A stretch of DNA of 54,095 bases from Candidatus Gastranaerophilales bacterium (GTDB lineage Bacteria; Cyanobacteriota; Vampirovibrionia; Gastranaerophilales; Gastranaerophilaceae): the NCBI GenBank assembly GCA_944322725.1, contig CALUPU010000011.1, positions 1 through 54,095 of the forward strand. The letters run 5' to 3'. This document shows positions 1 through 54,095 of this stretch, one piece after another. The notes beneath the pieces were generated by a model, which saw only the letters and a program-made list of their open reading frames with translations, was not told the DNA's origin and did not search any database. The position numbers were made by a program, and so were the translations under genes. Each line of letters starts with the position of its first letter. Position 1 is the first letter of the stretch.

Positions 1-65
1 TAGAATCTTAACATAAAAAATAAGAGTTGAATATAAACGCACCAAAATATTTAACATTTATGAAG

Positions 66-94
66 TTGTAAAGCAAAAAAAAACATTATAAAAT
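66..94 (+). promoter_or_regulatory. Promoter of folK-baiN
   Basis: TTGTAA (66-71) and TAAAAT (89-94) are separated by 17 bases, a good sigma-70-type spacing. The expected transcription start falls at about 100-101, on or next to the ATG of folK. No Shine-Dalgarno sequence lies in front of that ATG, so the message may be leaderless or nearly so. Confidence 0.5.
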
Positions 95-100
95 CTAACT

Positions 101-604
101 ATGACGATAGTGTATTTATGCTTAGGTTCAAATACAGGAGACAGACTGAAACTCATCGAACAGGCGGTGAGTCTTCTCAATCTGGCACAAGATATAAAAC
201 TTATACGAACCTCTGCTCTATACGAAACCGAACCCTGGGGGGTAAAAGACCAGAACTGGTTTTTGAATATGATTGCAGAAATAAAAACCCCGCTTTCTGC
301 TCAAGACCTGCTTATTAAATGCCAGAATATAGAACGAACTCTCGGGAGAAACAGAGAAAAAGAAACACGCTGGGGTGAAAGACCTATTGATATTGATATT
401 ATTTTTTACGGAAAAGAAATTATTAACACTCAATTTTTGACCATCCCGCACAAACACATGCATGAACGTGCATTTGTTCTGGTTCCGCTTCTGGAACTGG
501 TGCCGGATTTTGTACATCCGGTATCAAACAAAACCGTCTCAGAACTCTATGATGACTTAGAGGATGTTGAAGATGTATATTTGTACGGAACGAGGGTCAA
601 ATGA
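101..604 (+). CDS. folK: 2-amino-4-hydroxy-6-hydroxymethyldihydropteridine pyrophosphokinase (HPPK)
   Basis: Cytoplasmic folate-pathway enzyme that transfers pyrophosphate from ATP to 6-hydroxymethyl-7,8-dihydropterin, giving the substrate of dihydropteroate synthase. The 167-residue length is typical of single-domain HPPK. The N-terminal LGSNTGD turn (residues 8-14) and the family signature RWGERPIDIDII (residues 90-101) are present. The two aspartates of DID are the expected Mg-ATP ligands. The stop codon overlaps the ATG of the next gene (ATGA), so the two are probably translationally coupled. No folP or folB is visible here. No Shine-Dalgarno sequence precedes the start. Confidence 0.95.
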   Translation: MTIVYLCLGSNTGDRLKLIEQAVSLLNLAQDIKLIRTSALYETEPWGVKDQNWFLNMIAEIKTPLSAQDLLIKCQNIERTLGRNREKETRWGERPIDIDIIFYGKEIINTQFLTIPHKHMHERAFVLVPLLELVPDFVHPVSNKTVSELYDDLEDVEDVYLYGTRVK

Positions 605-1812
605 CAAGTATCTGTATAATCGGAGGCGGGCCGGCAGGAATAATGGCAGCAATTTTTGCCTCAAAAAATCCCGAAAACAAAATCTCAATCTTTGACAAAG
701 GAATCATCCTCAACACCATTCTTCCCACAGGGGGAGGGCGCTGCAACCTTGCTTATGCGGAATACAACTTTAAAGAACTTGCAAAATTCTACCCGAGAGG
801 CGAAAAGTTCCTTTACAGTGTTTTCTCAAAATTCGCAACAGGTGACACTCTGGAATTTTTCAACAGCATTGGTATACAAACTTACACACAGGATGATATG
901 AGGATTTTTCCCGTATCTGACTCTTCAAAAGACGTCAAGCAGGCGCTTTTAAAACAAATTGACAAAAAGAACATTAAAAAAGTTTTTGAAAACGTAATCG
1001 AAGTAAAAAAAACAGGAAATTGTTTCAAAGTCACAACCGATAAAAACACATACAGCTTTGATTCCGTAGTAATTGCAACAGGCGGCAGAGGGACAGGGCA
1101 AAAACTGGCTGAAAGTCTCGGGCATAATATTATCCCGCTAAAGCCTGCTCTCAGTTCTTTGATTACAAAAGAAAAAAGCTATACGGTTTTAAGCGGAATA
1201 AGTCTGAAGAATATAGAAGCACAGGTGTTTTTTGAAAACAAAAAAGTAAAAACCCTCTCAGGCGACCTGCTATTTACGCACACAGGAGTTTCAGGTCCCG
1301 TTGTATACAAAATCTCTTCGTACTGCGCTTATTTAGGCTTTGACAAAACAAAACCCTTAAAAATTTCTTTTAACCTTGTGAACAAAGATTTTGAAGAGTT
1401 TGATACGGAATTTTTATCCTGCCTCAAAGCCGGTGCACAAAAAGATGCAGCAAATATACTGTCGGAATTTCTGCCCAAAAATCTCTCTTATAAAATTGTT
1501 GAGAACCTCAAAATCAATACAGGCACAAAAGCAGGTCAAATGACAAAAATCGAAAGAGGAAAGATTTCAAAAACAGTCACTGATTTTGTCTTACACGCGC
1601 AGGACGTGACAAAAGGTGAAGAAATAGTAACAGCAGGCGGTGTAGACTTAAACCAGATAGACTCAAAGACGATGCAGTCAAAAATTGTTGAGGGACTGTA
1701 TTTTTGCGGAGAAGTTATTGATGTTGACGGGCTGACAGGAGGCTTCAATCTGCAAAACTCCTGGTCAACGGGATATATAGCAGGTAATGCTTTAAAACAA
1801 AAAGCCTCTTAA
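601..1812 (+). CDS. BaiN/HI0933-family NAD(P)/FAD-dependent oxidoreductase
   Basis: A 403-residue flavoprotein of the HI0933/YhiN/BaiN family. The dinucleotide-binding GGGPAGIMAA lies at residues 8-17 and the family motif PTGGGRCNLAY at about 45-55. A second FAD-contact block near the C-terminus reads GLYFCGEVIDVDGLTGG. Named members include the bile-acid dehydrogenase BaiN, but most members have no proven substrate, so I leave the substrate open. It overlaps folK by 4 bp, forming a two-gene operon. The stop codon lies inside the stem of a strong terminator. Confidence 0.88.
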   Translation: MTSICIIGGGPAGIMAAIFASKNPENKISIFDKGIILNTILPTGGGRCNLAYAEYNFKELAKFYPRGEKFLYSVFSKFATGDTLEFFNSIGIQTYTQDDMRIFPVSDSSKDVKQALLKQIDKKNIKKVFENVIEVKKTGNCFKVTTDKNTYSFDSVVIATGGRGTGQKLAESLGHNIIPLKPALSSLITKEKSYTVLSGISLKNIEAQVFFENKKVKTLSGDLLFTHTGVSGPVVYKISSYCAYLGFDKTKPLKISFNLVNKDFEEFDTEFLSCLKAGAQKDAANILSEFLPKNLSYKIVENLKINTGTKAGQMTKIERGKISKTVTDFVLHAQDVTKGEEIVTAGGVDLNQIDSKTMQSKIVEGLYFCGEVIDVDGLTGGFNLQNSWSTGYIAGNALKQKAS

Positions 1813-1829
1813 ATTAAGAGGCTTTTTAA
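1802..1829 (+). terminator. Rho-independent terminator of folK-baiN
   Basis: AAGCCTCTT (1802-1810) pairs with AAGAGGCTT (1816-1824) around a short AT loop and is followed by a T run. The stop codon of the flavoprotein gene is inside the hairpin. Confidence 0.85.
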
Positions 1830-1850
1830 AATTTGGTTTTATGTCAGCAG

Positions 1851-2705
1851 TTATACGCCTGCAGTTTTCTTTTGAGGAGCAGCACCCGGGATAGCCTGCC
1901 AGTTTGCTGCCATGATTTTTTTGAATGATTTCAAAGCTGTATCTTCGAGTTCACCGAGTTCATCAGCTGCCATAATGAGTTCTCTCAACGGCATCAATGC
2001 TCTCTGATCTCTCAACACGCCAAGTGCAGCAGCTGCACCTGCTCTTACAAGATCATTCTCTTTTTTGTTCTGCATAACTTCAATCAAAGCAGGAACAGCT
2101 TTTTTATCGCTTAATTTGCCGAGTGAAGTTACAGCATAAATTCTGACATTTACCCATTCATCGTTCAGCATAGTGATAATTTTATCAACTGCTTTCGGAT
2201 TGCCGATTTCACCTAATGCTCTTGTTGCATCACATCTTACATTTACTTTTTCATGGTCTAATGATTCCATCAAAGCATCTGTAGCAACATCGCCAATTTC
2301 AATTAAAGCATCGGTAGCAGTGATACAAACCTGAGGGTTTTCGTCATTGAGTGCTTCAACTAAAGGTTCAACAACTTCTTTGCCGCCCAAACGACCTAAA
2401 GCGCGAGCAGCACGAACTCTAACGTCTACGTTTCTGTCTTCTCTTAAAGATTCAATAAGAGGAATTGTTGCATTTACATCTCCCAATTCACCCAATGCTC
2501 TGGCGGCATACAAGCGTACAGAACCGTTTTTATCATTTTTTAATACATCAATAAGCGGCTCAACAGCCTGGGAATCGCCGATTTCTCCAAGAATGCGGGC
2601 AGCATTATATCTGACTTTTTCAGAATTACTTGTTCTTAAATCATTAAGTAATTCGTCAAATGATTTTTTTGCTTGTTTTTTTCTTGAGTTCACACTAATT
2701 GTCAT
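1851..2705 (-). CDS. HEAT-repeat protein (PBS-lyase-type repeats)
   Basis: A 284-residue protein built almost entirely of short HEAT repeats of about 31 residues. Copies carry recurring cores such as VRYNAARILGEIGD, VRLYAARALGELGD, VRVRAARALGRLGG and VRCDATRALGEIGN. At least six repeats cover residues 30-245. There is no signal peptide or membrane segment, so it is probably cytoplasmic. HEAT repeats of this type occur in phycobilin lyases of Cyanobacteria but also in many scaffolds. Nothing here shows a lyase active site, so I call it a protein-interaction scaffold of unknown partner. The start is supported by GGAGGAAAG just upstream. It stands alone. Confidence 0.8.
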   Translation of the reverse strand: MTISVNSRKKQAKKSFDELLNDLRTSNSEKVRYNAARILGEIGDSQAVEPLIDVLKNDKNGSVRLYAARALGELGDVNATIPLIESLREDRNVDVRVRAARALGRLGGKEVVEPLVEALNDENPQVCITATDALIEIGDVATDALMESLDHEKVNVRCDATRALGEIGNPKAVDKIITMLNDEWVNVRIYAVTSLGKLSDKKAVPALIEVMQNKKENDLVRAGAAAALGVLRDQRALMPLRELIMAADELGELEDTALKSFKKIMAANWQAIPGAAPQKKTAGV

Positions 2706-3058
2706 GTCTTTCCTCCGACATTACCTACTTTATAAATTTCCTACACTTATATTAAAAACAACAAATTAAAATTAATTGACTTTTCACCATAATTTGTAAA
2801 CAATATCTTTACATATCTTAAATAAGGGTAAAGAGAACACTTATTCTTCTCTGTTTTTTCATTATAACATTTTTTTCAAGCCATGGAATACATCTAAAGT
2901 TTAATTAATACAAAAAATCGAAATTGTTTTTTTAATATTTGGGTTCTTAATGCAAAATTAACGTGTTAATATTACGTTAATTTTGTAACAAATTTGTAAC
3001 AAATTTGTGAAATTATTTTTTTGTGCAAGCAAATTGGGGAAGTCTTTAAAAAAAGCTG
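2706..3058. other. AT-rich gene-free stretch with an inverted repeat and tandem repeats
   Basis: 353 bases without a convincing gene, between the start of the HEAT-repeat gene and the end of the DUF2085 gene (both minus strand). It is very AT-rich. It holds one perfect inverted repeat (2953-2985) followed by two copies of an 11-base unit (2986-3007). The promoter of the HEAT-repeat gene must lie at its left end, but no strong -10/-35 pair stands out. Confidence 0.6.
2953..3007. repeat. 12-bp inverted repeat followed by tandem 11-mers
   Basis: CAAAATTAACGT (2953-2964) is mirrored exactly by ACGTTAATTTTG (2974-2985) across a 9-base spacer. Directly after it, TAACAAATTTG occurs twice back to back (2986-2996 and 2997-3007). 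Neither strand shows a T tract after the stem, so an operator or DNA-bending site is as likely as a terminator. Confidence 0.6.
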
Positions 3059-3523
3059 TTACCAGCCTCTTTTGCCCTCAAGCCAGTCTAAAATTTTTAT
3101 AAAAAGCATTCCAAGAAATGCACCGAGAAAAAATCCGTCTATAAGTCTTATAAAATCGTTTGTTACAAAAAGATTAAAATATTCAGCGGCAATCTCGCCG
3201 AAAGCCAATGTGCCTATAATAATAAACACCACTTTATCCATTTTAAATTTGTGCAGATAAGTATACAAAATTATTGCTGCACTGATGTAAGCCCCTATGC
3301 AGCGCGCACAAATACCTATCGGGTGATTAAGTATAGTAAAAATATTAGTGCCATGCATTTTGCACAATCTATGCAAAAAGTCATACAGAACATCCGCAGC
3401 AGGAACAAAATTTGAATGAGCAAGCACAGGAGCAAGAAAAGCACACGCAATGACTACGACACAGAACATACAAGCCATGCCTACCAATGCATTTTTAAAA
3501 CTCCACTTTAAAATGTTACTCAT
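3059..3523 (-). CDS. DUF2085 family membrane protein
   Basis: A 154-residue polytopic membrane protein. The CxxC-containing block GICARCIGAYISA around residue 80 and the His/Cys-bearing LHRLCKMH before it match the DUF2085 family, whose function is unknown. About four hydrophobic segments are visible, at roughly 12-35, 75-95, 98-115 and 125-145. It is the last gene of a four-gene minus-strand operon. Its ATG lies 5 bases after the stop of the preceding secreted protein, implying coupled translation. Confidence 0.7.
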   Translation of the reverse strand: MSNILKWSFKNALVGMACMFCVVVIACAFLAPVLAHSNFVPAADVLYDFLHRLCKMHGTNIFTILNHPIGICARCIGAYISAAIILYTYLHKFKMDKVVFIIIGTLAFGEIAAEYFNLFVTNDFIRLIDGFFLGAFLGMLFIKILDWLEGKRGW

Positions 3524-3528
3524 AACAC

Positions 3529-4131
3529 TTATATTTTTTCATAAAATATATTTTTATCAAGTTCATTAAAGAATGCCTGATAAATAACCGGTTGATAAAT
3601 TCGTATAACTTTTCTCGGTGAAGCCTTTATAAAGCTGTATCCGTCAGCATTTTCAAGGATTTTTTCCACCATTGTGACCCTAACTCTTGTCTTTTTGCCA
3701 AAAGGTTCAACATTTACGTTTGAATCCACAATAAATGTTCTCGGCGAAAGTTCGTTACCCATCCTGTTAATCGGGTCTGCAACAGTATACAGCATTGCAC
3801 CATACGACAATGCCGTAAGAGTAATGTAATAAGCCAGCAGAAGAGAATACCCCGCCATACGCATTTTATTTACGTCGTGCCCGAGAAAATCCTTTCTTGC
3901 CCTGATATATCCCATCTCGTCTTCGATATTGAGGATAATAAAACCGTTGTCCTGAAGCGTATTAATTGCAGCCTTAAATACCTCTTTGCGGTTCGCCGTA
4001 TCATAAACATGGGTCTGCATCTCACGGATTTCAAGCTGTGTATATGTCTTAAAAGGACGTTTTGCACAAGCAGGCATAACATTAAAAAGACATATATTAA
4101 ATATTAATATTAAAGAAACAAACTTCTTCAT
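3529..4131 (-). CDS. Secreted protein, paralogue of the neighbouring upstream gene
   Basis: A 200-residue protein with an N-terminal signal peptide (hydrophobic core to about residue 20, then ACAKR). The block EMQTHVYDT...NTLQDNGFIILNIEDEMGYI aligns clearly with QMQTRTYSG...NVLQDDGYIVYNANPLLGFI in the upstream gene. Unlike that paralogue it has an internal hydrophobic segment (about residues 93-115) and may be membrane-anchored. Function is unknown; a periplasmic or outer-membrane-associated role is inferred from the signal and the BamE-like neighbour. It starts 4 bases after the upstream stop. Confidence 0.65.
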   Translation of the reverse strand: MKKFVSLILIFNICLFNVMPACAKRPFKTYTQLEIREMQTHVYDTANRKEVFKAAINTLQDNGFIILNIEDEMGYIRARKDFLGHDVNKMRMAGYSLLLAYYITLTALSYGAMLYTVADPINRMGNELSPRTFIVDSNVNVEPFGKKTRVRVTMVEKILENADGYSFIKASPRKVIRIYQPVIYQAFFNELDKNIFYEKI

Positions 4132-4135
4132 ACGC

Positions 4136-4672
4136 TTATATCTTTTGTTTCTGGATAAATATCGCCTTGTCTACTTTGGCAAAAAAATCCTGATAGTATT
4201 TTTCATCATCTATTTCATCAATAGACTGGGCGTTTCCGTATATATTAAGGAGTTTGCGCTTAAAGTTTATACGAACCTTCATTTCTTTACCGAACTCGGT
4301 AACATTAGCAGTAGATTCGATTACAGCAACCGTCACGCCTTTCCAAACAAGAGAAGCCTTGCTTGTACCAAATTCTTTTGAAATATCAATTGATTTATCT
4401 TTTGCATCAAACTCTTTTGTGCCCGAGATAAAGCCAAGCAGAGGATTTGCATTGTAAACAATATAACCGTCATCCTGCAAAACATTAAGCATTGCCTTCA
4501 TAATCATAGCCTTGCTTATGCCTGAATATGTACGGGTCTGCATTTGTCTTTTTTGAAGCTGAGTAGGCTTAGTCGCAATTATTTCATTACCCGCATCGGC
4601 TTTTTTTGCAAAAGCACACGGAGAAACAGCAAACATTACGCATATCAGCGCCGCCAGTAAGATTTTTTTCAT
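4136..4672 (-). CDS. Secreted protein of unknown function (paralogue of next gene)
   Basis: A 178-residue protein with a typical signal peptide (MKKILLAALICVMFAVSPCAFA, cut in two here by length only; cleavage expected near A22). The mature part has the QMQTR...LQDDGYIVYN...GFISGTKEF pattern shared with the next gene. The rest is predicted alpha/beta with a lysine-rich C-terminus. I do not recognise a named family. The 10-base gap from the BamE-like gene upstream and the 4-base gap to its paralogue place it firmly in the same operon. Confidence 0.65.
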   Translation of the reverse strand: MKKILLAALICVMFAVSPCAFAKKADAGNEIIATKPTQLQKRQMQTRTYSGISKAMIMKAMLNVLQDDGYIVYNANPLLGFISGTKEFDAKDKSIDISKEFGTSKASLVWKGVTVAVIESTANVTEFGKEMKVRINFKRKLLNIYGNAQSIDEIDDEKYYQDFFAKVDKAIFIQKQKI

Positions 4673-4682
4673 AATAACCTGC

Positions 4683-5153
4683 TTAGAATTTACTCATGTG
4701 ATATGTGAAGGATTCTACCTGATTTTTCTTGTTGAATTTGATTACAACAGTCAGAGTCTTTTGTACGGTCTCAACATTGCCTCTGCTTTTGCCGAAGCTG
4801 ATACCGAGAATACCGCCGATTATACCGTTACCCGGGCCTGCACCGCCTCCGATACCTGTGCCCACACCAAATCCGTTGCTGTTATATGAAACAATGGAAG
4901 AAACCTTGTCATAAATCCAGGTATCTTTGCCGTCCGAATCGCGTGTAACAATATTCGGAGAGCCGAGTGCAAGAGCAACTTCATCCTGAGAAGCGCCTAA
5001 TTTTATTTCTTTTTGAACGATACCGAGTGTCATCTCCTGTTCTTTAACAGGCGAAACATTTGTATCTTTAGAAACCTTACCCTCAAGTGCAAGAGCAGGA
5101 GTGCACAAAGATAAAAGTACCATTACCGCTGAAAGCTTTTTAATCATTTTCAT
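4683..5153 (-). CDS. BamE/SmpA-like small secreted protein
   Basis: A 156-residue secreted protein with a signal peptide ending near ALA-LEG (residue 22). Residues 45-85 contain IKLGASQDEVALALGSP followed by DTWIYDK. This is the G-x-x-x-x-E-V...LG-x-P...W-x-Y pattern of the BamE/SmpA/OmlA fold, seen in outer-membrane assembly lipoproteins and many unrelated secreted proteins. A glycine-rich insert (about 95-120) interrupts the domain. There is no lipobox cysteine at the cleavage site, so it is not an obvious lipoprotein. It is the first gene of the four-gene operon and has an AAGGAG ribosome site. Confidence 0.7.
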   Translation of the reverse strand: MKMIKKLSAVMVLLSLCTPALALEGKVSKDTNVSPVKEQEMTLGIVQKEIKLGASQDEVALALGSPNIVTRDSDGKDTWIYDKVSSIVSYNSNGFGVGTGIGGGAGPGNGIIGGILGISFGKSRGNVETVQKTLTVVIKFNKKNQVESFTYHMSKF

Positions 5154-5169
5154 ACTCCTTTAAAATATT

Positions 5170-5175
5170 ATTATA
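5170..5175 (-). promoter_or_regulatory. Candidate -10 box of the BamE-like operon
   Basis: TATAAT on the minus strand lies about 17 bases before the first ATG of the operon, leaving a short leader that still carries the AAGGAG ribosome site. No convincing -35 box is seen, so the assignment rests mostly on the -10 match. Confidence 0.35.
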
Positions 5176-5226
5176 GGCATTTAACAACTAAATAGACAGA
5201 ACTTGTTTCATTTTTGTAATATTAAT

Positions 5227-6693
5227 TTACTTTTTTATTACTTCAAGCCACTTGTATTCGTTCAAATAAGGCATATGCGCTTCTGTAATAAGTTCGCCCG
5301 GAAGCAGAATAGAAATACCGGGGGGACATTCTGCTATTACCTCTGCAGAGATTCTTCCGACTGCCTTTTCTTTTTCAATTGTTTCTTTTTCGCTGTAATA
5401 TGCCTCACGCGGATTCATCACAATCTGCGGGGTAAGCATGGGCATATGTTTTCTTTTTTCGATATAGTAGATGTCGGAATAATTTGAATGTGCAATTTTT
5501 TCAACAGCGTTTACAAGATACTGAATTTCTTCTTTTGTATTGCCGATATTTATCAAAAGCAGTACTCCGATATCGCTTGCGGATTCAACCTCAATATCAA
5601 AGTCGATTTCAAGAATACTCTCAAGACGTTTGCCTGACAGTCCGTCCACACTGATAAAAATCTTTGTAATGTCCTGATTAAAGTTTTCAGTCGCTTCAAG
5701 AACGTTCACGCCTTCAATTTTGTGAAGCTTGTTTCTTACGAATTTGGCATACTGAATCGCACGGCTCAGCTGTCTTTTGCCGCGTTTTGACTCAAGATTT
5801 GCACGTGCAGCATCAAGGCTTGCCATCAAAAGCATTGAAGGACTTGTTGTCTGCAAAAGCTGAAGCGTTCTTTCCACCTCATCAGGGTCAAACTTTGAGC
5901 CCTTTGTAATATGGAGCATTGAACTCTGCGACATACTTCCGCCTGTTTTGTGCAGAGAGTGCACCACAGCGTCCGCACCGAGGTGCAAAGAGGATTCCGG
6001 AAGATTTTTGTTAAAATTCCACAAACAGCCGTGCGCCTCATCAACAATCAAAGGCACATCGTATTTTTTGCAGATATCAGCAATAGCTTTAACATTGGAT
6101 ACAACGCCTTCATAAGTCGGATTTGTAATCCAGACCATTGCCACATCATCATTTTCCTTTAAAGCTTTTTCAATTGAAGCAGGTTCAATCTCGCCCCAGA
6201 GTTCCCATTCTTCGAGTTTTTCCGGAAGAACCCATACGGGCTCCGCACCCGAAATAATCATGCCTGTAAGGATAGAACGGTGGCAGTTTCTGTTAACAAT
6301 AACTTTTTTACCCTTTTTTGACATACACATAGCAAGGGTAAGGTTTCCGATAGTAGAACCGCCCACAAGAAAGAAAGTTCTCTGCGAGCCGAATGCGTGC
6401 GCAGCAAGTTCCTGAGCTTCTTTAATAGGACCTGTTGCAGGGTGAAGAGTGCCGAGATTATCAAATTCATCTGTGGTATCCAAAAGCAAAGCGCGGCTGC
6501 CAATAAGTTTTTTAAAAGGCTGATAAGAAGCATGTCCGCCGGTATGCCCCGGTATATGGAACTGCATCATGGGGTTTTTGTAAAACTGTTCCAAAGCCTC
6601 AACAAGCGGTGCTTTCACATCGCTGTGTGTCTCGTGTGCAATTTTACGAAATTTACGTGTTTTTGTCTTTGCCTTTAACTTTGTCTTTATCAT
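5227..6693 (-). CDS. Orn/Lys/Arg decarboxylase family protein (PLP-dependent, SpeA/YaaO type)
   Basis: A 488-residue fold-type I PLP enzyme of the Orn/Lys/Arg decarboxylase major-domain family, in the short form seen in Bacillus SpeA and YaaO. Visible motifs are the N-terminal FHIPGHTGG (residues 45-53), the cofactor aspartate in PLIVDEAHG (D218) and the Schiff-base lysine in HSLHKTGGS (K249). Arginine decarboxylation to agmatine, feeding polyamine synthesis, is most likely, but lysine or ornithine cannot be excluded from sequence. No agmatinase gene is adjacent. A 15-codon reading frame with a better placed ribosome site overlaps its start (6653-6700). Confidence 0.88.
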   Translation of the reverse strand: MIKTKLKAKTKTRKFRKIAHETHSDVKAPLVEALEQFYKNPMMQFHIPGHTGGHASYQPFKKLIGSRALLLDTTDEFDNLGTLHPATGPIKEAQELAAHAFGSQRTFFLVGGSTIGNLTLAMCMSKKGKKVIVNRNCHRSILTGMIISGAEPVWVLPEKLEEWELWGEIEPASIEKALKENDDVAMVWITNPTYEGVVSNVKAIADICKKYDVPLIVDEAHGCLWNFNKNLPESSLHLGADAVVHSLHKTGGSMSQSSMLHITKGSKFDPDEVERTLQLLQTTSPSMLLMASLDAARANLESKRGKRQLSRAIQYAKFVRNKLHKIEGVNVLEATENFNQDITKIFISVDGLSGKRLESILEIDFDIEVESASDIGVLLLINIGNTKEEIQYLVNAVEKIAHSNYSDIYYIEKRKHMPMLTPQIVMNPREAYYSEKETIEKEKAVGRISAEVIAECPPGISILLPGELITEAHMPYLNEYKWLEVIKK

Positions 6694-6841
6694 TTAGCAT
6701 AAAGTCTCCACTAAATTTGATACGCGTAATTTATATTGTACATCAAAAATTATATTTGTAGTACCATCAATATACCGATTATAAATCGCGTAAAAAAATA
6801 ATTTGCTATTAACATTAATAATTTAAAAAGGAAAAAGATTT

Positions 6842-7855
6842 ATGCTCATTATAATGAATGCAAATGCAACAGACGACCAGATACAGAATGTCGTAAGCTT
6901 TATAAAAAGAAAAAACTTTGACGCACATGTTTCAAAAGGCGAGGTGCAGACAGTCATAGGTGCTGTCGGCGGAAAAATCGTTGACCCGAGAGACATTGAA
7001 CTCTTAGAAGGTGTAAAAGAAGTAATAAGAATTTCTTCAAGCTACAAACTCGCAGGACGCCAGTTCAAACCCGAAGACACCATAATAGAAGTCAACGGCG
7101 TAAAATTCGGCGGGGATAACATAGGGCTTATAGCAGGGCCTTGCACTGTAGAAAGCTATGAACAGATGGACGAAACCGCAAAACAGCTTAGTGCTATGGG
7201 CGTAAAAATCCTGAGAGGCGGTGCATTCAAACCAAGAACTTCACCCTACGCATTTCAGGGAATGGGCGAAGAAGGCTTAAAAATTATAAGAGATGTGGCT
7301 GACCGCTACGGAATGGCAGTTACGAGCGAGGTTATGGAGATTTCACAGATTCCCATGTGCCTCAAATACGTTGACATCCTGCAGGTAGGCGCACGCAACA
7401 TGCAGAACTTCAACCTGTTAAGAGAACTCGGCTACATTAACAAGCCAGTTGTGGTGAAAAGAGGACTATGCAACACAATAGAAGAACTGCTTATGGCAGC
7501 GGAATACGTAATGTCGGGCGGAAACAGAGAAGTAATCCTGTGCGAACGCGGTATAAGAACCTTTGAAAGAATAACAAGAAACACTCTTGATTTGAGTGCG
7601 ATTCCGGTTGTTAAAAAACTCAGCCACCTGCCTATAATCATTGACCCGTCTCACGGAACAGGCTTGCGTGACAAGGTTGCGCCGATGTCCAGAGCTGCGG
7701 TTGCAGCAGGGTGCGACGGACTGATAATAGAAGTACACAACGACCCTGACACAGCGCTATGCGATGGTGCGCAATCATTGTATCCTTCTCAGTTTGAAGA
7801 GTTGAGAGGGGATTTGGAAAAAATCGCCCCTATCATCGGAAAACACATTAATTAG
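6842..7855 (+). CDS. aroF: 3-deoxy-7-phosphoheptulonate synthase (DAHP synthase, type I beta)
   Basis: First enzyme of the shikimate pathway, condensing phosphoenolpyruvate with erythrose 4-phosphate. The 337 residues comprise an N-terminal ferredoxin-like regulatory domain (about 1-70) and a TIM barrel. The barrel carries IAGPCTVES (97-105), ILRGGAFKPRTSPYAFQG and the C-terminal IDPSHGTG. The regulatory domain marks the AroF/AroA beta subtype, usually feedback-controlled by aromatic amino acids. An AAAAGGAAAAAG ribosome site precedes the ATG. It is transcribed away from the decarboxylase gene, and no other aro gene is nearby. Confidence 0.93.
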   Translation: MLIIMNANATDDQIQNVVSFIKRKNFDAHVSKGEVQTVIGAVGGKIVDPRDIELLEGVKEVIRISSSYKLAGRQFKPEDTIIEVNGVKFGGDNIGLIAGPCTVESYEQMDETAKQLSAMGVKILRGGAFKPRTSPYAFQGMGEEGLKIIRDVADRYGMAVTSEVMEISQIPMCLKYVDILQVGARNMQNFNLLRELGYINKPVVVKRGLCNTIEELLMAAEYVMSGGNREVILCERGIRTFERITRNTLDLSAIPVVKKLSHLPIIIDPSHGTGLRDKVAPMSRAAVAAGCDGLIIEVHNDPDTALCDGAQSLYPSQFEELRGDLEKIAPIIGKHIN

Positions 7856-7883
7856 GACCAGTCACAATCCAAAACAAGCCGGC

Positions 7884-7911
7884 TTGAATATTTTATAGAA
7901 TAGTTTATAAT
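7884..7911 (+). promoter_or_regulatory. Promoter of a candidate small RNA
   Basis: TTGAAT (7884-7889) and TATAAT (7906-7911) are 16 bases apart. Transcription should begin near 7918, just ahead of a compact hairpin and a terminator, with no plausible plus-strand ORF in between. Confidence 0.55.
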
Positions 7912-7915
7912 AAGA

Positions 7916-8038
7916 TTATAGGGAAACGGTTAAGTTCCGCATAAACCTAACCGTTCTGTCACCCTTAAAGCAACATAAAAAGAAATCTAAAACGAGCCTA
8001 ACGCCTAAAAGGGCTCGTTTTATTATGTCCCTTTTCAT
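7916..8038 (-). CDS. Candidate 40-residue hydrophobic peptide with hidden ribosome site
   Basis: A 40-codon frame starts at ATG 8038 and ends at TAA 7916. GGAGG (8050-8046 on the minus strand) lies 7 bases before the ATG, an ideal Shine-Dalgarno spacing. The peptide is basic at its N-terminus (MKRDIIKR), hydrophobic over residues 9-24 (LLGVRLVLDFFLCCF) and basic again at the end. Its ribosome site is in a predicted stem (8043-8050 pairing with 8088-8095), and the whole frame is covered by an antisense candidate small RNA. This resembles a type I toxin gene. It could also be a chance frame opposite a structured RNA. Confidence 0.3.
   Translation of the reverse strand: MKRDIIKRALLGVRLVLDFFLCCFKGDRTVRFMRNLTVSL
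7918..8024 (+). ncRNA. Candidate small RNA, about 105 nt
   Basis: Downstream of a good promoter, AACGGTTA (7925-7932) pairs with TAACCGTT (7948-7955), and GGG (7921-7923) can close it with CCC (7962-7964). After a short A-rich linker, AAAACGAGCC (7989-7998) pairs with GGCTCGTTTT (8012-8021) as a terminator. I checked it by eye against SRP RNA, 6S RNA and common riboswitches and recognise none. It is fully antisense to the 40-residue frame on the minus strand. Confidence 0.45.
7989..8024. terminator. Bidirectional terminator between aroF/small RNA and leuS
   Basis: Ten-base-pair stem AAAACGAGCC/GGCTCGTTTT with a 13-base loop. The flanking A and T runs let it act on either strand: for the plus-strand small RNA and for minus-strand transcripts leaving leuS. 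Confidence 0.7.
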
Positions 8039-8042
8039 TGCT

Positions 8043-8095
8043 TAACCTCCTTTCCAGCCCTATTCTGTCAAAATAGTGTAGGCTTGCGGAGGTTA
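8043..8095 (-). promoter_or_regulatory. Hairpin sequestering a Shine-Dalgarno site downstream of leuS
   Basis: On the minus strand, TAACCTCC (8095-8088) pairs with GGAGGTTA (8050-8043). Inside sits a second stem in which AGCC-CTATT (8084 side) meets AATAG-GGCT (8056 side). GGAGG is the ribosome site of the 40-codon frame, so closing the stem would hide it. A competing 7-bp pairing, AGCCCTA/TAGGGCT (8100-8094 with 8062-8056), overlaps this stem and could give an alternative fold or a pseudoknot. Confidence 0.45.
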
Positions 8096-8114
8096 GGGCT
8101 TACCCTTTATTAAA

Positions 8115-10604
8115 TTATTTCACTACAATGTTAACCAGTCTGCCGGGCACTACGATTGTTTTTACAACTGTTTTGCCGTTGATTGCTTCTTGTATCTTGG
8201 CACTTTCCATTGCAGCTTTTTCGAGCTCTTCTTTAGAAGATTCCGAATCAACCTCAACTTTGTCTTTAACTTTGCCGTTAACCTGTACAACAAGCGTAAT
8301 TGCAGAAGTTTTTGCAAGTTTCTCTTCGTAAACGGGCCAGTCAGTTTCGTGAATAGAGCCCTTACCGCCGATTGAGTGATAGATTTCTTCTGTCAAATGC
8401 ACTGTTGTAGGCGCAAGCAGTTTTAGAAGAGTCACTAACGCAAAACTCAATACATTCTTGTCCTCATCGTTGAAGGAAGATTTCTTGCCAACATAGTCAT
8501 AAATAGCATTCACAAACTCGCGGTACTTTGAAATAACCGTATTGAACTGGAATTCGTTAGAAATATCCTGCGTAATACCTTTAATCGCAATGTGCGTGGT
8601 TCTGACAAGGTCATTGTTTTCTTTTGAAAGCACGGACACATCTTCAGGCAGTTTGTAATCCAGTATCAGGTTTTCCTGCTGGCTTGAATAAAGTCTCCAT
8701 ACTCTGTTTAAGAATTTGTAACAGCCTTCAACACCTGCGTCTGACCAGTCAAAGTCTCTTGCCGGAGGCGAGTCTGAAAGAATGAAAAGTCTTGCAGTGT
8801 CAGCACCGTAGTTTTCGAATATTTCATCAGGGTCTACTGTGTTGCCTTTGGATTTAGACATTTTGGAGCCGTCTTTGAGCACCATGCCCTGTGTCAAAAG
8901 GTTTTTGAAAGGCTCATCAAAATCAACAAGACCGAGGTCTTTCAACGCTTTTGTAAAGAACCTTGAATACAAAAGGTGCAAAATAGCGTGCTCAATACCG
9001 CCGACATACTGATCAACAGGCAGCCATTTGTTAGCAAGAGCCTTATCAAACGGTGCGTTTGCGTTTTTGGCATCTGCATATCTCAGGTAGTACCAGCTTG
9101 AGCAAATGAATGTATCCATGGTATCAGTTTCTCTTGTAGCTTTGCCGCCGCATACGGGGCAGGTGGTTTCAAGAAAAGTTTTTGATGTAAGAATGGGTGA
9201 TTTGCCCTGAACTTTAAAATCAACATCTTCAGGCAGTTTTACAGGAAGCTGGTCTTCCGGAACGGGCTGCGGACCGCATTTTTCACAATAAACTATAGGA
9301 ATCGGAGCACCCCAGTATCTCTGGCGCGAAATCAGCCAGTCGCGCAGTCTGTACTGGGTTTTGAATTCGCCGTATCCGCCGTCTACAGCTTTTTGTGTAA
9401 TAGCTTTTTTGGCTTTATCATTATCCATGCCGTTAAATTCATCCGAATTTACAAGCACACCGGGTTCAGTATACGCAGCATCCTTGCAGTCAGAGGGGTT
9501 TTCAGGATTTTCGATAACCACCTTCATAGGAAGGTTATATTTTTTTGCAAAATCGAAGTCTCTTTCATCGTGCGTAGGTACAGCCATTACAGCACCTGTA
9601 CCGTATTCAACAAGCGCGTAATCCGCAGTCCAAAGCGGAAATTCTTCGCCGTTAAACGGGTTGATAGCGTGAGTACCAAGAGGTACGCCTGTTTTAACGC
9701 GTTCCGTTGAGAGTCTTTCGATTTCTGTCATTTTGCGTGCGTTTGCACGGTAGTCTTCAACAGCTTGTTTTTGTTCAGATGTTGTGAGTTTTTCAATATC
9801 TTTATACTCGGGTGCAACAACAAGGTATGTAATGCCGTAAACCGTGTCAGGACGGGTTGTATAAACAGGTATTTCCATTCCTTCGATTTCTTTTACTTTA
9901 AATTTGAGAATAGCGCCCTGTGACTTGCCAATCCAGTTTTTTTGCATTGTTTTAACAGAATCCGGCCAGCCTTCGAGTTTGTCAATATCCTGAAGCAGCA
10001 CTTCTGCATAGTCCGTGATTTTCAAGAACCATTGAGAAAGGTATTTTTTCTCAACAACGCTGTCACATCTCCAGCATTTGCCGTCAATTACCTGCTCGTT
10101 GGCAAGAACGGTTGCACAGTTGTCACACCAGTTAACAGCAGCTTCTTTTTTGTAAGCCAGCCCTTTTTTATAAAGCTGCAAAAACAGCCACTGTGTCCAT
10201 TTGTAGTATTCGGGTTTGCAGGTAGCGACTTCTCTGTCCCAGTCGTACATAAGACCGAGTTTTTTCAGCTGCATTTTCATATAGCCGATATTTTCGTCAG
10301 TCCATTTTTCAGGGCTTTCGCCATGCTGGATTGCAGCGTTTTCTGCAGGAAGTCCGAAAGAATCCCAGCCTATCGGATGGAGCACATTGAACCCGTGCAT
10401 TTTCTTAAAACGCGCAATAACATCTGTAATTGTGTAATTGCGCACATGGCCCATATGCAGTTTGCCTGACGGGTACGGAAACATTGAAAGCGCATAGTAT
10501 TTCGGCTTTTCAGAGTCGTTGTATGTTTTTCCGAATTTATTTTCTTCCCAAACTTTTTGCCAGTTTTTTTCAATTTCCTGAGGAAAATATTGTTCTTTAA
10601 TCAC
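8115..10604 (-). CDS. leuS: Leucine--tRNA ligase
   Basis: Cytoplasmic class I aminoacyl-tRNA synthetase charging tRNA-Leu. The 829 residues are the usual bacterial length. Visible are the HIGH-type motif HMGH (residues 50-53, in YPSGKLHMGHVRNY), the CP1 editing domain with GTGAVMAVPTHDERD, a zinc-type Cys cluster (CDNCATVLANEQ...CWRCD), and KMSKS at about residue 580. The start is a GTG with AGGTGG in front. It has its own promoter in the short gap after leuA, but may also be read through from leuA, linking leucine synthesis and use. Confidence 0.97.
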   Translation of the reverse strand: MIKEQYFPQEIEKNWQKVWEENKFGKTYNDSEKPKYYALSMFPYPSGKLHMGHVRNYTITDVIARFKKMHGFNVLHPIGWDSFGLPAENAAIQHGESPEKWTDENIGYMKMQLKKLGLMYDWDREVATCKPEYYKWTQWLFLQLYKKGLAYKKEAAVNWCDNCATVLANEQVIDGKCWRCDSVVEKKYLSQWFLKITDYAEVLLQDIDKLEGWPDSVKTMQKNWIGKSQGAILKFKVKEIEGMEIPVYTTRPDTVYGITYLVVAPEYKDIEKLTTSEQKQAVEDYRANARKMTEIERLSTERVKTGVPLGTHAINPFNGEEFPLWTADYALVEYGTGAVMAVPTHDERDFDFAKKYNLPMKVVIENPENPSDCKDAAYTEPGVLVNSDEFNGMDNDKAKKAITQKAVDGGYGEFKTQYRLRDWLISRQRYWGAPIPIVYCEKCGPQPVPEDQLPVKLPEDVDFKVQGKSPILTSKTFLETTCPVCGGKATRETDTMDTFICSSWYYLRYADAKNANAPFDKALANKWLPVDQYVGGIEHAILHLLYSRFFTKALKDLGLVDFDEPFKNLLTQGMVLKDGSKMSKSKGNTVDPDEIFENYGADTARLFILSDSPPARDFDWSDAGVEGCYKFLNRVWRLYSSQQENLILDYKLPEDVSVLSKENNDLVRTTHIAIKGITQDISNEFQFNTVISKYREFVNAIYDYVGKKSSFNDEDKNVLSFALVTLLKLLAPTTVHLTEEIYHSIGGKGSIHETDWPVYEEKLAKTSAITLVVQVNGKVKDKVEVDSESSKEELEKAAMESAKIQEAINGKTVVKTIVVPGRLVNIVVK

Positions 10605-10640
10605 TTTTTATCCACCTATAACTTAGTTCTCATTAACTAG

Positions 10641-10668
10641 ATTATAGTCAAAAAACAGCACTGTGCAA
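10641..10668 (-). promoter_or_regulatory. Promoter of leuS
   Basis: On the minus strand TTGCAC (10668-10663) and TATAAT (10646-10641) are 16 bases apart in the 70-base gap between leuA and leuS. The predicted leader is about 30 bases, too short for a T-box. Confidence 0.55.
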
Positions 10669-10674
10669 AATATT

Positions 10675-12195
10675 TTAATTCATCAGATTCAAGCCGTTAA
10701 AGATTGCTTTAACATTGGCTTTTAAGGTGCTTTCGTCTTTTCCTCTGGCAAGAACCGTATTGCCTTCCAAATCCTCAAAGTGAATCACTGTCATAGCAGC
10801 AGCGCCCGAGCCAAAAATTTCACCGTCCATGGCATACTGTTCGTAATCCACCAGTTTTTGAGGAAATCCCGCCTGCTTAAGAGCGGAAAGACAGGCGTCC
10901 ACAGGCCCGTTGCCCTGTGCATTCATATCAAAAAATTCTGTCTTGTGGAAAAATTTCAGATTAAAAAGTCCTTCTGCAAGCTTTTCAAAAGCCACAAGCC
11001 TGAAATTGCCTTTGACATTGAAAACTTCATCAAAATAAATATCAATGATGTTTCTTGCCGGCAGTTCACCTGCTTTTTCGGCAGCCTCCTTAACAACAGG
11101 AGTAATTCTGACAGCCTCCTGAATTGTAATAGGATAGCCCGCGCCTCTGATGATTTCAAACACGGCTGTCTTGCCTGACTGGCTTGTGAATCCGATTTTT
11201 TCATCATCTTTTCTTCCGATAAGAGTCGGATGAATGGGTCTATATGCGCCTTTTTCCATATCTTTTGTCTTAACAGCACCGTCTTGATGTATACCGCTTC
11301 TGTGTGCAAGCGCCTCGGGACCTATAAGCGGTGCTTTTTCGGGTATAGCAACTTTTGACATATCAGAGATGACAAGTGCAAGTTCATATATATCATCAAG
11401 ATTCAAGGGTACATCCACACCGCTGTTGTGCAAGCCTACAGCGACTTCATAGATATTTGTGTTGCCTGCACGCTCTCCGAGTCCGTTTAAGCAGCACTCA
11501 AGCTGTGTTGCGCCGGCAAAATAACTCTCTATCGTTGCAGCAGTAGCCATACCAAGGTCATTGTGGCAGTGCACGGCTATCATAATCTCATCAGGCAAAG
11601 CAAGACAGACTTTCTCAACCATGTCCACAAATGTTTTTACGCGGGTGCGTTCTACGGTATTTGGCAGGTTTATTACAGCTGCACCTGCATTTACAACCTC
11701 TTTAAGCGTATCAATAACAAAATCAAGATTTTCCGTGCAATCTCCGAAATGCTCCACGGAGAACTGCACTTCACCGTTTTTTGATACCTTTGAAATACTT
11801 TCTTTAGCAAATCTCACCGCTTCTATAGCAGTCTTTCTGACCTCTTCGGGCTTTTTATTAAGAACGTATTTCATATTAAACGGACTCATAGCAATAAAAG
11901 TATGAAGCCTCGGTTTTTTACAAAATTGTATTGCCTCAACCGCGCGAGTAATATCATGTTCAACAGCACGTGCAAGACCGCTTATAACAAGGTTTTCGGG
12001 CGCAATCTGCGCAAGCCTTTTGACAGCCTCAAAATCCATATCAGACGCAGCGGGGAATCCCGCCTCAACCGCCTGCACGCCAAAATGCACGAGTTTCTCA
12101 AAGATAAATTCTTTTTCCTTTAGATTCCACGGTTTTTTAAGAGACTGATTTCCGTCACGCAAAGTTATATCATAGAAAAACGGCTGTCTTGTCAT
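10675..12195 (-). CDS. leuA: 2-isopropylmalate synthase
   Basis: First committed enzyme of leucine synthesis, condensing 2-oxoisovalerate with acetyl-CoA. The 506 residues comprise the DRE-TIM metallolyase barrel and a C-terminal LeuA allosteric dimer domain (from about residue 370). The barrel shows DITLRDGNQS near residue 10, the metal ligands HCHNDLGMA and GLGERAGNTN. The presence of the C-terminal domain argues for a true, leucine-inhibited LeuA. AGGAG precedes the ATG and a compact hairpin abuts it. leuS follows 70 bases downstream on the same strand. Confidence 0.93.
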   Translation of the reverse strand: MTRQPFFYDITLRDGNQSLKKPWNLKEKEFIFEKLVHFGVQAVEAGFPAASDMDFEAVKRLAQIAPENLVISGLARAVEHDITRAVEAIQFCKKPRLHTFIAMSPFNMKYVLNKKPEEVRKTAIEAVRFAKESISKVSKNGEVQFSVEHFGDCTENLDFVIDTLKEVVNAGAAVINLPNTVERTRVKTFVDMVEKVCLALPDEIMIAVHCHNDLGMATAATIESYFAGATQLECCLNGLGERAGNTNIYEVAVGLHNSGVDVPLNLDDIYELALVISDMSKVAIPEKAPLIGPEALAHRSGIHQDGAVKTKDMEKGAYRPIHPTLIGRKDDEKIGFTSQSGKTAVFEIIRGAGYPITIQEAVRITPVVKEAAEKAGELPARNIIDIYFDEVFNVKGNFRLVAFEKLAEGLFNLKFFHKTEFFDMNAQGNGPVDACLSALKQAGFPQKLVDYEQYAMDGEIFGSGAAAMTVIHFEDLEGNTVLARGKDESTLKANVKAIFNGLNLMN

Positions 12196-12206
12196 ACTTT
12201 CTCCTG

Positions 12207-12226
12207 CCGGCTTTCAGCAAAGCCGG
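12207..12226 (-). promoter_or_regulatory. Leader hairpin touching the leuA ribosome site
   Basis: On the minus strand CCGGCTTT and AAAGCCGG form an 8-bp stem with a 4-base loop. The stem ends one base before the AGGAG ribosome site of leuA. It is GC-rich for this DNA. It could stabilise the mRNA 5' end or hinder initiation; no T run follows, so it is not a terminator. Confidence 0.5.
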
Positions 12227-12347
12227 GTTTATTACAAATTTTTCTGGACATTTTCAGTAATTATAGCTTTTTTGTGTAAAATTCACAACAAAGTGGAATC
12301 ATGATGTTATAATAAAAATATAATTTAGATTAACTACGGAGTTTGAT

Positions 12348-12950
12348 TTGGACAGTTACAGCTTTTTAAAACCCTCGAATAAACTTGAAATAATAGTTGA
12401 TGACAGAAGTTATTTCTGCACGATTTATTACGTAGAAAATGAAAAGCTGACAGTGTTTTTCGACAGACAAACAGAACTGCCCGAAAAAGAAATTCAGGTC
12501 AATATCTACGCAGAAGACGGTATATACAGCGCAACAAGCCGTATTCTTTCGAGCAACTATCTGAATGAAACAACATTTTATATGCTCTCGTTCCCGTCTA
12601 ATATAAAGCATTCTCAAAGACGTGAATACTTAAGAGCGGATATACAAACGGATTTCGCACTTACTGTAAGTTTTGAAGGCACACAGGTGGATAAAATCAT
12701 CTCCACCACAAAAAATATTTGTGCAAAAGGTCTTGCATTTGTTGCAGACAAACAGATGAGCGCATATACAAATATAGAAGTAGAACTTTTCCTTGAAGGC
12801 AAAGTAATCCGCACCCATGCGGAACTCGTATACTCAAACCCCATCCGTGTTGACAATACGTTCAAATTTCTTACCGCAGTGACATTTACGGATATTTCAA
12901 AAGAAGAAATGAACTTTATAACCCTTCAATGTATGAAGTTTAAAGGCTAG
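12348..12950 (+). CDS. PilZ-domain protein (probable c-di-GMP receptor)
   Basis: A 200-residue cytoplasmic protein with a YcgR-like N-terminal beta domain (about 10-85) and a C-terminal PilZ domain. The c-di-GMP motif RxxxR is present as RREYLR (residues 91-96). The second motif, normally (D/N)xSxxG, reads NICAKG (123-128) with cysteine in place of serine, so binding is likely but not certain. YcgR-type proteins act as motility or pilus brakes. The start is a TTG with GGAG 6 bases before it; no in-frame ATG lies nearby. Its 3' end overlaps the convergent GNAT gene by 11 bp. Confidence 0.78.
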   Translation: MDSYSFLKPSNKLEIIVDDRSYFCTIYYVENEKLTVFFDRQTELPEKEIQVNIYAEDGIYSATSRILSSNYLNETTFYMLSFPSNIKHSQRREYLRADIQTDFALTVSFEGTQVDKIISTTKNICAKGLAFVADKQMSAYTNIEVELFLEGKVIRTHAELVYSNPIRVDNTFKFLTAVTFTDISKEEMNFITLQCMKFKG

Positions 12951-13977
12951 ATTTAGTGTAGTCAGCTGTTTTGAATGCAGGCTTTCTCGAGATTTCAGAG
13001 AAAGCTATTGCGGGTTTTGAATATCTTTCATCTTCCTGTACACGTTTATAATAGTCTTTCACAAGGACTATGCGGTTTTTTATGTTTTCAAAACCTTTTT
13101 CTTTAAGATATTTTTCTATCTTGGAGCCGTTTGTTTGATATTTTTTGTTCCTTACATAAAGATTAAAACTCTTCTTGCGTATAAGTATCTGGCTGATGGC
13201 AAAATTGATTACATCTCCGAAGTAATCATCAAACGCACTCACAAGATCTATGTTCAAAATAAAATTCTTATTATCGTCAGTTTGTATGGAAAAATATCCT
13301 TTAACCGAATGCTTGGACGAGTCTTCTATAACGTATTTGAAAAAAGAGGTTCTGTGAAGCCCGCTGCACACAATATTTTCAAACTCCTTAGGGGTTTTTG
13401 CAAGCGAATATCTAAAGTGAGGGAAAATAAGTTCATTATATATCCCTGCAGCAGCAGAAGCATCAGAGTTTTTGAAAGGTCTGAAAAACCCCTTATCAAG
13501 AGAAGGCGAAGAAAGCTTTATTTCATTCATTTTCCACAGCTGTTCGCTGGCACACACCCTAAACCCGCAGCCCTTGGAAAAAAGTTCCAAAAGTTCCTCG
13601 TGGTTTTCATCTACCTTTACTGTAAAGGTATTCGCGCCCATTGCCCCGTACTTTGCAATAGCATAACTCACAAGCTGGCGCCCTGTATCATAGCCGTTTT
13701 CGTCAAGAAAAAGCTTTGAAATTCTCCAGCTTTGAGGGTTTTTCTCCTGAGGTTTCAGTGTAACAAGCCCGCAAAGTTTGTTATCCTCAATAGCAACATA
13801 TGAATCCGAGGCAAATTTAAACCTTAACGGAAGAAAACGGTTAATCAAATTTAAAGGAAAAGGCACATAAGACTTGTAGCCGAAACCTACGTCCGCACTA
13901 CTCAGGTTTGATATCATCGAAATCATTTTTTTTAACTCCGGAATATCCCGAAAAGCCAGGTTTCTAATCTTTGCCAT
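12940..13977 (-). CDS. Two-domain GNAT-like acetyltransferase
   Basis: A 345-residue protein that looks like two GNAT folds in tandem. Residues 5-150 run from IRNLAFRDIPELKKMI to GCGFRVCASEQLWKM, the usual start and end of a GNAT domain. A second unit begins near FRPFKNSDASAAAGIYNELI and ends near KGFENIKNRIVLVKDYY. The acetyl-CoA loop (Q/R-x-x-G-x-G) is poorly kept: the first half has DTGRQLVSYAIAKYG. It may be a divergent enzyme or a binding protein. Substrate unknown. A basic C-terminal tail follows the fold. Confidence 0.55.
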   Translation of the reverse strand: MAKIRNLAFRDIPELKKMISMISNLSSADVGFGYKSYVPFPLNLINRFLPLRFKFASDSYVAIEDNKLCGLVTLKPQEKNPQSWRISKLFLDENGYDTGRQLVSYAIAKYGAMGANTFTVKVDENHEELLELFSKGCGFRVCASEQLWKMNEIKLSSPSLDKGFFRPFKNSDASAAAGIYNELIFPHFRYSLAKTPKEFENIVCSGLHRTSFFKYVIEDSSKHSVKGYFSIQTDDNKNFILNIDLVSAFDDYFGDVINFAISQILIRKKSFNLYVRNKKYQTNGSKIEKYLKEKGFENIKNRIVLVKDYYKRVQEDERYSKPAIAFSEISRKPAFKTADYTKSSL

Positions 13978-14036
13978 ACTCTATCCGATAAATCTGTCCT
14001 TATGTCATTGATTTTATTTTATCATTTTTTACACAA

Positions 14037-14065
14037 GTTACAAAGCAAAAATTACATGCTACAAT
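14037..14065 (+). promoter_or_regulatory. Promoter of the PC4-like gene and priA
   Basis: GTTACA (14037-14042) and TACAAT (14060-14065) are 17 bases apart. The predicted leader of about 25 bases holds the AGAGGAGAG ribosome site of the first gene. Confidence 0.45.
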
Positions 14066-14096
14066 TATTTTTGAAAACAAACAGAGGAGAGAAAAT

Positions 14097-14339
14097 ATGG
14101 CAGCAGAACCAAAATTAATCGCAACAATACCAAGAAGCGCAACAGAACAGTTACAAATATCTATCAACGAATATAAAGGCAAAAGCTATCTCGATTTAAG
14201 AATATATTACACAACAGATGACGGAATCAACTGGCTTCCGACCAAAAAAGGCGTTACTGTGTCTCCCGATAATCTGGAACTTTTAAAAGATGCTGTTGAC
14301 GAAGCTATGAAAGAATTAATGACTATTGAGGAAGAATAA
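14097..14339 (+). CDS. PC4/YdbC-like single-stranded DNA-binding protein
   Basis: An 80-residue protein matching the transcriptional coactivator p15 (PC4) / YdbC fold. Four predicted beta strands span residues 6-45, including SYLDLRIYYTTDDG, then the conserved PTKKGVTVSPDNL turn and a C-terminal helix (DAVDEAMKELM). Bacterial homologues are dimeric ssDNA-binding proteins. The gene lies 14 bases before priA and shares its promoter, which suggests a role with ssDNA at restarted forks. This link is inference. A strong Shine-Dalgarno sequence precedes the ATG. Confidence 0.75.
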   Translation: MAAEPKLIATIPRSATEQLQISINEYKGKSYLDLRIYYTTDDGINWLPTKKGVTVSPDNLELLKDAVDEAMKELMTIEEE

Positions 14340-14353
14340 TAATTTTCTTTGAT

Positions 14354-16609
14354 ATGAAAAAAAATAATCCGGACACAATTGAAGAACAACAAGAGGGCAT
14401 GTTGAACAAATATGCCCTTGTTCTTACGTGTATAAAAGGATTGGGCGTAAAGACTTTCAGTTATCTTATTCCGGAAGAAATGAAACCGGTAATCAAAATC
14501 GGGCTTCCCGTTCTTGTGCCTTTCGGCAGAATGGGATTGATTAACGCTTTTGTAACAGGGTTTACAAACTATCTGCCCGAAGGAATCAAAGCAAAAAACA
14601 TCTCAAAAATCCTTGACACTACACCAATTTTTGATATCAAATATCTGAAATTTCTCGAATGGGTTGCTGATTACTACTTTTGCTCAATCCAAAACGTAAT
14701 CGAATGCGCGGTACCGATGAAATTTTTAAACGGAGCGCAAAAAGAACAGTCGCAAAAGTATGCGGAGTTTGTAACTTTTGAAAATGCATCAAAAAGACAG
14801 CGGGAAATCCTTGAACTTTTAAAAGAATCGGGAAAAACCCTTCTTATCGACTTTGAAAAAACCGCAAAAACTACCCGCCAAACCTTGAACAAACTCGAGA
14901 ATCTGGGCTGTATCAAAATTTCGGAAGAACAGCTTTTCAGAAACCCTCTGGAAATATTTAAGTGCGAGGAATTAGAGCCGTTTCCGCAGCTTTTTGATGA
15001 ACAGGAAAAAGTTTATAAAGAAATCGAAAAAAAACTCGGCACCCATAACACAATTCTTGTTCATGGAGTAACCTCGTCAGGCAAAACCGAGGTGTATTTT
15101 AAAGCCATAAAAAAAGTTCTTGATGAAGGCAAAAATGTGCTTTTCCTCGCACCGGAAATTGCCCTTGCGTCAGTATTGACACAGCGTCTGGCAAAAAGAT
15201 TCGGCACTGAAAAAACAGCAATCTGGCACTCCAGTATTTCAGATGGAGAAAAGTTTGATGTCTGGCAAAAAATAAAAAATAACGAAATCAGAATCCTTGC
15301 GGGCGCGCGTTCTGCTGTTTTTGCCCCGTTAAAAAATATCGGGCTGATTATTATTGATGAAGAACACGAAAGCGCATACAAACAGACCATGCCTGCCCCG
15401 CGCTATGACGCAAGAAAAGTCGCTCAGAAACTGGCAGAACTGAACAACTGTACAGTGATTCTCGGAAGTGCAACACCTGACATAAATTCTTATTATTACG
15501 CAAAAAACTCCGGCAATCTGCTAGAGATGAAAAAAAGGTACAACGACTACCCGCTGGCAAAAGTACGGGTAGTGGATATGAGAGAAGAGCATTTCAGAGC
15601 AAACCACGGAATTTTTTCACGACAGCTTGTAAGTGCAATTGAACAAAACCTGAGGGACAAAAAACAAACAATTATCCTGATGAACAGACGCGGATTTTCA
15701 ACATACACACAGTGCCTTGCCTGCGGCGAAGTAATCCAGTGCCCGAAATGCGCTATTCCATTGATTTTTCACTCACAGACACAGACCCTTAAATGCCACT
15801 ACTGTGAACACGAAGAACCTCTTATCACACATTGTCCGAAATGCGGCAGTGACGCACTTCGAAACTGCGGTACAGGAGTTCAGAAGGTCGAACTGATTGC
15901 GCAAAAACTCTTTCCCGACTGCAGTATTGTCCGTCTGGACAGCGACTCAATGGCTAAAAAAAATCAGCATATTCATATTCTGGACGATTTTAAAAAAGGA
16001 AAAATCGACATCCTTATAGGCACACAAATGCTCGCCAAAGGTCTGGATAACCCTAATGTAACCCTCGTAGGCGTAATAAATGCAGACAACAGTTTTAACC
16101 TGCCTGATTTTCGCTCATGCGAACGGGGTTTCCAGCTTCTCACACAGGTTGCGGGCAGAGCAGGCAGAGGCGATAATCCCGGTGAAGTATATTTTCAAAC
16201 CTATAACCCTGACTTTTTCGGTCTTGAAACAGCAAAAGAGCAGAATTACGAAAGTTTTTACAAAACCGAAATTGAAGCAAGAGAAGATTTTGACTATCCT
16301 CCGTTCAGCCAGATTATACGTATAATTTTGTCTGCAAAAAATCAGTTTCGTGCCGAAAAATGCGCACAGGAAATTGCCATGCGTCTTAACGACATAGTAG
16401 ACAAAAGACAGCTTACAGAACCCGTTGCGGTACTCGGACCTACTGCTTGTATAATTGAGCGTTTACAGGAGTTTTACCGTTTTCAGATTTTGATTAAGAA
16501 CAAACTCGCAGATAAAGGCCGCAGATTTGTACTTTCCTTTCTCTCGCAGGTTAAATTACCCGAGGATATAAAACTCACTGTAGATGTGGATCCGATTGAT
16601 ATATTGTGA
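14354..16609 (+). CDS. priA: Primosomal protein N' (replication restart helicase PriA)
   Basis: A 751-residue DNA helicase that reloads the replisome at stalled forks. The order is an N-terminal 3'-DNA-binding domain, the Walker A loop GVTSSGKT (about 237-244), the DEEH box (IIIDEEHES), a zinc-binding insert with paired cysteines (CLACGEVIQCPKC from about 454, then CHYC and CPKC), and helicase lobe 2 with QVAGRAGRGDNPG. All catalytic motifs are intact. The start is uncertain: ATG 14354 has its purine-rich site rather far upstream, while ATG 14399 (MLNKYALVL) is also close to the family start. Confidence 0.95.
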   Translation: MKKNNPDTIEEQQEGMLNKYALVLTCIKGLGVKTFSYLIPEEMKPVIKIGLPVLVPFGRMGLINAFVTGFTNYLPEGIKAKNISKILDTTPIFDIKYLKFLEWVADYYFCSIQNVIECAVPMKFLNGAQKEQSQKYAEFVTFENASKRQREILELLKESGKTLLIDFEKTAKTTRQTLNKLENLGCIKISEEQLFRNPLEIFKCEELEPFPQLFDEQEKVYKEIEKKLGTHNTILVHGVTSSGKTEVYFKAIKKVLDEGKNVLFLAPEIALASVLTQRLAKRFGTEKTAIWHSSISDGEKFDVWQKIKNNEIRILAGARSAVFAPLKNIGLIIIDEEHESAYKQTMPAPRYDARKVAQKLAELNNCTVILGSATPDINSYYYAKNSGNLLEMKKRYNDYPLAKVRVVDMREEHFRANHGIFSRQLVSAIEQNLRDKKQTIILMNRRGFSTYTQCLACGEVIQCPKCAIPLIFHSQTQTLKCHYCEHEEPLITHCPKCGSDALRNCGTGVQKVELIAQKLFPDCSIVRLDSDSMAKKNQHIHILDDFKKGKIDILIGTQMLAKGLDNPNVTLVGVINADNSFNLPDFRSCERGFQLLTQVAGRAGRGDNPGEVYFQTYNPDFFGLETAKEQNYESFYKTEIEAREDFDYPPFSQIIRIILSAKNQFRAEKCAQEIAMRLNDIVDKRQLTEPVAVLGPTACIIERLQEFYRFQILIKNKLADKGRRFVLSFLSQVKLPEDIKLTVDVDPIDIL

Positions 16610-16820
16610 TTATCTTTTCAGTGCGTCAGATTAGACTTTTATATACTTTTGTATTAGTTTTTTTACTTGTATTGAGGGCATTTTAGACCTTTATTACACA
16701 AAAGGATTAGATTTTTGCGGATAATATTTTTTTGAGCAGGCTTTCAAAGGGAGAATTGAGAGTAGTGCAAAACCTGTTTAATTTAAAGTCGGGTAAATAT
16801 GCTAAACGGGTTTTTAAATT

Positions 16821-17828
16821 ATGAATATCTCCATATCCTTAAAAAAAATTCTGCTGTTTTTTATCACGTGTGCGGTAGTATCCGGTGCGGGCTTTTGTGC
16901 GGATTACGTAAGCACAAAACTGAATGAAATAGAAAAAAATTATTACGGATATACCTTCAAAGGCAGTGCTGACTCAAGGCTTCTCAGGCTTGAACAGGAA
17001 ATTTACGGCCAGACTTACAAAAATCCCGCAAAAACACGCGTGGATAAAATTTATAAAGACCTGAACCTCGGTGTAAATGCGGGCAACATCACAGGCGCTG
17101 CTGCAAACACTGCACAGAACACCTCTTCAGCACGGACAAACATCGGACCAAAAGCCGAAGCCGGAATAAAATATCCGATTGTCGACAAGCTTGAACAAAA
17201 AATTTTTAAAAAAGCCTACATAAATGACGATATCTATGCAAGGCTTTCCCGTCTTGAAAAACAGGTATTTAAAAAAGAAAGCACCCTCTCTTTAAACGAA
17301 AGAGTGGATGCTTTGCGCGACAAACTTCTGGGAGGGGACACAGCTGCCGCGGCGCATATAGACCCCGCAACAGAGGAAATTGTCCTCGACAACGGTAAAA
17401 AATACTATGGTGACAGTGATTTTAGCAATTTTGGCGGGGAGAGTGATTCTCATTACAACTATTACAGTTATGAAAATTCAAAAAACAGAATCCAAAAAGC
17501 TGACTCATCTGATTCTGTTTTTGATGACAATTCTTCAAGCTTTGCGCCTAAATACGAACAGAATTATGATTTAGATATTCTGGAAAAACAACTGTTCGGT
17601 AAAAGATTTATACAGGAATCTCCTTCACAGCGTCTTGCACGTCTTGAGAACAAAGTTTTTCAGCGGACCTTCACTGACGACACGGAAGCCCGTACCCAGA
17701 GGCTTCTGGCGGTAACAACCGCACAAAAAACCTCTAAGGAATATGATTCCAACAAATGGGCACAACGCCTGAATACGGGCATCCAAATCGGCAGTATTCT
17801 GCTTATGGTCTTAGCCATGATTCTCTAA
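16821..17828 (+). CDS. Secreted protein with three copies of a novel LE-x-x-[VI]-[FY] repeat
   Basis: A 335-residue exported protein. Residues 1-27 form a signal peptide. Three repeats follow at about 34-80, 121-170 and 252-296. Each has a Leu/Ile-Glu-Lys-x-x-[FY]-[GK]-x-x-[FY] half, then a R-L-x-R-L-E-x-x-[VI]-[FY] half, for example RLSRLEKQVFKK and RLARLENKVFQR. Linkers are Ser/Asn/Asp-rich and Tyr-rich. A hydrophobic C-terminal tail (320-335) may anchor it. I recognise no named domain. The 210-base region upstream shows no strong promoter, only a weak stem (16773-16780 with 16803-16810). Confidence 0.65.
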   Translation: MNISISLKKILLFFITCAVVSGAGFCADYVSTKLNEIEKNYYGYTFKGSADSRLLRLEQEIYGQTYKNPAKTRVDKIYKDLNLGVNAGNITGAAANTAQNTSSARTNIGPKAEAGIKYPIVDKLEQKIFKKAYINDDIYARLSRLEKQVFKKESTLSLNERVDALRDKLLGGDTAAAAHIDPATEEIVLDNGKKYYGDSDFSNFGGESDSHYNYYSYENSKNRIQKADSSDSVFDDNSSSFAPKYEQNYDLDILEKQLFGKRFIQESPSQRLARLENKVFQRTFTDDTEARTQRLLAVTTAQKTSKEYDSNKWAQRLNTGIQIGSILLMVLAMIL

Positions 17829-17855
17829 AAGCCGGCAGGTTAAGCCGTTGACAGC

Positions 17856-18152
17856 CTAATAAAGACCTGTAAAAATCTGACCTAATGTAGCGTCATATAC
17901 GCCCTGGATAGGGGTAAATACTTTGCTAAAGAATCCTTTTTTTGCAGGTTTGGCATTACAGGGATTACAGGCAGGAAGATAGGTTCTCTGCTGTACAGGC
18001 GCTACAATATAGCTGACAGGGGCTGCTGCACCGGTCGGTACACCGATTGAACATGAATTTTGCATAGGTACAGCCTTCAAAGGGCATGCCGCAAATGTTG
18101 TTGTCGCAGCCAGAATCATTGTTGCTGCTGTTAAAGCAAATATCTTTTTCAT
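17856..18152 (-). CDS. Small secreted cysteine-containing protein
   Basis: A 98-residue exported protein. The signal peptide ends near FAAC (residue 22), leaving a mature part of about 76 residues with four cysteines, including a CNPCNAKP cluster that could form disulfides. The cysteine at the predicted cleavage site could also be lipidated, although the preceding residues (TFAA) are a poor lipobox. The C-terminal half (KKGFFSKVFTPIQGVYDATLG) is amphipathic. AAGGAG precedes the ATG. No family recognised. Confidence 0.6.
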   Translation of the reverse strand: MKKIFALTAATMILAATTTFAACPLKAVPMQNSCSIGVPTGAAAPVSYIVAPVQQRTYLPACNPCNAKPAKKGFFSKVFTPIQGVYDATLGQIFTGLY

Positions 18153-18299
18153 AAAGTTTTCTCCTTAGTTTCTATTCGTGAGTGTATTCGCAACTCACAT
18201 ACTCATTGTTACATTTCTCAGAGAAAATACATTAGACTAAACGGCTAAGTAAATTTATAACCCCTGATAATTATAGATTGGTAAGAAAGTGCTAAAATA

Positions 18300-18308
18300 T
18301 GATATAAT
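18300..18308 (+). promoter_or_regulatory. Extended -10 promoter of the homocitrate-synthase-like gene
   Basis: TGA directly followed by TATAAT (18303-18308) forms an extended -10 element, which can work without a strong -35 box. The leader of about 35 bases carries GGAG 10 bases before the ATG. Confidence 0.45.
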
Positions 18309-18348
18309 CAACCTTATAAAAAAATATATTTAACGGAGCCAAAAACCT

Positions 18349-19662
18349 ATGACAACAAAGCCAAATACCATATATTTTGTAGACGTAACAAACAGAGACG
18401 GAGTACAGACATCGCGTCTCGGTCTTGCAAAACTGCAAAAAACCATTATTAATATAATGCTGGATGATATGGGCATAACTCAGTCAGAATTTGGCTTTCC
18501 CACAACAAAACACGAATTAAACTATCTCAACGGCAACCTTGAACTCGTTGATAGAGGCGTTATTACAAAAACTAAACTCTCGGGCTGGATGAGAGCTGTG
18601 GCAAAGGATGTTGTGGAATCTTTTCAAAATGTTCCGCGCCTCAAATATGCCAATCTGTCACAGTCTACATCAGACCAGATGATTAACGGCAAATACGGCG
18701 GAAAAAAGACAAAAGAGGATATATTGGCTCAAACTCTTGAAGCAGTTGACGCAGCAAAAACCTGCGGCGCACAGATAATAGGTGTAAACGCCGAAGACGC
18801 TTCAAGAAGCGATCTTGAATACCTTATAAAATACGCACAAGAATGCAAAAAACACGGTGCAAGCCGTTTCCGCTACTGTGACACACTGGGCTATGACGAC
18901 CCGCATACGGCTTATGAAAGAATTTATACGATTGCAAAAGAAGCACAGATTGATATGGAAATGCACTTCCACAATGACCTTGGTATGGCAACCGGATGTT
19001 CTGTTCTGGGTGCAAAAGCAGCCATTGATGCAGGTGTAGACGCATACATAAACACGGCAATAAACGGAATGGGCGAACGTGCAGGAAATGCCGACCTTAT
19101 ATCCTGTCTTCTGGCGGTAATGAAGTCCAGCGGATTCGCAGGCAAATACAGGATTGACCCGCAGATAGATCTTTCCAAAGCATGGAAACTTGCAAAATAC
19201 ACTTCTCACGCTTTTGGTGTACCTATACCCGCAAACCAGCCTGCTGTAGGAGGGAACGCTTTTGCTCACGAATCGGGTATCCACGCTGACGGTGCTCTAA
19301 AAGACCGAAGAAATTACGAACTATACGATTTTGAAGAACTCGGAAGAGGAGAACCGGAAATCGTTGAAACAGGCAGGATGATTACGGTCGGAGAATACGG
19401 CGGAATCAAAGGTTTCAGAAATGTTTATAAAAACCTTGAACTCGAATTCCACGATGAAGACGAGGCAAGAAACATCCTTGAACTTGCCCGTTACGCAAAC
19501 GTACACACCCAGCTGCCCCTGACTGACAGCGAGTTAAGATTTATATATTACTACCCTGATATTGCAGCCAAGATTATGACAGTGACGCCGTATTACGTAC
19601 CAACAGGCGAACTTAAAAAACGTATGGAAGCACAGGACAATATTTCCGCTTCTATAGTATAA
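18349..19662 (+). CDS. Homocitrate/isopropylmalate synthase family protein (DRE-TIM metallolyase)
   Basis: A 437-residue member of the DRE-TIM metallolyases that condense acetyl-CoA with 2-oxo acids. The active-site motif reads DVTNRDGVQT near residue 12, with the RDG arginine-aspartate pair kept. Metal ligands appear in MHFHNDLGMATG, and GMGERAGNAD and HESGIHADGA follow. It lacks the long C-terminal LeuA allosteric domain present in the LeuA at 10.7-12.2 kb. That fits homocitrate synthase (NifV/lysine type), citramalate synthase or a related specificity; the substrate cannot be read from sequence. scpB follows 31 bases downstream. Confidence 0.8.
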   Translation: MTTKPNTIYFVDVTNRDGVQTSRLGLAKLQKTIINIMLDDMGITQSEFGFPTTKHELNYLNGNLELVDRGVITKTKLSGWMRAVAKDVVESFQNVPRLKYANLSQSTSDQMINGKYGGKKTKEDILAQTLEAVDAAKTCGAQIIGVNAEDASRSDLEYLIKYAQECKKHGASRFRYCDTLGYDDPHTAYERIYTIAKEAQIDMEMHFHNDLGMATGCSVLGAKAAIDAGVDAYINTAINGMGERAGNADLISCLLAVMKSSGFAGKYRIDPQIDLSKAWKLAKYTSHAFGVPIPANQPAVGGNAFAHESGIHADGALKDRRNYELYDFEELGRGEPEIVETGRMITVGEYGGIKGFRNVYKNLELEFHDEDEARNILELARYANVHTQLPLTDSELRFIYYYPDIAAKIMTVTPYYVPTGELKKRMEAQDNISASIV

Positions 19663-19693
19663 TAAGATGTGTTGTCACTCAGGAAAAACAATT

Positions 19694-20248
19694 ATGTCAC
19701 TAAAAGCAAGAATTGAAGCAGTTTTATTTATTACAGCGCAGGCGCTTGAAGTTCAGGATATTGCAGAAATCCTGAAAGAAGAACCGGATGTGGTTGAAGA
19801 AGCGCTCCTGGAACTCATCATGGACTACTCTGCACGCGAAGGCGCACTGGAAATCGATGATGAAAACGGATACATCCTTCAGGTTAAACAGGATTACATG
19901 GACATAGTGGAGCAGCTCTGCCCCGTAGAACTCAAACCTCCTGTATTGAAAACACTCACAATCATTGCTCTTAAAGAGCCTATCAGGCAGTCTTATTTAA
20001 AAGAACTCCGTTCAAATGCGTACGAACATGTACAAGAACTCTTAAAAATGGGGCTTATATCAAGAAACAGAGACAAAAACGGACGTTCGTACAATCTTAA
20101 AACAACGCCGAAGTTCAAAGAATACTTTAAACTCAAGGGCGACGCCAAAACTCTTGCCAAAATTATAGACATAGAAAAACAGGCTCGCGAAAACGGCGAA
20201 GATATTGAAGAACATCTTGATTTGTCGGAATTTGTGGAAGAAAATTAA
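19694..20248 (+). CDS. scpB: Segregation and condensation protein B
   Basis: ScpB is the winged-helix partner of ScpA in the SMC condensin complex that compacts and segregates chromosomes. The protein begins MSLKARIEAVLFITAQALE, the usual ScpB start, and holds two winged-helix domains (about 1-75 and 85-160) with LKTLTIIALKEPIRQSYLKE between them. The frame stays open 27 bases upstream (ATG 19667), but AGGA sits 9 bases before ATG 19694, so I chose the latter. No scpA or smc gene is in the window. The gene follows the homocitrate-synthase-like gene closely and is probably cotranscribed. Confidence 0.9.
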   Translation: MSLKARIEAVLFITAQALEVQDIAEILKEEPDVVEEALLELIMDYSAREGALEIDDENGYILQVKQDYMDIVEQLCPVELKPPVLKTLTIIALKEPIRQSYLKELRSNAYEHVQELLKMGLISRNRDKNGRSYNLKTTPKFKEYFKLKGDAKTLAKIIDIEKQARENGEDIEEHLDLSEFVEEN

Positions 20249-20274
20249 TCTAGTGCCGCAGCTGCTGCCGGCAA

Positions 20275-21822
20275 TTATTGATTCTCGACAAAATTTCTAT
20301 ATTGCAATGCCTGTGCAATATGCGCGCTTTCAATATCCGTACGGTTTTCTAAGTCTGCAATAGTTCTTGCAAGCTTTAGAATCCTGTCATAAGAACGGCC
20401 CGAAAGGTTAAAGCGTGAAATTGCCGTTCTGAGAAGGCTTTCACTCTTTTCATCAAGCTTGCAAAAAACTTTAACAAGTTCTGCATTTAGCTGTGAATTT
20501 GTAAGTATAGGATAGTCTTTATAACGCTGTGCCTGAATCTTTCTTGCTTTTACAACTCTTTTTCTGATGTCGGCAGAAGATTCATTTTTTGAATTTGTGT
20601 TTAAGAGTTCATCAGTACTCAGCCTCGGGACTTCAATCTGTATATCAATTCTGTCAAGGAGCGGCCCTGAAAGCCTTGAGCGATAGCGTTGAATCTGAAA
20701 CTCCGAGCAGGTGCACTGTTTTTGAGAATCCCCGAGATACCCGCACGGACAGGGGTTCATTGCGCCCAGAAGCATAAAATCCGCAGGATATTTAACGCTT
20801 GTCTGTGCACGAGAAATCACCACTTCACCCTCTTCCAGAGGCTGTCTTAAAACCTCCAGCACGTTTCTTGGAAACTCCACAATCTCATCCAGAAACAGCA
20901 CACCTCTATGCGCAAGGGTGATTTCACCGGGTTTAGGGTTAGAACCTCCGCCGATAATGCCGACAGACGATGCTGTGTGGTGAACGGAACGGAATGGTCT
21001 TTTGTTAATCAAAGGGCTGTCGTGGTGCAAAAGTCCTGCCACACTGTAAATTTTCGTAAGTTCAATAGCTTCTTCAAGTTCAAGAGGCGGGAGAATAGAG
21101 GCAAAACTTTTTGACAGCAAAGTTTTACCTGACCCCGGAGGCCCTGCCATAAGTATATTGTGTCCGCCCGCAGCAGCAATCTCAAGCGCGCGCTTTGCTT
21201 TTTGCTGACCTTTTATATCCTTGAAATCATAGTCGTAATGCGAGGTTGTGTAGTCATTCAAAAAGTCTTCTATATCAACCTCACATACCTCAAGCTCTTT
21301 TTTATTTTCCGCATTTACCCCAAAATGGTTCACAACATCCGTAAGCGTTTTTGCAGCAAGAACTTTTACACCTGGGATAAGCGCGGCTTCTTTAGCGTTT
21401 TCATAAGGAACAACAACCTGCTTTATCTCAAAATCTTTCAACCCCGAAACAATAGGCAGAATACCGTTCACAGCCCTTAAAGAACCGTCTAAAGACAACT
21501 CGCCAAGGAATGCCGTATTTTTAATTTCATTTTCATCCACAATGCCGTCACGTGCAAGAATACCGATAGCAATTGGCAGGTCATAGTTTGTGCCTACTTT
21601 TTTAATATCTGCGGGTGCGAGGTTTATTACTACTTTCTGATTAGGAAAAGCAAAGCCTGAATTTTTGACAGCGGAACGCACACGCTCCTTTGCCTCGGAG
21701 ATAGATGTATCAGGCAGCCCGACAATCACCACAGAGGGGATGGACTGGACAAAATCCACTTCGACAAGGATTTTGCATGATTCAATACCTATAACAGTTG
21801 ATGTAATAACCTGTGAAACCAT
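20275..21822 (-). CDS. comM: YifB/ComM-family Mg-chelatase-like AAA+ ATPase
   Basis: A 515-residue AAA+ protein. The N-terminal Lon-like domain (about 1-180) begins MVSQVITSTVIGIE. The Mg-chelatase-type ATPase follows, with Walker A GPPGSGKTLLS near residue 225, the FLDEIVEF Walker B and a C-terminal Mg-chelatase subdomain. A CPCGYLGD...C zinc-type cluster interrupts the ATPase, as in ComM. ComM homologues are hexameric branch-migration helicases that promote integration of DNA during transformation. It is convergent with scpB; a weak GC palindrome at 20254-20273 lies between them. Confidence 0.9.
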   Translation of the reverse strand: MVSQVITSTVIGIESCKILVEVDFVQSIPSVVIVGLPDTSISEAKERVRSAVKNSGFAFPNQKVVINLAPADIKKVGTNYDLPIAIGILARDGIVDENEIKNTAFLGELSLDGSLRAVNGILPIVSGLKDFEIKQVVVPYENAKEAALIPGVKVLAAKTLTDVVNHFGVNAENKKELEVCEVDIEDFLNDYTTSHYDYDFKDIKGQQKAKRALEIAAAGGHNILMAGPPGSGKTLLSKSFASILPPLELEEAIELTKIYSVAGLLHHDSPLINKRPFRSVHHTASSVGIIGGGSNPKPGEITLAHRGVLFLDEIVEFPRNVLEVLRQPLEEGEVVISRAQTSVKYPADFMLLGAMNPCPCGYLGDSQKQCTCSEFQIQRYRSRLSGPLLDRIDIQIEVPRLSTDELLNTNSKNESSADIRKRVVKARKIQAQRYKDYPILTNSQLNAELVKVFCKLDEKSESLLRTAISRFNLSGRSYDRILKLARTIADLENRTDIESAHIAQALQYRNFVENQ

Positions 21823-21837
21823 ACAAAAATGTTATCA

Positions 21838-21870
21838 CAAAGAAAAGACCCTTACATGAATGTAAAGGTC
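21838..21870 (-). terminator. Terminator upstream of comM
   Basis: GACC-TTACAT (from 21847) and ATGTAA-GGTC (to 21870) form a hairpin with one mismatch. On the minus strand it is followed by TTTTCTTT. It would end transcripts coming from the pilin-like gene shortly before comM. Confidence 0.5.
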
Positions 21871-21903
21871 ACGTTAATTAATCTAAATACATTTTGGTGT
21901 CTT

Positions 21904-22003
21904 GGATTTTCTTCCCGCTCGTTGCTGTCACAGACTATGCTTCGCTGCGGTCTGTTTCGCACTCGCTCCCCGGATTCGCTTTGCTTCATCCGTCCGAAAA
22001 TCC
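21904..22003. repeat. 100-bp three-stem palindromic element
   Basis: Outer arms GGATTTTC (21904-21911) and GAAAATCC (21996-22003) enclose two further inverted pairs: ACAGAC/GTCTGT (21930-21935, 21950-21955) and CGGAT/ATCCG (21971-21975, 21988-21992). The element is richer in GC than its surroundings and can fold as a three-way junction on either strand. It lies downstream of the pilin-like gene. It looks like a dispersed intergenic repeat or a 3' UTR structure; only one copy is visible in the window. Confidence 0.5.
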
Positions 22004-22034
22004 GCTATATAAGGATTGTATTTAGAAGACTTTT

Positions 22035-24035
22035 TTACCATTCTATTATTACCGCACCGGGGGCGCCATTTCCGCCTTTGCCGGAAAGTCCTTTAAATGT
22101 TCCGTCAGGTTTTTTAACGGGTTCGGAAGAATTGGCTCTTCCTCCGCCGCCGCCTGCACCAAAGTACTTGCCATGACCTGCCTGATCACAGTGCGCCGGC
22201 TCACCGGGAATTAATTCATATTTTTTTTCTGTAATATGTTCTGTTTTATATCTTTGACACTCTTCCTCACCATAATACAGACCGTTGCTGTCATAATAAC
22301 AACCGGTATCTTTGTCTATATAACAACTGTGGAACGTACTGCTAATATTGATTTGACCGTTTGAAACATTCATTTCGTTATCTTCTGATTCTACCACAGA
22401 GCATTGACGCGGAAATAAAACCTTTACCCCGATACTTGCCATATATCTAAAATAGGAATCTAACAATAGTGAGGGCAGCTGAACTTTTGATGCATCATCT
22501 GCAAGTTTATAATCAGAGTGCATTGAATAAGGTTGGAAAGCTTCCATTTGTTCCGGTAAATAAGTTTTTGTTGTTCCGGACATATAGTACATTTTTATTT
22601 TATTACCGTCACCATCAGATCTTACTGAAGTGCATTTTTTACTTACACATACTGTTTTATCATATTCATAGGGAACCCAGTCCATTTTGTCTTCAGTAGC
22701 ACCTTCACATTCAGGACCGGGTGTGCCTCCACCGATATATGACCACGGTGAATCTTCACCTGCTTCAGGCTCTTTAAGATTTTTATTACTTTTACCTGCT
22801 TTTCCTCCTCCGGCAGTAATTTTTAAATTAGCGTGTATTTTATCATTTAAAACAAATTGAACTATGCCGCCGTCACTGCCATTTTTTGCAATAGGAGCAA
22901 TTGTTATGACGGCTTTATCTTTCATAGAAGAAACAAATCTGTTTTTAATCTCACCTGCTTCACCGCCTGTGGCATGCCATTTACGTAATTGTCCGACAAC
23001 AACTGCGCCGTTAGAACCTGATGAGCCTAACGGACTTATAGTACCATTGCCAATATACTTAGCCCCGTTTCCACCATTACCGGCACCGGCTGGTGCAAAT
23101 ACAGGCAGATTAAGTTTGCCGCCTTCTAAATCCCAATTACCTCCACGGCCGCTTCTCCAGCCTTGACCTGTAATGCCTGCGTTTGCTGATAAATTGCCAT
23201 CTTTCAATGTTGCAGAAGCATTACCTGCAGCTGCACCGGAGCCACCTGCTCCGCCTCCGCATACATTAGTTCCCCAAAAATTGCCGCCACAGCCCATACC
23301 TTCACCGCCGCCGCCTCCGTTAGCAGTAAAATTAACATCACCGGATTTTCCCACAAAAGAACTGCCTCCGCCACCGCCGGCCCAGTAAGTTTTTCTGGGT
23401 TTTTTCCAGCCGCCGTTATATCTTCCTTGACCGCCATCACCGCCGCCGCCGACTTCATAATGATATGTATTACTTTCATTTAAATAGACTTTTCCATAAG
23501 ACCAGGACCCCGAACCACCGCCACCCGGTCCCTGATAATTGTCTTTTAAAGCATTATTATTGGCGCCGCCGCCTCCTCCTCCGCCGCCGACAACTAAAAC
23601 ATCATAATAATCGGATTCAAGTTTTTCCTCTGTATAATTTTTAAGAGACCAATCACCACTTCCGCTTCTCTCTGATAACATTGTGACATATTCGGAAACA
23701 CCATCACCGCCTGCTCCGCCTCCGCCGATTGCTGTAACTGAAAAATTTCTGGCTGTTATAGGCGGAACAAATGTACAGGAATCTGTTCCTGTTTCCAGCC
23801 ATGTATCAGGATTATTTATATCTGTATCGCTCGTATTTTTATCAAAATATACATATTTATCATTACTGTTTCTTGTACATATCCACAGCCCGTGCGAACC
23901 GTCAGTAAGGCTTCTTTTTTTCTTTGTCAAAACAGGAACAGAGGCTAATGTTATCAAACACACTATTAACAGTGTTATCAATGCTTCTGCGAGTGAAAAT
24001 CCAAAGATTTTCTTCATATTAATTTTCTTTTTCAT
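22035..24035 (-). CDS. Type IV prepilin-like protein fused to a glycine-rich domain
   Basis: A 666-residue protein. The N-terminus has a class III prepilin signal: KKIFG then FSLAEALITLLIV, with cleavage after G12 and the conserved Glu at mature position 5. About 20 hydrophobic residues follow. After roughly 90 residues comes a long region rich in Gly runs (GGGGAGG, GGGGGGGG, GGGGS and others), ending GAPGAVIIEW. Such Gly arrays and the Val-Ile-Ile-Glu end resemble tail-fibre adhesins that fold as polyglycine-II sandwiches. A cysteine-bearing, non-glycine segment lies at about 440-610. Probably a pilus-tip or surface adhesin; function inferred. AAGGAG is upstream. Confidence 0.75.
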   Translation of the reverse strand: MKKKINMKKIFGFSLAEALITLLIVCLITLASVPVLTKKKRSLTDGSHGLWICTRNSNDKYVYFDKNTSDTDINNPDTWLETGTDSCTFVPPITARNFSVTAIGGGGAGGDGVSEYVTMLSERSGSGDWSLKNYTEEKLESDYYDVLVVGGGGGGGGANNNALKDNYQGPGGGGSGSWSYGKVYLNESNTYHYEVGGGGDGGQGRYNGGWKKPRKTYWAGGGGGSSFVGKSGDVNFTANGGGGGEGMGCGGNFWGTNVCGGGAGGSGAAAGNASATLKDGNLSANAGITGQGWRSGRGGNWDLEGGKLNLPVFAPAGAGNGGNGAKYIGNGTISPLGSSGSNGAVVVGQLRKWHATGGEAGEIKNRFVSSMKDKAVITIAPIAKNGSDGGIVQFVLNDKIHANLKITAGGGKAGKSNKNLKEPEAGEDSPWSYIGGGTPGPECEGATEDKMDWVPYEYDKTVCVSKKCTSVRSDGDGNKIKMYYMSGTTKTYLPEQMEAFQPYSMHSDYKLADDASKVQLPSLLLDSYFRYMASIGVKVLFPRQCSVVESEDNEMNVSNGQINISSTFHSCYIDKDTGCYYDSNGLYYGEEECQRYKTEHITEKKYELIPGEPAHCDQAGHGKYFGAGGGGGRANSSEPVKKPDGTFKGLSGKGGNGAPGAVIIEW

Positions 24036-24136
24036 TCTGTCTCCTTAGATAGATATATATTCATCATATATTTATCTTCGGCGACTTTCACTGATTCTTG
24101 ACACTATTCACCGTCACTTACCTTACCTTACAGAAA

Positions 24137-24194
24137 AGCTTACGGGGTCTATGTTTCGGTGTCAACAAATTCAAATTTACATTCGTTTACATTC
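24137..24194 (-). promoter_or_regulatory. Candidate promoter and repeat site of the pilin-like gene
   Basis: On the minus strand a perfect TTGACA (24165-24160) is followed 17 bases on by a weak TAAGCT (24142-24137). Just upstream of the -35 box, GAATGTAAA occurs twice with a 10-base period (24194-24186 and 24184-24176), about one helical turn. That is a typical layout for an activator site. The resulting leader would be about 95 bases. Confidence 0.35.
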
Positions 24195-24234
24195 TCGGGG
24201 TTTATTAAGTTTTTTTAAAAATTTTTTGAACTAT

Positions 24235-24867
24235 CTAATCCTGTGCCAGATAATGCAATGCTTCTTTTAAAATTTCTTCTGAGGAATCTTTTTGAGCAGA
24301 TGTACACGCATATTTTATAGCTTTTTTTGCCTCCTGCTGTGAGTACCCCAGAGAAATGAGCACTGCCTGAGCCTCTGTTAAAGCCTCATTTGAAATTTCT
24401 TTTGTATCGGATTTAATATCCGAAATATCTACAGGCGAGGACTTTTGCCAGTTAATAAGTTTATCTTTGAGCTCGAGTATAATTTTTTGTGCAAGTTTAG
24501 GCCCCACACCTTTTGCTCTGGAAAGTTCTTTAAAATCGCCTCTGATAACAACAGAAATAAGGTCATATCCGGAAAATTCATCGAGAAGCACAAGAGCAAC
24601 CTTCATCCCTACACCTGAAACCGTCATAAGAATATTGAATATATCCCTGTCTTCTTTGTTCAAAAATCCGCATAAAAGCATGGCATCTTCTCTGTGAATA
24701 AGGCTTGTATAAACTCTCACCTCAGAACCTTCTTCTGAAGCAAGTGAAATATTTCTGCCCGTAGTGTTGATAAAATAGCCTATACCGTTATTCTCAACCA
24801 CAACAGAAGCACCTTTTGCACCTGCTGTTTGTTTAGATATGAGTTTACCTTTAATATAATCTAGCAT
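24235..24867 (-). CDS. ruvA: Holliday junction branch migration protein RuvA
   Basis: A 210-residue protein that binds four-way junctions as a tetramer and recruits the RuvB motor. It shows the N-terminal OB fold (MLDYIKGKLISK...), two helix-hairpin-helix motifs (VSGVGMKVALVLL and AKGVGPKLAQKIILEL) and the C-terminal UBA-like domain III (ALTEAQAVLISLGYSQQEA) that contacts RuvB. Its ATG overlaps the last codons of bioB by 7 bp. No ruvB or ruvC is in the window. Confidence 0.95.
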   Translation of the reverse strand: MLDYIKGKLISKQTAGAKGASVVVENNGIGYFINTTGRNISLASEEGSEVRVYTSLIHREDAMLLCGFLNKEDRDIFNILMTVSGVGMKVALVLLDEFSGYDLISVVIRGDFKELSRAKGVGPKLAQKIILELKDKLINWQKSSPVDISDIKSDTKEISNEALTEAQAVLISLGYSQQEAKKAIKYACTSAQKDSSEEILKEALHYLAQD

Positions 24868-25781
24868 TTTATTTTCTTTCCGATTTCTTTTACTGTTTTT
24901 ATGTCATCCTCAGGTCTTGCACCTACAGTTGTAAGATAGTTGCCGACCATGATACCCTCCACGCAAGATTTAAGGGCTTTTTTCTGGTTCTCAAGGCTGA
25001 GCCTCATTCTGCCGCCGCAAAATTGCAATACGGAAGCAGGATTTGCTATCTTAAAAACTGCAAGAGTTCTTAACACATGTTCTTCATCAATTTTATCAAG
25101 ATAGTTTTCAAAAGGTGTATTTGCAATAGGCATAAGAATATTTATCGGAATTGAATCGGGCTGAATTTCCGCCAGAGCCAATGCCATTTCAATACGCTGA
25201 TCCACTGTTTCTCCCATACCGAGAATCACACCGCAGCAAAGTTCCATGCCGTATTTTTTAACAAGTCTGCAGGTATTGACCCTCTCTTCAAAAGTATGAG
25301 TCGTACACACCTCGGGATAATAAGACCCTGCCGTATTAATATTGTGATGAAAGCGCTTCAATCCCGCCTGCGCCAGTTTTTTTGCCTGTTCTTCATTAAG
25401 AATGCCGATAGATGCACAGCTTTTGAGCCCGTCAATCTTATTTATTTCTTCTATCATCTCAATTATGCGGTTAAAATCGCTTTCATCAGGAGTTTTACCC
25501 GATGTAACAATAGCAAAACGCGATGCCTTGTTCTTTAGTGCATCTGATGCCGCTTTTTTTACTGCATCAACCTCAATAAGAGGAAATGTTTCAATATCAG
25601 TATTGTAGTGAGAACTCTGTGCACAATACTTACAATTCTGCGAGCATTTGCCGTTTCTGGCATTAACAAGAGAACAAAACTCTATTTCGTCTTTGACATA
25701 CATTGAAGAAATATTTAAAAGTTCATCCAAATCAAGATTGTATAATCTTAAAAGTTCCGATTTATCCTTAATCCCGTTCAT
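24861..25781 (-). CDS. bioB: Biotin synthase
   Basis: Radical SAM enzyme that inserts sulfur into dethiobiotin. The 306 residues form a complete barrel. The 4Fe-4S motif is CxxxCxxC at C46, C50 and C53 (GKCSQNCKYCAQS). The family blocks FHHNINTAGSYYPEVCTTH and CCGVILGMGETVDQR are present. Cysteines and an arginine expected to hold the sacrificial 2Fe-2S cluster lie in the barrel, for example CGGRMRLS near the end. No other bio gene is adjacent. It overlaps ruvA, so the two are co-translated. Confidence 0.95.
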   Translation of the reverse strand: MNGIKDKSELLRLYNLDLDELLNISSMYVKDEIEFCSLVNARNGKCSQNCKYCAQSSHYNTDIETFPLIEVDAVKKAASDALKNKASRFAIVTSGKTPDESDFNRIIEMIEEINKIDGLKSCASIGILNEEQAKKLAQAGLKRFHHNINTAGSYYPEVCTTHTFEERVNTCRLVKKYGMELCCGVILGMGETVDQRIEMALALAEIQPDSIPINILMPIANTPFENYLDKIDEEHVLRTLAVFKIANPASVLQFCGGRMRLSLENQKKALKSCVEGIMVGNYLTTVGARPEDDIKTVKEIGKKIKC

Positions 25782-25798
25782 ACAAACATCTTATAACA

Positions 25799-25830
25799 AA
25801 AAGCGGGCTTTTTAAATAAAGTCCGCTTTT
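25799..25830 (-). terminator. Terminator of the 173-residue membrane protein gene
   Basis: A 13-bp stem (25799-25811 with 25818-25830, one G-T pair) with a short loop and flanking T runs. It separates the membrane protein gene from bioB on the minus strand. Confidence 0.75.
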
Positions 25831-25856
25831 GATTTATATATTAAATTGCCTGTTTA

Positions 25857-26378
25857 TTATTTAACGACTGCTTCTGCTGCAGCTTCGGCTGCTTTAGGTG
25901 CCTCTGCTTTTGTTTTATGAAAAAATTCAACTACTCTATTAAACACATTTACAAAAAAGTTTTTAACAGCCTTTGCACCTTTTACAACATAGCCCCAGCC
26001 TTTTTTAAAGAATTCGCCTGAATTTGTTTTTACTGTTGCAGCCATGTTAGTAACATTTTCCCTCATTTTATCCATTGCGGGCAAAATTTTAGCCTGACCT
26101 TCAGTAATTGCCTCGCCTGCTTTGTTTTTCACCCTGCCTGCGCCGTCTTTCAAACCATCGAGTTTAATATTTGAAAACATACCGCCGATTTGTTTTCTGA
26201 AAACAATTGCTGCCGCAACAGCCGCAACAAGACCTGCACCTGCAGCAATGTATCCTGCTTTGTTATTTTTCTTTTCTTCAGGACGTGCTTCATTGTGTCT
26301 GCGTGCAAAGCTTACATTGTTGTCTTTTTTAAGAGGCGAGCAAGCCATATTATTAAAGTTAATTGAATTTACAGGCAT
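25857..26378 (-). CDS. Membrane protein with N-terminal M-x-[IV]...CS..KK...SF motif
   Basis: A 173-residue protein with no signal peptide. Its N-terminus (MPVNSINFNNMACSPLKKD, then NVSFARR) matches in spacing that of the coiled-coil protein at 43.2-44.2 kb, although the rest is unrelated. A single alanine/glycine-rich membrane segment lies at about residues 41-60 (GYIAAGAGLVAAVAAAIVF). The remainder is amphipathic helices with many Lys, Ala and Phe, ending in an Ala/Glu tail. No domain recognised. AAGGAG precedes the ATG. Confidence 0.65.
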   Translation of the reverse strand: MPVNSINFNNMACSPLKKDNNVSFARRHNEARPEEKKNNKAGYIAAGAGLVAAVAAAIVFRKQIGGMFSNIKLDGLKDGAGRVKNKAGEAITEGQAKILPAMDKMRENVTNMAATVKTNSGEFFKKGWGYVVKGAKAVKNFFVNVFNRVVEFFHKTKAEAPKAAEAAAEAVVK

Positions 26379-26484
26379 ATATTAATCTCCTTTTCATTTC
26401 TGTGTTCATGTAAAAGCATGTGAAGCTTAATTATTGTCATGTTTCAGACATATTTGTAATATTTCTTTACATAATCCAAACAAT

Positions 26485-26515
26485 AAAAAAACACACCATA
26501 CAAGGTGTGTTTTTT
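26485..26515 (-). terminator. Terminator of the 50-residue small gene
   Basis: ACACACC (26491-26497) pairs with GGTGTGT (26504-26510), extended by A-T pairs, with T runs on both strands. On the minus strand it lies about 10 bases after the small gene. Confidence 0.8.
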
Positions 26516-26524
26516 GAGTTTTAA

Positions 26525-26677
26525 CTATTTTTTTATTTCGATAGGTATTGTCGCGTATCGGGAATATCTGTACATTACTTTTTCAACAGGATTTTTTTCG
26601 ACTTCTTTTTTCTTTTCCGGCATAAATTCATCTGCGTCTCTGCCTACTAAAATACGCATAAATTCTGGGCTATACAT
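26525..26677 (-). CDS. Small conserved-looking protein, 50 residues
   Basis: Frame from ATG 26677 to TAG 26525. AAGGTG lies 7 bases before the ATG and a clear terminator lies just after the stop, so this is a complete transcription unit. The protein begins MYSPEFMRILVGRDADEFM and has a Lys/Glu-rich middle, then a Tyr/Arg cluster (VMYRYSRYATIPIEIKK). It is soluble and charged, with no signal peptide. No family recognised. Confidence 0.6.
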   Translation of the reverse strand: MYSPEFMRILVGRDADEFMPEKKKEVEKNPVEKVMYRYSRYATIPIEIKK

Positions 26678-26813
26678 TAAAGAACACCTTCACTTTCTAC
26701 TTATATATATAAACACAAGCAAAGAAATTTTTTTGCGTAATCTGAAATAATATTTACAATTTTAAATAATTTCCATGTTAAATGTTAACTTTTGTAATAA
26801 ATAAATTTATAAA

Positions 26814-26968
26814 AGGAAATTTTTTACTTTGAGGTGATTTATGAAATCAGAAGTGTAGAAATTTTTTAAGTGTGAAAAACTCCTAACTAACTCCATAAAA
26901 CTCTATAACCTAACTACCAAAATTACTAACCGAATTAACGCCTTTGACGCATGTCAAAGGTTTTTTTT
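26814..26968 (+). ncRNA. Candidate small transcript with 5-codon ORF and CTAAC-rich stretch
   Basis: A weak promoter (TTAACT, 16 bases, TTATAA) lies near 26785-26812. GAGGTG (26831-26836) precedes ATG AAA TCA GAA GTG TAG at 26841-26858. Positions 26880-26935 are unpaired and C-rich, with CTCCTAACTAACTCC and repeated CTAAC. They are followed by a perfect terminator. This could be a leader peptide with attenuator, or a regulatory RNA whose ACTCC-type segment could pair with ribosome sites. Confidence 0.35.
26941..26968 (+). terminator. Perfect rho-independent terminator
   Basis: CCTTTGAC (26941-26948), loop GCAT, GTCAAAGG (26953-26960), then eight T. It is strand-specific for the plus strand, where no sizeable gene lies upstream. 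This is the main reason to suspect a short transcript here. Confidence 0.85.
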
Positions 26969-27105
26969 ATTCAATTCAGAAAACCAAACATCACATTTTT
27001 ATTAATTTATGTAACAAAACAAACAAAAATCCTAAAGAAAATTTTAATTCACCCGATAAAACAAATATGAACTAAAGCGTATTTGAAAATCAGGGGTGCA
27101 ATTTG

Positions 27106-27261
27106 ATGATAAAGAAAACAAACAAACCAACAAGCAATATAAGCGACGGAGTAGCATTTCTCTTAAGAGGAGCAAAGAAAAGACGCTCTATGGCTGTCGC
27201 AAGTGCAAAGATGATTAATTCCGATATTGGAATTTCTGCAAAGCTTGTTGCATTAAAGTAA
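27106..27261 (+). CDS. Small basic protein, 51 residues
   Basis: Frame from ATG 27106 to TAA 27259-27261 with AGGGG 9 bases ahead. The product begins MIKKTNKPTSNISDGVAFL and continues with the basic LLRGAKKRRSMAVASAKM, then INSDIGISAKLVALK. It is strongly basic, with no signal peptide or membrane segment. A basic peptide of this size could bind nucleic acid, but that is only a guess. A structured 3' region and a strong terminator follow, so it looks like a self-contained unit. Confidence 0.5.
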   Translation: MIKKTNKPTSNISDGVAFLLRGAKKRRSMAVASAKMINSDIGISAKLVALK

Positions 27262-27378
27262 AAACGGATTAACAGGTTTATCCGTTAGCGGTTGCGCGGG
27301 ATATGCACACACGCCAAAAAAGCGCTGAAAAGCAAAAACGAAGTAAGGTTTTTACTTCTAAGTCGCAACATTAATTTC
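27262..27378 (+). other. Structured 3' region of the 51-residue gene
   Basis: ACGGAT and ATCCGT form a hairpin right after the stop codon. GTTGCG (27291-27296) then pairs with CGCAAC (27364-27369), enclosing GAAGTAA/TTACTTC (27340-27346, 27352-27358) and a short GCG/CGC stem. The set of nested stems just before a strong terminator suggests a 3'-UTR RNA element or a processed small RNA. Confidence 0.35.
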
Positions 27379-27420
27379 AAAGTCCCTTTGGCTAATTACA
27401 AAGGGGCTTTCCTTTTTTTT
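27379..27420 (+). terminator. Strong terminator
   Basis: AAAGTCCCTTTG (27379-27390) pairs with CAAAGGGGCTTT (27399-27410) around an 8-base loop, then CC and eight T. It ends the small-gene transcript and lies against the stop of the ftsB-like gene on the other strand. Confidence 0.85.
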
Positions 27421-27424
27421 AATA

Positions 27425-27835
27425 TTATAGTTTTGTCTTAGGTTTAACCTGTTTGGCAGAGGATTTTGACGACTTTTTCTTTTTAGTCTCCGGTGCAGGT
27501 GCTTGCGGTTTGTTGATAATTACAAGAACCTCATCTTCGCCCGCCATTTTTAGGTTATTCCTCGCAATTGCTTCAAGACTTTTCAAAGAACTGAAATCCT
27601 CGAGTTCTTCTTTTAAACGCTGGTTCTCTGCATACGCCTGTTGATTAAGCGCTTTCATTTTTTTAATTTTACCGTGATAGCTTATGCTTTTTGTAATATT
27701 GTTAAAAGCACTAATACCGATTTGTACAAGGCAAATCAAAAGGACTATGGTTAAGAAAGAATAATAAAAGCGAATTTTGTTCTTGCGTTTATTATTTTTC
27801 TCCTGAGTTTTTTCAATTAAATCAGGTTTATTCAA
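27425..27835 (-). CDS. FtsB/DivIC-family septum formation initiator
   Basis: A 136-residue single-pass membrane protein: a basic cytoplasmic N-terminus, a membrane segment at about 25-48 (FYYSFLTIVLLICLVQIG), a periplasmic coiled coil (about 55-85) and the family block LEAIARNNLKMAGEDEVLVI near residue 88-107. FtsB/DivIC proteins bridge early and late divisome parts with FtsL and FtsQ. The C-terminal tail is Lys/Ser-rich. It lies downstream of murG at the end of the murein cluster, consistent with a division role. I see no ftsL or ftsQ gene. Confidence 0.8.
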   Translation of the reverse strand: MNKPDLIEKTQEKNNKRKNKIRFYYSFLTIVLLICLVQIGISAFNNITKSISYHGKIKKMKALNQQAYAENQRLKEELEDFSSLKSLEAIARNNLKMAGEDEVLVIINKPQAPAPETKKKKSSKSSAKQVKPKTKL

Positions 27836-27937
27836 AGCCTAACCCCTATATTCTCTTGCAGTTATAATATTATAACCTCAATACGCCCGCGTGACAAGTC
27901 AAAAGGGGGAAGAGAGTTTACAAATAGTTCTCAAAGA

Positions 27938-29068
27938 CTATTTAGAAACCCGTTTTATCTGTTCAACTATATTCTTTGTTGCATCGTATTTAACAAGTTT
28001 TTTCGCATTATTCTGGAGTTCAATCATCTTTTGTGTATCATTAATCAAAGACTCAAGTTTTTCCATAAATGCTTCGGGCGTGCACTGAGAATCATCGAGA
28101 TACAAAGCCGCATTCATCTCTTCCATTTCTTTTGCATTTTTTCTCTGATGATCAGCAGCTGCATAAGGGTAAGGAATCAAAATAGACGCCAGTCCTGACA
28201 CACAAATCTCTGAAATACTCAAAGAGCCTGCACGAGAAACTGCAATATCTGACGCAAGCATGGGAAGATACATTTTTTTAAAGTAAGGTCTTACAATGTA
28301 CTGAGAGTTTTCAGTGTAATTTGGATAAACTTTTTTCAGTTCTCTTACTGTTTCGTCATAATTTTTTAAGCCCGTTTGGTGAATAATCTGAATATCATAT
28401 TTTTTGAAAAGTTTTTTCAAGGATTGAACAAGTACGGAATTAATTTTTTTCGCACCCTGAGAACCGCCCATAACCATAATAGTAAGCCTGTCTTTAAGCT
28501 TCCATGCCTGTCTTGCACGGTATCTGTCCGTACTCAAAAACTCTTCGCGGATAGGATTGCCGTTAACGTATATTTTGTCAGATTTTATTCCTTCTTTAGA
28601 AGTCTCAAATGCAGCAGACACAGACTGTGCAAAAGGAGCAATAAGTTTTGTCACCTTGCCTGCAACAGCGTCGCACTCGTGTATCACAATCGGAGTGCGT
28701 GTCAGAATCCCCGCAAAAAGCATAGGAGCGCTGACGTATCCGCCCGTGCCGAATATTAAATTAGGGCGGTATTTGAGTATGTATCCGACTGATTTCAAAG
28801 TTGCAAACGAAAGTTTAAAACACCATTTTATAAAATCAAAACTCAAAGTGCGCGGCATTCCTGTAATATTCACGCCCAGAAACTCAAAAACTTTGTCCTG
28901 AGCAATTTTATTTTCGAGATTATCAGGGTTTCCGACATAGTAAACTTTTTTTGTATCGGGTTCTTTTTGAAGAGCGAAGCCTACAGCAACTGCCGGATAG
29001 ATATGTCCGCCCGTGCCGCCGCCTGTTACAAAATACACCTTATCTTTGTTATTAATATCCTCGTTCAT
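27938..29068 (-). CDS. murG: UDP-N-acetylglucosamine--N-acetylmuramyl-(pentapeptide) pyrophosphoryl-undecaprenol N-acetylglucosamine transferase
   Basis: Membrane-associated GT28 glycosyltransferase that converts lipid I to lipid II. The 376 residues show the GGGTGGHIYPAVA loop near the N-terminus (about 15-27), the HECDAVAGKV acceptor-side motif, GGSQGAKKIN at the domain hinge and SRAGSLSISEIC in the donor-binding domain. The start codon lies within the end of ftsW (17-bp overlap), so translation is coupled. It is part of the minus-strand cluster murF-mraY-murD-ftsW-murG. Confidence 0.96.
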   Translation of the reverse strand: MNEDINNKDKVYFVTGGGTGGHIYPAVAVGFALQKEPDTKKVYYVGNPDNLENKIAQDKVFEFLGVNITGMPRTLSFDFIKWCFKLSFATLKSVGYILKYRPNLIFGTGGYVSAPMLFAGILTRTPIVIHECDAVAGKVTKLIAPFAQSVSAAFETSKEGIKSDKIYVNGNPIREEFLSTDRYRARQAWKLKDRLTIMVMGGSQGAKKINSVLVQSLKKLFKKYDIQIIHQTGLKNYDETVRELKKVYPNYTENSQYIVRPYFKKMYLPMLASDIAVSRAGSLSISEICVSGLASILIPYPYAAADHQRKNAKEMEEMNAALYLDDSQCTPEAFMEKLESLINDTQKMIELQNNAKKLVKYDATKNIVEQIKRVSK

Positions 29069-30269
29069 AATGTTTTATCCTTTTTATTCTTTTCTTGGAA
29101 ATATTGAGTAATACTCCGACCATACATAAAGATACTATCAAAGAAGTACCGCCGTAGCTTATGAAAGGAAGCGGAACCCCTGTAGCCGGAATAAGCGAAC
29201 TTGAAACACTCATGTTAATAAATGCCTGAAGCCCTATAGAAAGCGTTATACCTACTGCAAGAAGCTTGCCGAACATGTCGTTTGCCCTTGATGAAATAAT
29301 TATACCCCTGTGGACAAATGTCCAGAACAAACCTATGATAAGAAAACATCCCAAAAAGCCCAGTTCTTCGGCAATAACAGCAAAGATAAAGTCTGTGTGG
29401 CCTTCAGGAAGCCAAGCGAGTTTTTGTTTTGAGTTTCCGTAACCGACTCCCCAGAACCCGCCTGCTGCAAAAGCAAGCAAAGACTGGATAATATTGTATC
29501 CTGCTCCGTACGGGTCGGAATTCGGGTTCAGCCATATCTGTATACGCTGCATCTGGTATCCGTGAAGAAGTTTTTTACCGAAAAGTAAAAAAGTACCCGC
29601 AATCATTGTTATACCGGCTGCTGCAGTAGCAAGCATGTATTTAATAGACCCCGCAACGCTGAAATACATAACCACAGAGGTCAAAAACAAAAGGATTACC
29701 ATTGAAAGGTTCGGCTGCTTAAATACAAGAAAAACCATTATCAAAATAGGTATAAAATACCGTGTCCACTTTGTGGAATTAAAAATTTCCGAGTCACGAT
29801 AAAAAGCATTTGCCAGAAGCATAATAACTGCAAACTTTGTCATCTCGGACGGCTGAAACTGTATCGGACCGAGCATAATCCAGCGCCTTGCCCCGTTAAC
29901 TATTACCCCGAGCGGCGTAAAATCAACCAGCACAAGCATTATTATGACAAACCAGGCAAAAGGCACTGCCCAGTCTTTAAGTTTTTTATAATCAAGCTTC
30001 ATAAAATACTTAAGCCCGAAAAAGCCGACTATAAGATACGCAAACTGCTTTAGAGCAAAAGAAGCTGGGTTTTGCCCCATGTCCATTGCCTTTGGAGCAC
30101 CTGCTGAAAATATTGCCATCAAGCCAATTACAACAAGAAAAGCTACAACAACCATCAATGTCGTATCAGGCGGCGAAAGCACCACGTCAGACATGCCCGC
30201 ACTCTGTTCATGGTTTGAAGCAGGCATATTTTCATATCTTCTGTTTCGTCTATTTCTTCGATAAGGCAT
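29052..30269 (-). CDS. ftsW: Peptidoglycan glycosyltransferase FtsW (SEDS family)
   Basis: Polytopic SEDS protein that polymerises lipid II at the division septum. About ten membrane segments follow a basic cytoplasmic N-terminus (MPYRRNRRNRR). Diagnostic blocks are INGARRWIMLGPIQFQPSE, AEELGFLG and the C-terminal GVPLPFISYGGTS. I place the start at ATG 30269, inside the last codons of murD (20-bp overlap). The frame is open to 30317, and a later ATG near residue 15 is also possible. Neighbouring ftsB-like and mur genes support FtsW over RodA. Confidence 0.93.
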   Translation of the reverse strand: MPYRRNRRNRRYENMPASNHEQSAGMSDVVLSPPDTTLMVVVAFLVVIGLMAIFSAGAPKAMDMGQNPASFALKQFAYLIVGFFGLKYFMKLDYKKLKDWAVPFAWFVIIMLVLVDFTPLGVIVNGARRWIMLGPIQFQPSEMTKFAVIMLLANAFYRDSEIFNSTKWTRYFIPILIMVFLVFKQPNLSMVILLFLTSVVMYFSVAGSIKYMLATAAAGITMIAGTFLLFGKKLLHGYQMQRIQIWLNPNSDPYGAGYNIIQSLLAFAAGGFWGVGYGNSKQKLAWLPEGHTDFIFAVIAEELGFLGCFLIIGLFWTFVHRGIIISSRANDMFGKLLAVGITLSIGLQAFINMSVSSSLIPATGVPLPFISYGGTSLIVSLCMVGVLLNISKKRIKRIKHYERGY

Positions 30270-31605
30270 AGTCTTTAAATACTCTTCCTCGTTCTTCGTA
30301 ACCCGTGAACATATCATAGCTTGAACATGCCGGAGAAAGCAAAATCACCTCATCCGGTTTTTCAAATGCCCTGTCCACTCCGTCTTGAAAACTTCCGTCC
30401 ACCATGGTTATGTTCTCATATCCGTTTTTTCGCAATTCCGATTCGAATCTGTGTCTTGCAGCGCCGAGCAGAATCACGTTGTTAACATATTTTTTAACTG
30501 TTTCACAAAACTCCGTCAAATCGGTATTTTTATCCATACCGCCGGCAATAAGAGTAAGGCTTCTGCCCTCAAAAGACTTGAGCGCAAAAATTGCAGCCTC
30601 GGGATTTGTTGCCTTGGAGTCGTTGTAGACATCTTTGCCCTGAATATTTCCCACAAACTCACATCTGTGCTCGGGTGCTTTAAATTCTTTTATTGCCTGC
30701 GCAATTTTTTCTGTCGGCACTCCCTCAATTTTTGCACAAATCAAAGAAGCCATGACGTTTTGATAATTGTGATTGCCGACAAGAGGTATGTCTTTTAAAT
30801 CAATAATCTTTTCTTCACTGTTTTGAGCACGTTTGTAAAAAACAGCACCGTCTTTGATATAAGCGCAGTTTGTATCAAATTCCGCACCGAAAAAGAATTT
30901 TTCGCCCGCATACTCTTTGCCAAACTGTAAAAGCCTTTCATCCTGCGCATTAAAAACAGCAAAAGCAGGACGTTTGCACGGTGCAAACAAAGAAGCCTTT
31001 GCCTCAAAATATCTCTCTAATCCACCGTGCCAGTCAATGTGGTCAGGTGTAAAGTTCATCCACACTGCAATCTGCGGTCTGAATCCCGGGCTGTATTGAA
31101 GCTGAAACGAACTTACCTCGCAAACATAAAAGTCTGTCAGCTTATCCAGCAGAGAACAAGGCGGAATACCTATATTTCCGCATTTTTCAGCCTTAAACTC
31201 TTTATTTAAAATAAAATTTGTCAACTCCGTTGTAGTGGTTTTGCCGTTCGTACCGGTTATTGCAATAAAAGGCACCTGTGTTTCAAGGTATGCAAGTTCC
31301 ACTTCGCTTATAACTTTTATATTTCGTTCTTTAAGCATTTGCATAATATCTGCCTGAGGGGGTATACCGGGGCTTGTTACAGCAATATAGGCATCTTGCA
31401 TAAATTCTTCACTATGATGTTCAAACTCTGTTTTTATTCCAAGGTCGTTCAGTTCTTTTACAAGTTCCGTATCCTTGTCTGACATTGGTTTTTTTTCGGT
31501 AATATAGCAGTCAGCGCCTTTCGAATTAAGATACTTTGCCGCGGCGGTTCCGCTTTTGGACAGACCGAGAATCAAAACTTTTTTATCGAACCATTTTCTT
31601 TTCAT
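30250..31605 (-). CDS. murD: UDP-N-acetylmuramoyl-L-alanine--D-glutamate ligase
   Basis: ATP-dependent Mur ligase adding D-glutamate to UDP-MurNAc-L-Ala in the cytoplasm. The 451 residues contain the N-terminal UDP-binding Rossmann domain (VLILGLSKSGTAAAKYL), the ATP loop ITGTNGKTTTTEL, the central DHIDWHGGLERY block and the C-terminal LSPACSSYDMFTGYEERG. Length and motifs are complete. It sits 10 bases after mraY and overlaps ftsW. Confidence 0.97.
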   Translation of the reverse strand: MKRKWFDKKVLILGLSKSGTAAAKYLNSKGADCYITEKKPMSDKDTELVKELNDLGIKTEFEHHSEEFMQDAYIAVTSPGIPPQADIMQMLKERNIKVISEVELAYLETQVPFIAITGTNGKTTTTELTNFILNKEFKAEKCGNIGIPPCSLLDKLTDFYVCEVSSFQLQYSPGFRPQIAVWMNFTPDHIDWHGGLERYFEAKASLFAPCKRPAFAVFNAQDERLLQFGKEYAGEKFFFGAEFDTNCAYIKDGAVFYKRAQNSEEKIIDLKDIPLVGNHNYQNVMASLICAKIEGVPTEKIAQAIKEFKAPEHRCEFVGNIQGKDVYNDSKATNPEAAIFALKSFEGRSLTLIAGGMDKNTDLTEFCETVKKYVNNVILLGAARHRFESELRKNGYENITMVDGSFQDGVDRAFEKPDEVILLSPACSSYDMFTGYEERGRVFKDYALSKK

Positions 31606-31615
31606 AAAATATGCC

Positions 31616-32581
31616 TTATCTGTTTAAATACCAGAACAGCGCAACTGCTCCGGAACAAAATACAAAATTCACAAACGTGAATACTTTAACAATCTTTGTC
31701 TCTTTCCATCCGCACAGTTCAAAGTGATGATGAATCGGACTCATTTTAAAAATTCTTTTACCCGTGAGTTTAAAACTCGTAACCTGAAGCATAACAGAGA
31801 GAGTTTCCACAAGATAAATTATGCCGATAGGAATAAGCCACAACTCGAACTTGCCCATAACAGCAATTGTACCGAGCACACCGCCAAGCGCCAGAGAACC
31901 TGTATCGCCCATGAACACCTTAGCAGGGTGCCGGTTAAAATACAAAAATCCAAGGCATGCTCCCATCACGGAAGCACATATTATAGCAATATCCACATTG
32001 CCCATAATTAAATTGATTACAGTCAAAGCAGCAGTGGAAATAACCATATTTAAAGCAGCCAGCCCGTCAAGACCGTCAGTGAGATTCACTGCATTTGATA
32101 CTCCCGTAATCAAAAATATACCGAAAATCGGATACAGCCAGCCGAGATTTATGGCATACTCGCCGAAAGTGACAAAAGTTCTTCCCCCTATTGTCACAAA
32201 CATAACAGGCAGACACGCAATCGCTATCTGCAAAAGGAGTTTGCCTCTTGCACTAAGGCCTTTGTTCTCATGGTGTGCAAACTTTTGTGCATCATCTTGA
32301 AAGCCGGCAAACATATAAAATATAAACGTTATTAAAAGCAAAAATGCGCCTGTAGAAGTTTTTTCAGCCATAAAAAGAGACACAACCGCAGCCAAAACAG
32401 CAGCAGCTACAAGAAAAACACCGCCTGTTGTAGGGGTTCCGCCTTTTTTGGCGTGAGACTCCGGAGCCTCTTCTCTAATATACTGACCGAGCATTTTTTT
32501 CTTCAAAAAATCTATATACGGAACACCGAAAAGCAGCGCCAGCACAAATGCCACAAGTGCTGCTACGATTGATAAAATCAT
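31616..32581 (-). CDS. mraY: Phospho-N-acetylmuramoyl-pentapeptide-transferase
   Basis: Polytopic enzyme of about ten membrane helices that forms lipid I from UDP-MurNAc-pentapeptide and undecaprenyl phosphate. The 321 residues show the aspartates of FAGFQDDAQKF, the NLTDGLDGLAA loop, FMGDTGSLALGG and the C-terminal MSPIHHHFELCGW, all typical of MraY. Its ATG overlaps the stop of murF (ATGA). Confidence 0.97.
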   Translation of the reverse strand: MILSIVAALVAFVLALLFGVPYIDFLKKKMLGQYIREEAPESHAKKGGTPTTGGVFLVAAAVLAAVVSLFMAEKTSTGAFLLLITFIFYMFAGFQDDAQKFAHHENKGLSARGKLLLQIAIACLPVMFVTIGGRTFVTFGEYAINLGWLYPIFGIFLITGVSNAVNLTDGLDGLAALNMVISTAALTVINLIMGNVDIAIICASVMGACLGFLYFNRHPAKVFMGDTGSLALGGVLGTIAVMGKFELWLIPIGIIYLVETLSVMLQVTSFKLTGKRIFKMSPIHHHFELCGWKETKIVKVFTFVNFVFCSGAVALFWYLNR

Positions 32582-33903
32582 TGTTCGTCCAACTCCTTAA
32601 TTATTTCTTCAAACTTCATTGACCTTGATGCCTTAAACAATATTGCACTGCCTTTTTCGGCATTTTCTTTTATATAACCGGCAACACCGTTGTTGTCCGC
32701 AAACTCTTTTGATTCGTGTTTTGAAGTTCTTGCAATAAATTTAGCAAGTTCGCCCACCGTTATAAGCTTGACATTGTCAAAACCGTTTAAAAACTCGCCG
32801 ATTTCTTTGTGATAGGTTCTTGCTTTTGTGCCGAGTTCTTTCATATCGCCAAGCACAAGCCATCTTGTATTTTTTTGTGTCTGCAAAAATGTGGTAATTG
32901 CAGCCTTCAACGATTCGGGATTGGAATTGTAGCTGTCGTTTATAACTTTATATCCCGCAATTTCAGAGACTTCCCATCTTTTTTCAATTGGTTTGTATTT
33001 TTCAAGACCTTGTCTTATTTTTTCTGCCGAAACTCCCAGTTTTAAAGCAGTATTTATAACAAACAAGGCATTATGAATATTATGCTCGCCTTCAATATTA
33101 AGTTTGTATTTTTCATTTTTGTACACAAATTCACTCGAAGACTGCTCCAGCTTGATATCCCTTAAATCCGGACTGTCAAAATCAATATAAATCGTCTGAC
33201 CTTTAAACTTATTTTCGCTTCGAATTAGCTTTGTATCATGTGCTATCAAAAGCCCTTCTTCGTGCAAATGGTTTGCAATTTCACACTTGGCTCTTGCAAT
33301 ATTTTTAAGGCTGCCAAGGCGTTCAAGGTGGGTAGAGCCTGTATTTACTATTACTGCAATATCGGGTTTTGAATACTTAGAAAGAATATCAATCTCTCCA
33401 AGCCCTCTCATGCCCATTTCAAGTATCAACACCTCTGTATCCGCGGGCATAGACAGCAGTGTCTGGCAAAGACCGACTTCATTGTTATGATTCAGCGGAG
33501 ACTTATGGATTCTGTAGGCTTCTTCAAGAACAGATGCCATCATTTCTTTTGTGGTAGTTTTGCCTGAACTTCCGGTAATAGCAATTGTTACAGGATTTAT
33601 ACGTTCTTTATACATCAATGCAATCTTAAGATATGCTTCTAAAGTATTTTCAACATACAGAATAAACTTTGCCAGCGGAAATATAAGACTTTTATCGCTT
33701 GTAAAATAGCCTCTTGCGCCTTTATCCACAGCACTTTTTATAAAATCATGACCATCAAAATTTTCTCCTTTTAAAGGGAGATAAACATCGTTGAGATTAA
33801 TATTTCGAGAATCCGTGGATATTTTAAGAGTGCCCGAAGTGTTTTGACATTGCAAAACCTGTGCATTCGTTGCTTTTACTAACTCATCAAACGTAAACTT
33901 CAT
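32578..33903 (-). CDS. murF: UDP-N-acetylmuramoyl-tripeptide--D-alanyl-D-alanine ligase
   Basis: Mur ligase that adds D-Ala-D-Ala to complete the pentapeptide precursor. It contains the ATP loop ITGSSGKTTTKEM, NHNNEVGLCQTLL, EMGMRGLGEI and the C-terminal NDSYNSNPESLKAA block. The frame is open to 33933, but the family start fits ATG 33903 (MKFTFDEL). No strong ribosome site precedes either. It is the first gene of the murein cluster here. rlmD lies upstream on the same strand after a 73-base gap. Confidence 0.95.
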   Translation of the reverse strand: MKFTFDELVKATNAQVLQCQNTSGTLKISTDSRNINLNDVYLPLKGENFDGHDFIKSAVDKGARGYFTSDKSLIFPLAKFILYVENTLEAYLKIALMYKERINPVTIAITGSSGKTTTKEMMASVLEEAYRIHKSPLNHNNEVGLCQTLLSMPADTEVLILEMGMRGLGEIDILSKYSKPDIAVIVNTGSTHLERLGSLKNIARAKCEIANHLHEEGLLIAHDTKLIRSENKFKGQTIYIDFDSPDLRDIKLEQSSSEFVYKNEKYKLNIEGEHNIHNALFVINTALKLGVSAEKIRQGLEKYKPIEKRWEVSEIAGYKVINDSYNSNPESLKAAITTFLQTQKNTRWLVLGDMKELGTKARTYHKEIGEFLNGFDNVKLITVGELAKFIARTSKHESKEFADNNGVAGYIKENAEKGSAILFKASRSMKFEEIIKELDEQ

Positions 33904-33976
33904 GATAAAATCCACACTATGGCAATTGACCACAGTAAGATTTTAACCAAAAAGCTTATTAAATACAATCAAATTA

Positions 33977-35356
33977 TCAAATTCTCTCAAGCCATGCAAC
34001 AGACTCGATGTGATACGAATGGCAGAACATGTCAACGGGTTGAATATACTTTGTTTTGAACCCGTTTTCATGAAGATATTTCAAATCCCTTGCAAGAGTA
34101 GATGGGTTGCAAGATACATAAATTATAGCCTTATCACTCAATTTTAGTGCAAAATCAAGCGACTCTTTTTCACATCCTTTTCTCGGAGGGTCAAGAACTG
34201 TCACATCAAACCGTTCACCGTTTTCGCAAAGTTGTGCAAAGATTTTTTTAGCGTCACCGTTTAAAGCTGTGAGATTTTTTACATTATTCAATTCCACATT
34301 GTCAGAAGCATCTTTTGTTGCAGAAGGTGCTTCCTCAACAGACACAACCTCTCTTGCTATATCGCTCAGCCATATCCCGAAACTGGAAACACCTGAATAT
34401 GCATCCAAAATACGTGAATCAGGGTAATTTGCCGACACAATATCTTTGACAGTATTAAAAATATTTTTTGCAGAACCGATATTTACTTGAAAAAAACTGT
34501 TTGCGGAAATTTTAAAAGTTTTGCCGTCCATTTTTTCAATAATATAATTTTCACCCTGAATCTTTCTTGTATCGCCTGTCATTATAAGATTGCCCTTGAG
34601 AGTGTTGTAATTTATAAGGCAGCCTTTTACATGGGCAAATTCTTCCATAACTTTTTTAGCCAGCTTTTTAAATTTGTCGTTCAGCTTAGTGTCGTTAACA
34701 ACAAAAATAACAATACATTCATTCTCTGATTTACTCATGCGATAGACTATGTGGCGCAGTTCGCCTTTGTGAAGCTTTTCGTTGTATCCTGTAATACCCA
34801 GTTCCTGAGCATTTGTACGGATAAACTCCGTAATTTTATCTATAATTTTAGGCTGTATAGGGCAGTATTTTATATTCACAAGTTCGTGAGAGCCTTTTTT
34901 GTAATAACCTGCAAGAAGCCTTTTAGAAACTTTTGTCTGAGACACAGGATACTGAACCTTCGAGCGGAAAGACCTTGTTTCGGGTGACGAAAGTACAGGC
35001 TTGATTTCTATATCTTCGCCCGTAATTTTTTTGACTGTTTCGGCAACAATATTTCTTTTCTGCTCCAGTTGAAAATCATAGTCAATATGCTGCCAGCCGC
35101 ACCCGCCGCAGACATTATGCAAAGGGCAGAACGGCTTAACTCTGTGAAGCGAAGGCTCGATAATCTCCTCAATCACAGCGTTTGCAAAATTTTTATTTGC
35201 CTTTGTTATGCGTATTTTCAGCCTGTCCTCAGGGCATGCGCCTTCAATAAAAATCGGATATCCGTCAACCTTTACCAGCCCGTCACCCTCATAGACAAGT
35301 TTTTGCACTCCGGCTTCAAGAACATCCCCGCCTTTAAAAATCCTTTTTTCAGACAT
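33977..35356 (-). CDS. rlmD: 23S rRNA (uracil-5-)-methyltransferase RlmD-like (RumA/TrmA family)
   Basis: SAM-dependent RNA m5U methyltransferase of 459 residues. An N-terminal TRAM domain (about 8-65) is followed by a 4Fe-4S site with C77, C83 and C86 (CPLHNVCGGCGW) and a fourth cysteine in KYCPIQ. The SAM loop is ILDAYSGVSSFG. The catalytic cysteine lies in YVSCNPSTLARDL. The Fe-S cluster favours RlmD/RlmCD over TrmA, but the exact target uridine cannot be told from sequence. It is separated by 2 bases from the glycosyltransferase gene upstream. Confidence 0.88.
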   Translation of the reverse strand: MSEKRIFKGGDVLEAGVQKLVYEGDGLVKVDGYPIFIEGACPEDRLKIRITKANKNFANAVIEEIIEPSLHRVKPFCPLHNVCGGCGWQHIDYDFQLEQKRNIVAETVKKITGEDIEIKPVLSSPETRSFRSKVQYPVSQTKVSKRLLAGYYKKGSHELVNIKYCPIQPKIIDKITEFIRTNAQELGITGYNEKLHKGELRHIVYRMSKSENECIVIFVVNDTKLNDKFKKLAKKVMEEFAHVKGCLINYNTLKGNLIMTGDTRKIQGENYIIEKMDGKTFKISANSFFQVNIGSAKNIFNTVKDIVSANYPDSRILDAYSGVSSFGIWLSDIAREVVSVEEAPSATKDASDNVELNNVKNLTALNGDAKKIFAQLCENGERFDVTVLDPPRKGCEKESLDFALKLSDKAIIYVSCNPSTLARDLKYLHENGFKTKYIQPVDMFCHSYHIESVAWLERI

Positions 35357-35358
35357 AA

Positions 35359-36693
35359 CTATACCGCTTGTTCTTCCTTATCAGAGGAAACTGCATTTTC
35401 AATAACTTTAGTTACGCCGTGGGTTGTTTTTCCCCAGTCCATTGTCTTTTTAAAGAAAATTATCTTAAATACAATAAATACTACTATCGGAAACCATACA
35501 CAGCAGAGAAAAATACCTGTTTCAACTGCCTGCTTTATGCTCTGTCGCTTAGAAATTTTATTATATTTTCTAATACCGCATAAAAGCCCTATGGTAAAGA
35601 ATCCGCACACAACAACCGAAACCAAAAGCGAGGAAGATATGCAGTTAGGCGAATTTTTAACATATTTAAACGCCTGAAAACAAATTTCTGAAATCATCCA
35701 AAAAGGAAGGATAAACTCAGTAATATAAGCAATCATGTCTATACTTACGCGAAGCGACATATCCTTTGAAAAAAGAACGCCCCAGAAGTGTTCGAGGTAT
35801 CTTCTGATACTGCCTTCAACCCAGCGTCTGCGTTGTTTTAAAAGAGGAATAAATTTAACAACCGCTTCTTCATATACGCATACATCAGGACAAAAACGCA
35901 CGTCCCAGCCTTTTATATGCAGTCTCGTAGACATATCAAGGTCATCTGTTATCGTATAATTATTCCATCCGTTAATATCAACAAGTGCTTCTCTTTTAAT
36001 AAGTTCACCGTTGCCTCTTAATTCTACAGCTCCTTTTATTGAGTCTCTGCTCTCCTGAAAATACGAATCAAGAGCATACTCATTATCCTGACAGCGTGTC
36101 AGGAAGTTTTCTTCACGGTTTATAATTACTTTTCTTGCCTGAACAGCACCCACGCAATCTTTTTCAAGATGAGGCACAAGTTTTGATAAGAAATCAGGCT
36201 TCACACGTGCATCCGCATCAAAAATCAAAACAGCCTCGCCTTTCGCAAGAGGCAGTGCATCGTTCAAAACAGCTGATTTTCCGGGGAATGCCTCCATCGG
36301 TCTGATTATTGCACTGACTTTATCATATTTTTGTTCAAGCTCTTTTAATTTTTGTGCCGTATTGTCTTCGCTTCTATCATCGATAAGGATTATTTCAAAC
36401 TTTTCATAATCCATTTCCAGAATGTTTTCAACGGTTTTTTCTATAACATCCTGCTCGTTATGCGCAGGAATCATAACAGATACAAAAGGTTTGTAGTTCA
36501 GGTTAAGTTCTTCGGGCTGTTTTCTAAGTTTTCTTTTGTTGTGAGTAATTGCAATCTGCATGTACACACAGTACAGCGTCATAAACGCGCAAAGAAAAAG
36601 TATAGCCCAGAATGTAGACATGAAGTTCTGGAAAATAAAAAGAAACAGCCATAATGCGGCAATCAAAACTGTTAACATTATTCTCTCAATCAA
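35359..36693 (-). CDS. Membrane-bound family 2 glycosyltransferase (processive type)
   Basis: An inner-membrane GT2 enzyme. Two N-terminal membrane segments precede the GT-A domain, which shows VMIPAHNEQD, IILIDDRSEDN, the metal site FDADARVK, the TDDLDMSTR base and the QRRRW-type motif KQRRRWVEGS. Three or four C-terminal membrane segments follow. The D,D,D,Q-x-x-R-W set is that of processive synthases (cellulose, PNAG, hyaluronan). The polymer made is unknown. The best start is TTG 36693, seven bases after AAAGGGG; the frame is open to 36711. It may be cotranscribed with rlmD. Confidence 0.83.
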   Translation of the reverse strand: MIERIMLTVLIAALWLFLFIFQNFMSTFWAILFLCAFMTLYCVYMQIAITHNKRKLRKQPEELNLNYKPFVSVMIPAHNEQDVIEKTVENILEMDYEKFEIILIDDRSEDNTAQKLKELEQKYDKVSAIIRPMEAFPGKSAVLNDALPLAKGEAVLIFDADARVKPDFLSKLVPHLEKDCVGAVQARKVIINREENFLTRCQDNEYALDSYFQESRDSIKGAVELRGNGELIKREALVDINGWNNYTITDDLDMSTRLHIKGWDVRFCPDVCVYEEAVVKFIPLLKQRRRWVEGSIRRYLEHFWGVLFSKDMSLRVSIDMIAYITEFILPFWMISEICFQAFKYVKNSPNCISSSLLVSVVVCGFFTIGLLCGIRKYNKISKRQSIKQAVETGIFLCCVWFPIVVFIVFKIIFFKKTMDWGKTTHGVTKVIENAVSSDKEEQAV

Positions 36694-36845
36694 ACACTGA
36701 CCCCTTTGCAATACTTCTTAGACATCATTATAACAAAAAATTTGGTTAACTTTGTAACAATAATAAACAATTCTCGTTAAAATCGCAATATTTTAAATTT
36801 ACGATTATATAATTATATATGGCAGACTATACAGGCACTAACCAC

Positions 36846-37325
36846 ATGGGAAAAACGGCAATATATCCGGGCAGCTTTGACCCTATAACAAAAGGACATC
36901 TGGATGTTCTGGCTAAAGCGTCTGCAATGTTCGACAAAGTAATTATTGCTGTACTCAAAAATGACAGCAAAAAAGGATTCCTGCCCACTGCTGACAGGGT
37001 GTTCCTCATTGAAGAAGCCTTAAAAGAAATGAACCTGTCTAATGTCGAGGTGGACAGCTTTGACGGTCTGACTATCGAATATGCTCAAAAAGTCGGTTCT
37101 GATATTTTAATCAGAGGATTGAGAGCCGTTTCGGATTTTGAATACGAAATGCAGCTTTCGCAGACCAACAGCGCACTCGCTCCGTCTATTACAACGGTAT
37201 TTCTCATTACAAAGCCAAAGTACAACTTTATTTCTTCAAGTACAGTAAAAGAAATTGCAAAGTATAACGGCGATATTTCGAAATTTGTTCCCGAAAGTGT
37301 GGTAAAATATTTTAATAAGATATAA
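36846..37325 (+). CDS. coaD: Phosphopantetheine adenylyltransferase
   Basis: Penultimate enzyme of coenzyme A synthesis. The nucleotidyltransferase motif is YPGSFDPITKGHLDVL and the ISSSTVKEIA block lies near the end. ILIRGLRAVSDFEYEMQL is the family's hexamer/active-site segment. From ATG 36846 (MGKTAIYPG) the product is 159 residues, the normal CoaD length. The frame is open to ATG 36819, and TATAAT (36808-36813) lies so close to that codon that it could only start a leaderless message. Neither start has a ribosome site. Confidence 0.94.
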   Translation: MGKTAIYPGSFDPITKGHLDVLAKASAMFDKVIIAVLKNDSKKGFLPTADRVFLIEEALKEMNLSNVEVDSFDGLTIEYAQKVGSDILIRGLRAVSDFEYEMQLSQTNSALAPSITTVFLITKPKYNFISSSTVKEIAKYNGDISKFVPESVVKYFNKI

Positions 37326-37351
37326 AAATCAATGAAAGGTAAGTATCTGAT

Positions 37352-37945
37352 ATGACACAACTTAGAATCAAAGAACTTTTAGGAAGGGCTAATTTGATAT
37401 TGGACAAAGGTTTCCACTTTCTGCCCGGTTTTGTCATGGTAAAAAGTTCTGAAATGGAAGCAATTTTAGACAGAATCGATGCCTCCATACCGGAAGATAT
37501 AAAAGAAGCAGAATCTATCTTAAGACGCCGTGAAGAAATTCAAATCGAAGCACAGCAGAGAGCAGAACGCATTATCATGGATGCAAGAAATGAAGCTGAA
37601 AAAATTCTAAGCGAGTCAGAACTTTTGAATCAGGTTCAAAGAGAAGCAGAAAGAATCAAAGAACAGGTTCTTTCAGAATGTCAGGAACTCAGAGACCAGA
37701 CAGTAGAAGAAGCAAAACAAATAAAAATTCAGGCAGAAGATGAAGCACACAGAACAAAAGAAGGTGCGCAAAACTACGCCGAACAAATACTTAACAATAT
37801 CGAAGCTGACCTTTCACAACTTCACACAATTGTTAAAAACGGACAGCTTTATCTTGAAAAATTGAGAACAACTGATAACGGATATGTGCCTCAGCAGCCT
37901 CAATATCAAGAACACGAAGAATATCCGGCAAATTACCCTATGTAA
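37352..37945 (+). CDS. Coiled-coil protein downstream of coaD
   Basis: A 197-residue soluble protein. After a short N-terminal part (LLGRANLILDKGFHFLPGFV) residues 45-170 are a continuous charged coiled coil rich in Glu, Gln, Arg and Ala. The heptads resemble those of DivIVA or ATP synthase b/delta-type stalks (EAQQRAERIIMDARNEAEKI). The C-terminus is Pro/Gln/Tyr-rich. Similar proteins often sit next to coaD, but I know of no assigned function. It lies 26 bases after coaD and ends at a strong terminator. Confidence 0.65.
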   Translation: MTQLRIKELLGRANLILDKGFHFLPGFVMVKSSEMEAILDRIDASIPEDIKEAESILRRREEIQIEAQQRAERIIMDARNEAEKILSESELLNQVQREAERIKEQVLSECQELRDQTVEEAKQIKIQAEDEAHRTKEGAQNYAEQILNNIEADLSQLHTIVKNGQLYLEKLRTTDNGYVPQQPQYQEHEEYPANYPM

Positions 37946-37961
37946 TCAAAAGAATTCACAC

Positions 37962-37995
37962 AAAAAAGACCTCTTAATTATAAGAGGTCTTTTTT
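37962..37995. terminator. Bidirectional terminator
   Basis: A 15-bp perfect stem (37962-37976 with 37981-37995, core GACCTCTTA/TAAGAGGTC) with A and T runs on both sides. It separates the plus-strand coaD unit from the convergent helicase gene, whose stop codon it touches. Confidence 0.9.
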
Positions 37996-40031
37996 TATTC
38001 TTCCGTCTCAAGAATCCATCTTTCAAGAACATCCTCTTCAATACCGTCAAGAAATCTCGAAGGCTTTGACAAAACCATGCCTGTAGCGTGATCAAACATA
38101 TCAATCGGATAAGTGATATAAAGATAAGTCTTTGCACGGGTTGCAGCCACATACATAAGCCTCAGCTCCTCATCAAGTTCTTCCTCGGAATTGAAGGAAT
38201 AAACACTTGGAAAACGCCCGTCCACAGCCCCGATAATAAACACAGCCTTCCACTCAAGCCCCTTGGCACTGTGAATAGTAGATAAAGTGAGATACTCGTC
38301 CTGCTGTGCACCGTCCTCGACTTCGGAGACAGAACTGTCCGGCGGCTCAAGCGCAAGGTCGCTCAAAAAATCCTCAAGATTGCTGTATTGTTCCGAAAGA
38401 TAGCGAAAATGCTCCAAATCCTTAAGTCTTTTGCTGTAGTCATCGTATTTATCCATCAAAATCGGCTCATAATATGCAAGAATATTATCCACAATCACAG
38501 ACGGCGTCATAAGGTATTTTCTCTGCTCTTCTACCGTTGTAAAAAGTTTTTTTATACCGTCAGTGTTCTTTTTTACAGGCAGCATAAGGTTTTTTGTATC
38601 GAGATTTTCTTTTGCAACAACAGGCAAAAGCTTCATTGCTGTCTGCGCTCCGACCCCGTCAAGAAGCAGCAGTATCCGATTGATACTAATAATGTCGTTA
38701 GGGTTTAATACAACTCTTAAATGCGCAATAACATCTTTAACATGTGCGGTTTCAATAAATTTTAACCCGCCGTACTTACGGTAAGGTATCGCGCGCTTTG
38801 CCAGTTCTATTTCCAGATTATAGGTCATACGTGCACTGCGGCACAGCACCGCAATATCGTTTAAGGAGATGTCATCTTCCTGCAGTTCCAGCACTCTTTG
38901 CGCGACAAATTCTGCCTCTGTCTGCATGTCGTTTGTGCAGATTAGAGCAGGGATTACAGGGCTTTCTATGGTTGAGAAAAGTTTTTTTGTATATTTTTCC
39001 TTTGCTTTATCAATGACTTTATTTGTCAGAGCAAGGATGTTTTGCGAACTCCTGTAGTTCTGTTCGAGTTTTATAATTTTTGTATCAGGAAAAATAGCAG
39101 GGAAATCAAGAATATTTCTGAAATTTGCACCCCTAAACGAATAAATACTCTGTGAATCATCCCCAACAGCCATTACATTGTTATGTTCGGACGCCAAAAG
39201 CCTTATAATATCAGCCTGTAAAGAGTTTGTATCCTGATACTCGTCTATCATGATGTATTTATACTGATTCGAAAGTTTTTTTCTTATCTCTTCATTGGAC
39301 TGCAAAAGCGTGCGAAGATACAAAAGCAGGTCATCATAATCAAGCAGGCTGTTTGCGCGCTTATAAGCAACATACTGTTTTGAAATCTCGTTTATTTTTT
39401 CCACGCAATGAGAAAACTGGTTGTATTCGCTTTCTATGACTGCTTCCGCTGTCATGTTTTTGTTCACGGCTTTTGAGTAGATATCAAGGATAGTGCCTTT
39501 TTTCGGAAAGCGTTTTTCCTGTTTTGTCACGACCTGTGCACGAATATGGTTTATCACATCCTCCGCGTCAGCGCGGTCAATTATGGTAAAGTTATTGCGC
39601 AGTTCAAGAAGGTTTGAATATTTTCTTAAAACATAGTTCGAAAAAGAGTGAAACGTACCGCCTGCAACCTTTTCGCAGCGCGAATCCAGAATCATAACAG
39701 CACGGTTAAGCATTTCATCAGCAGCTTTTTTAGTAAACGTAAGAAGCAGGATATTTTCAGGTTTTACGCCGCTTTCAATAAGTCTAGCCACGCGGTATGT
39801 AAGAGTTTTTGTCTTGCCCGAGCCCGCGCCGGCAATAACCAGAACCGCGCCGTTTTTAGTTTTCACAGCCTCAAGCTGCGCGGGGTTCAGGTCTTTATCG
39901 TAGTCAATTTTATAATGCAGATTTTGTGCGTTTGTTTTTTTCAGCACATATTTTTTCACAGCACGAAGCGATGTTTTTTCCGCAGTTTCAGGCAGGTTTG
40001 GCTTTGATTTTTCCGGTGTTAAATTATCCAT
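37995..40031 (-). CDS. UvrD/PcrA-family superfamily 1 DNA helicase
   Basis: A 678-residue ATP-dependent 3'-5' helicase. Visible motifs are the Q motif (LNPAQLEAVK), Walker A AGAGSGKT (residues 67-74), TFTKKAADEM, DEYQDTN, GDDSQSIYSFRGA, LEQNYRSSQNIL, STIHSAKGLEWKAVFI and the last motif EELRLMYVAATRAK. It is a complete UvrD/PcrA/Rep-like core but lacks a long C-terminal RNA-polymerase-binding tail. Roles in repair or clearing of forks are expected; which of the three it replaces cannot be decided here. Confidence 0.92.
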   Translation of the reverse strand: MDNLTPEKSKPNLPETAEKTSLRAVKKYVLKKTNAQNLHYKIDYDKDLNPAQLEAVKTKNGAVLVIAGAGSGKTKTLTYRVARLIESGVKPENILLLTFTKKAADEMLNRAVMILDSRCEKVAGGTFHSFSNYVLRKYSNLLELRNNFTIIDRADAEDVINHIRAQVVTKQEKRFPKKGTILDIYSKAVNKNMTAEAVIESEYNQFSHCVEKINEISKQYVAYKRANSLLDYDDLLLYLRTLLQSNEEIRKKLSNQYKYIMIDEYQDTNSLQADIIRLLASEHNNVMAVGDDSQSIYSFRGANFRNILDFPAIFPDTKIIKLEQNYRSSQNILALTNKVIDKAKEKYTKKLFSTIESPVIPALICTNDMQTEAEFVAQRVLELQEDDISLNDIAVLCRSARMTYNLEIELAKRAIPYRKYGGLKFIETAHVKDVIAHLRVVLNPNDIISINRILLLLDGVGAQTAMKLLPVVAKENLDTKNLMLPVKKNTDGIKKLFTTVEEQRKYLMTPSVIVDNILAYYEPILMDKYDDYSKRLKDLEHFRYLSEQYSNLEDFLSDLALEPPDSSVSEVEDGAQQDEYLTLSTIHSAKGLEWKAVFIIGAVDGRFPSVYSFNSEEELDEELRLMYVAATRAKTYLYITYPIDMFDHATGMVLSKPSRFLDGIEEDVLERWILETEE

Positions 40032-40112
40032 GACAATATTATAACTGTTTTATGTGATTTTTAGAAATAATAGCTTGCAAAAATTTAAAAAATCGATTTT
40101 ATTATAAATTTT

Positions 40113-41030
40113 CTAAATATCTTTCCTAACCACAAAAGCAATCCACTGGTCCTGCTGCATGGTTTCGACAAGTCTGAGACCGTGTTTTTCAATTGCGTCC
40201 AGCACAACCTGCTTTTTCTCATCCAGTATTCCGCTCAAAACCATATGCGCCTGTGGTTTCATAATGTTTTTCAAATCACCCATAATCTCAGCAAGCACGT
40301 TGTGCAGAATATTTGCGCAGACAAAATCATACTGCTCAGTAAGCATATCAGCCGTGGCGTGAGAAAAATCAATCTTATTAAATACACAGTTCATCTGTGC
40401 ATTGTCCTTTGCAACATCAATAACAAGCGGGTCATTATCAATAGCCACAGCGTGTACAGCACCGAACTTCACTGCCGTAATAGCCAGAATCCCCGACCCC
40501 GTACCGATGTCGGCAACTTCATCACCTTTTTTCAGATACTTTTCAATAGCCTGAATACAAAGCTGTGTAGTGGCATGCGTACCTGTACCGAAAGCAGACC
40601 CTGGGTCAAGCGTAATCAAAACATCATCTTTTGAGCGTGTGCACTCCTCCCAGGAAGGACAAATAATTACGTGCTCCGAAGCTTTAGTAGGCTTCCAGTG
40701 TTCTTTCCATTTTTGAGACCAGTCCTGATTGATAATTTTTTTTGCACTGATTGTCCAGTCGCCCAGTTCTTCGTCTGTAAAGCCGTCAAGTTTTAGTTCT
40801 TCTTTTGCGTTTGCAAAAACTTTTTGAATCTCTGAAGGTAAAAAATCATCCTCCTCAAACAATACATAGCCTTTTGCAATGTTGTTGGTTGTTTCAACAA
40901 GTTCGAGATCTTTGTATTTTTCCTCTGCCTGAACAACACCCTCGCACTCGAATCGTTCAAAAAAGATTTCTGTCACAAGTTCGATTGCACAGGGATTAAT
41001 ATTTACAGAGATTTCAAAGTAGTCTTTCAT
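40113..41030 (-). CDS. prmA: Ribosomal protein L11 methyltransferase
   Basis: SAM-dependent methyltransferase that modifies ribosomal protein L11. The N-terminal substrate-recognition domain (MKDYFEISVNINPCA...) precedes WSQKWKEHWKP, the family block DPGSAFGTGTHATTQLC, the SAM loop ADIGTGSGILAI and the post-I acidic residue in VAIDNDPLV. The frame stays open far upstream, but AGGAG 9 bases before ATG 41030 and the family start fix this codon. The upstream extension would run through an inverted-repeat element. Confidence 0.93.
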   Translation of the reverse strand: MKDYFEISVNINPCAIELVTEIFFERFECEGVVQAEEKYKDLELVETTNNIAKGYVLFEEDDFLPSEIQKVFANAKEELKLDGFTDEELGDWTISAKKIINQDWSQKWKEHWKPTKASEHVIICPSWEECTRSKDDVLITLDPGSAFGTGTHATTQLCIQAIEKYLKKGDEVADIGTGSGILAITAVKFGAVHAVAIDNDPLVIDVAKDNAQMNCVFNKIDFSHATADMLTEQYDFVCANILHNVLAEIMGDLKNIMKPQAHMVLSGILDEKKQVVLDAIEKHGLRLVETMQQDQWIAFVVRKDI

Positions 41031-41053
41031 CAGATAAAGCTCCTGTTGTTTTT

Positions 41054-41150
41054 TAATAAGCATAAGTTGTTTGCTTAGGAGTGACTTAAAATCCAACCCG
41101 TAAGGGCGGATTTTTCGGAACGAATAAGTAAATAACTTATGCTTATTAAT
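41054..41150. repeat. 97-bp element with perfect 16-bp terminal inverted repeats
   Basis: TTAATAAGCATAAGTT (41054-41069) is repeated in exact inverse at 41135-41150. Inside are two more stems, ACTTA/TAAGT (41085-41089, 41126-41130) and AAAATCC/GGATTTT (41089-41095, 41109-41115). The ends carry TTAA. It fills the gap between accA and prmA. The size, long terminal repeats and lack of coding capacity fit a miniature inverted-repeat transposable element, but an mRNA-processing hairpin is also possible. No second copy is visible in the window. Confidence 0.6.
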
Positions 41151-41157
41151 TATTATT

Positions 41158-42105
41158 TTATGAATTAAACACACCCATACGGCGAAACTTGCTGTATCTG
41201 TCGTCTTTAAGTTCCTGTGCGGACATGTTCTTGTACTCATCGAGCGCGTTGAGAATGTCTTTTTTCAATTCCTCGCCCATTGCCTCGTAATCGTAATGCG
41301 CACCGCCTAAAGGCTCTTTAACAATACCGTCAATAATATTGTATTTTAAAAGGTCAGGACCTGTGATTTTCAATGCCTCTGCAGCTTCGGATGCCTTGGC
41401 AGCATCTCTCCAGAGAATAGATGCGCAGCCTTCGGGTGAAATTACTGTGTAGTAAGCATGTTCAAGGACAAGCACCTTGTTTGCCACAGCAAGACCGAGT
41501 GCACCGCCTGAGCAGCCTTCGCCTGTTATAACTGCAATAACTGGAACTTCAAGTTTCGCCATTTCTTTGAGGTTAACCGCAATAGCAATACCCTGCCCGT
41601 GCTCTTCGGCTTTGATACCGGGATATGCACCGGGAGTGTCAATAAGAGTAACAATCGGCAGACCGAATCTGTTGGCGTGTTCAAACAATCTCAAAGCTTT
41701 TCTGTAGCCTTCGGGCTGAGGCATACCGAAGTTGTATACAAGGTTTTCTTTTGTGGATTTACCTTTTACAGTACCGACAATCATAACGGGCTGTTCGCCG
41801 ATTTTTGCAACACCGCCTATTATGGCTCTGTCGTCAGTACCTTCTCTGTCGCCGTGCATTTCTACAAAGTCTGTCGTAATCAGATTGATGTAGTCCAGAA
41901 AGTTCGGACGGTTCGGATGTCTTGCAATCTGGAGTTTCTGCACGGGTTTCAGGTTTTCGTACAGTTCTTTTTTGTATTCGTGGGACTGCTGTTCAAAAAT
42001 TTCTATCTCTTTTGACAAGTCCATGCCTGATTCTTCGCTCATTTTTTTCAGTTCTTCTATTTTTTCTTCAATCTTTGTTATAGGTTTTTCAAAATCTAAT
42101 TTCAT
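41158..42105 (-). CDS. accA: Acetyl-CoA carboxylase carboxyltransferase subunit alpha
   Basis: Alpha subunit of the carboxyltransferase that makes malonyl-CoA for fatty acid synthesis. The 315 residues start with a helical segment (MKLDFEKPITKIEEKI) and contain HPNRPNFLDYI, GMPQPEGYRKALRL, IDTPGAYPGIKAEEHGQG and EGCSGGALGLAVANKV, all typical of AccA. It follows accD by 15 bases, so the two subunits are made together. Confidence 0.97.
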   Translation of the reverse strand: MKLDFEKPITKIEEKIEELKKMSEESGMDLSKEIEIFEQQSHEYKKELYENLKPVQKLQIARHPNRPNFLDYINLITTDFVEMHGDREGTDDRAIIGGVAKIGEQPVMIVGTVKGKSTKENLVYNFGMPQPEGYRKALRLFEHANRFGLPIVTLIDTPGAYPGIKAEEHGQGIAIAVNLKEMAKLEVPVIAVITGEGCSGGALGLAVANKVLVLEHAYYTVISPEGCASILWRDAAKASEAAEALKITGPDLLKYNIIDGIVKEPLGGAHYDYEAMGEELKKDILNALDEYKNMSAQELKDDRYSKFRRMGVFNS

Positions 42106-42120
42106 AATACCAAATCCCGA

Positions 42121-42984
42121 TTATCTGTGATGGAGCCTTAATATCTTTGCGAGAGTTTCTTTGAGTTCGCTTCGTTTTGTAATCATGTCAAGCTGACCGT
42201 GCTTCATAAGATACTCTGCTGTCTGGAAATCCGCAGGAAGCTTCTGCCTGATTGTCTGCTCGATTACGCGTCTGCCCGCAAAACCGATACGTGCGCCCTG
42301 CTCTGCAATAATAATATCACCGATTGTACCGAAACTTGCAGTAACACCGCCGTAAGTCGGGTCAGTAAGAATGTTAATGTAAAGAAGTTTTGCTTCGTTA
42401 AGTTTTGCAACGGCACAGCTTGTTTTTGCCATCTGCATCAAAGAAAGCGCGCTCTCCTGCATTCTTGCACCGCCTGAAGCAGTGATAGTAACAACAGGAA
42501 GTTTCTTTTCAAGTGCGAGTTCTATAATACGGGTAACTTTTTCCCCCACAACACTTCCCATAGAGCCGCCCATGTACTCAAAGTCCATGATTGCGCAGGC
42601 AATTTCTTCACCTTCCACCTTGCCGACACCCGTCACAACAGCATCGTTGAGGTTTGTTTTTTCTTTGGCTTTTTCCTGTCTTTCTTTGTAGGATTCCGTA
42701 TCCACAAAATCCAGAGGGTCGGAAGGAGCAATGTTTTCAAAGTATTCCGTAAAGGTACCCTCGTCAAAAAGCTGTTGGATTCTTGTTTTTGCGTTTATTC
42801 TAAAATGATAGCCGCATTCAGGGCAGACCATCATGTGATGTTCGAGTTCTTTTCTCGGAAGCTGGGCATTGCAGTTAAAGCATTTTACCCAGAGTTTACC
42901 TATGTTGTCGTCGATTTTAGGGTCAATCGGACGAGCAGCCTGTTGTTCTTCTTTTCTGGTTTCAAACCAATCTTTTAGAGTCAT
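42121..42984 (-). CDS. accD: Acetyl-CoA carboxylase carboxyltransferase subunit beta
   Basis: Beta subunit of acetyl-CoA carboxyltransferase, 287 residues. The N-terminal four-cysteine zinc ribbon reads CFNCNAQ...CPECG (about residues 35-57). The crotonase fold carries DFEYMGGSMGSVVGEKV and TASGGARMQESALSLMQM. AAGGGG lies 10 bases before the ATG. It is upstream of accA. accB and accC are not in the window. Confidence 0.97.
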   Translation of the reverse strand: MTLKDWFETRKEEQQAARPIDPKIDDNIGKLWVKCFNCNAQLPRKELEHHMMVCPECGYHFRINAKTRIQQLFDEGTFTEYFENIAPSDPLDFVDTESYKERQEKAKEKTNLNDAVVTGVGKVEGEEIACAIMDFEYMGGSMGSVVGEKVTRIIELALEKKLPVVTITASGGARMQESALSLMQMAKTSCAVAKLNEAKLLYINILTDPTYGGVTASFGTIGDIIIAEQGARIGFAGRRVIEQTIRQKLPADFQTAEYLMKHGQLDMITKRSELKETLAKILRLHHR

Positions 42985-43062
42985 TTATATAATTCCCCTT
43001 GTCAAAATATTCAAATTGCAGTCAATTTTTAACTATTATACTACAAATCTCTTTTTTAATAG

Positions 43063-43091
43063 CAAAAAGTCCGTAAACAATGTTACGGACT
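43063..43091 (-). terminator. Terminator of the three-gene ATPase cassette
   Basis: AGTCCGTAA (43068-43076) and TTACGGACT (43083-43091) form a perfect 9-bp stem. On the minus strand it is followed by TTTTTGC. It lies about 60 bases after the coiled-coil gene and closes the cassette. Confidence 0.85.
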
Positions 43092-43151
43092 ATAAATTTA
43101 ACACACTTTATCTAATCCGGCACCCGCAGATTCACACCTTTTCAAAGGCGC

Positions 43152-44249
43152 TTATACATCACACCACTCGGGGTAATATTGTCTGTAGAATTTTTCTACA
43201 TTTTTTAATTCTTCTTTAATTTTTTCTTGTATTTCGGGAATTTCTTCATTATTAATCTTATCAATAAACGCCTTTCTAACATCTTCATTCATGCTTAAGT
43301 TGTTTATTTGCCTTTTTGCATCTTCAATTTTTTGTTCTATTGCAAACATTGCTTCTTCACTTTTTTCAAGAGCTATTTCTACAATTTTAGAAGAAGTCAT
43401 ATTACGCAGACGTTTTACCTGTTCTTGTCTAATTTGATATATTTTTTCTAATTTTTCAACATCTTCTTTTAACTCACCTATCCTAAAATTATTGCTGCCG
43501 TAAATTGAATAACTAGAAAGTTCATATATTTCTTGTTTTTTTGATGTAATCTGCCGGCATATGTCATCCAATTTTTTTAGAACATCATAGCGTCTTTCTG
43601 CCTTTTCCATATTTTTGTCAACACGCTCTGTTTTTTGCTTTGCTTCTTCAATTTCTTTTTCTAATTGAGAAATTCTGTTATTGTATTTTTCTTCAACTTT
43701 AGCGTTTATATTTTCAGGACAGTTTTTTAAAGTTTCTTCATGTCTTTCTTTAAGCAGTTCTATCTCTTTTGTATTTTTGTCTATTATTTCATCTCTTTTT
43801 GCCTGCAATTCCTTGTAATGCTCCATTTCACAGGTTGCATTGCAGGCAAAATTCATGAAACCTTCCATACTATCTTTTTTGATTTGCGACATCCATAGAT
43901 CATTCTTCTGGATATGGGTATGAGTTTTGTATATTTCGGGAGGTATTTCTTCGTAGGGTGAAGCTATGTAAATTCTGGGCATATACCCTTCATCGCTGCT
44001 GTATATATCCCGCTCGCGCGGAGTTAACTCTTCCCATTTTAAACGAACACCCGTATCCTCCAGACGGTCGGGATAGCGGTATTTAACAAACGACTTATGT
44101 AAATAATAGCCGCCATTCATATCAAACTGGGAAGAAAAGTTTTCTAATTCATGTGTATAACCCTTAAATGATTGTTGGGCTGTATGTTTTGTACTGTTCT
44201 TTTTCGGGTAAGAGCAGGACATATTATATCTTATTGCAGAGATTTGCAT
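43152..44249 (-). CDS. Long coiled-coil protein, third gene of the ATPase cassette
   Basis: A 365-residue protein starting at ATG 44249, which has AAGGAGG just ahead; the frame is open to 44300. The N-terminus MQISAIRYNMSCSYPKKN, followed by QQSFKG, matches the N-terminus of the membrane protein at 25.9-26.4 kb. Residues 40-130 are a mixed domain with RLKWEELTPRERDIYS. Residues 145-350 are a long charged coiled coil (KEIELLKERHEETLKN, QLEKEIEEAKQK). It has no signal peptide or membrane segment. It lies 20 bases after the degenerate ATPase gene. Probably a structural or adaptor part of the same complex; function unknown. Confidence 0.65.
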   Translation of the reverse strand: MQISAIRYNMSCSYPKKNSTKHTAQQSFKGYTHELENFSSQFDMNGGYYLHKSFVKYRYPDRLEDTGVRLKWEELTPRERDIYSSDEGYMPRIYIASPYEEIPPEIYKTHTHIQKNDLWMSQIKKDSMEGFMNFACNATCEMEHYKELQAKRDEIIDKNTKEIELLKERHEETLKNCPENINAKVEEKYNNRISQLEKEIEEAKQKTERVDKNMEKAERRYDVLKKLDDICRQITSKKQEIYELSSYSIYGSNNFRIGELKEDVEKLEKIYQIRQEQVKRLRNMTSSKIVEIALEKSEEAMFAIEQKIEDAKRQINNLSMNEDVRKAFIDKINNEEIPEIQEKIKEELKNVEKFYRQYYPEWCDV

Positions 44250-44269
44250 TTTTCCTCCTTTCTGGTTTT

Positions 44270-45808
44270 TTACACGCGATTGAGCTGACCTGACAGACAT
44301 TCTGCAACATGTTGCAGCCAGTGCCCCTTAATGCTGAACTCAAGATCAAATCCTTTTTGATTGAATTCTTCCAGTTCTTTTTTGGTATGTTCAAGTGATT
44401 GATTTAAGCTATTAATTATATCTAAATATTTTTCTTTATTTTTAGGATCATTTTTTATACGTTCTTCAAAGTTCTCTATTATTTTCTGTTTGCCTTCTAT
44501 TGAACCTTCAAGAAATTTTATTGTTCTAGCATAGGATTCCTTATATTGCTCAGGATATTTTTTTTCTATTTTCAGGAATTTTTCATACAGCATGTCTACA
44601 ATTGCCTTGAATTTGGGTGATTCTTTTAACTGTTTGCGTTTTTCTTTAGATGTTGATGTTCCCTCATAATGTGCAAGATCGTCAAGCACATATTGTAAAT
44701 CAATGCTTCTTCTGGCATCACTTACACCTTTTCTTTCAGACGTGTATTCAGTCCAGTCTTTCCATTTTTTAAGCGAATCTTTAAAATCAGGATTTTTGTA
44801 AGAACGCTGGAATTCAAGATGAGGAGCAATTTCTTTCAGCTCTTCTTTTCCGCGTGATGCGAAGAGTTTTTTTGCATGTTTAATTGCTTTTAAAACATAT
44901 TCCTCTCTATTGGTGTCTTTTACATAATCAAGATAATTTTTCCAAACCTCAACAGGTTCGTTGTCATAAGGCATGGGTGTCATCCGCCAGCTTATCCTGC
45001 CGGTGCGTATTGTGGCAGGAGAAAGTCCGCGGGTGCTTTTTGCCGAGAATATTTTTATGAGCCCGAATTTACTTGCTGCGTAATTTGTATCCGGTGAGTC
45101 ATTCAAAAACTCTTCCTCATATTGTAATGGATTGCCCTTAGGATATTTTTTTGATTCTCCCATTTCATCAATATTTCTTACAACAAAAGCTTTAAATTTT
45201 TCGTTTTTCCGGAATTCTTCTCTCGCCTTGTCAGGAGTCATGCCGTTTTTATAAAACATCTTATTCCATGTGTCAAATACATCATCAAAATGAGGATTGG
45301 AGCCGGGTTTAGGGTCAATAATTTCCACTCCGTTTTTTTCCATTTCTTTAACAGCACGTTCAAAAAAGTCTGTTTTCGCTTTTGAATCAGGACCTACAAC
45401 TAAAATTCCGTCACGCGGACAAAATTCCTTTTTGCCGGCTAAGCGTTCTTGAAGCGGTCTGATAAAATATTCGGAAAAAACTCTTTCTTCCCACTGTCTT
45501 ATGTTGTCAGTTTTTATGCCGTTTGTTTTAGGCAGATACATATTTTTGTCCGGTCTAAAGATTCTATTTAAGCGTATTGCCAAATGTTCAATTCTGCTTT
45601 GAACAACCATGAATCTTCTGCCTTTCAAGGCAGCACCTATAGACAACAGTGCAGCAAGACCGCCGCCCACTGCCGCAGCAGTTTTTTGCGTTTTGTTCAT
45701 AGAAACACTGTGCTCATTTCCCTGTAACGGTGATTTTTTAAAGTTTTTGTTAAATTTATTTTTTTGATATGAACTCAGATTGTAAGGTTTAACGTAATTT
45801 ATTTCCAT
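44270..45808 (-). CDS. Degenerate AAA-type ATPase paralogue with N-terminal membrane segment
   Basis: A 512-residue protein. Residues 42-62 (TAAAVGGGLAALLSIGAALKG) form a glycine-rich membrane segment. At 134-146 GILVVGPDSKAKT stands where the neighbouring ATPase has GVILYGPRGRGKS: the lysine-threonine pair remains but two glycines are lost. A Walker-B-like FVVRNIDEM (208-216) corresponds to VIYIEKFDEM in that gene. The C-terminal 200 residues are helical and charged. It is probably a catalytically dead partner of the upstream ATPase, anchoring it to the membrane. AAAGGAG precedes the ATG, and the start overlaps the upstream gene by 20 bp. Confidence 0.65.
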   Translation of the reverse strand: MEINYVKPYNLSSYQKNKFNKNFKKSPLQGNEHSVSMNKTQKTAAAVGGGLAALLSIGAALKGRRFMVVQSRIEHLAIRLNRIFRPDKNMYLPKTNGIKTDNIRQWEERVFSEYFIRPLQERLAGKKEFCPRDGILVVGPDSKAKTDFFERAVKEMEKNGVEIIDPKPGSNPHFDDVFDTWNKMFYKNGMTPDKAREEFRKNEKFKAFVVRNIDEMGESKKYPKGNPLQYEEEFLNDSPDTNYAASKFGLIKIFSAKSTRGLSPATIRTGRISWRMTPMPYDNEPVEVWKNYLDYVKDTNREEYVLKAIKHAKKLFASRGKEELKEIAPHLEFQRSYKNPDFKDSLKKWKDWTEYTSERKGVSDARRSIDLQYVLDDLAHYEGTSTSKEKRKQLKESPKFKAIVDMLYEKFLKIEKKYPEQYKESYARTIKFLEGSIEGKQKIIENFEERIKNDPKNKEKYLDIINSLNQSLEHTKKELEEFNQKGFDLEFSIKGHWLQHVAECLSGQLNRV

Positions 45809-47078
45809 AGAATTTCTCCTTTACTTTACTGATATAATCTGCATCGTCTAGACCCATCAGTTCTTTTCTTTCTTCATCTTTTTTGTTCTGTTTGTCTCCC
45901 ATTTCTTTTTTTGTCTTATATCCTATAATGCCTGCCAGTGCATCCTGCGTTGTGACAGGTGCTTTGTAATTGCCTCTTTTCTTACTGCTGTAATCTTTAA
46001 AAGATAGCTTTTCGTTTACATTTTTTGATATTTCTTCAAATTGGGGCGGGTAGATTGCTATGTCATTGTTTCTCATGTAATTAAGGATTGCATCGTGGTC
46101 AGATTTGTCCAGCCTGTTGTGTTTTGCCCAGAAATAACTCATAACAGCAGACTGCTCTACCTCGGATATTTTTTTTACAGGCATGGTTACATTGCTTATA
46201 TCAGGGTCAAAAAGCCAATCCGGCATAGCTTTTGGAGAGGTAATTGTTCCGACCCATGTAATTCCTTTCTTATTACATTCTTTTGCTGCATTATAAAATT
46301 CCGCACAGAGAATAGGATTTTTATTTTCATTCAGCATTTCGTCAAATTTTTCTATATAAATAACACTTCTGTTTTTTGTTCTTTCGTATTGTTTTTTCGC
46401 ATTTTCAAAGGTGTTTACTATTGCAAGGGCATTTTCCAGAGTATCCCCTTCTTTCCAGGGTCTGTTGATAGTATATATGCCCATAAGGGAATCTCTACTT
46501 TTTTCCTTAAAATGTTCCATCAGGCATTCTGCCATGAAACTTTTACCCCTTCCTCTCGGACCGTATAAAATTACACCGTTTGGAACATCAAATTCACTGG
46601 GGCGATGCTCACTATATTTAGATTCTGCCTGTTGTGCAGAAATTATCGGTGCAACTACATGCTGAATAAGATCAAGTTTTTCTCCGCAATAGCCGATTAC
46701 TTTGTTCAATCCTTCTTCATTGCCGTAGCCGATTGGTTTTATACCGCCGATTTTAAGATATTCATTGTATCTTTCTCTTGCAATAGCAGGAGAAACATGC
46801 AGTTTTTTTGCCAGAAGAGATATATCATCTACAACTTTTTCGTTAGTTGTACTTATTTGTTCACGCTTTTGAGCCTCTCTGCTTTCATTGAGTTTTCTGT
46901 TAAAATAGAAAAACATATCATCAAGCAAAAACCAGCCGAAAGACGGGCTGTAAGATTTTTGCATGCCTGCATTGTTCAGGCAGCCTGTGTTAATTTGCAT
47001 TTTGGACTGATTGTTTTTCGTGCGTGACTGCTGTGTTGAATGCACGTGTTGTGCAGTTTGAATAGACGCTACTCTCAT
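45789..47078 (-). CDS. AAA-family ATPase, first gene of the cassette
   Basis: A 429-residue P-loop ATPase. The N-terminal 55 residues are polar, with MQINTGCLNN and SPSFGW. A helical region (about 55-150) follows, then Walker A GPRGRGKS (173-180), Walker B VIYIEKFDEM (239-248) and a sensor-1-like WVGTITSPK (275-283). A C-terminal lid-like region ends in a Lys-rich tail. The ATPase looks active. It resembles small AAA proteins such as those of the FtsH/ClpX-lid type only in the core motifs; I do not recognise a named family. AAGGAG supports ATG 47078. Confidence 0.7.
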   Translation of the reverse strand: MRVASIQTAQHVHSTQQSRTKNNQSKMQINTGCLNNAGMQKSYSPSFGWFLLDDMFFYFNRKLNESREAQKREQISTTNEKVVDDISLLAKKLHVSPAIARERYNEYLKIGGIKPIGYGNEEGLNKVIGYCGEKLDLIQHVVAPIISAQQAESKYSEHRPSEFDVPNGVILYGPRGRGKSFMAECLMEHFKEKSRDSLMGIYTINRPWKEGDTLENALAIVNTFENAKKQYERTKNRSVIYIEKFDEMLNENKNPILCAEFYNAAKECNKKGITWVGTITSPKAMPDWLFDPDISNVTMPVKKISEVEQSAVMSYFWAKHNRLDKSDHDAILNYMRNNDIAIYPPQFEEISKNVNEKLSFKDYSSKKRGNYKAPVTTQDALAGIIGYKTKKEMGDKQNKKDEERKELMGLDDADYISKVKEKFYGNKLR

Positions 47079-47122
47079 GTTTTCTCCTTGTTTTCAATTT
47101 TTTAATTAAATAATTAATATTT

Positions 47123-47128
47123 ATTATA
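47123..47128 (-). promoter_or_regulatory. Candidate -10 box of the ATPase cassette
   Basis: TATAAT on the minus strand, about 45 bases before the first ATG. The -35 region is not recognisable. The stretch between is A/T-only apart from the ribosome site. Confidence 0.35.
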
Positions 47129-47212
47129 AAGAGAAACACACAGCTTTTTGCTAGCCCAAGTGGGCAATATTAAAAAACTTTTACGAAATTAGTTCCAAAA
47201 CGCGTAGCGGTT

Positions 47213-49306
47213 TTACATTCCCGGAGGTCTTATCATGGAAGGCGTAAGCATTGTACCGCCAGGCATCATGTTAAAGCCGGGAGTATAATCCTGATAATCT
47301 TTCACGGAACGATTCATCGGGTCGCTTTCCTGCTGTTTTTTCGCAGCTTCTTCTTTTTTACGTTTTTCAGCCATTTTTTGTTTTTCTGTCTTTTTAGAGT
47401 GACCGATTGCCTGCGGGTCATTAAGTATCAAACGGTTAAACTCAACATCGGAGTTTTCCGCACCAACATTCATCATAAGCCCCATTGACGCATTCTGTCT
47501 GTATGCGTCATAACCTATCATAAATTTAACATCGTCAGGTCCGATGAGAAAGTAGAATCTGTTTTCCTGAAGCATTCTGTCATCAGGCGTATCGTTAGAA
47601 ACAACGATTGTTGCAGAATACATAACAGTCAAATATTTACTGAGACGCAAGGATTCGCCAAGCACAATGTTTGACCTTCCGTAGAAGTTCTGGTCAAAGT
47701 AGAAAGGCGTATTTCCTGCCTGTCCGCCCTGGAAAAACGCTACATGCTGCTGCCATGATTTGTACTGTGTTCTCAAATACGGCCCGCCTCTGACCAGTCC
47801 CATGGTATCACCGTTTCCATACAAAGCAGCGTGGGTTTGTGCCGCTATACCAAAGTCCATTGCAAATTTGGCATCTTCATTTTTGTATTTGAACAGAGAT
47901 TTAGCAGTTGAAGTCTGCCATACAAATCTCATGGTAGAAAAATTACTGTTCCAGTCTCTGGCAAATCCGCCTGAAAATCTGTTTGTGAATTGTACATCAA
48001 GATCTTCTATATCATATGTCTTGAAATGAACCAGCTGAACTCCGTACTTGGGCATTCTGCTTCCGAGAAAACCGTTGCCCAAATATGAATTTATACCGTA
48101 TTCCAATTTAAGGTTATCGGTAAATTCCTGATCCCCGCGTACAACAAACTTGCTCTTGGAACTTGACCACCCAAAATCCGTTCTGTTTTTATCTGTCATA
48201 AAACGACCCAGTGCACCCACACCAAAATCGCTTTTATAAGTAACAGCAGGACCGATTTTTAATGTAGAAGCGTTAGGAGTCTTGAATACAATACCCGGTG
48301 AAATATATGCACCGAAGTTTCTCAACGAACCCAGCTCAAGCATATTTGTTTCTATATATCCCTGCTCTTTGTCGGTATAAAGTTTCAAATTGCCCGCTGT
48401 AGCAAGTTTTGTATCTTTAATATATATATCTGCATTTTTAAGTGTTGCAATATCCCTGTCTTTGTAACTGTCTATGACAATCGTTTTAGCCTTAAGACGC
48501 CATTTGTTATCATATTTTTCTTTAAAATAAAAGTTCTTGGGAATAACCTCGTCCATCATAGGTTCATGGAAATTGAAAACAGGACGGGAAATCATCTTAT
48601 AGCTGGTTTTGTCGTTAAAGGTGACAATACCGTCTATTGCCTCTGTGCTAGCGTCATTCACCACAGCCTGTTTTGCCCTGATTTTAATCAGCATGTGGTT
48701 AAGCACCGGACGGGTCATCATTGCATTATCTTCGTTCAGGTTTATCTGAATGTAATCACCGTTAACTTTCTGACCTTCTTTTACCAGAACAACATTGCCG
48801 TATCCTTTTATATAATTCGTATCGTGGTTAAAAACGATTCTATCTGCATAGAGTGAAGAATTTTCTTCGGGGAAAGTGACTTTTGCATTGCCTACCGCCT
48901 CAAACTCATGACGTTCCGGAAAATACTCTATAGACTCGCTGTCAACAAGTACGTCCGTAGTCGGTCCGTCCTCAACAGCAGCATTTTTATCATCTTTATC
49001 GGATTTTTTTACTTTTTCCGCCTTGGAGAAGAATTTTTTAGGTTTTTCTTTATTTAAAGAATTTTCTTCTTCTGCTTGCGTATCAGAGTCTTCAGATTCT
49101 TTTTTCAGAATTTTTTTATCGGAAATATTTTTAATTTTATCTTTTTCTTCATCAGAAGTTTCTGCAGCTTCAACGACCGGTTCATCAGTTGCTTTATTTA
49201 TTTGCGTATTCTGAGGCACATCCATAGTTTCCGCAGCATAGGCATTTTTTATGCCTGAGGCAAACGAGAGAATTATTATTAAAGCTATAATGATTTTTTT
49301 ATTCAC
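47213..49306 (-). CDS. LptD/OstA-like outer-membrane protein
   Basis: A 697-residue exported protein. After the signal peptide (cut near AYA-AET, residue 25) comes an acidic/Lys-rich linker of about 80 residues. Next is an OstA/LptA-type beta-jellyroll (about 115-190: VDSESIEYFPERHEFEA, YADRIVFNHDTNYIKG). The rest, to about 640, looks like outer-membrane barrel strands. The tail is Lys/Glu-rich, then Met/Pro-rich. LptD proteins insert lipopolysaccharide into the outer leaflet. The usual LptD cysteine pairs are absent, so this is an OstA-like protein rather than a proven LptD. The start is GTG with AAAGGTG. Confidence 0.72.
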   Translation of the reverse strand: MNKKIIIALIIILSFASGIKNAYAAETMDVPQNTQINKATDEPVVEAAETSDEEKDKIKNISDKKILKKESEDSDTQAEEENSLNKEKPKKFFSKAEKVKKSDKDDKNAAVEDGPTTDVLVDSESIEYFPERHEFEAVGNAKVTFPEENSSLYADRIVFNHDTNYIKGYGNVVLVKEGQKVNGDYIQINLNEDNAMMTRPVLNHMLIKIRAKQAVVNDASTEAIDGIVTFNDKTSYKMISRPVFNFHEPMMDEVIPKNFYFKEKYDNKWRLKAKTIVIDSYKDRDIATLKNADIYIKDTKLATAGNLKLYTDKEQGYIETNMLELGSLRNFGAYISPGIVFKTPNASTLKIGPAVTYKSDFGVGALGRFMTDKNRTDFGWSSSKSKFVVRGDQEFTDNLKLEYGINSYLGNGFLGSRMPKYGVQLVHFKTYDIEDLDVQFTNRFSGGFARDWNSNFSTMRFVWQTSTAKSLFKYKNEDAKFAMDFGIAAQTHAALYGNGDTMGLVRGGPYLRTQYKSWQQHVAFFQGGQAGNTPFYFDQNFYGRSNIVLGESLRLSKYLTVMYSATIVVSNDTPDDRMLQENRFYFLIGPDDVKFMIGYDAYRQNASMGLMMNVGAENSDVEFNRLILNDPQAIGHSKKTEKQKMAEKRKKEEAAKKQQESDPMNRSVKDYQDYTPGFNMMPGGTMLTPSMIRPPGM

Positions 49307-49324
49307 AAAAACACCTTTTACTTA

Positions 49325-50467
49325 TTATATATAATTTAAAGGATTCTGGGGTTTACCGTTAACCCTGACTTCAAAGTGGCAGTGAGGTCCAGTACTGTAT
49401 CCGGTAGAGCCTTCGTAGCCTATCACCTGACCCTTTAAAACTGTCTGCCCCGGACTCACAACATAAGAGGACATGTGCGCATATAGGGTAGTTGTCGGCT
49501 TGCCATTGACAAGACCATGGTCAAGAATTACAACTTTACCGTAACCTCCGTACCATCCGGAATATAATACCTTACCAGAGTTAGATGCTCTGATTTTTCC
49601 GCCGTTGATACCGCCTATATCTATGCCCGAATGGAATATTGTTCTTTTAAACACAGGATGAACTCTATAACCAAAAGGCGACGTAATAGGGCCGGCAATA
49701 GGTTTCATAAAGCCTGAAACAACCTTGACAGTAGTACCCTGCGTATTTTTATTAATCATTCTGCTCAAAGCTTCTGATTGTTTAGCCAGTTCTCTTTCTG
49801 CTTTTTCATAATATGCACGATTCGTCCTGTACTTTTGTATAGAACTTTCATTCTGGCTGATTGCACCTTGAATATACTGCTGCTGTGCATTTATATTTTT
49901 TATAGAATATGCAATAATAGTTTTTTGCTGTTCAATCTGGTTTCTTAAAAGAGCAATTCTTCTTGATTTTTCTTTAAGATATGCGAGTTTCTTTTTATCT
50001 TTTTTGGTTATTATATTCTGATAATAAATCCTGTCCAAAAATGTATTAATATCAGTCGTAGCAAGCAAAAGCTGGAACATACCTTTTCTTTGTTTTTTAT
50101 AAATTTGTCTCAGGCGGTTTTTGGATTGAAATTCCGTCGCAGAATACTCTGACATTGTTTGATTCAGGTTTCTTTCTGCTTCTTGAAGCTGTGTTTCCGC
50201 TGATTTATACTGTTTTTTCGAGGTGTTTAGATTTTTTTGTGCATTTTCCAGACGCTGCTGGTTTTTATAAAGTTTATTTGTCTCAATGGTTTCCAGCCTT
50301 TTAAAACGCAGAACCTTTGCGTGGGTTTCTTTTCTCTTTTTTTCAATGTGATTCTGAGAACAAAACGCACTTTGCGAAAAAGAAATTATCAGTATAAATA
50401 TAAAAAAAGCTTTTAATATAGTTAAACCAAAGCTTTTAGTTGTATAAGCATTTGCATTATGCTGCAT
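49325..50467 (-). CDS. EnvC-like murein hydrolase activator / M23 family peptidase
   Basis: A 380-residue exported protein. A signal sequence (about 12-37) is followed by two long coiled coils (40-245) and a C-terminal LytM/M23 domain. That domain keeps the zinc ligands HSGIDIGG (HxxxD) and HCHFEV (HxH near residue 362), so it may be an active endopeptidase, unlike E. coli EnvC. The coiled-coil plus LytM layout is that of EnvC/NlpD-type regulators of cell separation. It lies 18 bases upstream of the lptD-like gene and is probably cotranscribed with it. Confidence 0.85.
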   Translation of the reverse strand: MQHNANAYTTKSFGLTILKAFFIFILIISFSQSAFCSQNHIEKKRKETHAKVLRFKRLETIETNKLYKNQQRLENAQKNLNTSKKQYKSAETQLQEAERNLNQTMSEYSATEFQSKNRLRQIYKKQRKGMFQLLLATTDINTFLDRIYYQNIITKKDKKKLAYLKEKSRRIALLRNQIEQQKTIIAYSIKNINAQQQYIQGAISQNESSIQKYRTNRAYYEKAERELAKQSEALSRMINKNTQGTTVKVVSGFMKPIAGPITSPFGYRVHPVFKRTIFHSGIDIGGINGGKIRASNSGKVLYSGWYGGYGKVVILDHGLVNGKPTTTLYAHMSSYVVSPGQTVLKGQVIGYEGSTGYSTGPHCHFEVRVNGKPQNPLNYI

Positions 50468-50545
50468 TTGATTTATCCTAATCCTGCGTCTTATCTCTCA
50501 TCAGACGAAGGGTTATCAACTATTCTTGAGACTGACCGTTAAGAT

Positions 50546-50650
50546 TTATCTGGATATGAATGCGATTAAAATAGGTGCAAACATAAACAATAAAAATGAA
50601 ACGGCAATCAATCCTACAATGATTTTCTGGTTTTTTCTGAAAAATTCCAT
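50546..50650 (-). CDS. Small membrane peptide, 34 residues
   Basis: Frame from ATG 50650 to TAA 50546-50548. The peptide is basic at the front (MEFFRKNQK), hydrophobic over residues 10-31 (IIVGLIAVSFLLFMFAPILI) and ends SR: a clear single-pass membrane peptide. There is no strong ribosome site, but a good promoter lies about 35 bases upstream. It precedes the M23 gene by 79 bases on the same strand and may be cotranscribed with it. Function unknown. Confidence 0.5.
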   Translation of the reverse strand: MEFFRKNQKIIVGLIAVSFLLFMFAPILIAFISR

Positions 50651-50683
50651 TAATAAATTAATCCATAAGTACTTAACAATAAT

Positions 50684-50712
50684 ATATTACATGCAAAGTT
50701 CATCTTTTACAA
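50684..50712 (-). promoter_or_regulatory. Promoter of the small membrane peptide and M23/lptD-like genes
   Basis: On the minus strand TTGTAA (50712-50707) and TAATAT (50689-50684) are 17 bases apart. The start site would fall about 25 bases before the small gene. Confidence 0.5.
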
Positions 50713-50755
50713 CAATTTCATACCGGCGTAAAAATGCGTATCATTATGAAACTGG

Positions 50756-51214
50756 CTATGAAACTCTGACTTTTACAACCGCTTTTTTGACATATAAAGG
50801 TTCATTAACCGCAATACAAGGCATGTGAGCATCTTCGGGCATAAATATTACAAAATCCCCTTCCTTTGCATGCACAAAGCTGCTTTTAACAGTATTTTCA
50901 AAAAAGATAATGTCATTTTTATCATCATAAAATGTAGAAGGCACAAAATCTTTTACATCTCCATAGCCCAGTTTTTCTTCGCCTTTGATAATATACTGGA
51001 TATCTGCATATTTTTTATGCGCTTCAAATTTGCCTTCTTCTGGAATTTTTGTCGTATAGTCTTGAACGGATACAAAAATATCCTCTCCTTGTATTTCATA
51101 TTTTCCGTTTTCAAGGCTTTGCATATCAGTGTTTAAAAGATATTCAAAACCTTCTTGAAATTTTTCGCCAAGATAATAATAATTTTTTGCATTTTTTATA
51201 TTATCGGAATTCAT
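50756..51214 (-). CDS. YhcH/YjgK/YiaL (DUF386) family protein
   Basis: A 152-residue single-domain cupin-like protein. The diagnostic stretch FEAHKKYADIQYIIKGEE (about residues 63-80) and the C-terminal GDFVIFMPEDAHMPC with His ligands match the YhcH/EbgC family. Members are linked to sialic acid catabolism (YhcH), or act as beta subunits of the Ebg beta-galactosidase. No sugar catabolic genes are adjacent, so the substrate is open. GGGAGA precedes the ATG. Confidence 0.85.
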   Translation of the reverse strand: MNSDNIKNAKNYYYLGEKFQEGFEYLLNTDMQSLENGKYEIQGEDIFVSVQDYTTKIPEEGKFEAHKKYADIQYIIKGEEKLGYGDVKDFVPSTFYDDKNDIIFFENTVKSSFVHAKEGDFVIFMPEDAHMPCIAVNEPLYVKKAVVKVRVS

Positions 51215-51300
51215 ATTGTTCTCCCTTAAAATTTATTTACAAAGATTATAGCAAATTTTAATATTCTGTGTTTTTATATGAAGGTAAAGAGAAATAAAAT

Positions 51301-52002
51301 ATGCCATTAACTATTAATAAAATAAATCATACAAACCGGAATGTTTTCAGCGCTTTTCAAAATACAACGGAAGATAAAAGCGTATACTCGACCTTACGCT
51401 ACAAAAGAAACCACAGGGTCGAAGAAAGAGAAAAGAAAACCAAAATTGCCACAGCCGCAGGGGCTGTTGTATCAACACTTCTTCCAATGATTTATTTTGC
51501 AAAAAAACAACATGGACTTAAAAATCTTAAGAATATTTTCAAAGTCGACTACGGACTAAAAGAAGTCCTCACATTAAGCACAACAAGTATTGCCGGCGGG
51601 GTAATATCAGGTATAATTTCCGACAAAAAATCAGATAAAAAAAGAAAAATAAACGAAGGTGTTTTTCAGTTCCTGAATGCAACAGTGCCGACAGCACTTG
51701 TGGGCGGTGCAATGAAACTTATTGAAGACAACACAAAATATCAAAACTCAAGGGCGGTAAAAGCAGCGGCTATTGTCATATCACTCATTGCAGGTATGCC
51801 TCTTGCGGCTTTTCTTGCAAATATTATAAACGACCCGAAAGACAAAGAACCTGACAGAAAGCTTACGCTCAAAGATTCTATCGTTAACATGGATGACGCG
51901 CTGGGTGCGCTTGTTGTTGCAAAGATACCCGTAGGAGGTTTGGATAAACTTCTGCCCGCAATATTCGCATGGTGCGGTTACAGAGCAGGTCAGAGCAACT
52001 AG
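51301..52002 (+). CDS. Glycine-rich multi-pass membrane protein
   Basis: A 233-residue protein with a polar N-terminus (MPLTINKINHTNRNVF) and four or so membrane-prone segments rich in Gly and Ala: about 50-68 (TAAGAVVSTLLPMIYF), 92-106, 128-142 and 155-172. Near the C-terminus DALGALVVAKIPVGGLDK and AIFAWCGYRAGQ follow. The N-terminal style resembles other membrane proteins of this window (25.9 kb, 44.3 kb). Family not recognised. It is followed 33 bases on by a GNAT gene. Confidence 0.6.
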   Translation: MPLTINKINHTNRNVFSAFQNTTEDKSVYSTLRYKRNHRVEEREKKTKIATAAGAVVSTLLPMIYFAKKQHGLKNLKNIFKVDYGLKEVLTLSTTSIAGGVISGIISDKKSDKKRKINEGVFQFLNATVPTALVGGAMKLIEDNTKYQNSRAVKAAAIVISLIAGMPLAAFLANIINDPKDKEPDRKLTLKDSIVNMDDALGALVVAKIPVGGLDKLLPAIFAWCGYRAGQSN

Positions 52003-52035
52003 CAAAAAATTTTTTTCACGATTTTTTAGTGAAAT

Positions 52036-52563
52036 ATGATTATTACGCCTCAACAGTCACAAAAGTATTTAAGGCTTTTGAATGCAGACTCTTTACTGCA
52101 TACTAAGCCATTAAAAAAATTGCCCGATATAATGGTTTACAACAAAAACAGAAGAGACCATTTTGTTGCATTCAACAAACAGGGCAAACAAATGGGGTAT
52201 ATGATAGCATACCCTGTTCATGTTTCTAACCCGGACACATTTTACAAACTTGAAGAATATATTTCTTTTTTCATCAAGAGGCTTTTTATAAATAAAGAGT
52301 ACAGAGGTCAGGGTGCAGGAACAGCGCTTTTAAATGCAGCAAATAAATTAAGCTGTACACCTGTCTGCGAAGGTAGAGTGCACCTGATTGCACGAAAAAT
52401 TTTTGATGCACAGGTTCATCCTCAGAAATTCTACAGAAAAGCAGGATTTGATTCCCGGCGCAAAGGGCATATCGAACGCATCGATTGGGCTATAAAAAAT
52501 AATAAACCTCTGCCTTCCGATTTCTTTTGGGAAACGCCTATGTTTTTGAACAGAAATTTATAG
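52036..52563 (+). CDS. GNAT family N-acetyltransferase
   Basis: A 175-residue protein with the acetyl-CoA-binding motif A of GNAT enzymes: LFINKEYRGQGAGTALLNA (about residues 88-106), including the Q/R-x-x-G-x-G/A turn. The FYRKAGFDS end of the fold (about 133-141) is also present. The residues before the fold are variable. Substrate unknown. It follows the membrane protein gene and may be cotranscribed with it. No clear ribosome site is seen. Confidence 0.75.
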   Translation: MIITPQQSQKYLRLLNADSLLHTKPLKKLPDIMVYNKNRRDHFVAFNKQGKQMGYMIAYPVHVSNPDTFYKLEEYISFFIKRLFINKEYRGQGAGTALLNAANKLSCTPVCEGRVHLIARKIFDAQVHPQKFYRKAGFDSRRKGHIERIDWAIKNNKPLPSDFFWETPMFLNRNL

Positions 52564-52614
52564 AGAAAATATATGGCTTGATTTTTAATACAATATATTA
52601 AAAGATAAAACTGT

Positions 52615-53270
52615 ATGAGAAGAAAAACCGCAGGTATCTTAAATGAAGCAATACCGCAGTAAGTTACGGGAAAAACCCGCTTTTTGTGTACTGCCGTTTT
52701 ACGCAGGGGTATATGGGTCAATTCCGTAATTTTTACAGATATGCCATTGCATTATTATATGGAATATGGCTCAAATTTTCTAAAAAATATCATTCAAAAT
52801 CAATTTAAGACAATTCCTGCAACTGCTGCTGCACGATTTATTTTTTCATTATCCTCATTGACCCTATTTGAAGCTTTTAAGCACATTGAAGTCGGTATCG
52901 CATGCACAATTTTGTTTATATATCCGGTTTTGGTCTCGATAATTATGATTATCTTTTTCAAAAAAATACACTAACCGTAATATTTTTCATTTTGCTCACA
53001 ACTCCAAATAATACATGAGCCGTTTTATGGCTTTGTAACTCTGGTTTGGCACTTTTTCCTATTATTATTTCGCTTGAGACAATCACTATTTCAATAAAAC
53101 TGATAGGCTCCACTACAATGGCAATACTTGGTGCGCTTGAGTCATTGACCGCAATATTCTTCGGGGTTGTATTTTTTCATGAACAGTTGACCGCAAGAAT
53201 TTGCCTGGGTGTAGTGATGATTCTTGCAGGGATAATCTTGATTATTCTTAGAAAAAATAAAAAATTTTAA
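52615..53270 (+). pseudogene. Decayed EamA (DMT superfamily) transporter
   Basis: Pieces of one EamA transporter remain in different frames. A possible N-terminus MRRKTAGILNEAIPQ stops after 15 codons (52615). A central piece ending at 52974 reads FSLSSLTLFEAFKHIEVGIAC...FIYPVLVSII, the end of the first EamA half. A C-terminal piece (to 53270) reads GALESLTAIFFGVVFFHEQL...ILAGIILIILRK, the end of the second half. Membrane segments in between are lost or out of frame. An intact EamA protein needs about 290 residues; the longest open piece here is under 100. Confidence 0.7.
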
Positions 53271-53366
53271 AACCATGCTTTTATTTTCCTCGATTTGGTT
53301 GGGGGATAAGTGATACAGGCTTGCAAGAATCCCCGTATTAATCGATTATTTGAGTTTTAAAAGTTT

Positions 53367-53394
53367 ACACTACTTGACAAATGTCAAGTAGTGT
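53367..53394. promoter_or_regulatory. Perfect 12-bp inverted repeat over a TTGACA box
   Basis: ACACTACTTGAC (53367-53378) and GTCAAGTAGTGT (53383-53394) are exact inverse copies with a 4-base centre. No T run follows on either strand, so it is unlikely to be a terminator. The left arm contains TTGACA (53374-53379), and TATAAA lies 20 bases further on. It could be an operator over a promoter, but no gene follows at the right distance. Confidence 0.45.
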
Positions 53395-53506
53395 GTCAAT
53401 ATAAATTAGTATTTTGTAATGATATATACTTCACTATTTTGATTAATAAAGCTTATCCGCAGAAACAAAATAATATGCTTTTATGCTGTCACAGTCCACC
53501 GATAGT

Positions 53507-53923
53507 TTAATAAAGAAAAATATATTCAACAATAATGTTTAAAATAAACAGTATTAATAAAAATATAGGAATTAAAACAAATACCATACCTGTATAAAAC
53601 ATTATTGTATGAATTCTTTTAATCACATCAGGTATTTTATTGAAAATTTTTGCATATAAATTTTGGTTATACTTATAAATTTTTGACTCAATAAATGCTA
53701 AAACAAATAAAATAGCTTCAATTACTAAAAAACAGGTATTCACATACATAAACCACAGAAAATGACCAACTGTAACTTCAAAATTATCTGTCGGACCATT
53801 TTTTAAACTTTCTTCTATAGCTTGCGGATAGAAATAAAAAAATATTAGCAAAGCAAAGACAATAAATGCATAACCTGATAATGACAATAAATTTAGTGAA
53901 AAATATTGCTTAATTTTCTCCAT
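53507..53923 (-). CDS. Three-helix membrane protein of unknown function
   Basis: A 138-residue membrane protein with three hydrophobic segments at about 12-32 (LSLSGYAFIVFALLIFFYF), 52-76 and 106-135. The loop between the first two is acidic, and the one before the third is basic (KIFNKIPDVIKRIH). There is no signal peptide cleavage site and no recognised family. A ribosome site is not obvious. Base composition is more AT-rich than in the core genes around it. Confidence 0.55.
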   Translation of the reverse strand: MEKIKQYFSLNLLSLSGYAFIVFALLIFFYFYPQAIEESLKNGPTDNFEVTVGHFLWFMYVNTCFLVIEAILFVLAFIESKIYKYNQNLYAKIFNKIPDVIKRIHTIMFYTGMVFVLIPIFLLILFILNIIVEYIFLY

Positions 53924-53961
53924 AAAGGAATTTTAGCACAAAACAGAAAAGATTTAATAAA

Positions 53962-54095
53962 ATGAAAAGCTCAAAATATAATTTTAAAGAATACAACAAC
54001 GAAATTTATGCAAAAACTAAAAAATACCAGAAGATATACGGATTTGAAATTGGCACAGGTTCACATGATGCTTGGAATAATGAAGCCGATGCTTT
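53962..54095 (+). CDS. 5' end of an unrecognised gene cut by the window end
   Basis: An open frame runs from ATG 53962 to the end of the window, with 44 complete codons. It begins MKSSKYNFKEYNNEIYAK and continues with KKYQKIYGFEIGTGSHDAWNN. It is charged at first and has no signal peptide. Too little is present to name a family. It is divergent from the membrane protein gene, 38 bases away. The ribosome site is weak. Confidence 0.4.
   Translation, partial: MKSSKYNFKEYNNEIYAKTKKYQKIYGFEIGTGSHDAWNNEADA

Follow-up and report, generated by a model that had tools for sequence, protein, structure and literature searches.

Glycine-rich prepilins with a predicted phage-fibre-type head in Gastranaerophilaceae

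Pilins that carry extra domains are an established kind of protein, with 264 architectures in one survey (PMC8179133), and experiments have shown minor pilins onto which adhesive modules are grafted (PMC8179133, PMC9934059). Among phages, the glycine-rich domain of the cyanophage Pam3 fibre gp24 has been proposed to bind the receptor (PMC9608196), and the Pam3 structure 7YFW, Bxb1 gp33 (9D93) and S16 gp38 (6F45) are described, together with the receptors ALK/LTK, as glycine-rich polyproline-II bundles (PMC13243192). We found no report of a pilin with a glycine-rich or phage-tail module in the open literature, which was the scope of the search.

The gene described here lies in a stretch of 54,095 nucleotides (the window) from a contig of a Candidatus Gastranaerophilales bacterium. 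The Gastranaerophilales are relatives of the cyanobacteria and common, little-studied gut bacteria for which, to our knowledge, no mechanism of attachment is known. We consider it probable (roughly 0.6) that the gene product is a modular minor pilin by which a type IV pilus displays a binding head of phage-fibre type. In this report we describe its signal, domains and predicted fold, follow its family through related genomes, and weigh other functions that such a head could have.

The prepilin signal and the base

The reading frame is intact and starts with ATG (Table 1). The N-terminus of the protein reads MKKKINMKKIFG/FSLAEALITLLIVCLITLASVPVLTKKKR, the leader junction being MKKKINMKKIFG/FSLAE, so that G12 takes the expected -1 position and Glu17 is the +5 residue, as in a class III signal. 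The sequence-only reading had claimed this signal, and the homologues bear it out, since all 38 aligned sequences have F13 and E17; a chance reading frame is ruled out by invariant residues of this kind. The pilin helix has a mean pairwise identity of 89% among the 12 long members. Pfam N_methyl scores 12.9 bits in the window protein, below its cut-off of 21.2, and matches 11 of the 38 family members at E<=0.01. In the base that follows, C87 is invariant and C53 is present in 37 of the 38.

Table 1. Features of the window gene, listed in the direction of translation after the whole gene
Feature	Positions	Strand	Evidence
Whole gene, encoding a modular prepilin of 666 aa whose body is glycine-rich	22035..24035	minus	Open reading frame, PF21722, family alignments, AlphaFold2 model
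Ribosome-binding site TAAGGAGA, 4 bases 5' of the ATG	24040..24047	minus	Sequence
Leader peptide of the class III signal, residues 1-12; expected cleavage after G12	24000..24035	minus	Sequence; conservation of F13 and E17 (38 of 38)
Hydrophobic pilin helix, residues 13-42	23910..23999	minus	AlphaFold2 helix 15-32; identity by region
Small beta base, residues 43-110, with C53/C87 and entry motif CTFVPPITARNFSVTAIGGGGAGG	23706..23909	minus	Conservation; AlphaFold2 pLDDT mostly >90
First glycine-rich (PGII-type) module, phage-fibre-like, residues 111-351	22983..23705	minus	PF21722 at 141-347; residues 115-351 superpose on the Pam3 fibre (VIA-align Z 18.1)
First half of the second glycine-rich module, residues 352-442	22710..22982	minus	pLDDT 91-96; phrog_863 matches in the C-terminal halves of homologues
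Beta ribbon (450-474 with 587-609) carrying insert 476-590, flanked by C443/C616 and C468/C593; residues 443-616	22188..22709	minus	Cysteine quartet in 12 of 12; model strands
Last glycine motifs and closing strand GAPGAVIIEW, residues 617-666	22038..22187	minus	W666 invariant; strand 661-665, pLDDT 97

The glycine-rich body and its predicted fold

Ten glycine runs of at least three residues are found in the body (lengths 4, 8, 4, 4, 5, 5, 3, 3, 3 and 5) and they comprise 44 residues, against a mean of 12.2 and a maximum of 32 in 2000 composition shuffles. The many glycine runs that had been read from the letters, ahead of the GAPGAVIIEW end, thus stand far above chance. Pfam family PF21722 (Gly_rich_2) matches residues 141-347 (E 1.1e-9; 39.1 bits against a cut-off of 24.3) and all 38 members of the family alignment at E<=0.01. 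The phage tail family phrog_863, annotated as tail fiber assembly, matches 32 of the 38 with a best E of 8.7e-20; at E 0.001 the window protein has no PHROG match of its own. Neither composition-shuffled bodies nor shuffles of six-residue blocks, which keep most of the glycine runs, gave any PF21722 or PHROG match, and thus the matches depend on the order of the residues and not on composition; a compositional artefact is ruled out by these shuffles and by the invariant residues in homologues. Searched with tblastn, residues 96-666 had no match among 50,697 phage records. Since the likeness to phage fibres appears at the level of profile and fold while this plain search returned nothing, common descent with them is unproven. 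A sequence search of the PDB with the single window protein likewise gave no match, and the family profile gave only weak ones, including the mitochondrial Obg-type GTPase MTG2 at E 0.0034, on which we do not rely.

An AlphaFold model from the single sequence was unusable (pLDDT 33.5). With the alignment of 38 sequences AlphaFold2 gave a pLDDT of 75.3 and a pTM of 0.61, with 241 residues at 90 or above and mostly low confidence at residues 478-568. In VIA-align, model residues 115-351 superpose on the cyanophage Pam3 fibre with Z 18.1 and an rmsd of 2.6 A over 182 residues at 26% identity, followed by the Bxb1 tail tip (Z 16.2) and the glycine-rich domain of ALK/LTK (Z 10-12), after which the next row falls to Z 3.4; these comparisons rest on residues 115-351, and residues 352-666 are barely covered. 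Foldseek ranks the same chains at the top. In BFVD there are 122 matches at E<=0.001, and the best 50 of them are mostly phage proteins, many carrying the name 'Glycine-rich domain-containing protein' and several that of a tail protein. The predicted model therefore has a fold of the Pam3 gp24 kind, and its superposition on solved phage fibre heads and on ALK/LTK supports the earlier proposal of a phage-fibre-like polyglycine-II domain. The proposal had named S16 gp38 as the fold to compare; the polyglycine-II idea is supported, while 6F45 does not occur among the fold matches listed, and the closest solved relative is Pam3 gp24. From the fold matches and the published description of those folds (PMC13243192), the glycine segments of the window protein would adopt the polyglycine-II conformation.

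The segment with cysteines, which the sequence-only reading took to break the glycine array, is real. C443, C468, C593 and C616 are invariant in all 12 long members, and the AlphaFold2 model places strands at 450-474 and 587-609. Their register (450 + 609 = 443 + 616; 474 + 587 = 468 + 593) sets C443 opposite C616 and C468 opposite C593, from which we infer two disulphide staples on one beta ribbon. The insert carried between the strands (476-590) ranges from 74 to 133 residues among members and has a mean pairwise identity of 9%, against 89% in the pilin helix and 56% in residues 621-666.

The family, its genomic setting and the pilus machinery

The genome that holds the window (1.9 Mb, 32 contigs, 95.6% complete) has four paralogues of the gene, with open frames of 616, 676, 566 and 126 aa. 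Matches were found in 40 of the 59 genomes searched, mostly of the same genus and with several copies each, some of them covering the prepilin helix only, above all outside the genus. A scan of contigs with the lone window protein gave no match, and the same scan with the family alignment gave 56 named loci, most titled Candidatus Gastranaerophilales. By a rough count over all fetched loci there are 69 distinct prepilin reading frames with glycine runs. The proposed search for prepilins with the same domain in related genomes was thus successful; the joined architecture noticed in the window stands, whereas the picture of a single such prepilin gives way to a multi-copy family, whose members commonly lie in tandem, three to four prepilins to a set. 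Of 240 genomes sampled evenly from the class, 26 have PF21722, and 25 of these belong to the same family; most of the PF21722 proteins of this family whose N-terminus was read have a prepilin signal, and they come from several genera. The 26th genome, from another family of the class, has a phage-tail-like protein (L171:787-2301, plus strand) with the same domain, matching phrog_8859, phrog_863 and phrog_754. Elsewhere in the phylum, sampled genomes that do not belong to the family (G283, G293, G311, G318) have PF21722 in proteins without a prepilin start.

The shortest members lack most of the glycine-rich modules. A 121-aa paralogue on contig C13 (L069:4314-4676, plus strand) has no modules and is made up of the helix, a base that includes the entry motif, and a GAPGAVIIQW end, and a 157-aa protein of another species, G003 (L183:3342-3812, plus strand), sits after the same two genes. 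Because the two occupy an equivalent chromosomal position in two species, they are probably not products of decay, and their form fits a self-closing base that accepts insertions.

Several related proteins fall outside the prepilin set. On contig C8 of the same genome a 228-aa protein (L184:1113-1796, minus strand) shares the base motifs and ends in GAVIIQW, with a plain membrane anchor in place of the prepilin signal, and a FliR-like gene adjoins it. Weak PF21722 matches in open frames of 229-246 aa, near it in length, occur in G010, G012, G013 and G022. In genome G247, several reading frames of 187-224 aa with 33-39% glycine and no prepilin start (L152, L178, L198) end in VVIILVN or VVVILVN, one of them matching phrog_863; these may come from phages or belong to the cell surface.

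The window gene is surrounded by housekeeping genes and is not part of a pilin operon. Its neighbours on the same strand are a YifB/ComM-type Mg-chelatase gene (20275-21822) and a gene that we read, from its sequence, as a putative ruvA (24235-24867). Elsewhere the family is arranged in rows: three loci (L077, L078, L081) each hold three large glycine-rich prepilins with one prepilin of about 300-320 aa and normal glycine content, and L186 and L188 hold three glycine-rich prepilins in a row. Tandems of two to three large glycine-rich prepilins were seen at L077, L078, L081, L087-L089, L118, L124, L186 and L188, and some sets end with an ordinary small prepilin. Such sets resemble minor-pilin clusters. 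UmuC-like genes recur in the genus beside glycine-rich prepilins or PilT genes (L071, L072, L075, L086), with LexA-like genes near two of these loci.

A genome without prepilin peptidase and assembly genes would have spoken against a pilus protein. The genome encodes a prepilin peptidase (A24_N_bact, Peptidase_A24), two PilT-like retraction ATPases and ComEC, and a single gene row on contig C27 holds an extension ATPase (MshEN and T2SSE), a T2SSF platform protein and a secretin.

Possible functions and comparison with known systems

If the protein is a pilus subunit, the prepilin peptidase would cut at the helix and the type IV pilus machine would insert the protein into the filament. The tip would be the most probable site, since so bulky a head should not fit within the body of the filament; the same has been argued for Streptococcus sanguinis PilB (PMC8179133). 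The head would consist of a TNF-like beta base out of which polyglycine-II helices stack as a rigid bundle with variable loops, and the disulphide-stapled ribbon would add the hypervariable insert. Loops and insert together may bind a surface ligand, which could be a glycan, another microbe or the host mucosa, and the pilus, retracted by PilT, would then pull on what has been bound. With several paralogues in a genome, the pili would differ in their heads and in the ligands that these bind.

Large minor pilins other than this one, for example Thermus ComZ, have reportedly been proposed to act in DNA uptake, and the glycine-rich head could accordingly belong to a competence pilus and capture DNA. 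ComEC and the retraction ATPases are compatible with such a role, as are the YifB/ComM-type gene beside the window gene and a G013 member near YifB, UmuC and PilT genes. A single genomic neighbour is, however, weak evidence, the nearest relatives in fold bind to receptors on cell surfaces or to protein ligands and not to DNA, and four paralogues with hypervariable inserts suit varied ligands better; we therefore regard DNA capture as unlikely. A little less likely still is a pseudopilin-like part of a secretion system, whose head would dock or carry secreted cargo and bind no target surface. Minor pilins can carry secreted proteins, as in TcpB/TcpF and T2SS cases (PMC12075869). The genome yielded a single secretin and a single PilC-type platform protein, so one machine may serve several purposes; but the two PilT-like ATPases point to a pilus that retracts, and no obvious gene for a secreted partner lies beside the window gene.

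Polyglycine-II bundles are compact and hydrogen-bonded, and the modules might be purely structural, as rigid spacers or as stickers between filaments without a specific ligand. The 121-aa paralogue, which retains the base without modules, agrees with this, yet a conserved ribbon that is flanked by cysteines and carries a hypervariable insert speaks against it, as does the receptor binding proposed for a fold relative, and we hold it to be the least probable of these alternatives. We thus prefer the modular minor pilin with a binding head, against which weigh the solitary position of the window gene and its N_methyl score below the cut-off. Since related bacteria encode entire sets of these subunits, they probably hold their targets with their pili in much the same way as phages do. 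More tentatively, and with the odds somewhat against it, gut Gastranaerophilaceae may have acquired phage-fibre heads on prepilins and multiplied them, with variable loops and inserts setting the range of grip in the way that tail-fibre variation sets phage host range.

If the preferred reading is true, a Gastranaerophilales cell has several versions of a pilus head that is folded like the receptor-binding fibres of phages. Two attachment systems thought to be separate would become linked, a widespread module would join the list of pilin modules, and there would be an account of how these bacteria hold on in the gut. The family is also a natural library of how far polyglycine bundles tolerate variable loops.

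Among the known systems, PilB and PilC of S. sanguinis likewise have a class III helix, a small base and a large grafted module, in the size and layout of minor pilins (PMC8179133, PMC9934059); their modules are a vWA domain in PilB and a lectin domain in PilC, whereas here the module is a glycine-rich head of polyglycine-II type, with several paralogues per genome and tandem sets. Cyanophage Pam3 gp24 (PDB 7YPX, 7YFW) shares the TNF-like base and stacked glycine-rich loops. It is a trimer that docks to the baseplate by a helical N-terminus and needs the chaperone gp25, while the window protein has a prepilin anchor and, in addition, the ribbon insert; no chaperone gene was seen adjoining the window gene. 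In S16 gp38 (PDB 6F45) glycine-rich motifs likewise alternate with hypervariable segments, and the polyglycine-II idea applies to it as well (PMC6851490), but its N-terminal helical bundle, with Trp apices, binds gp37 where the window protein has its prepilin signal. The ALK/LTK extracellular domain also forms a bundle of polyglycine-II type, aligned over about 150 residues at 17-22% identity. These are eukaryotic receptor kinases, the window protein has no kinase, and the common fold says nothing about function. Modular pilins and glycine-rich phage fibre heads were known already; for their combination in one protein, its multiplication and its tandem arrangement we found no earlier description in the open literature.

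What the first reader, a model, noticed from the sequence alone, without database searches (positions are those of the whole stretch)
43152..47078. Three-gene cassette: active AAA-type ATPase, dead membrane-anchored paralogue, and coiled-coil partner
The first two proteins share ATPase core features: GVILYGPRGRGKS against GILVVGPDSKAKT, and VIYIEKFDEM against FVVRNIDEM. One keeps an intact P-loop. The other has lost P-loop glycines and gained a glycine-rich membrane segment. A long coiled-coil protein follows. Starts overlap or lie 20 bases apart and one terminator closes the set, so this is a single operon. A paired active/inactive ATPase with a scaffold suggests a membrane-bound remodelling or transport machine that I cannot match to a named system.
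Basis: partly seen in the sequence, partly recalled or inferred. Interest (0 to 1): 0.8.

Follow-up and report, generated by a model that had tools for sequence, protein, structure and literature searches.

The report
Split AAA ATPase gene cassette
Three adjacent genes in a gut bacterium of the Gastranaerophilales appear to encode a two-part ATP-dependent machine, in which one protein holds ATP and a degenerate, probably membrane-anchored sister protein supplies the residue that senses it; the same split design recurs in many related gene sets with no known function.

Summary
The three genes are real, and they are a conserved cassette. A (AAA ATPase), B (degenerate AAA relative) and C (long helical protein) keep the order A-B-C in four genera of one Gastranaerophilales family. 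B was found in 20 of 288 sampled genomes and C in 16. Profile comparison supports A-B homology (E 1e-6 to 4e-8).

"Active plus dead" needs correction. A keeps its P-loop but lacks the catalytic Walker B glutamate in all 14 copies read. B lost the P-loop but keeps both finger arginines in 13/13 copies. Where B is absent, A's P-loop decays in 3 of 4 copies, against 0 of 10 where B is present.

The design recurs. In 24 of 32 loci with a P-loop-intact relative, a P-loop-dead AAA partner lies nearby. Dead proteins keep the finger arginine in 33/36 cases; P-loop-intact ones in 25/47.

Best reading: a membrane-tethered heteromeric AAA complex with composite ATP sites, working like Torsin-LAP1, probably a switch rather than a fast motor. 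Cellular role unknown. Many of these proteins carry a shared N-terminal SF[KG][GA]-type tag. The window cassette sits at an lptD-accD site and is exchanged between species and repeatedly lost.

The parts
45789..47078 (-). Gene A: AAA protein with intact P-loop and degenerate Walker B
   Evidence: ORF; Pfam AAA 25.4 bits over cut-off 21.2; relatives
46539..46562 (-). A P-loop GPRGRGKS (aa 173-180), GK[ST] in 10/10 copies that have B
46335..46364 (-). A Walker B VIYIEKFDEM (aa 239-248); catalytic Glu replaced (0/14 copies keep it)
46932..46946 (-). A N-terminal tag PSFGW (aa 45-49)
44270..45808 (-). Gene B: P-loop-dead AAA-like protein with an N-terminal glycine-rich hydrophobic segment
   Evidence: ORF; hhalign to the A profile E 1e-6 to 4e-8; 13 orthologues
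45734..45745 (-). B N-terminal tag-like NFKK (aa 22-25)
45626..45682 (-). B glycine-rich hydrophobic segment (aa 43-61), candidate single membrane anchor
   Evidence: hydropathy 1.76
45371..45394 (-). B dead P-loop GPDSKAKT (aa 139-146)
45161..45190 (-). B Walker-B position with Arg211 invariant in 13/13 copies
44996..45010 (-). B arginine-finger motif IRTGR (aa 267-271); both arginines in 13/13 copies (R.GR in 12, R.QR in G181)
43152..44249 (-). Gene C: long helical protein, likely start 44249; conserved RIYIASPxE region and C-terminal FYRxYYPEW
44160..44171 (-). C N-terminal tag SFKG (tag and following residues conserved in most C orthologues)
43068..43091 (-). Intrinsic terminator closing the operon; the same hairpin was found in window, G007 and G008 and beside the relic in G001, but in none of the other lptD-accD gaps tested

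Best explanation
A and B form a heteromeric AAA assembly with composite ATP sites. A binds the nucleotide in its P-loop. B, which cannot bind nucleotide in the usual way, is tethered to the membrane by its N-terminal segment and inserts the arginine finger (R268/R271) into A's site in trans. Because A lacks the catalytic Walker B glutamate, the window's version probably works as an ATP-gated assembly switch or a very slow ATPase, not a processive motor. C is a helical adaptor or substrate bridge on the same complex. The short N-terminal tag found on all three would send them to a common place. Shown: the genes, their order, A-B homology, the complementary loss of motifs, the recurrence of the split design, the tag enrichment, and exchange at one genomic site. 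Inferred: the physical complex, ATP binding without turnover, membrane anchoring, the role of C, and the meaning of the tag.
For: (1) A-B homology by profile comparison, E 1e-6 to 4e-8; in an unbiased sample of the same genome the proteins scoring at comparable levels against the A profile looked like ordinary NTPases, judged by eye. (2) A's P-loop is GK[ST] in 10/10 copies with B; in four B-less copies it reads GKN, GKT, GKD, GKN (B not found there). (3) B has both finger arginines in 13/13 copies, and another Arg at the Walker B position in 13/13. (4) Across AAA-like proteins at the sampled loci the finger arginine is kept in 33/36 P-loop-dead proteins, against 25/47 P-loop-intact ones and 23% of random 7-mers; 15/17 against 8/17 after clustering. 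(5) 24 of 32 loci with an intact A-type also hold a dead partner nearby, including a second three-gene set in the window's own genome at G000:C4, whose ATPase has canonical P-loop and Walker B motifs. (6) Order A-B-C conserved in genera g1, g33, g57 and g50. (7) Torsin-LAP1 is a precedent for a P-loop-less, membrane-tethered AAA protein giving an arginine finger in trans (PMC4358337).
Against: Predicted models are poor (pLDDT 43 and 53) and no complex could be modelled. Several A copies (G008, G084, G105, G154 and others) still carry an Arg near the finger position, so B's finger is not the only one there. A's Walker B loss argues against real ATP turnover. G154, G185, G199 and G206 keep A and C without B; G017 keeps B and C with A destroyed, so the subunits are not strictly interdependent. 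B's hydrophobic segment is weak in some orthologues. The motif counts include related sequences and two dead clusters keep no arginine; the cluster-level test is only P = 0.026. Two of the 'dead' proteins counted (G084, G154) are A-subfamily members and not B-type partners; G084's A in fact has an intact P-loop (GPTGTGKS), so the count is slightly mixed.
Confidence: 0.55

Rival explanations
1. Both A and B are pseudo-enzymes: the cassette is a purely structural or adhesive scaffold that no longer uses ATP, and the motif pattern is leftover ancestry.
For: Catalytic Glu absent in 14/14 A copies; lesions in several copies: internal deletion of A in G017, frameshifts in A and a stop in C in G007; dN/dS 0.2-0.34 for most cassette comparisons against 0.01-0.1 for neighbours.
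Against: A's P-loop glycines and lysine are kept in copies with B, and B's finger arginines are invariant; mere ancestry would not be kept so selectively.
Confidence: 0.22
2. The proteins are exported effectors: the disordered N-terminus ending in the SF[KG][GA] tag is a secretion signal, read for example by the second type III export apparatus that these genomes seem to encode.
For: Tag enriched near A-type ATPases: 13/64 against 1.7+-1.3 shuffled, replicated 19/109 against 2.9+-1.7; every genus member has two FlhB-family genes and at least two FlhA-family matches, and relatives without a flagellin match keep FlhB and FlhA.
Against: No direct link between the tag and any export system; AAA machines with a membrane anchor are unusual cargo; the tag excess is small genome-wide.
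Confidence: 0.1
3. The cassette is an anti-phage or inter-bacterial conflict module.
For: Patchy, exchanged between species, lost often; a sister cassette in the same genome lies by a serine recombinase and a DNA methyltransferase.
Against: No PADLOC family match for A or B, only weak coiled-coil-type matches for C; no nuclease, protease or other killing domain found.
Confidence: 0.15

Closest known systems
Torsin with LAP1/LULL1 (eukaryotic AAA+ ATPase and its membrane-tethered activator; PMC4358337)
   Same: One partner holds ATP; the other has an AAA-like fold without nucleotide motifs, a membrane anchor N-terminal to it, and a conserved arginine at the finger position.
   Different: No sequence link found: the A profile matches p97/Vps4-type AAA, not Torsin. 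A lacks the catalytic Glu that Torsin has; A and B are encoded side by side with a third gene C.
Clamp-loader delta-prime / origin recognition complex subunits (from general knowledge)
   Same: Heteromeric AAA+ assemblies in which subunits that do not hydrolyse ATP lend an arginine finger to a neighbour.
   Different: Those act on DNA clamps and origins; nothing here points to DNA; the cassette proteins carry a tag and a putative membrane anchor.
Vps4 / CdvC and p97 (classical AAA)
   Same: Closest sequence and fold matches of A and its canonical relatives.
   Different: A scores 20 bits against a CdvC cut-off of 650; degenerate Walker B; paired with a dead paralogue.

Membership tests
AAA ATPase family (PF00004) | AAA domain over the curated cut-off (A) | tested here: met
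   25.4 bits against 21.2
AAA ATPase family (PF00004) | Intact P-loop (A) | tested here: met
   GPRGRGKS; GK[ST] in 10/10 copies with B
AAA ATPase family (PF00004) | Walker B catalytic glutamate (A) | tested here: not met
   0 of 14 copies
AAA ATPase family (PF00004) | AAA homology of B | tested here: met
   hhalign E 1e-6 to 4e-8; no Pfam hit on its own; fold search inconclusive
Torsin-LAP1 system | Activator lacks nucleotide motifs but keeps the finger arginine | tested here: met
   B: dead P-loop, both finger arginines 13/13
Torsin-LAP1 system | ATPase lacks its own arginine finger | tested here: inconclusive
   True for the window and G007 A copies; an Arg remains nearby in most others
Torsin-LAP1 system | Membrane anchor N-terminal to the activator domain | tested here: inconclusive
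   B 43-61 hydropathy 1.76, variable in orthologues
Torsin-LAP1 system | Sequence relationship to Torsin or LAP1 | tested here: not met
   A profile: best PDB matches are p97/Cdc48/Vps4, no Torsin among the 60 shown; B profile: no LAP1 match
Vps4/CdvC | Score over the curated CdvC cut-off | tested here: not met
   20.2 bits against 650
Known anti-phage defence systems (PADLOC) | Profile match of A and B | tested here: not met
   0 families for A and B at E 0.01
Heteromeric AAA ring | A and B physically assemble and share ATP sites | not testable with these tools
   No complex prediction or biochemistry available

The most novel reading that the evidence does not exclude
Gastranaerophilales have diversified a whole lineage-specific family of split AAA machines, one ATP-holding subunit plus one or more arginine-finger-only subunits, tagged with a shared N-terminal address that sends them to a dedicated, undescribed compartment or export route (possibly a second type III export apparatus).
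Probability: 0.2. Interest if true: 0.85.

Novelty: new variant of a known kind. Interest (0 to 1): 0.6.

Why it matters
Trans-acting arginine fingers from dead AAA partners are known from a few systems such as Torsin-LAP1, clamp loaders and ORC. Here the same division of labour seems to recur across many gene sets in one uncultured gut lineage, with natural experiments (B lost, A lost) that make the rule testable by sequence. It gives a concrete handle on a large set of unannotated proteins in common gut bacteria and on a candidate new protein address tag.

Tried and rejected
AlphaFold2 on two-sequence alignments gave low-confidence models (pLDDT 43 for A, 53 for B). The fold search on A still found Vps4-type AAA (E 8.5e-5); on B it gave only weak dynein/ORC matches, which I do not count. 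Viral contigs held no cassette relatives: none for P0001 or the B profile, and for the A profile four distant AAA matches that I did not follow. A scan of genome contigs returned only the already known G007 copy. The idea that the SF[KG] tag is common genome-wide was weakened: only 12 of 314 proteins in a sample of the own genome against 6.1 expected, with strong enrichment near A-type ATPases. Testing C for hidden AAA homology was negative. The dN/dS value for A between window and G007 failed because of a frame error in my coordinates and is not used. A first tree run failed on a thread setting and was repeated.

Full report
What is there. On the minus strand of the window lie A (45789-47078, 429 aa), B (44270-45808, 512 aa) and C (43152-44300 as the longest frame, probably 43152-44249), with A and B overlapping by 20 bases and a terminator at 43091-43068. 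The flanks are a gene with weak LptD/OstA similarity upstream and accD-accA downstream (accD and accA are named from their sequence). A scores as an AAA domain; B has no family hit and C only weak matches of the coiled-coil type.

Relationship of A and B. Profile-profile alignment of the A and B families gives E 1.9e-6, 1.1e-6 and 4e-8 in three set-ups, with the P-loop, Walker B and finger regions in register. So B is a degenerate relative of A-type AAA proteins. C shows no such relation.

Motifs. Canonical relatives elsewhere in the genus have a full P-loop and DE in Walker B (FLDEFDG and similar). In the window A reads YIEKFDE. In 14 A copies from five genera the catalytic Glu is never present. 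The P-loop GK[ST] is kept in all 10 copies accompanied by B; in the four genomes of genus g45, where B was not found, it reads GKN, GKT, GKD and GKN. B lost the P-loop but keeps both finger arginines in 13/13 (R.GR in 12, R.QR in G181) and an Arg at the Walker B position in 13/13. The window A itself has no Arg at the finger position (LFDPDISN); other A copies often do (FNPSR, NPLRY). I read this as complementary specialisation, strongest in the window type.

The split design recurs. Around other A-type ATPases in the order, neighbouring proteins match the A profile but have dead P-loops. Of 32 loci with a P-loop-intact protein, 24 also hold a dead one. The finger arginine is present in 33/36 dead and 25/47 intact proteins (Fisher P = 2e-4); counting clusters, 15/17 and 8/17 (P = 0.026); random 7-mers hold an Arg 23% of the time. 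Sequences are related, and the automatic P-loop call is not perfect, so these P values are guides only. The window's own genome has a second three-gene set of this type at G000:C4 (about 109066-112367), with a canonical ATPase and two dead partners, one with a predicted C-terminal membrane segment.

Distribution and history. In 288 genomes of the family, B was found in 20 (12 of them close orthologues by score) and C in 16; ten genomes have both, always adjacent. Order A-B-C was read in genera g1, g33, g57 and g50; g45 has A-C. In a phylum sample of 292 genomes the A-type of this cassette was seen only in this family. Within genus g1 the cassette fills the lptD-accD gap in G000, G007, G008 and G017; in about a dozen others lptD lies directly beside accD. 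G001 keeps a relic: about the last 27 residues of C and the same terminator hairpin. Holders are scattered on an accD-accA tree. Between G008 and G017 most of the cassette block, its intergenic edges included, is 90-97% identical, with divergent stretches in B and one in A, while lptD and most of accD-accA run at about 80-88%; C has dS 0.125 against 1.11 (accD) and 1.6 (lptD). So the cassette is exchanged at a fixed site and often lost. Copies in G007 and G017 carry lesions; these are draft genomes, so some may be assembly errors.

N-terminal tag. A, C and many neighbours of A-type ATPases have an N-terminus rich in Asn, Ser, Lys and Gln (looks disordered; not tested by a disorder predictor) that ends in [SN]F[KGQRH][GAS]; B carries the related NFKK. 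Near such ATPases 13/64 proteins have the tag against 1.7 expected; an independent set of loci gave 19/109 against 2.9, and C-terminal control windows almost none. Its meaning is unknown.

Mechanism. I propose that A holds ATP and membrane-tethered B reads it with an arginine finger, as LAP1 does for Torsin (PMC4358337). Because A lacks the catalytic Glu, I expect an ATP-dependent assembly switch more than a motor. C may bridge the complex to its target. No step of this has been shown by experiment, and the models predicted here are too poor to test it.

Known systems. No Pfam, NCBIfam, PHROGs or PADLOC family describes B or C, and A matches only general AAA models. Searches of the held papers for Gastranaerophilales with AAA ATPases found nothing. 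The kind of machine (AAA assembly with a trans arginine finger) is known; this lineage's version, its tag and its three-gene form are, as far as I could test, undescribed.

Noticed in passing
G000:C9:8365-9390 and C2:35925-36965 (FlhB); C12:32171-34180 and C16:17113-19089 (FlhA): Every genome of the genus has two FlhB-family genes, and nearly all have two full-length FlhA-family genes; relatives with no flagellin match keep FlhB and FlhA. A second, possibly non-flagellar type III export apparatus looks general in Gastranaerophilales. My searches of the held papers found none that describes it.
   Followed up: partly
G000:C3:148256-149308 and similar in most relatives: A shorter protein of about 490 aa matching only the last 350 positions or so of the FlhA family occurs in most genomes.
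   Followed up: no
G000:C4, locus L175 6066-9367: Second three-gene AAA set in the same genome with a canonical ATPase, near a serine recombinase and a DNA methyltransferase.
   Followed up: partly
L061 2572-11988 and L062 1945-11398: Proteins of about 1050 aa with three AAA domains, next to other large tagged proteins (an ankyrin-repeat one in L062) and another AAA-like protein.
   Followed up: no
G001:C10:57971-58051 (locus L077, about 2448-2560): Relic of gene C plus the cassette terminator left between accD and lptD.
   Followed up: yes
L149 7368-9023: A tagged 5'-nucleotidase/metallophosphatase lies one gene away from the FlhB-family gene in G027.
   Followed up: no
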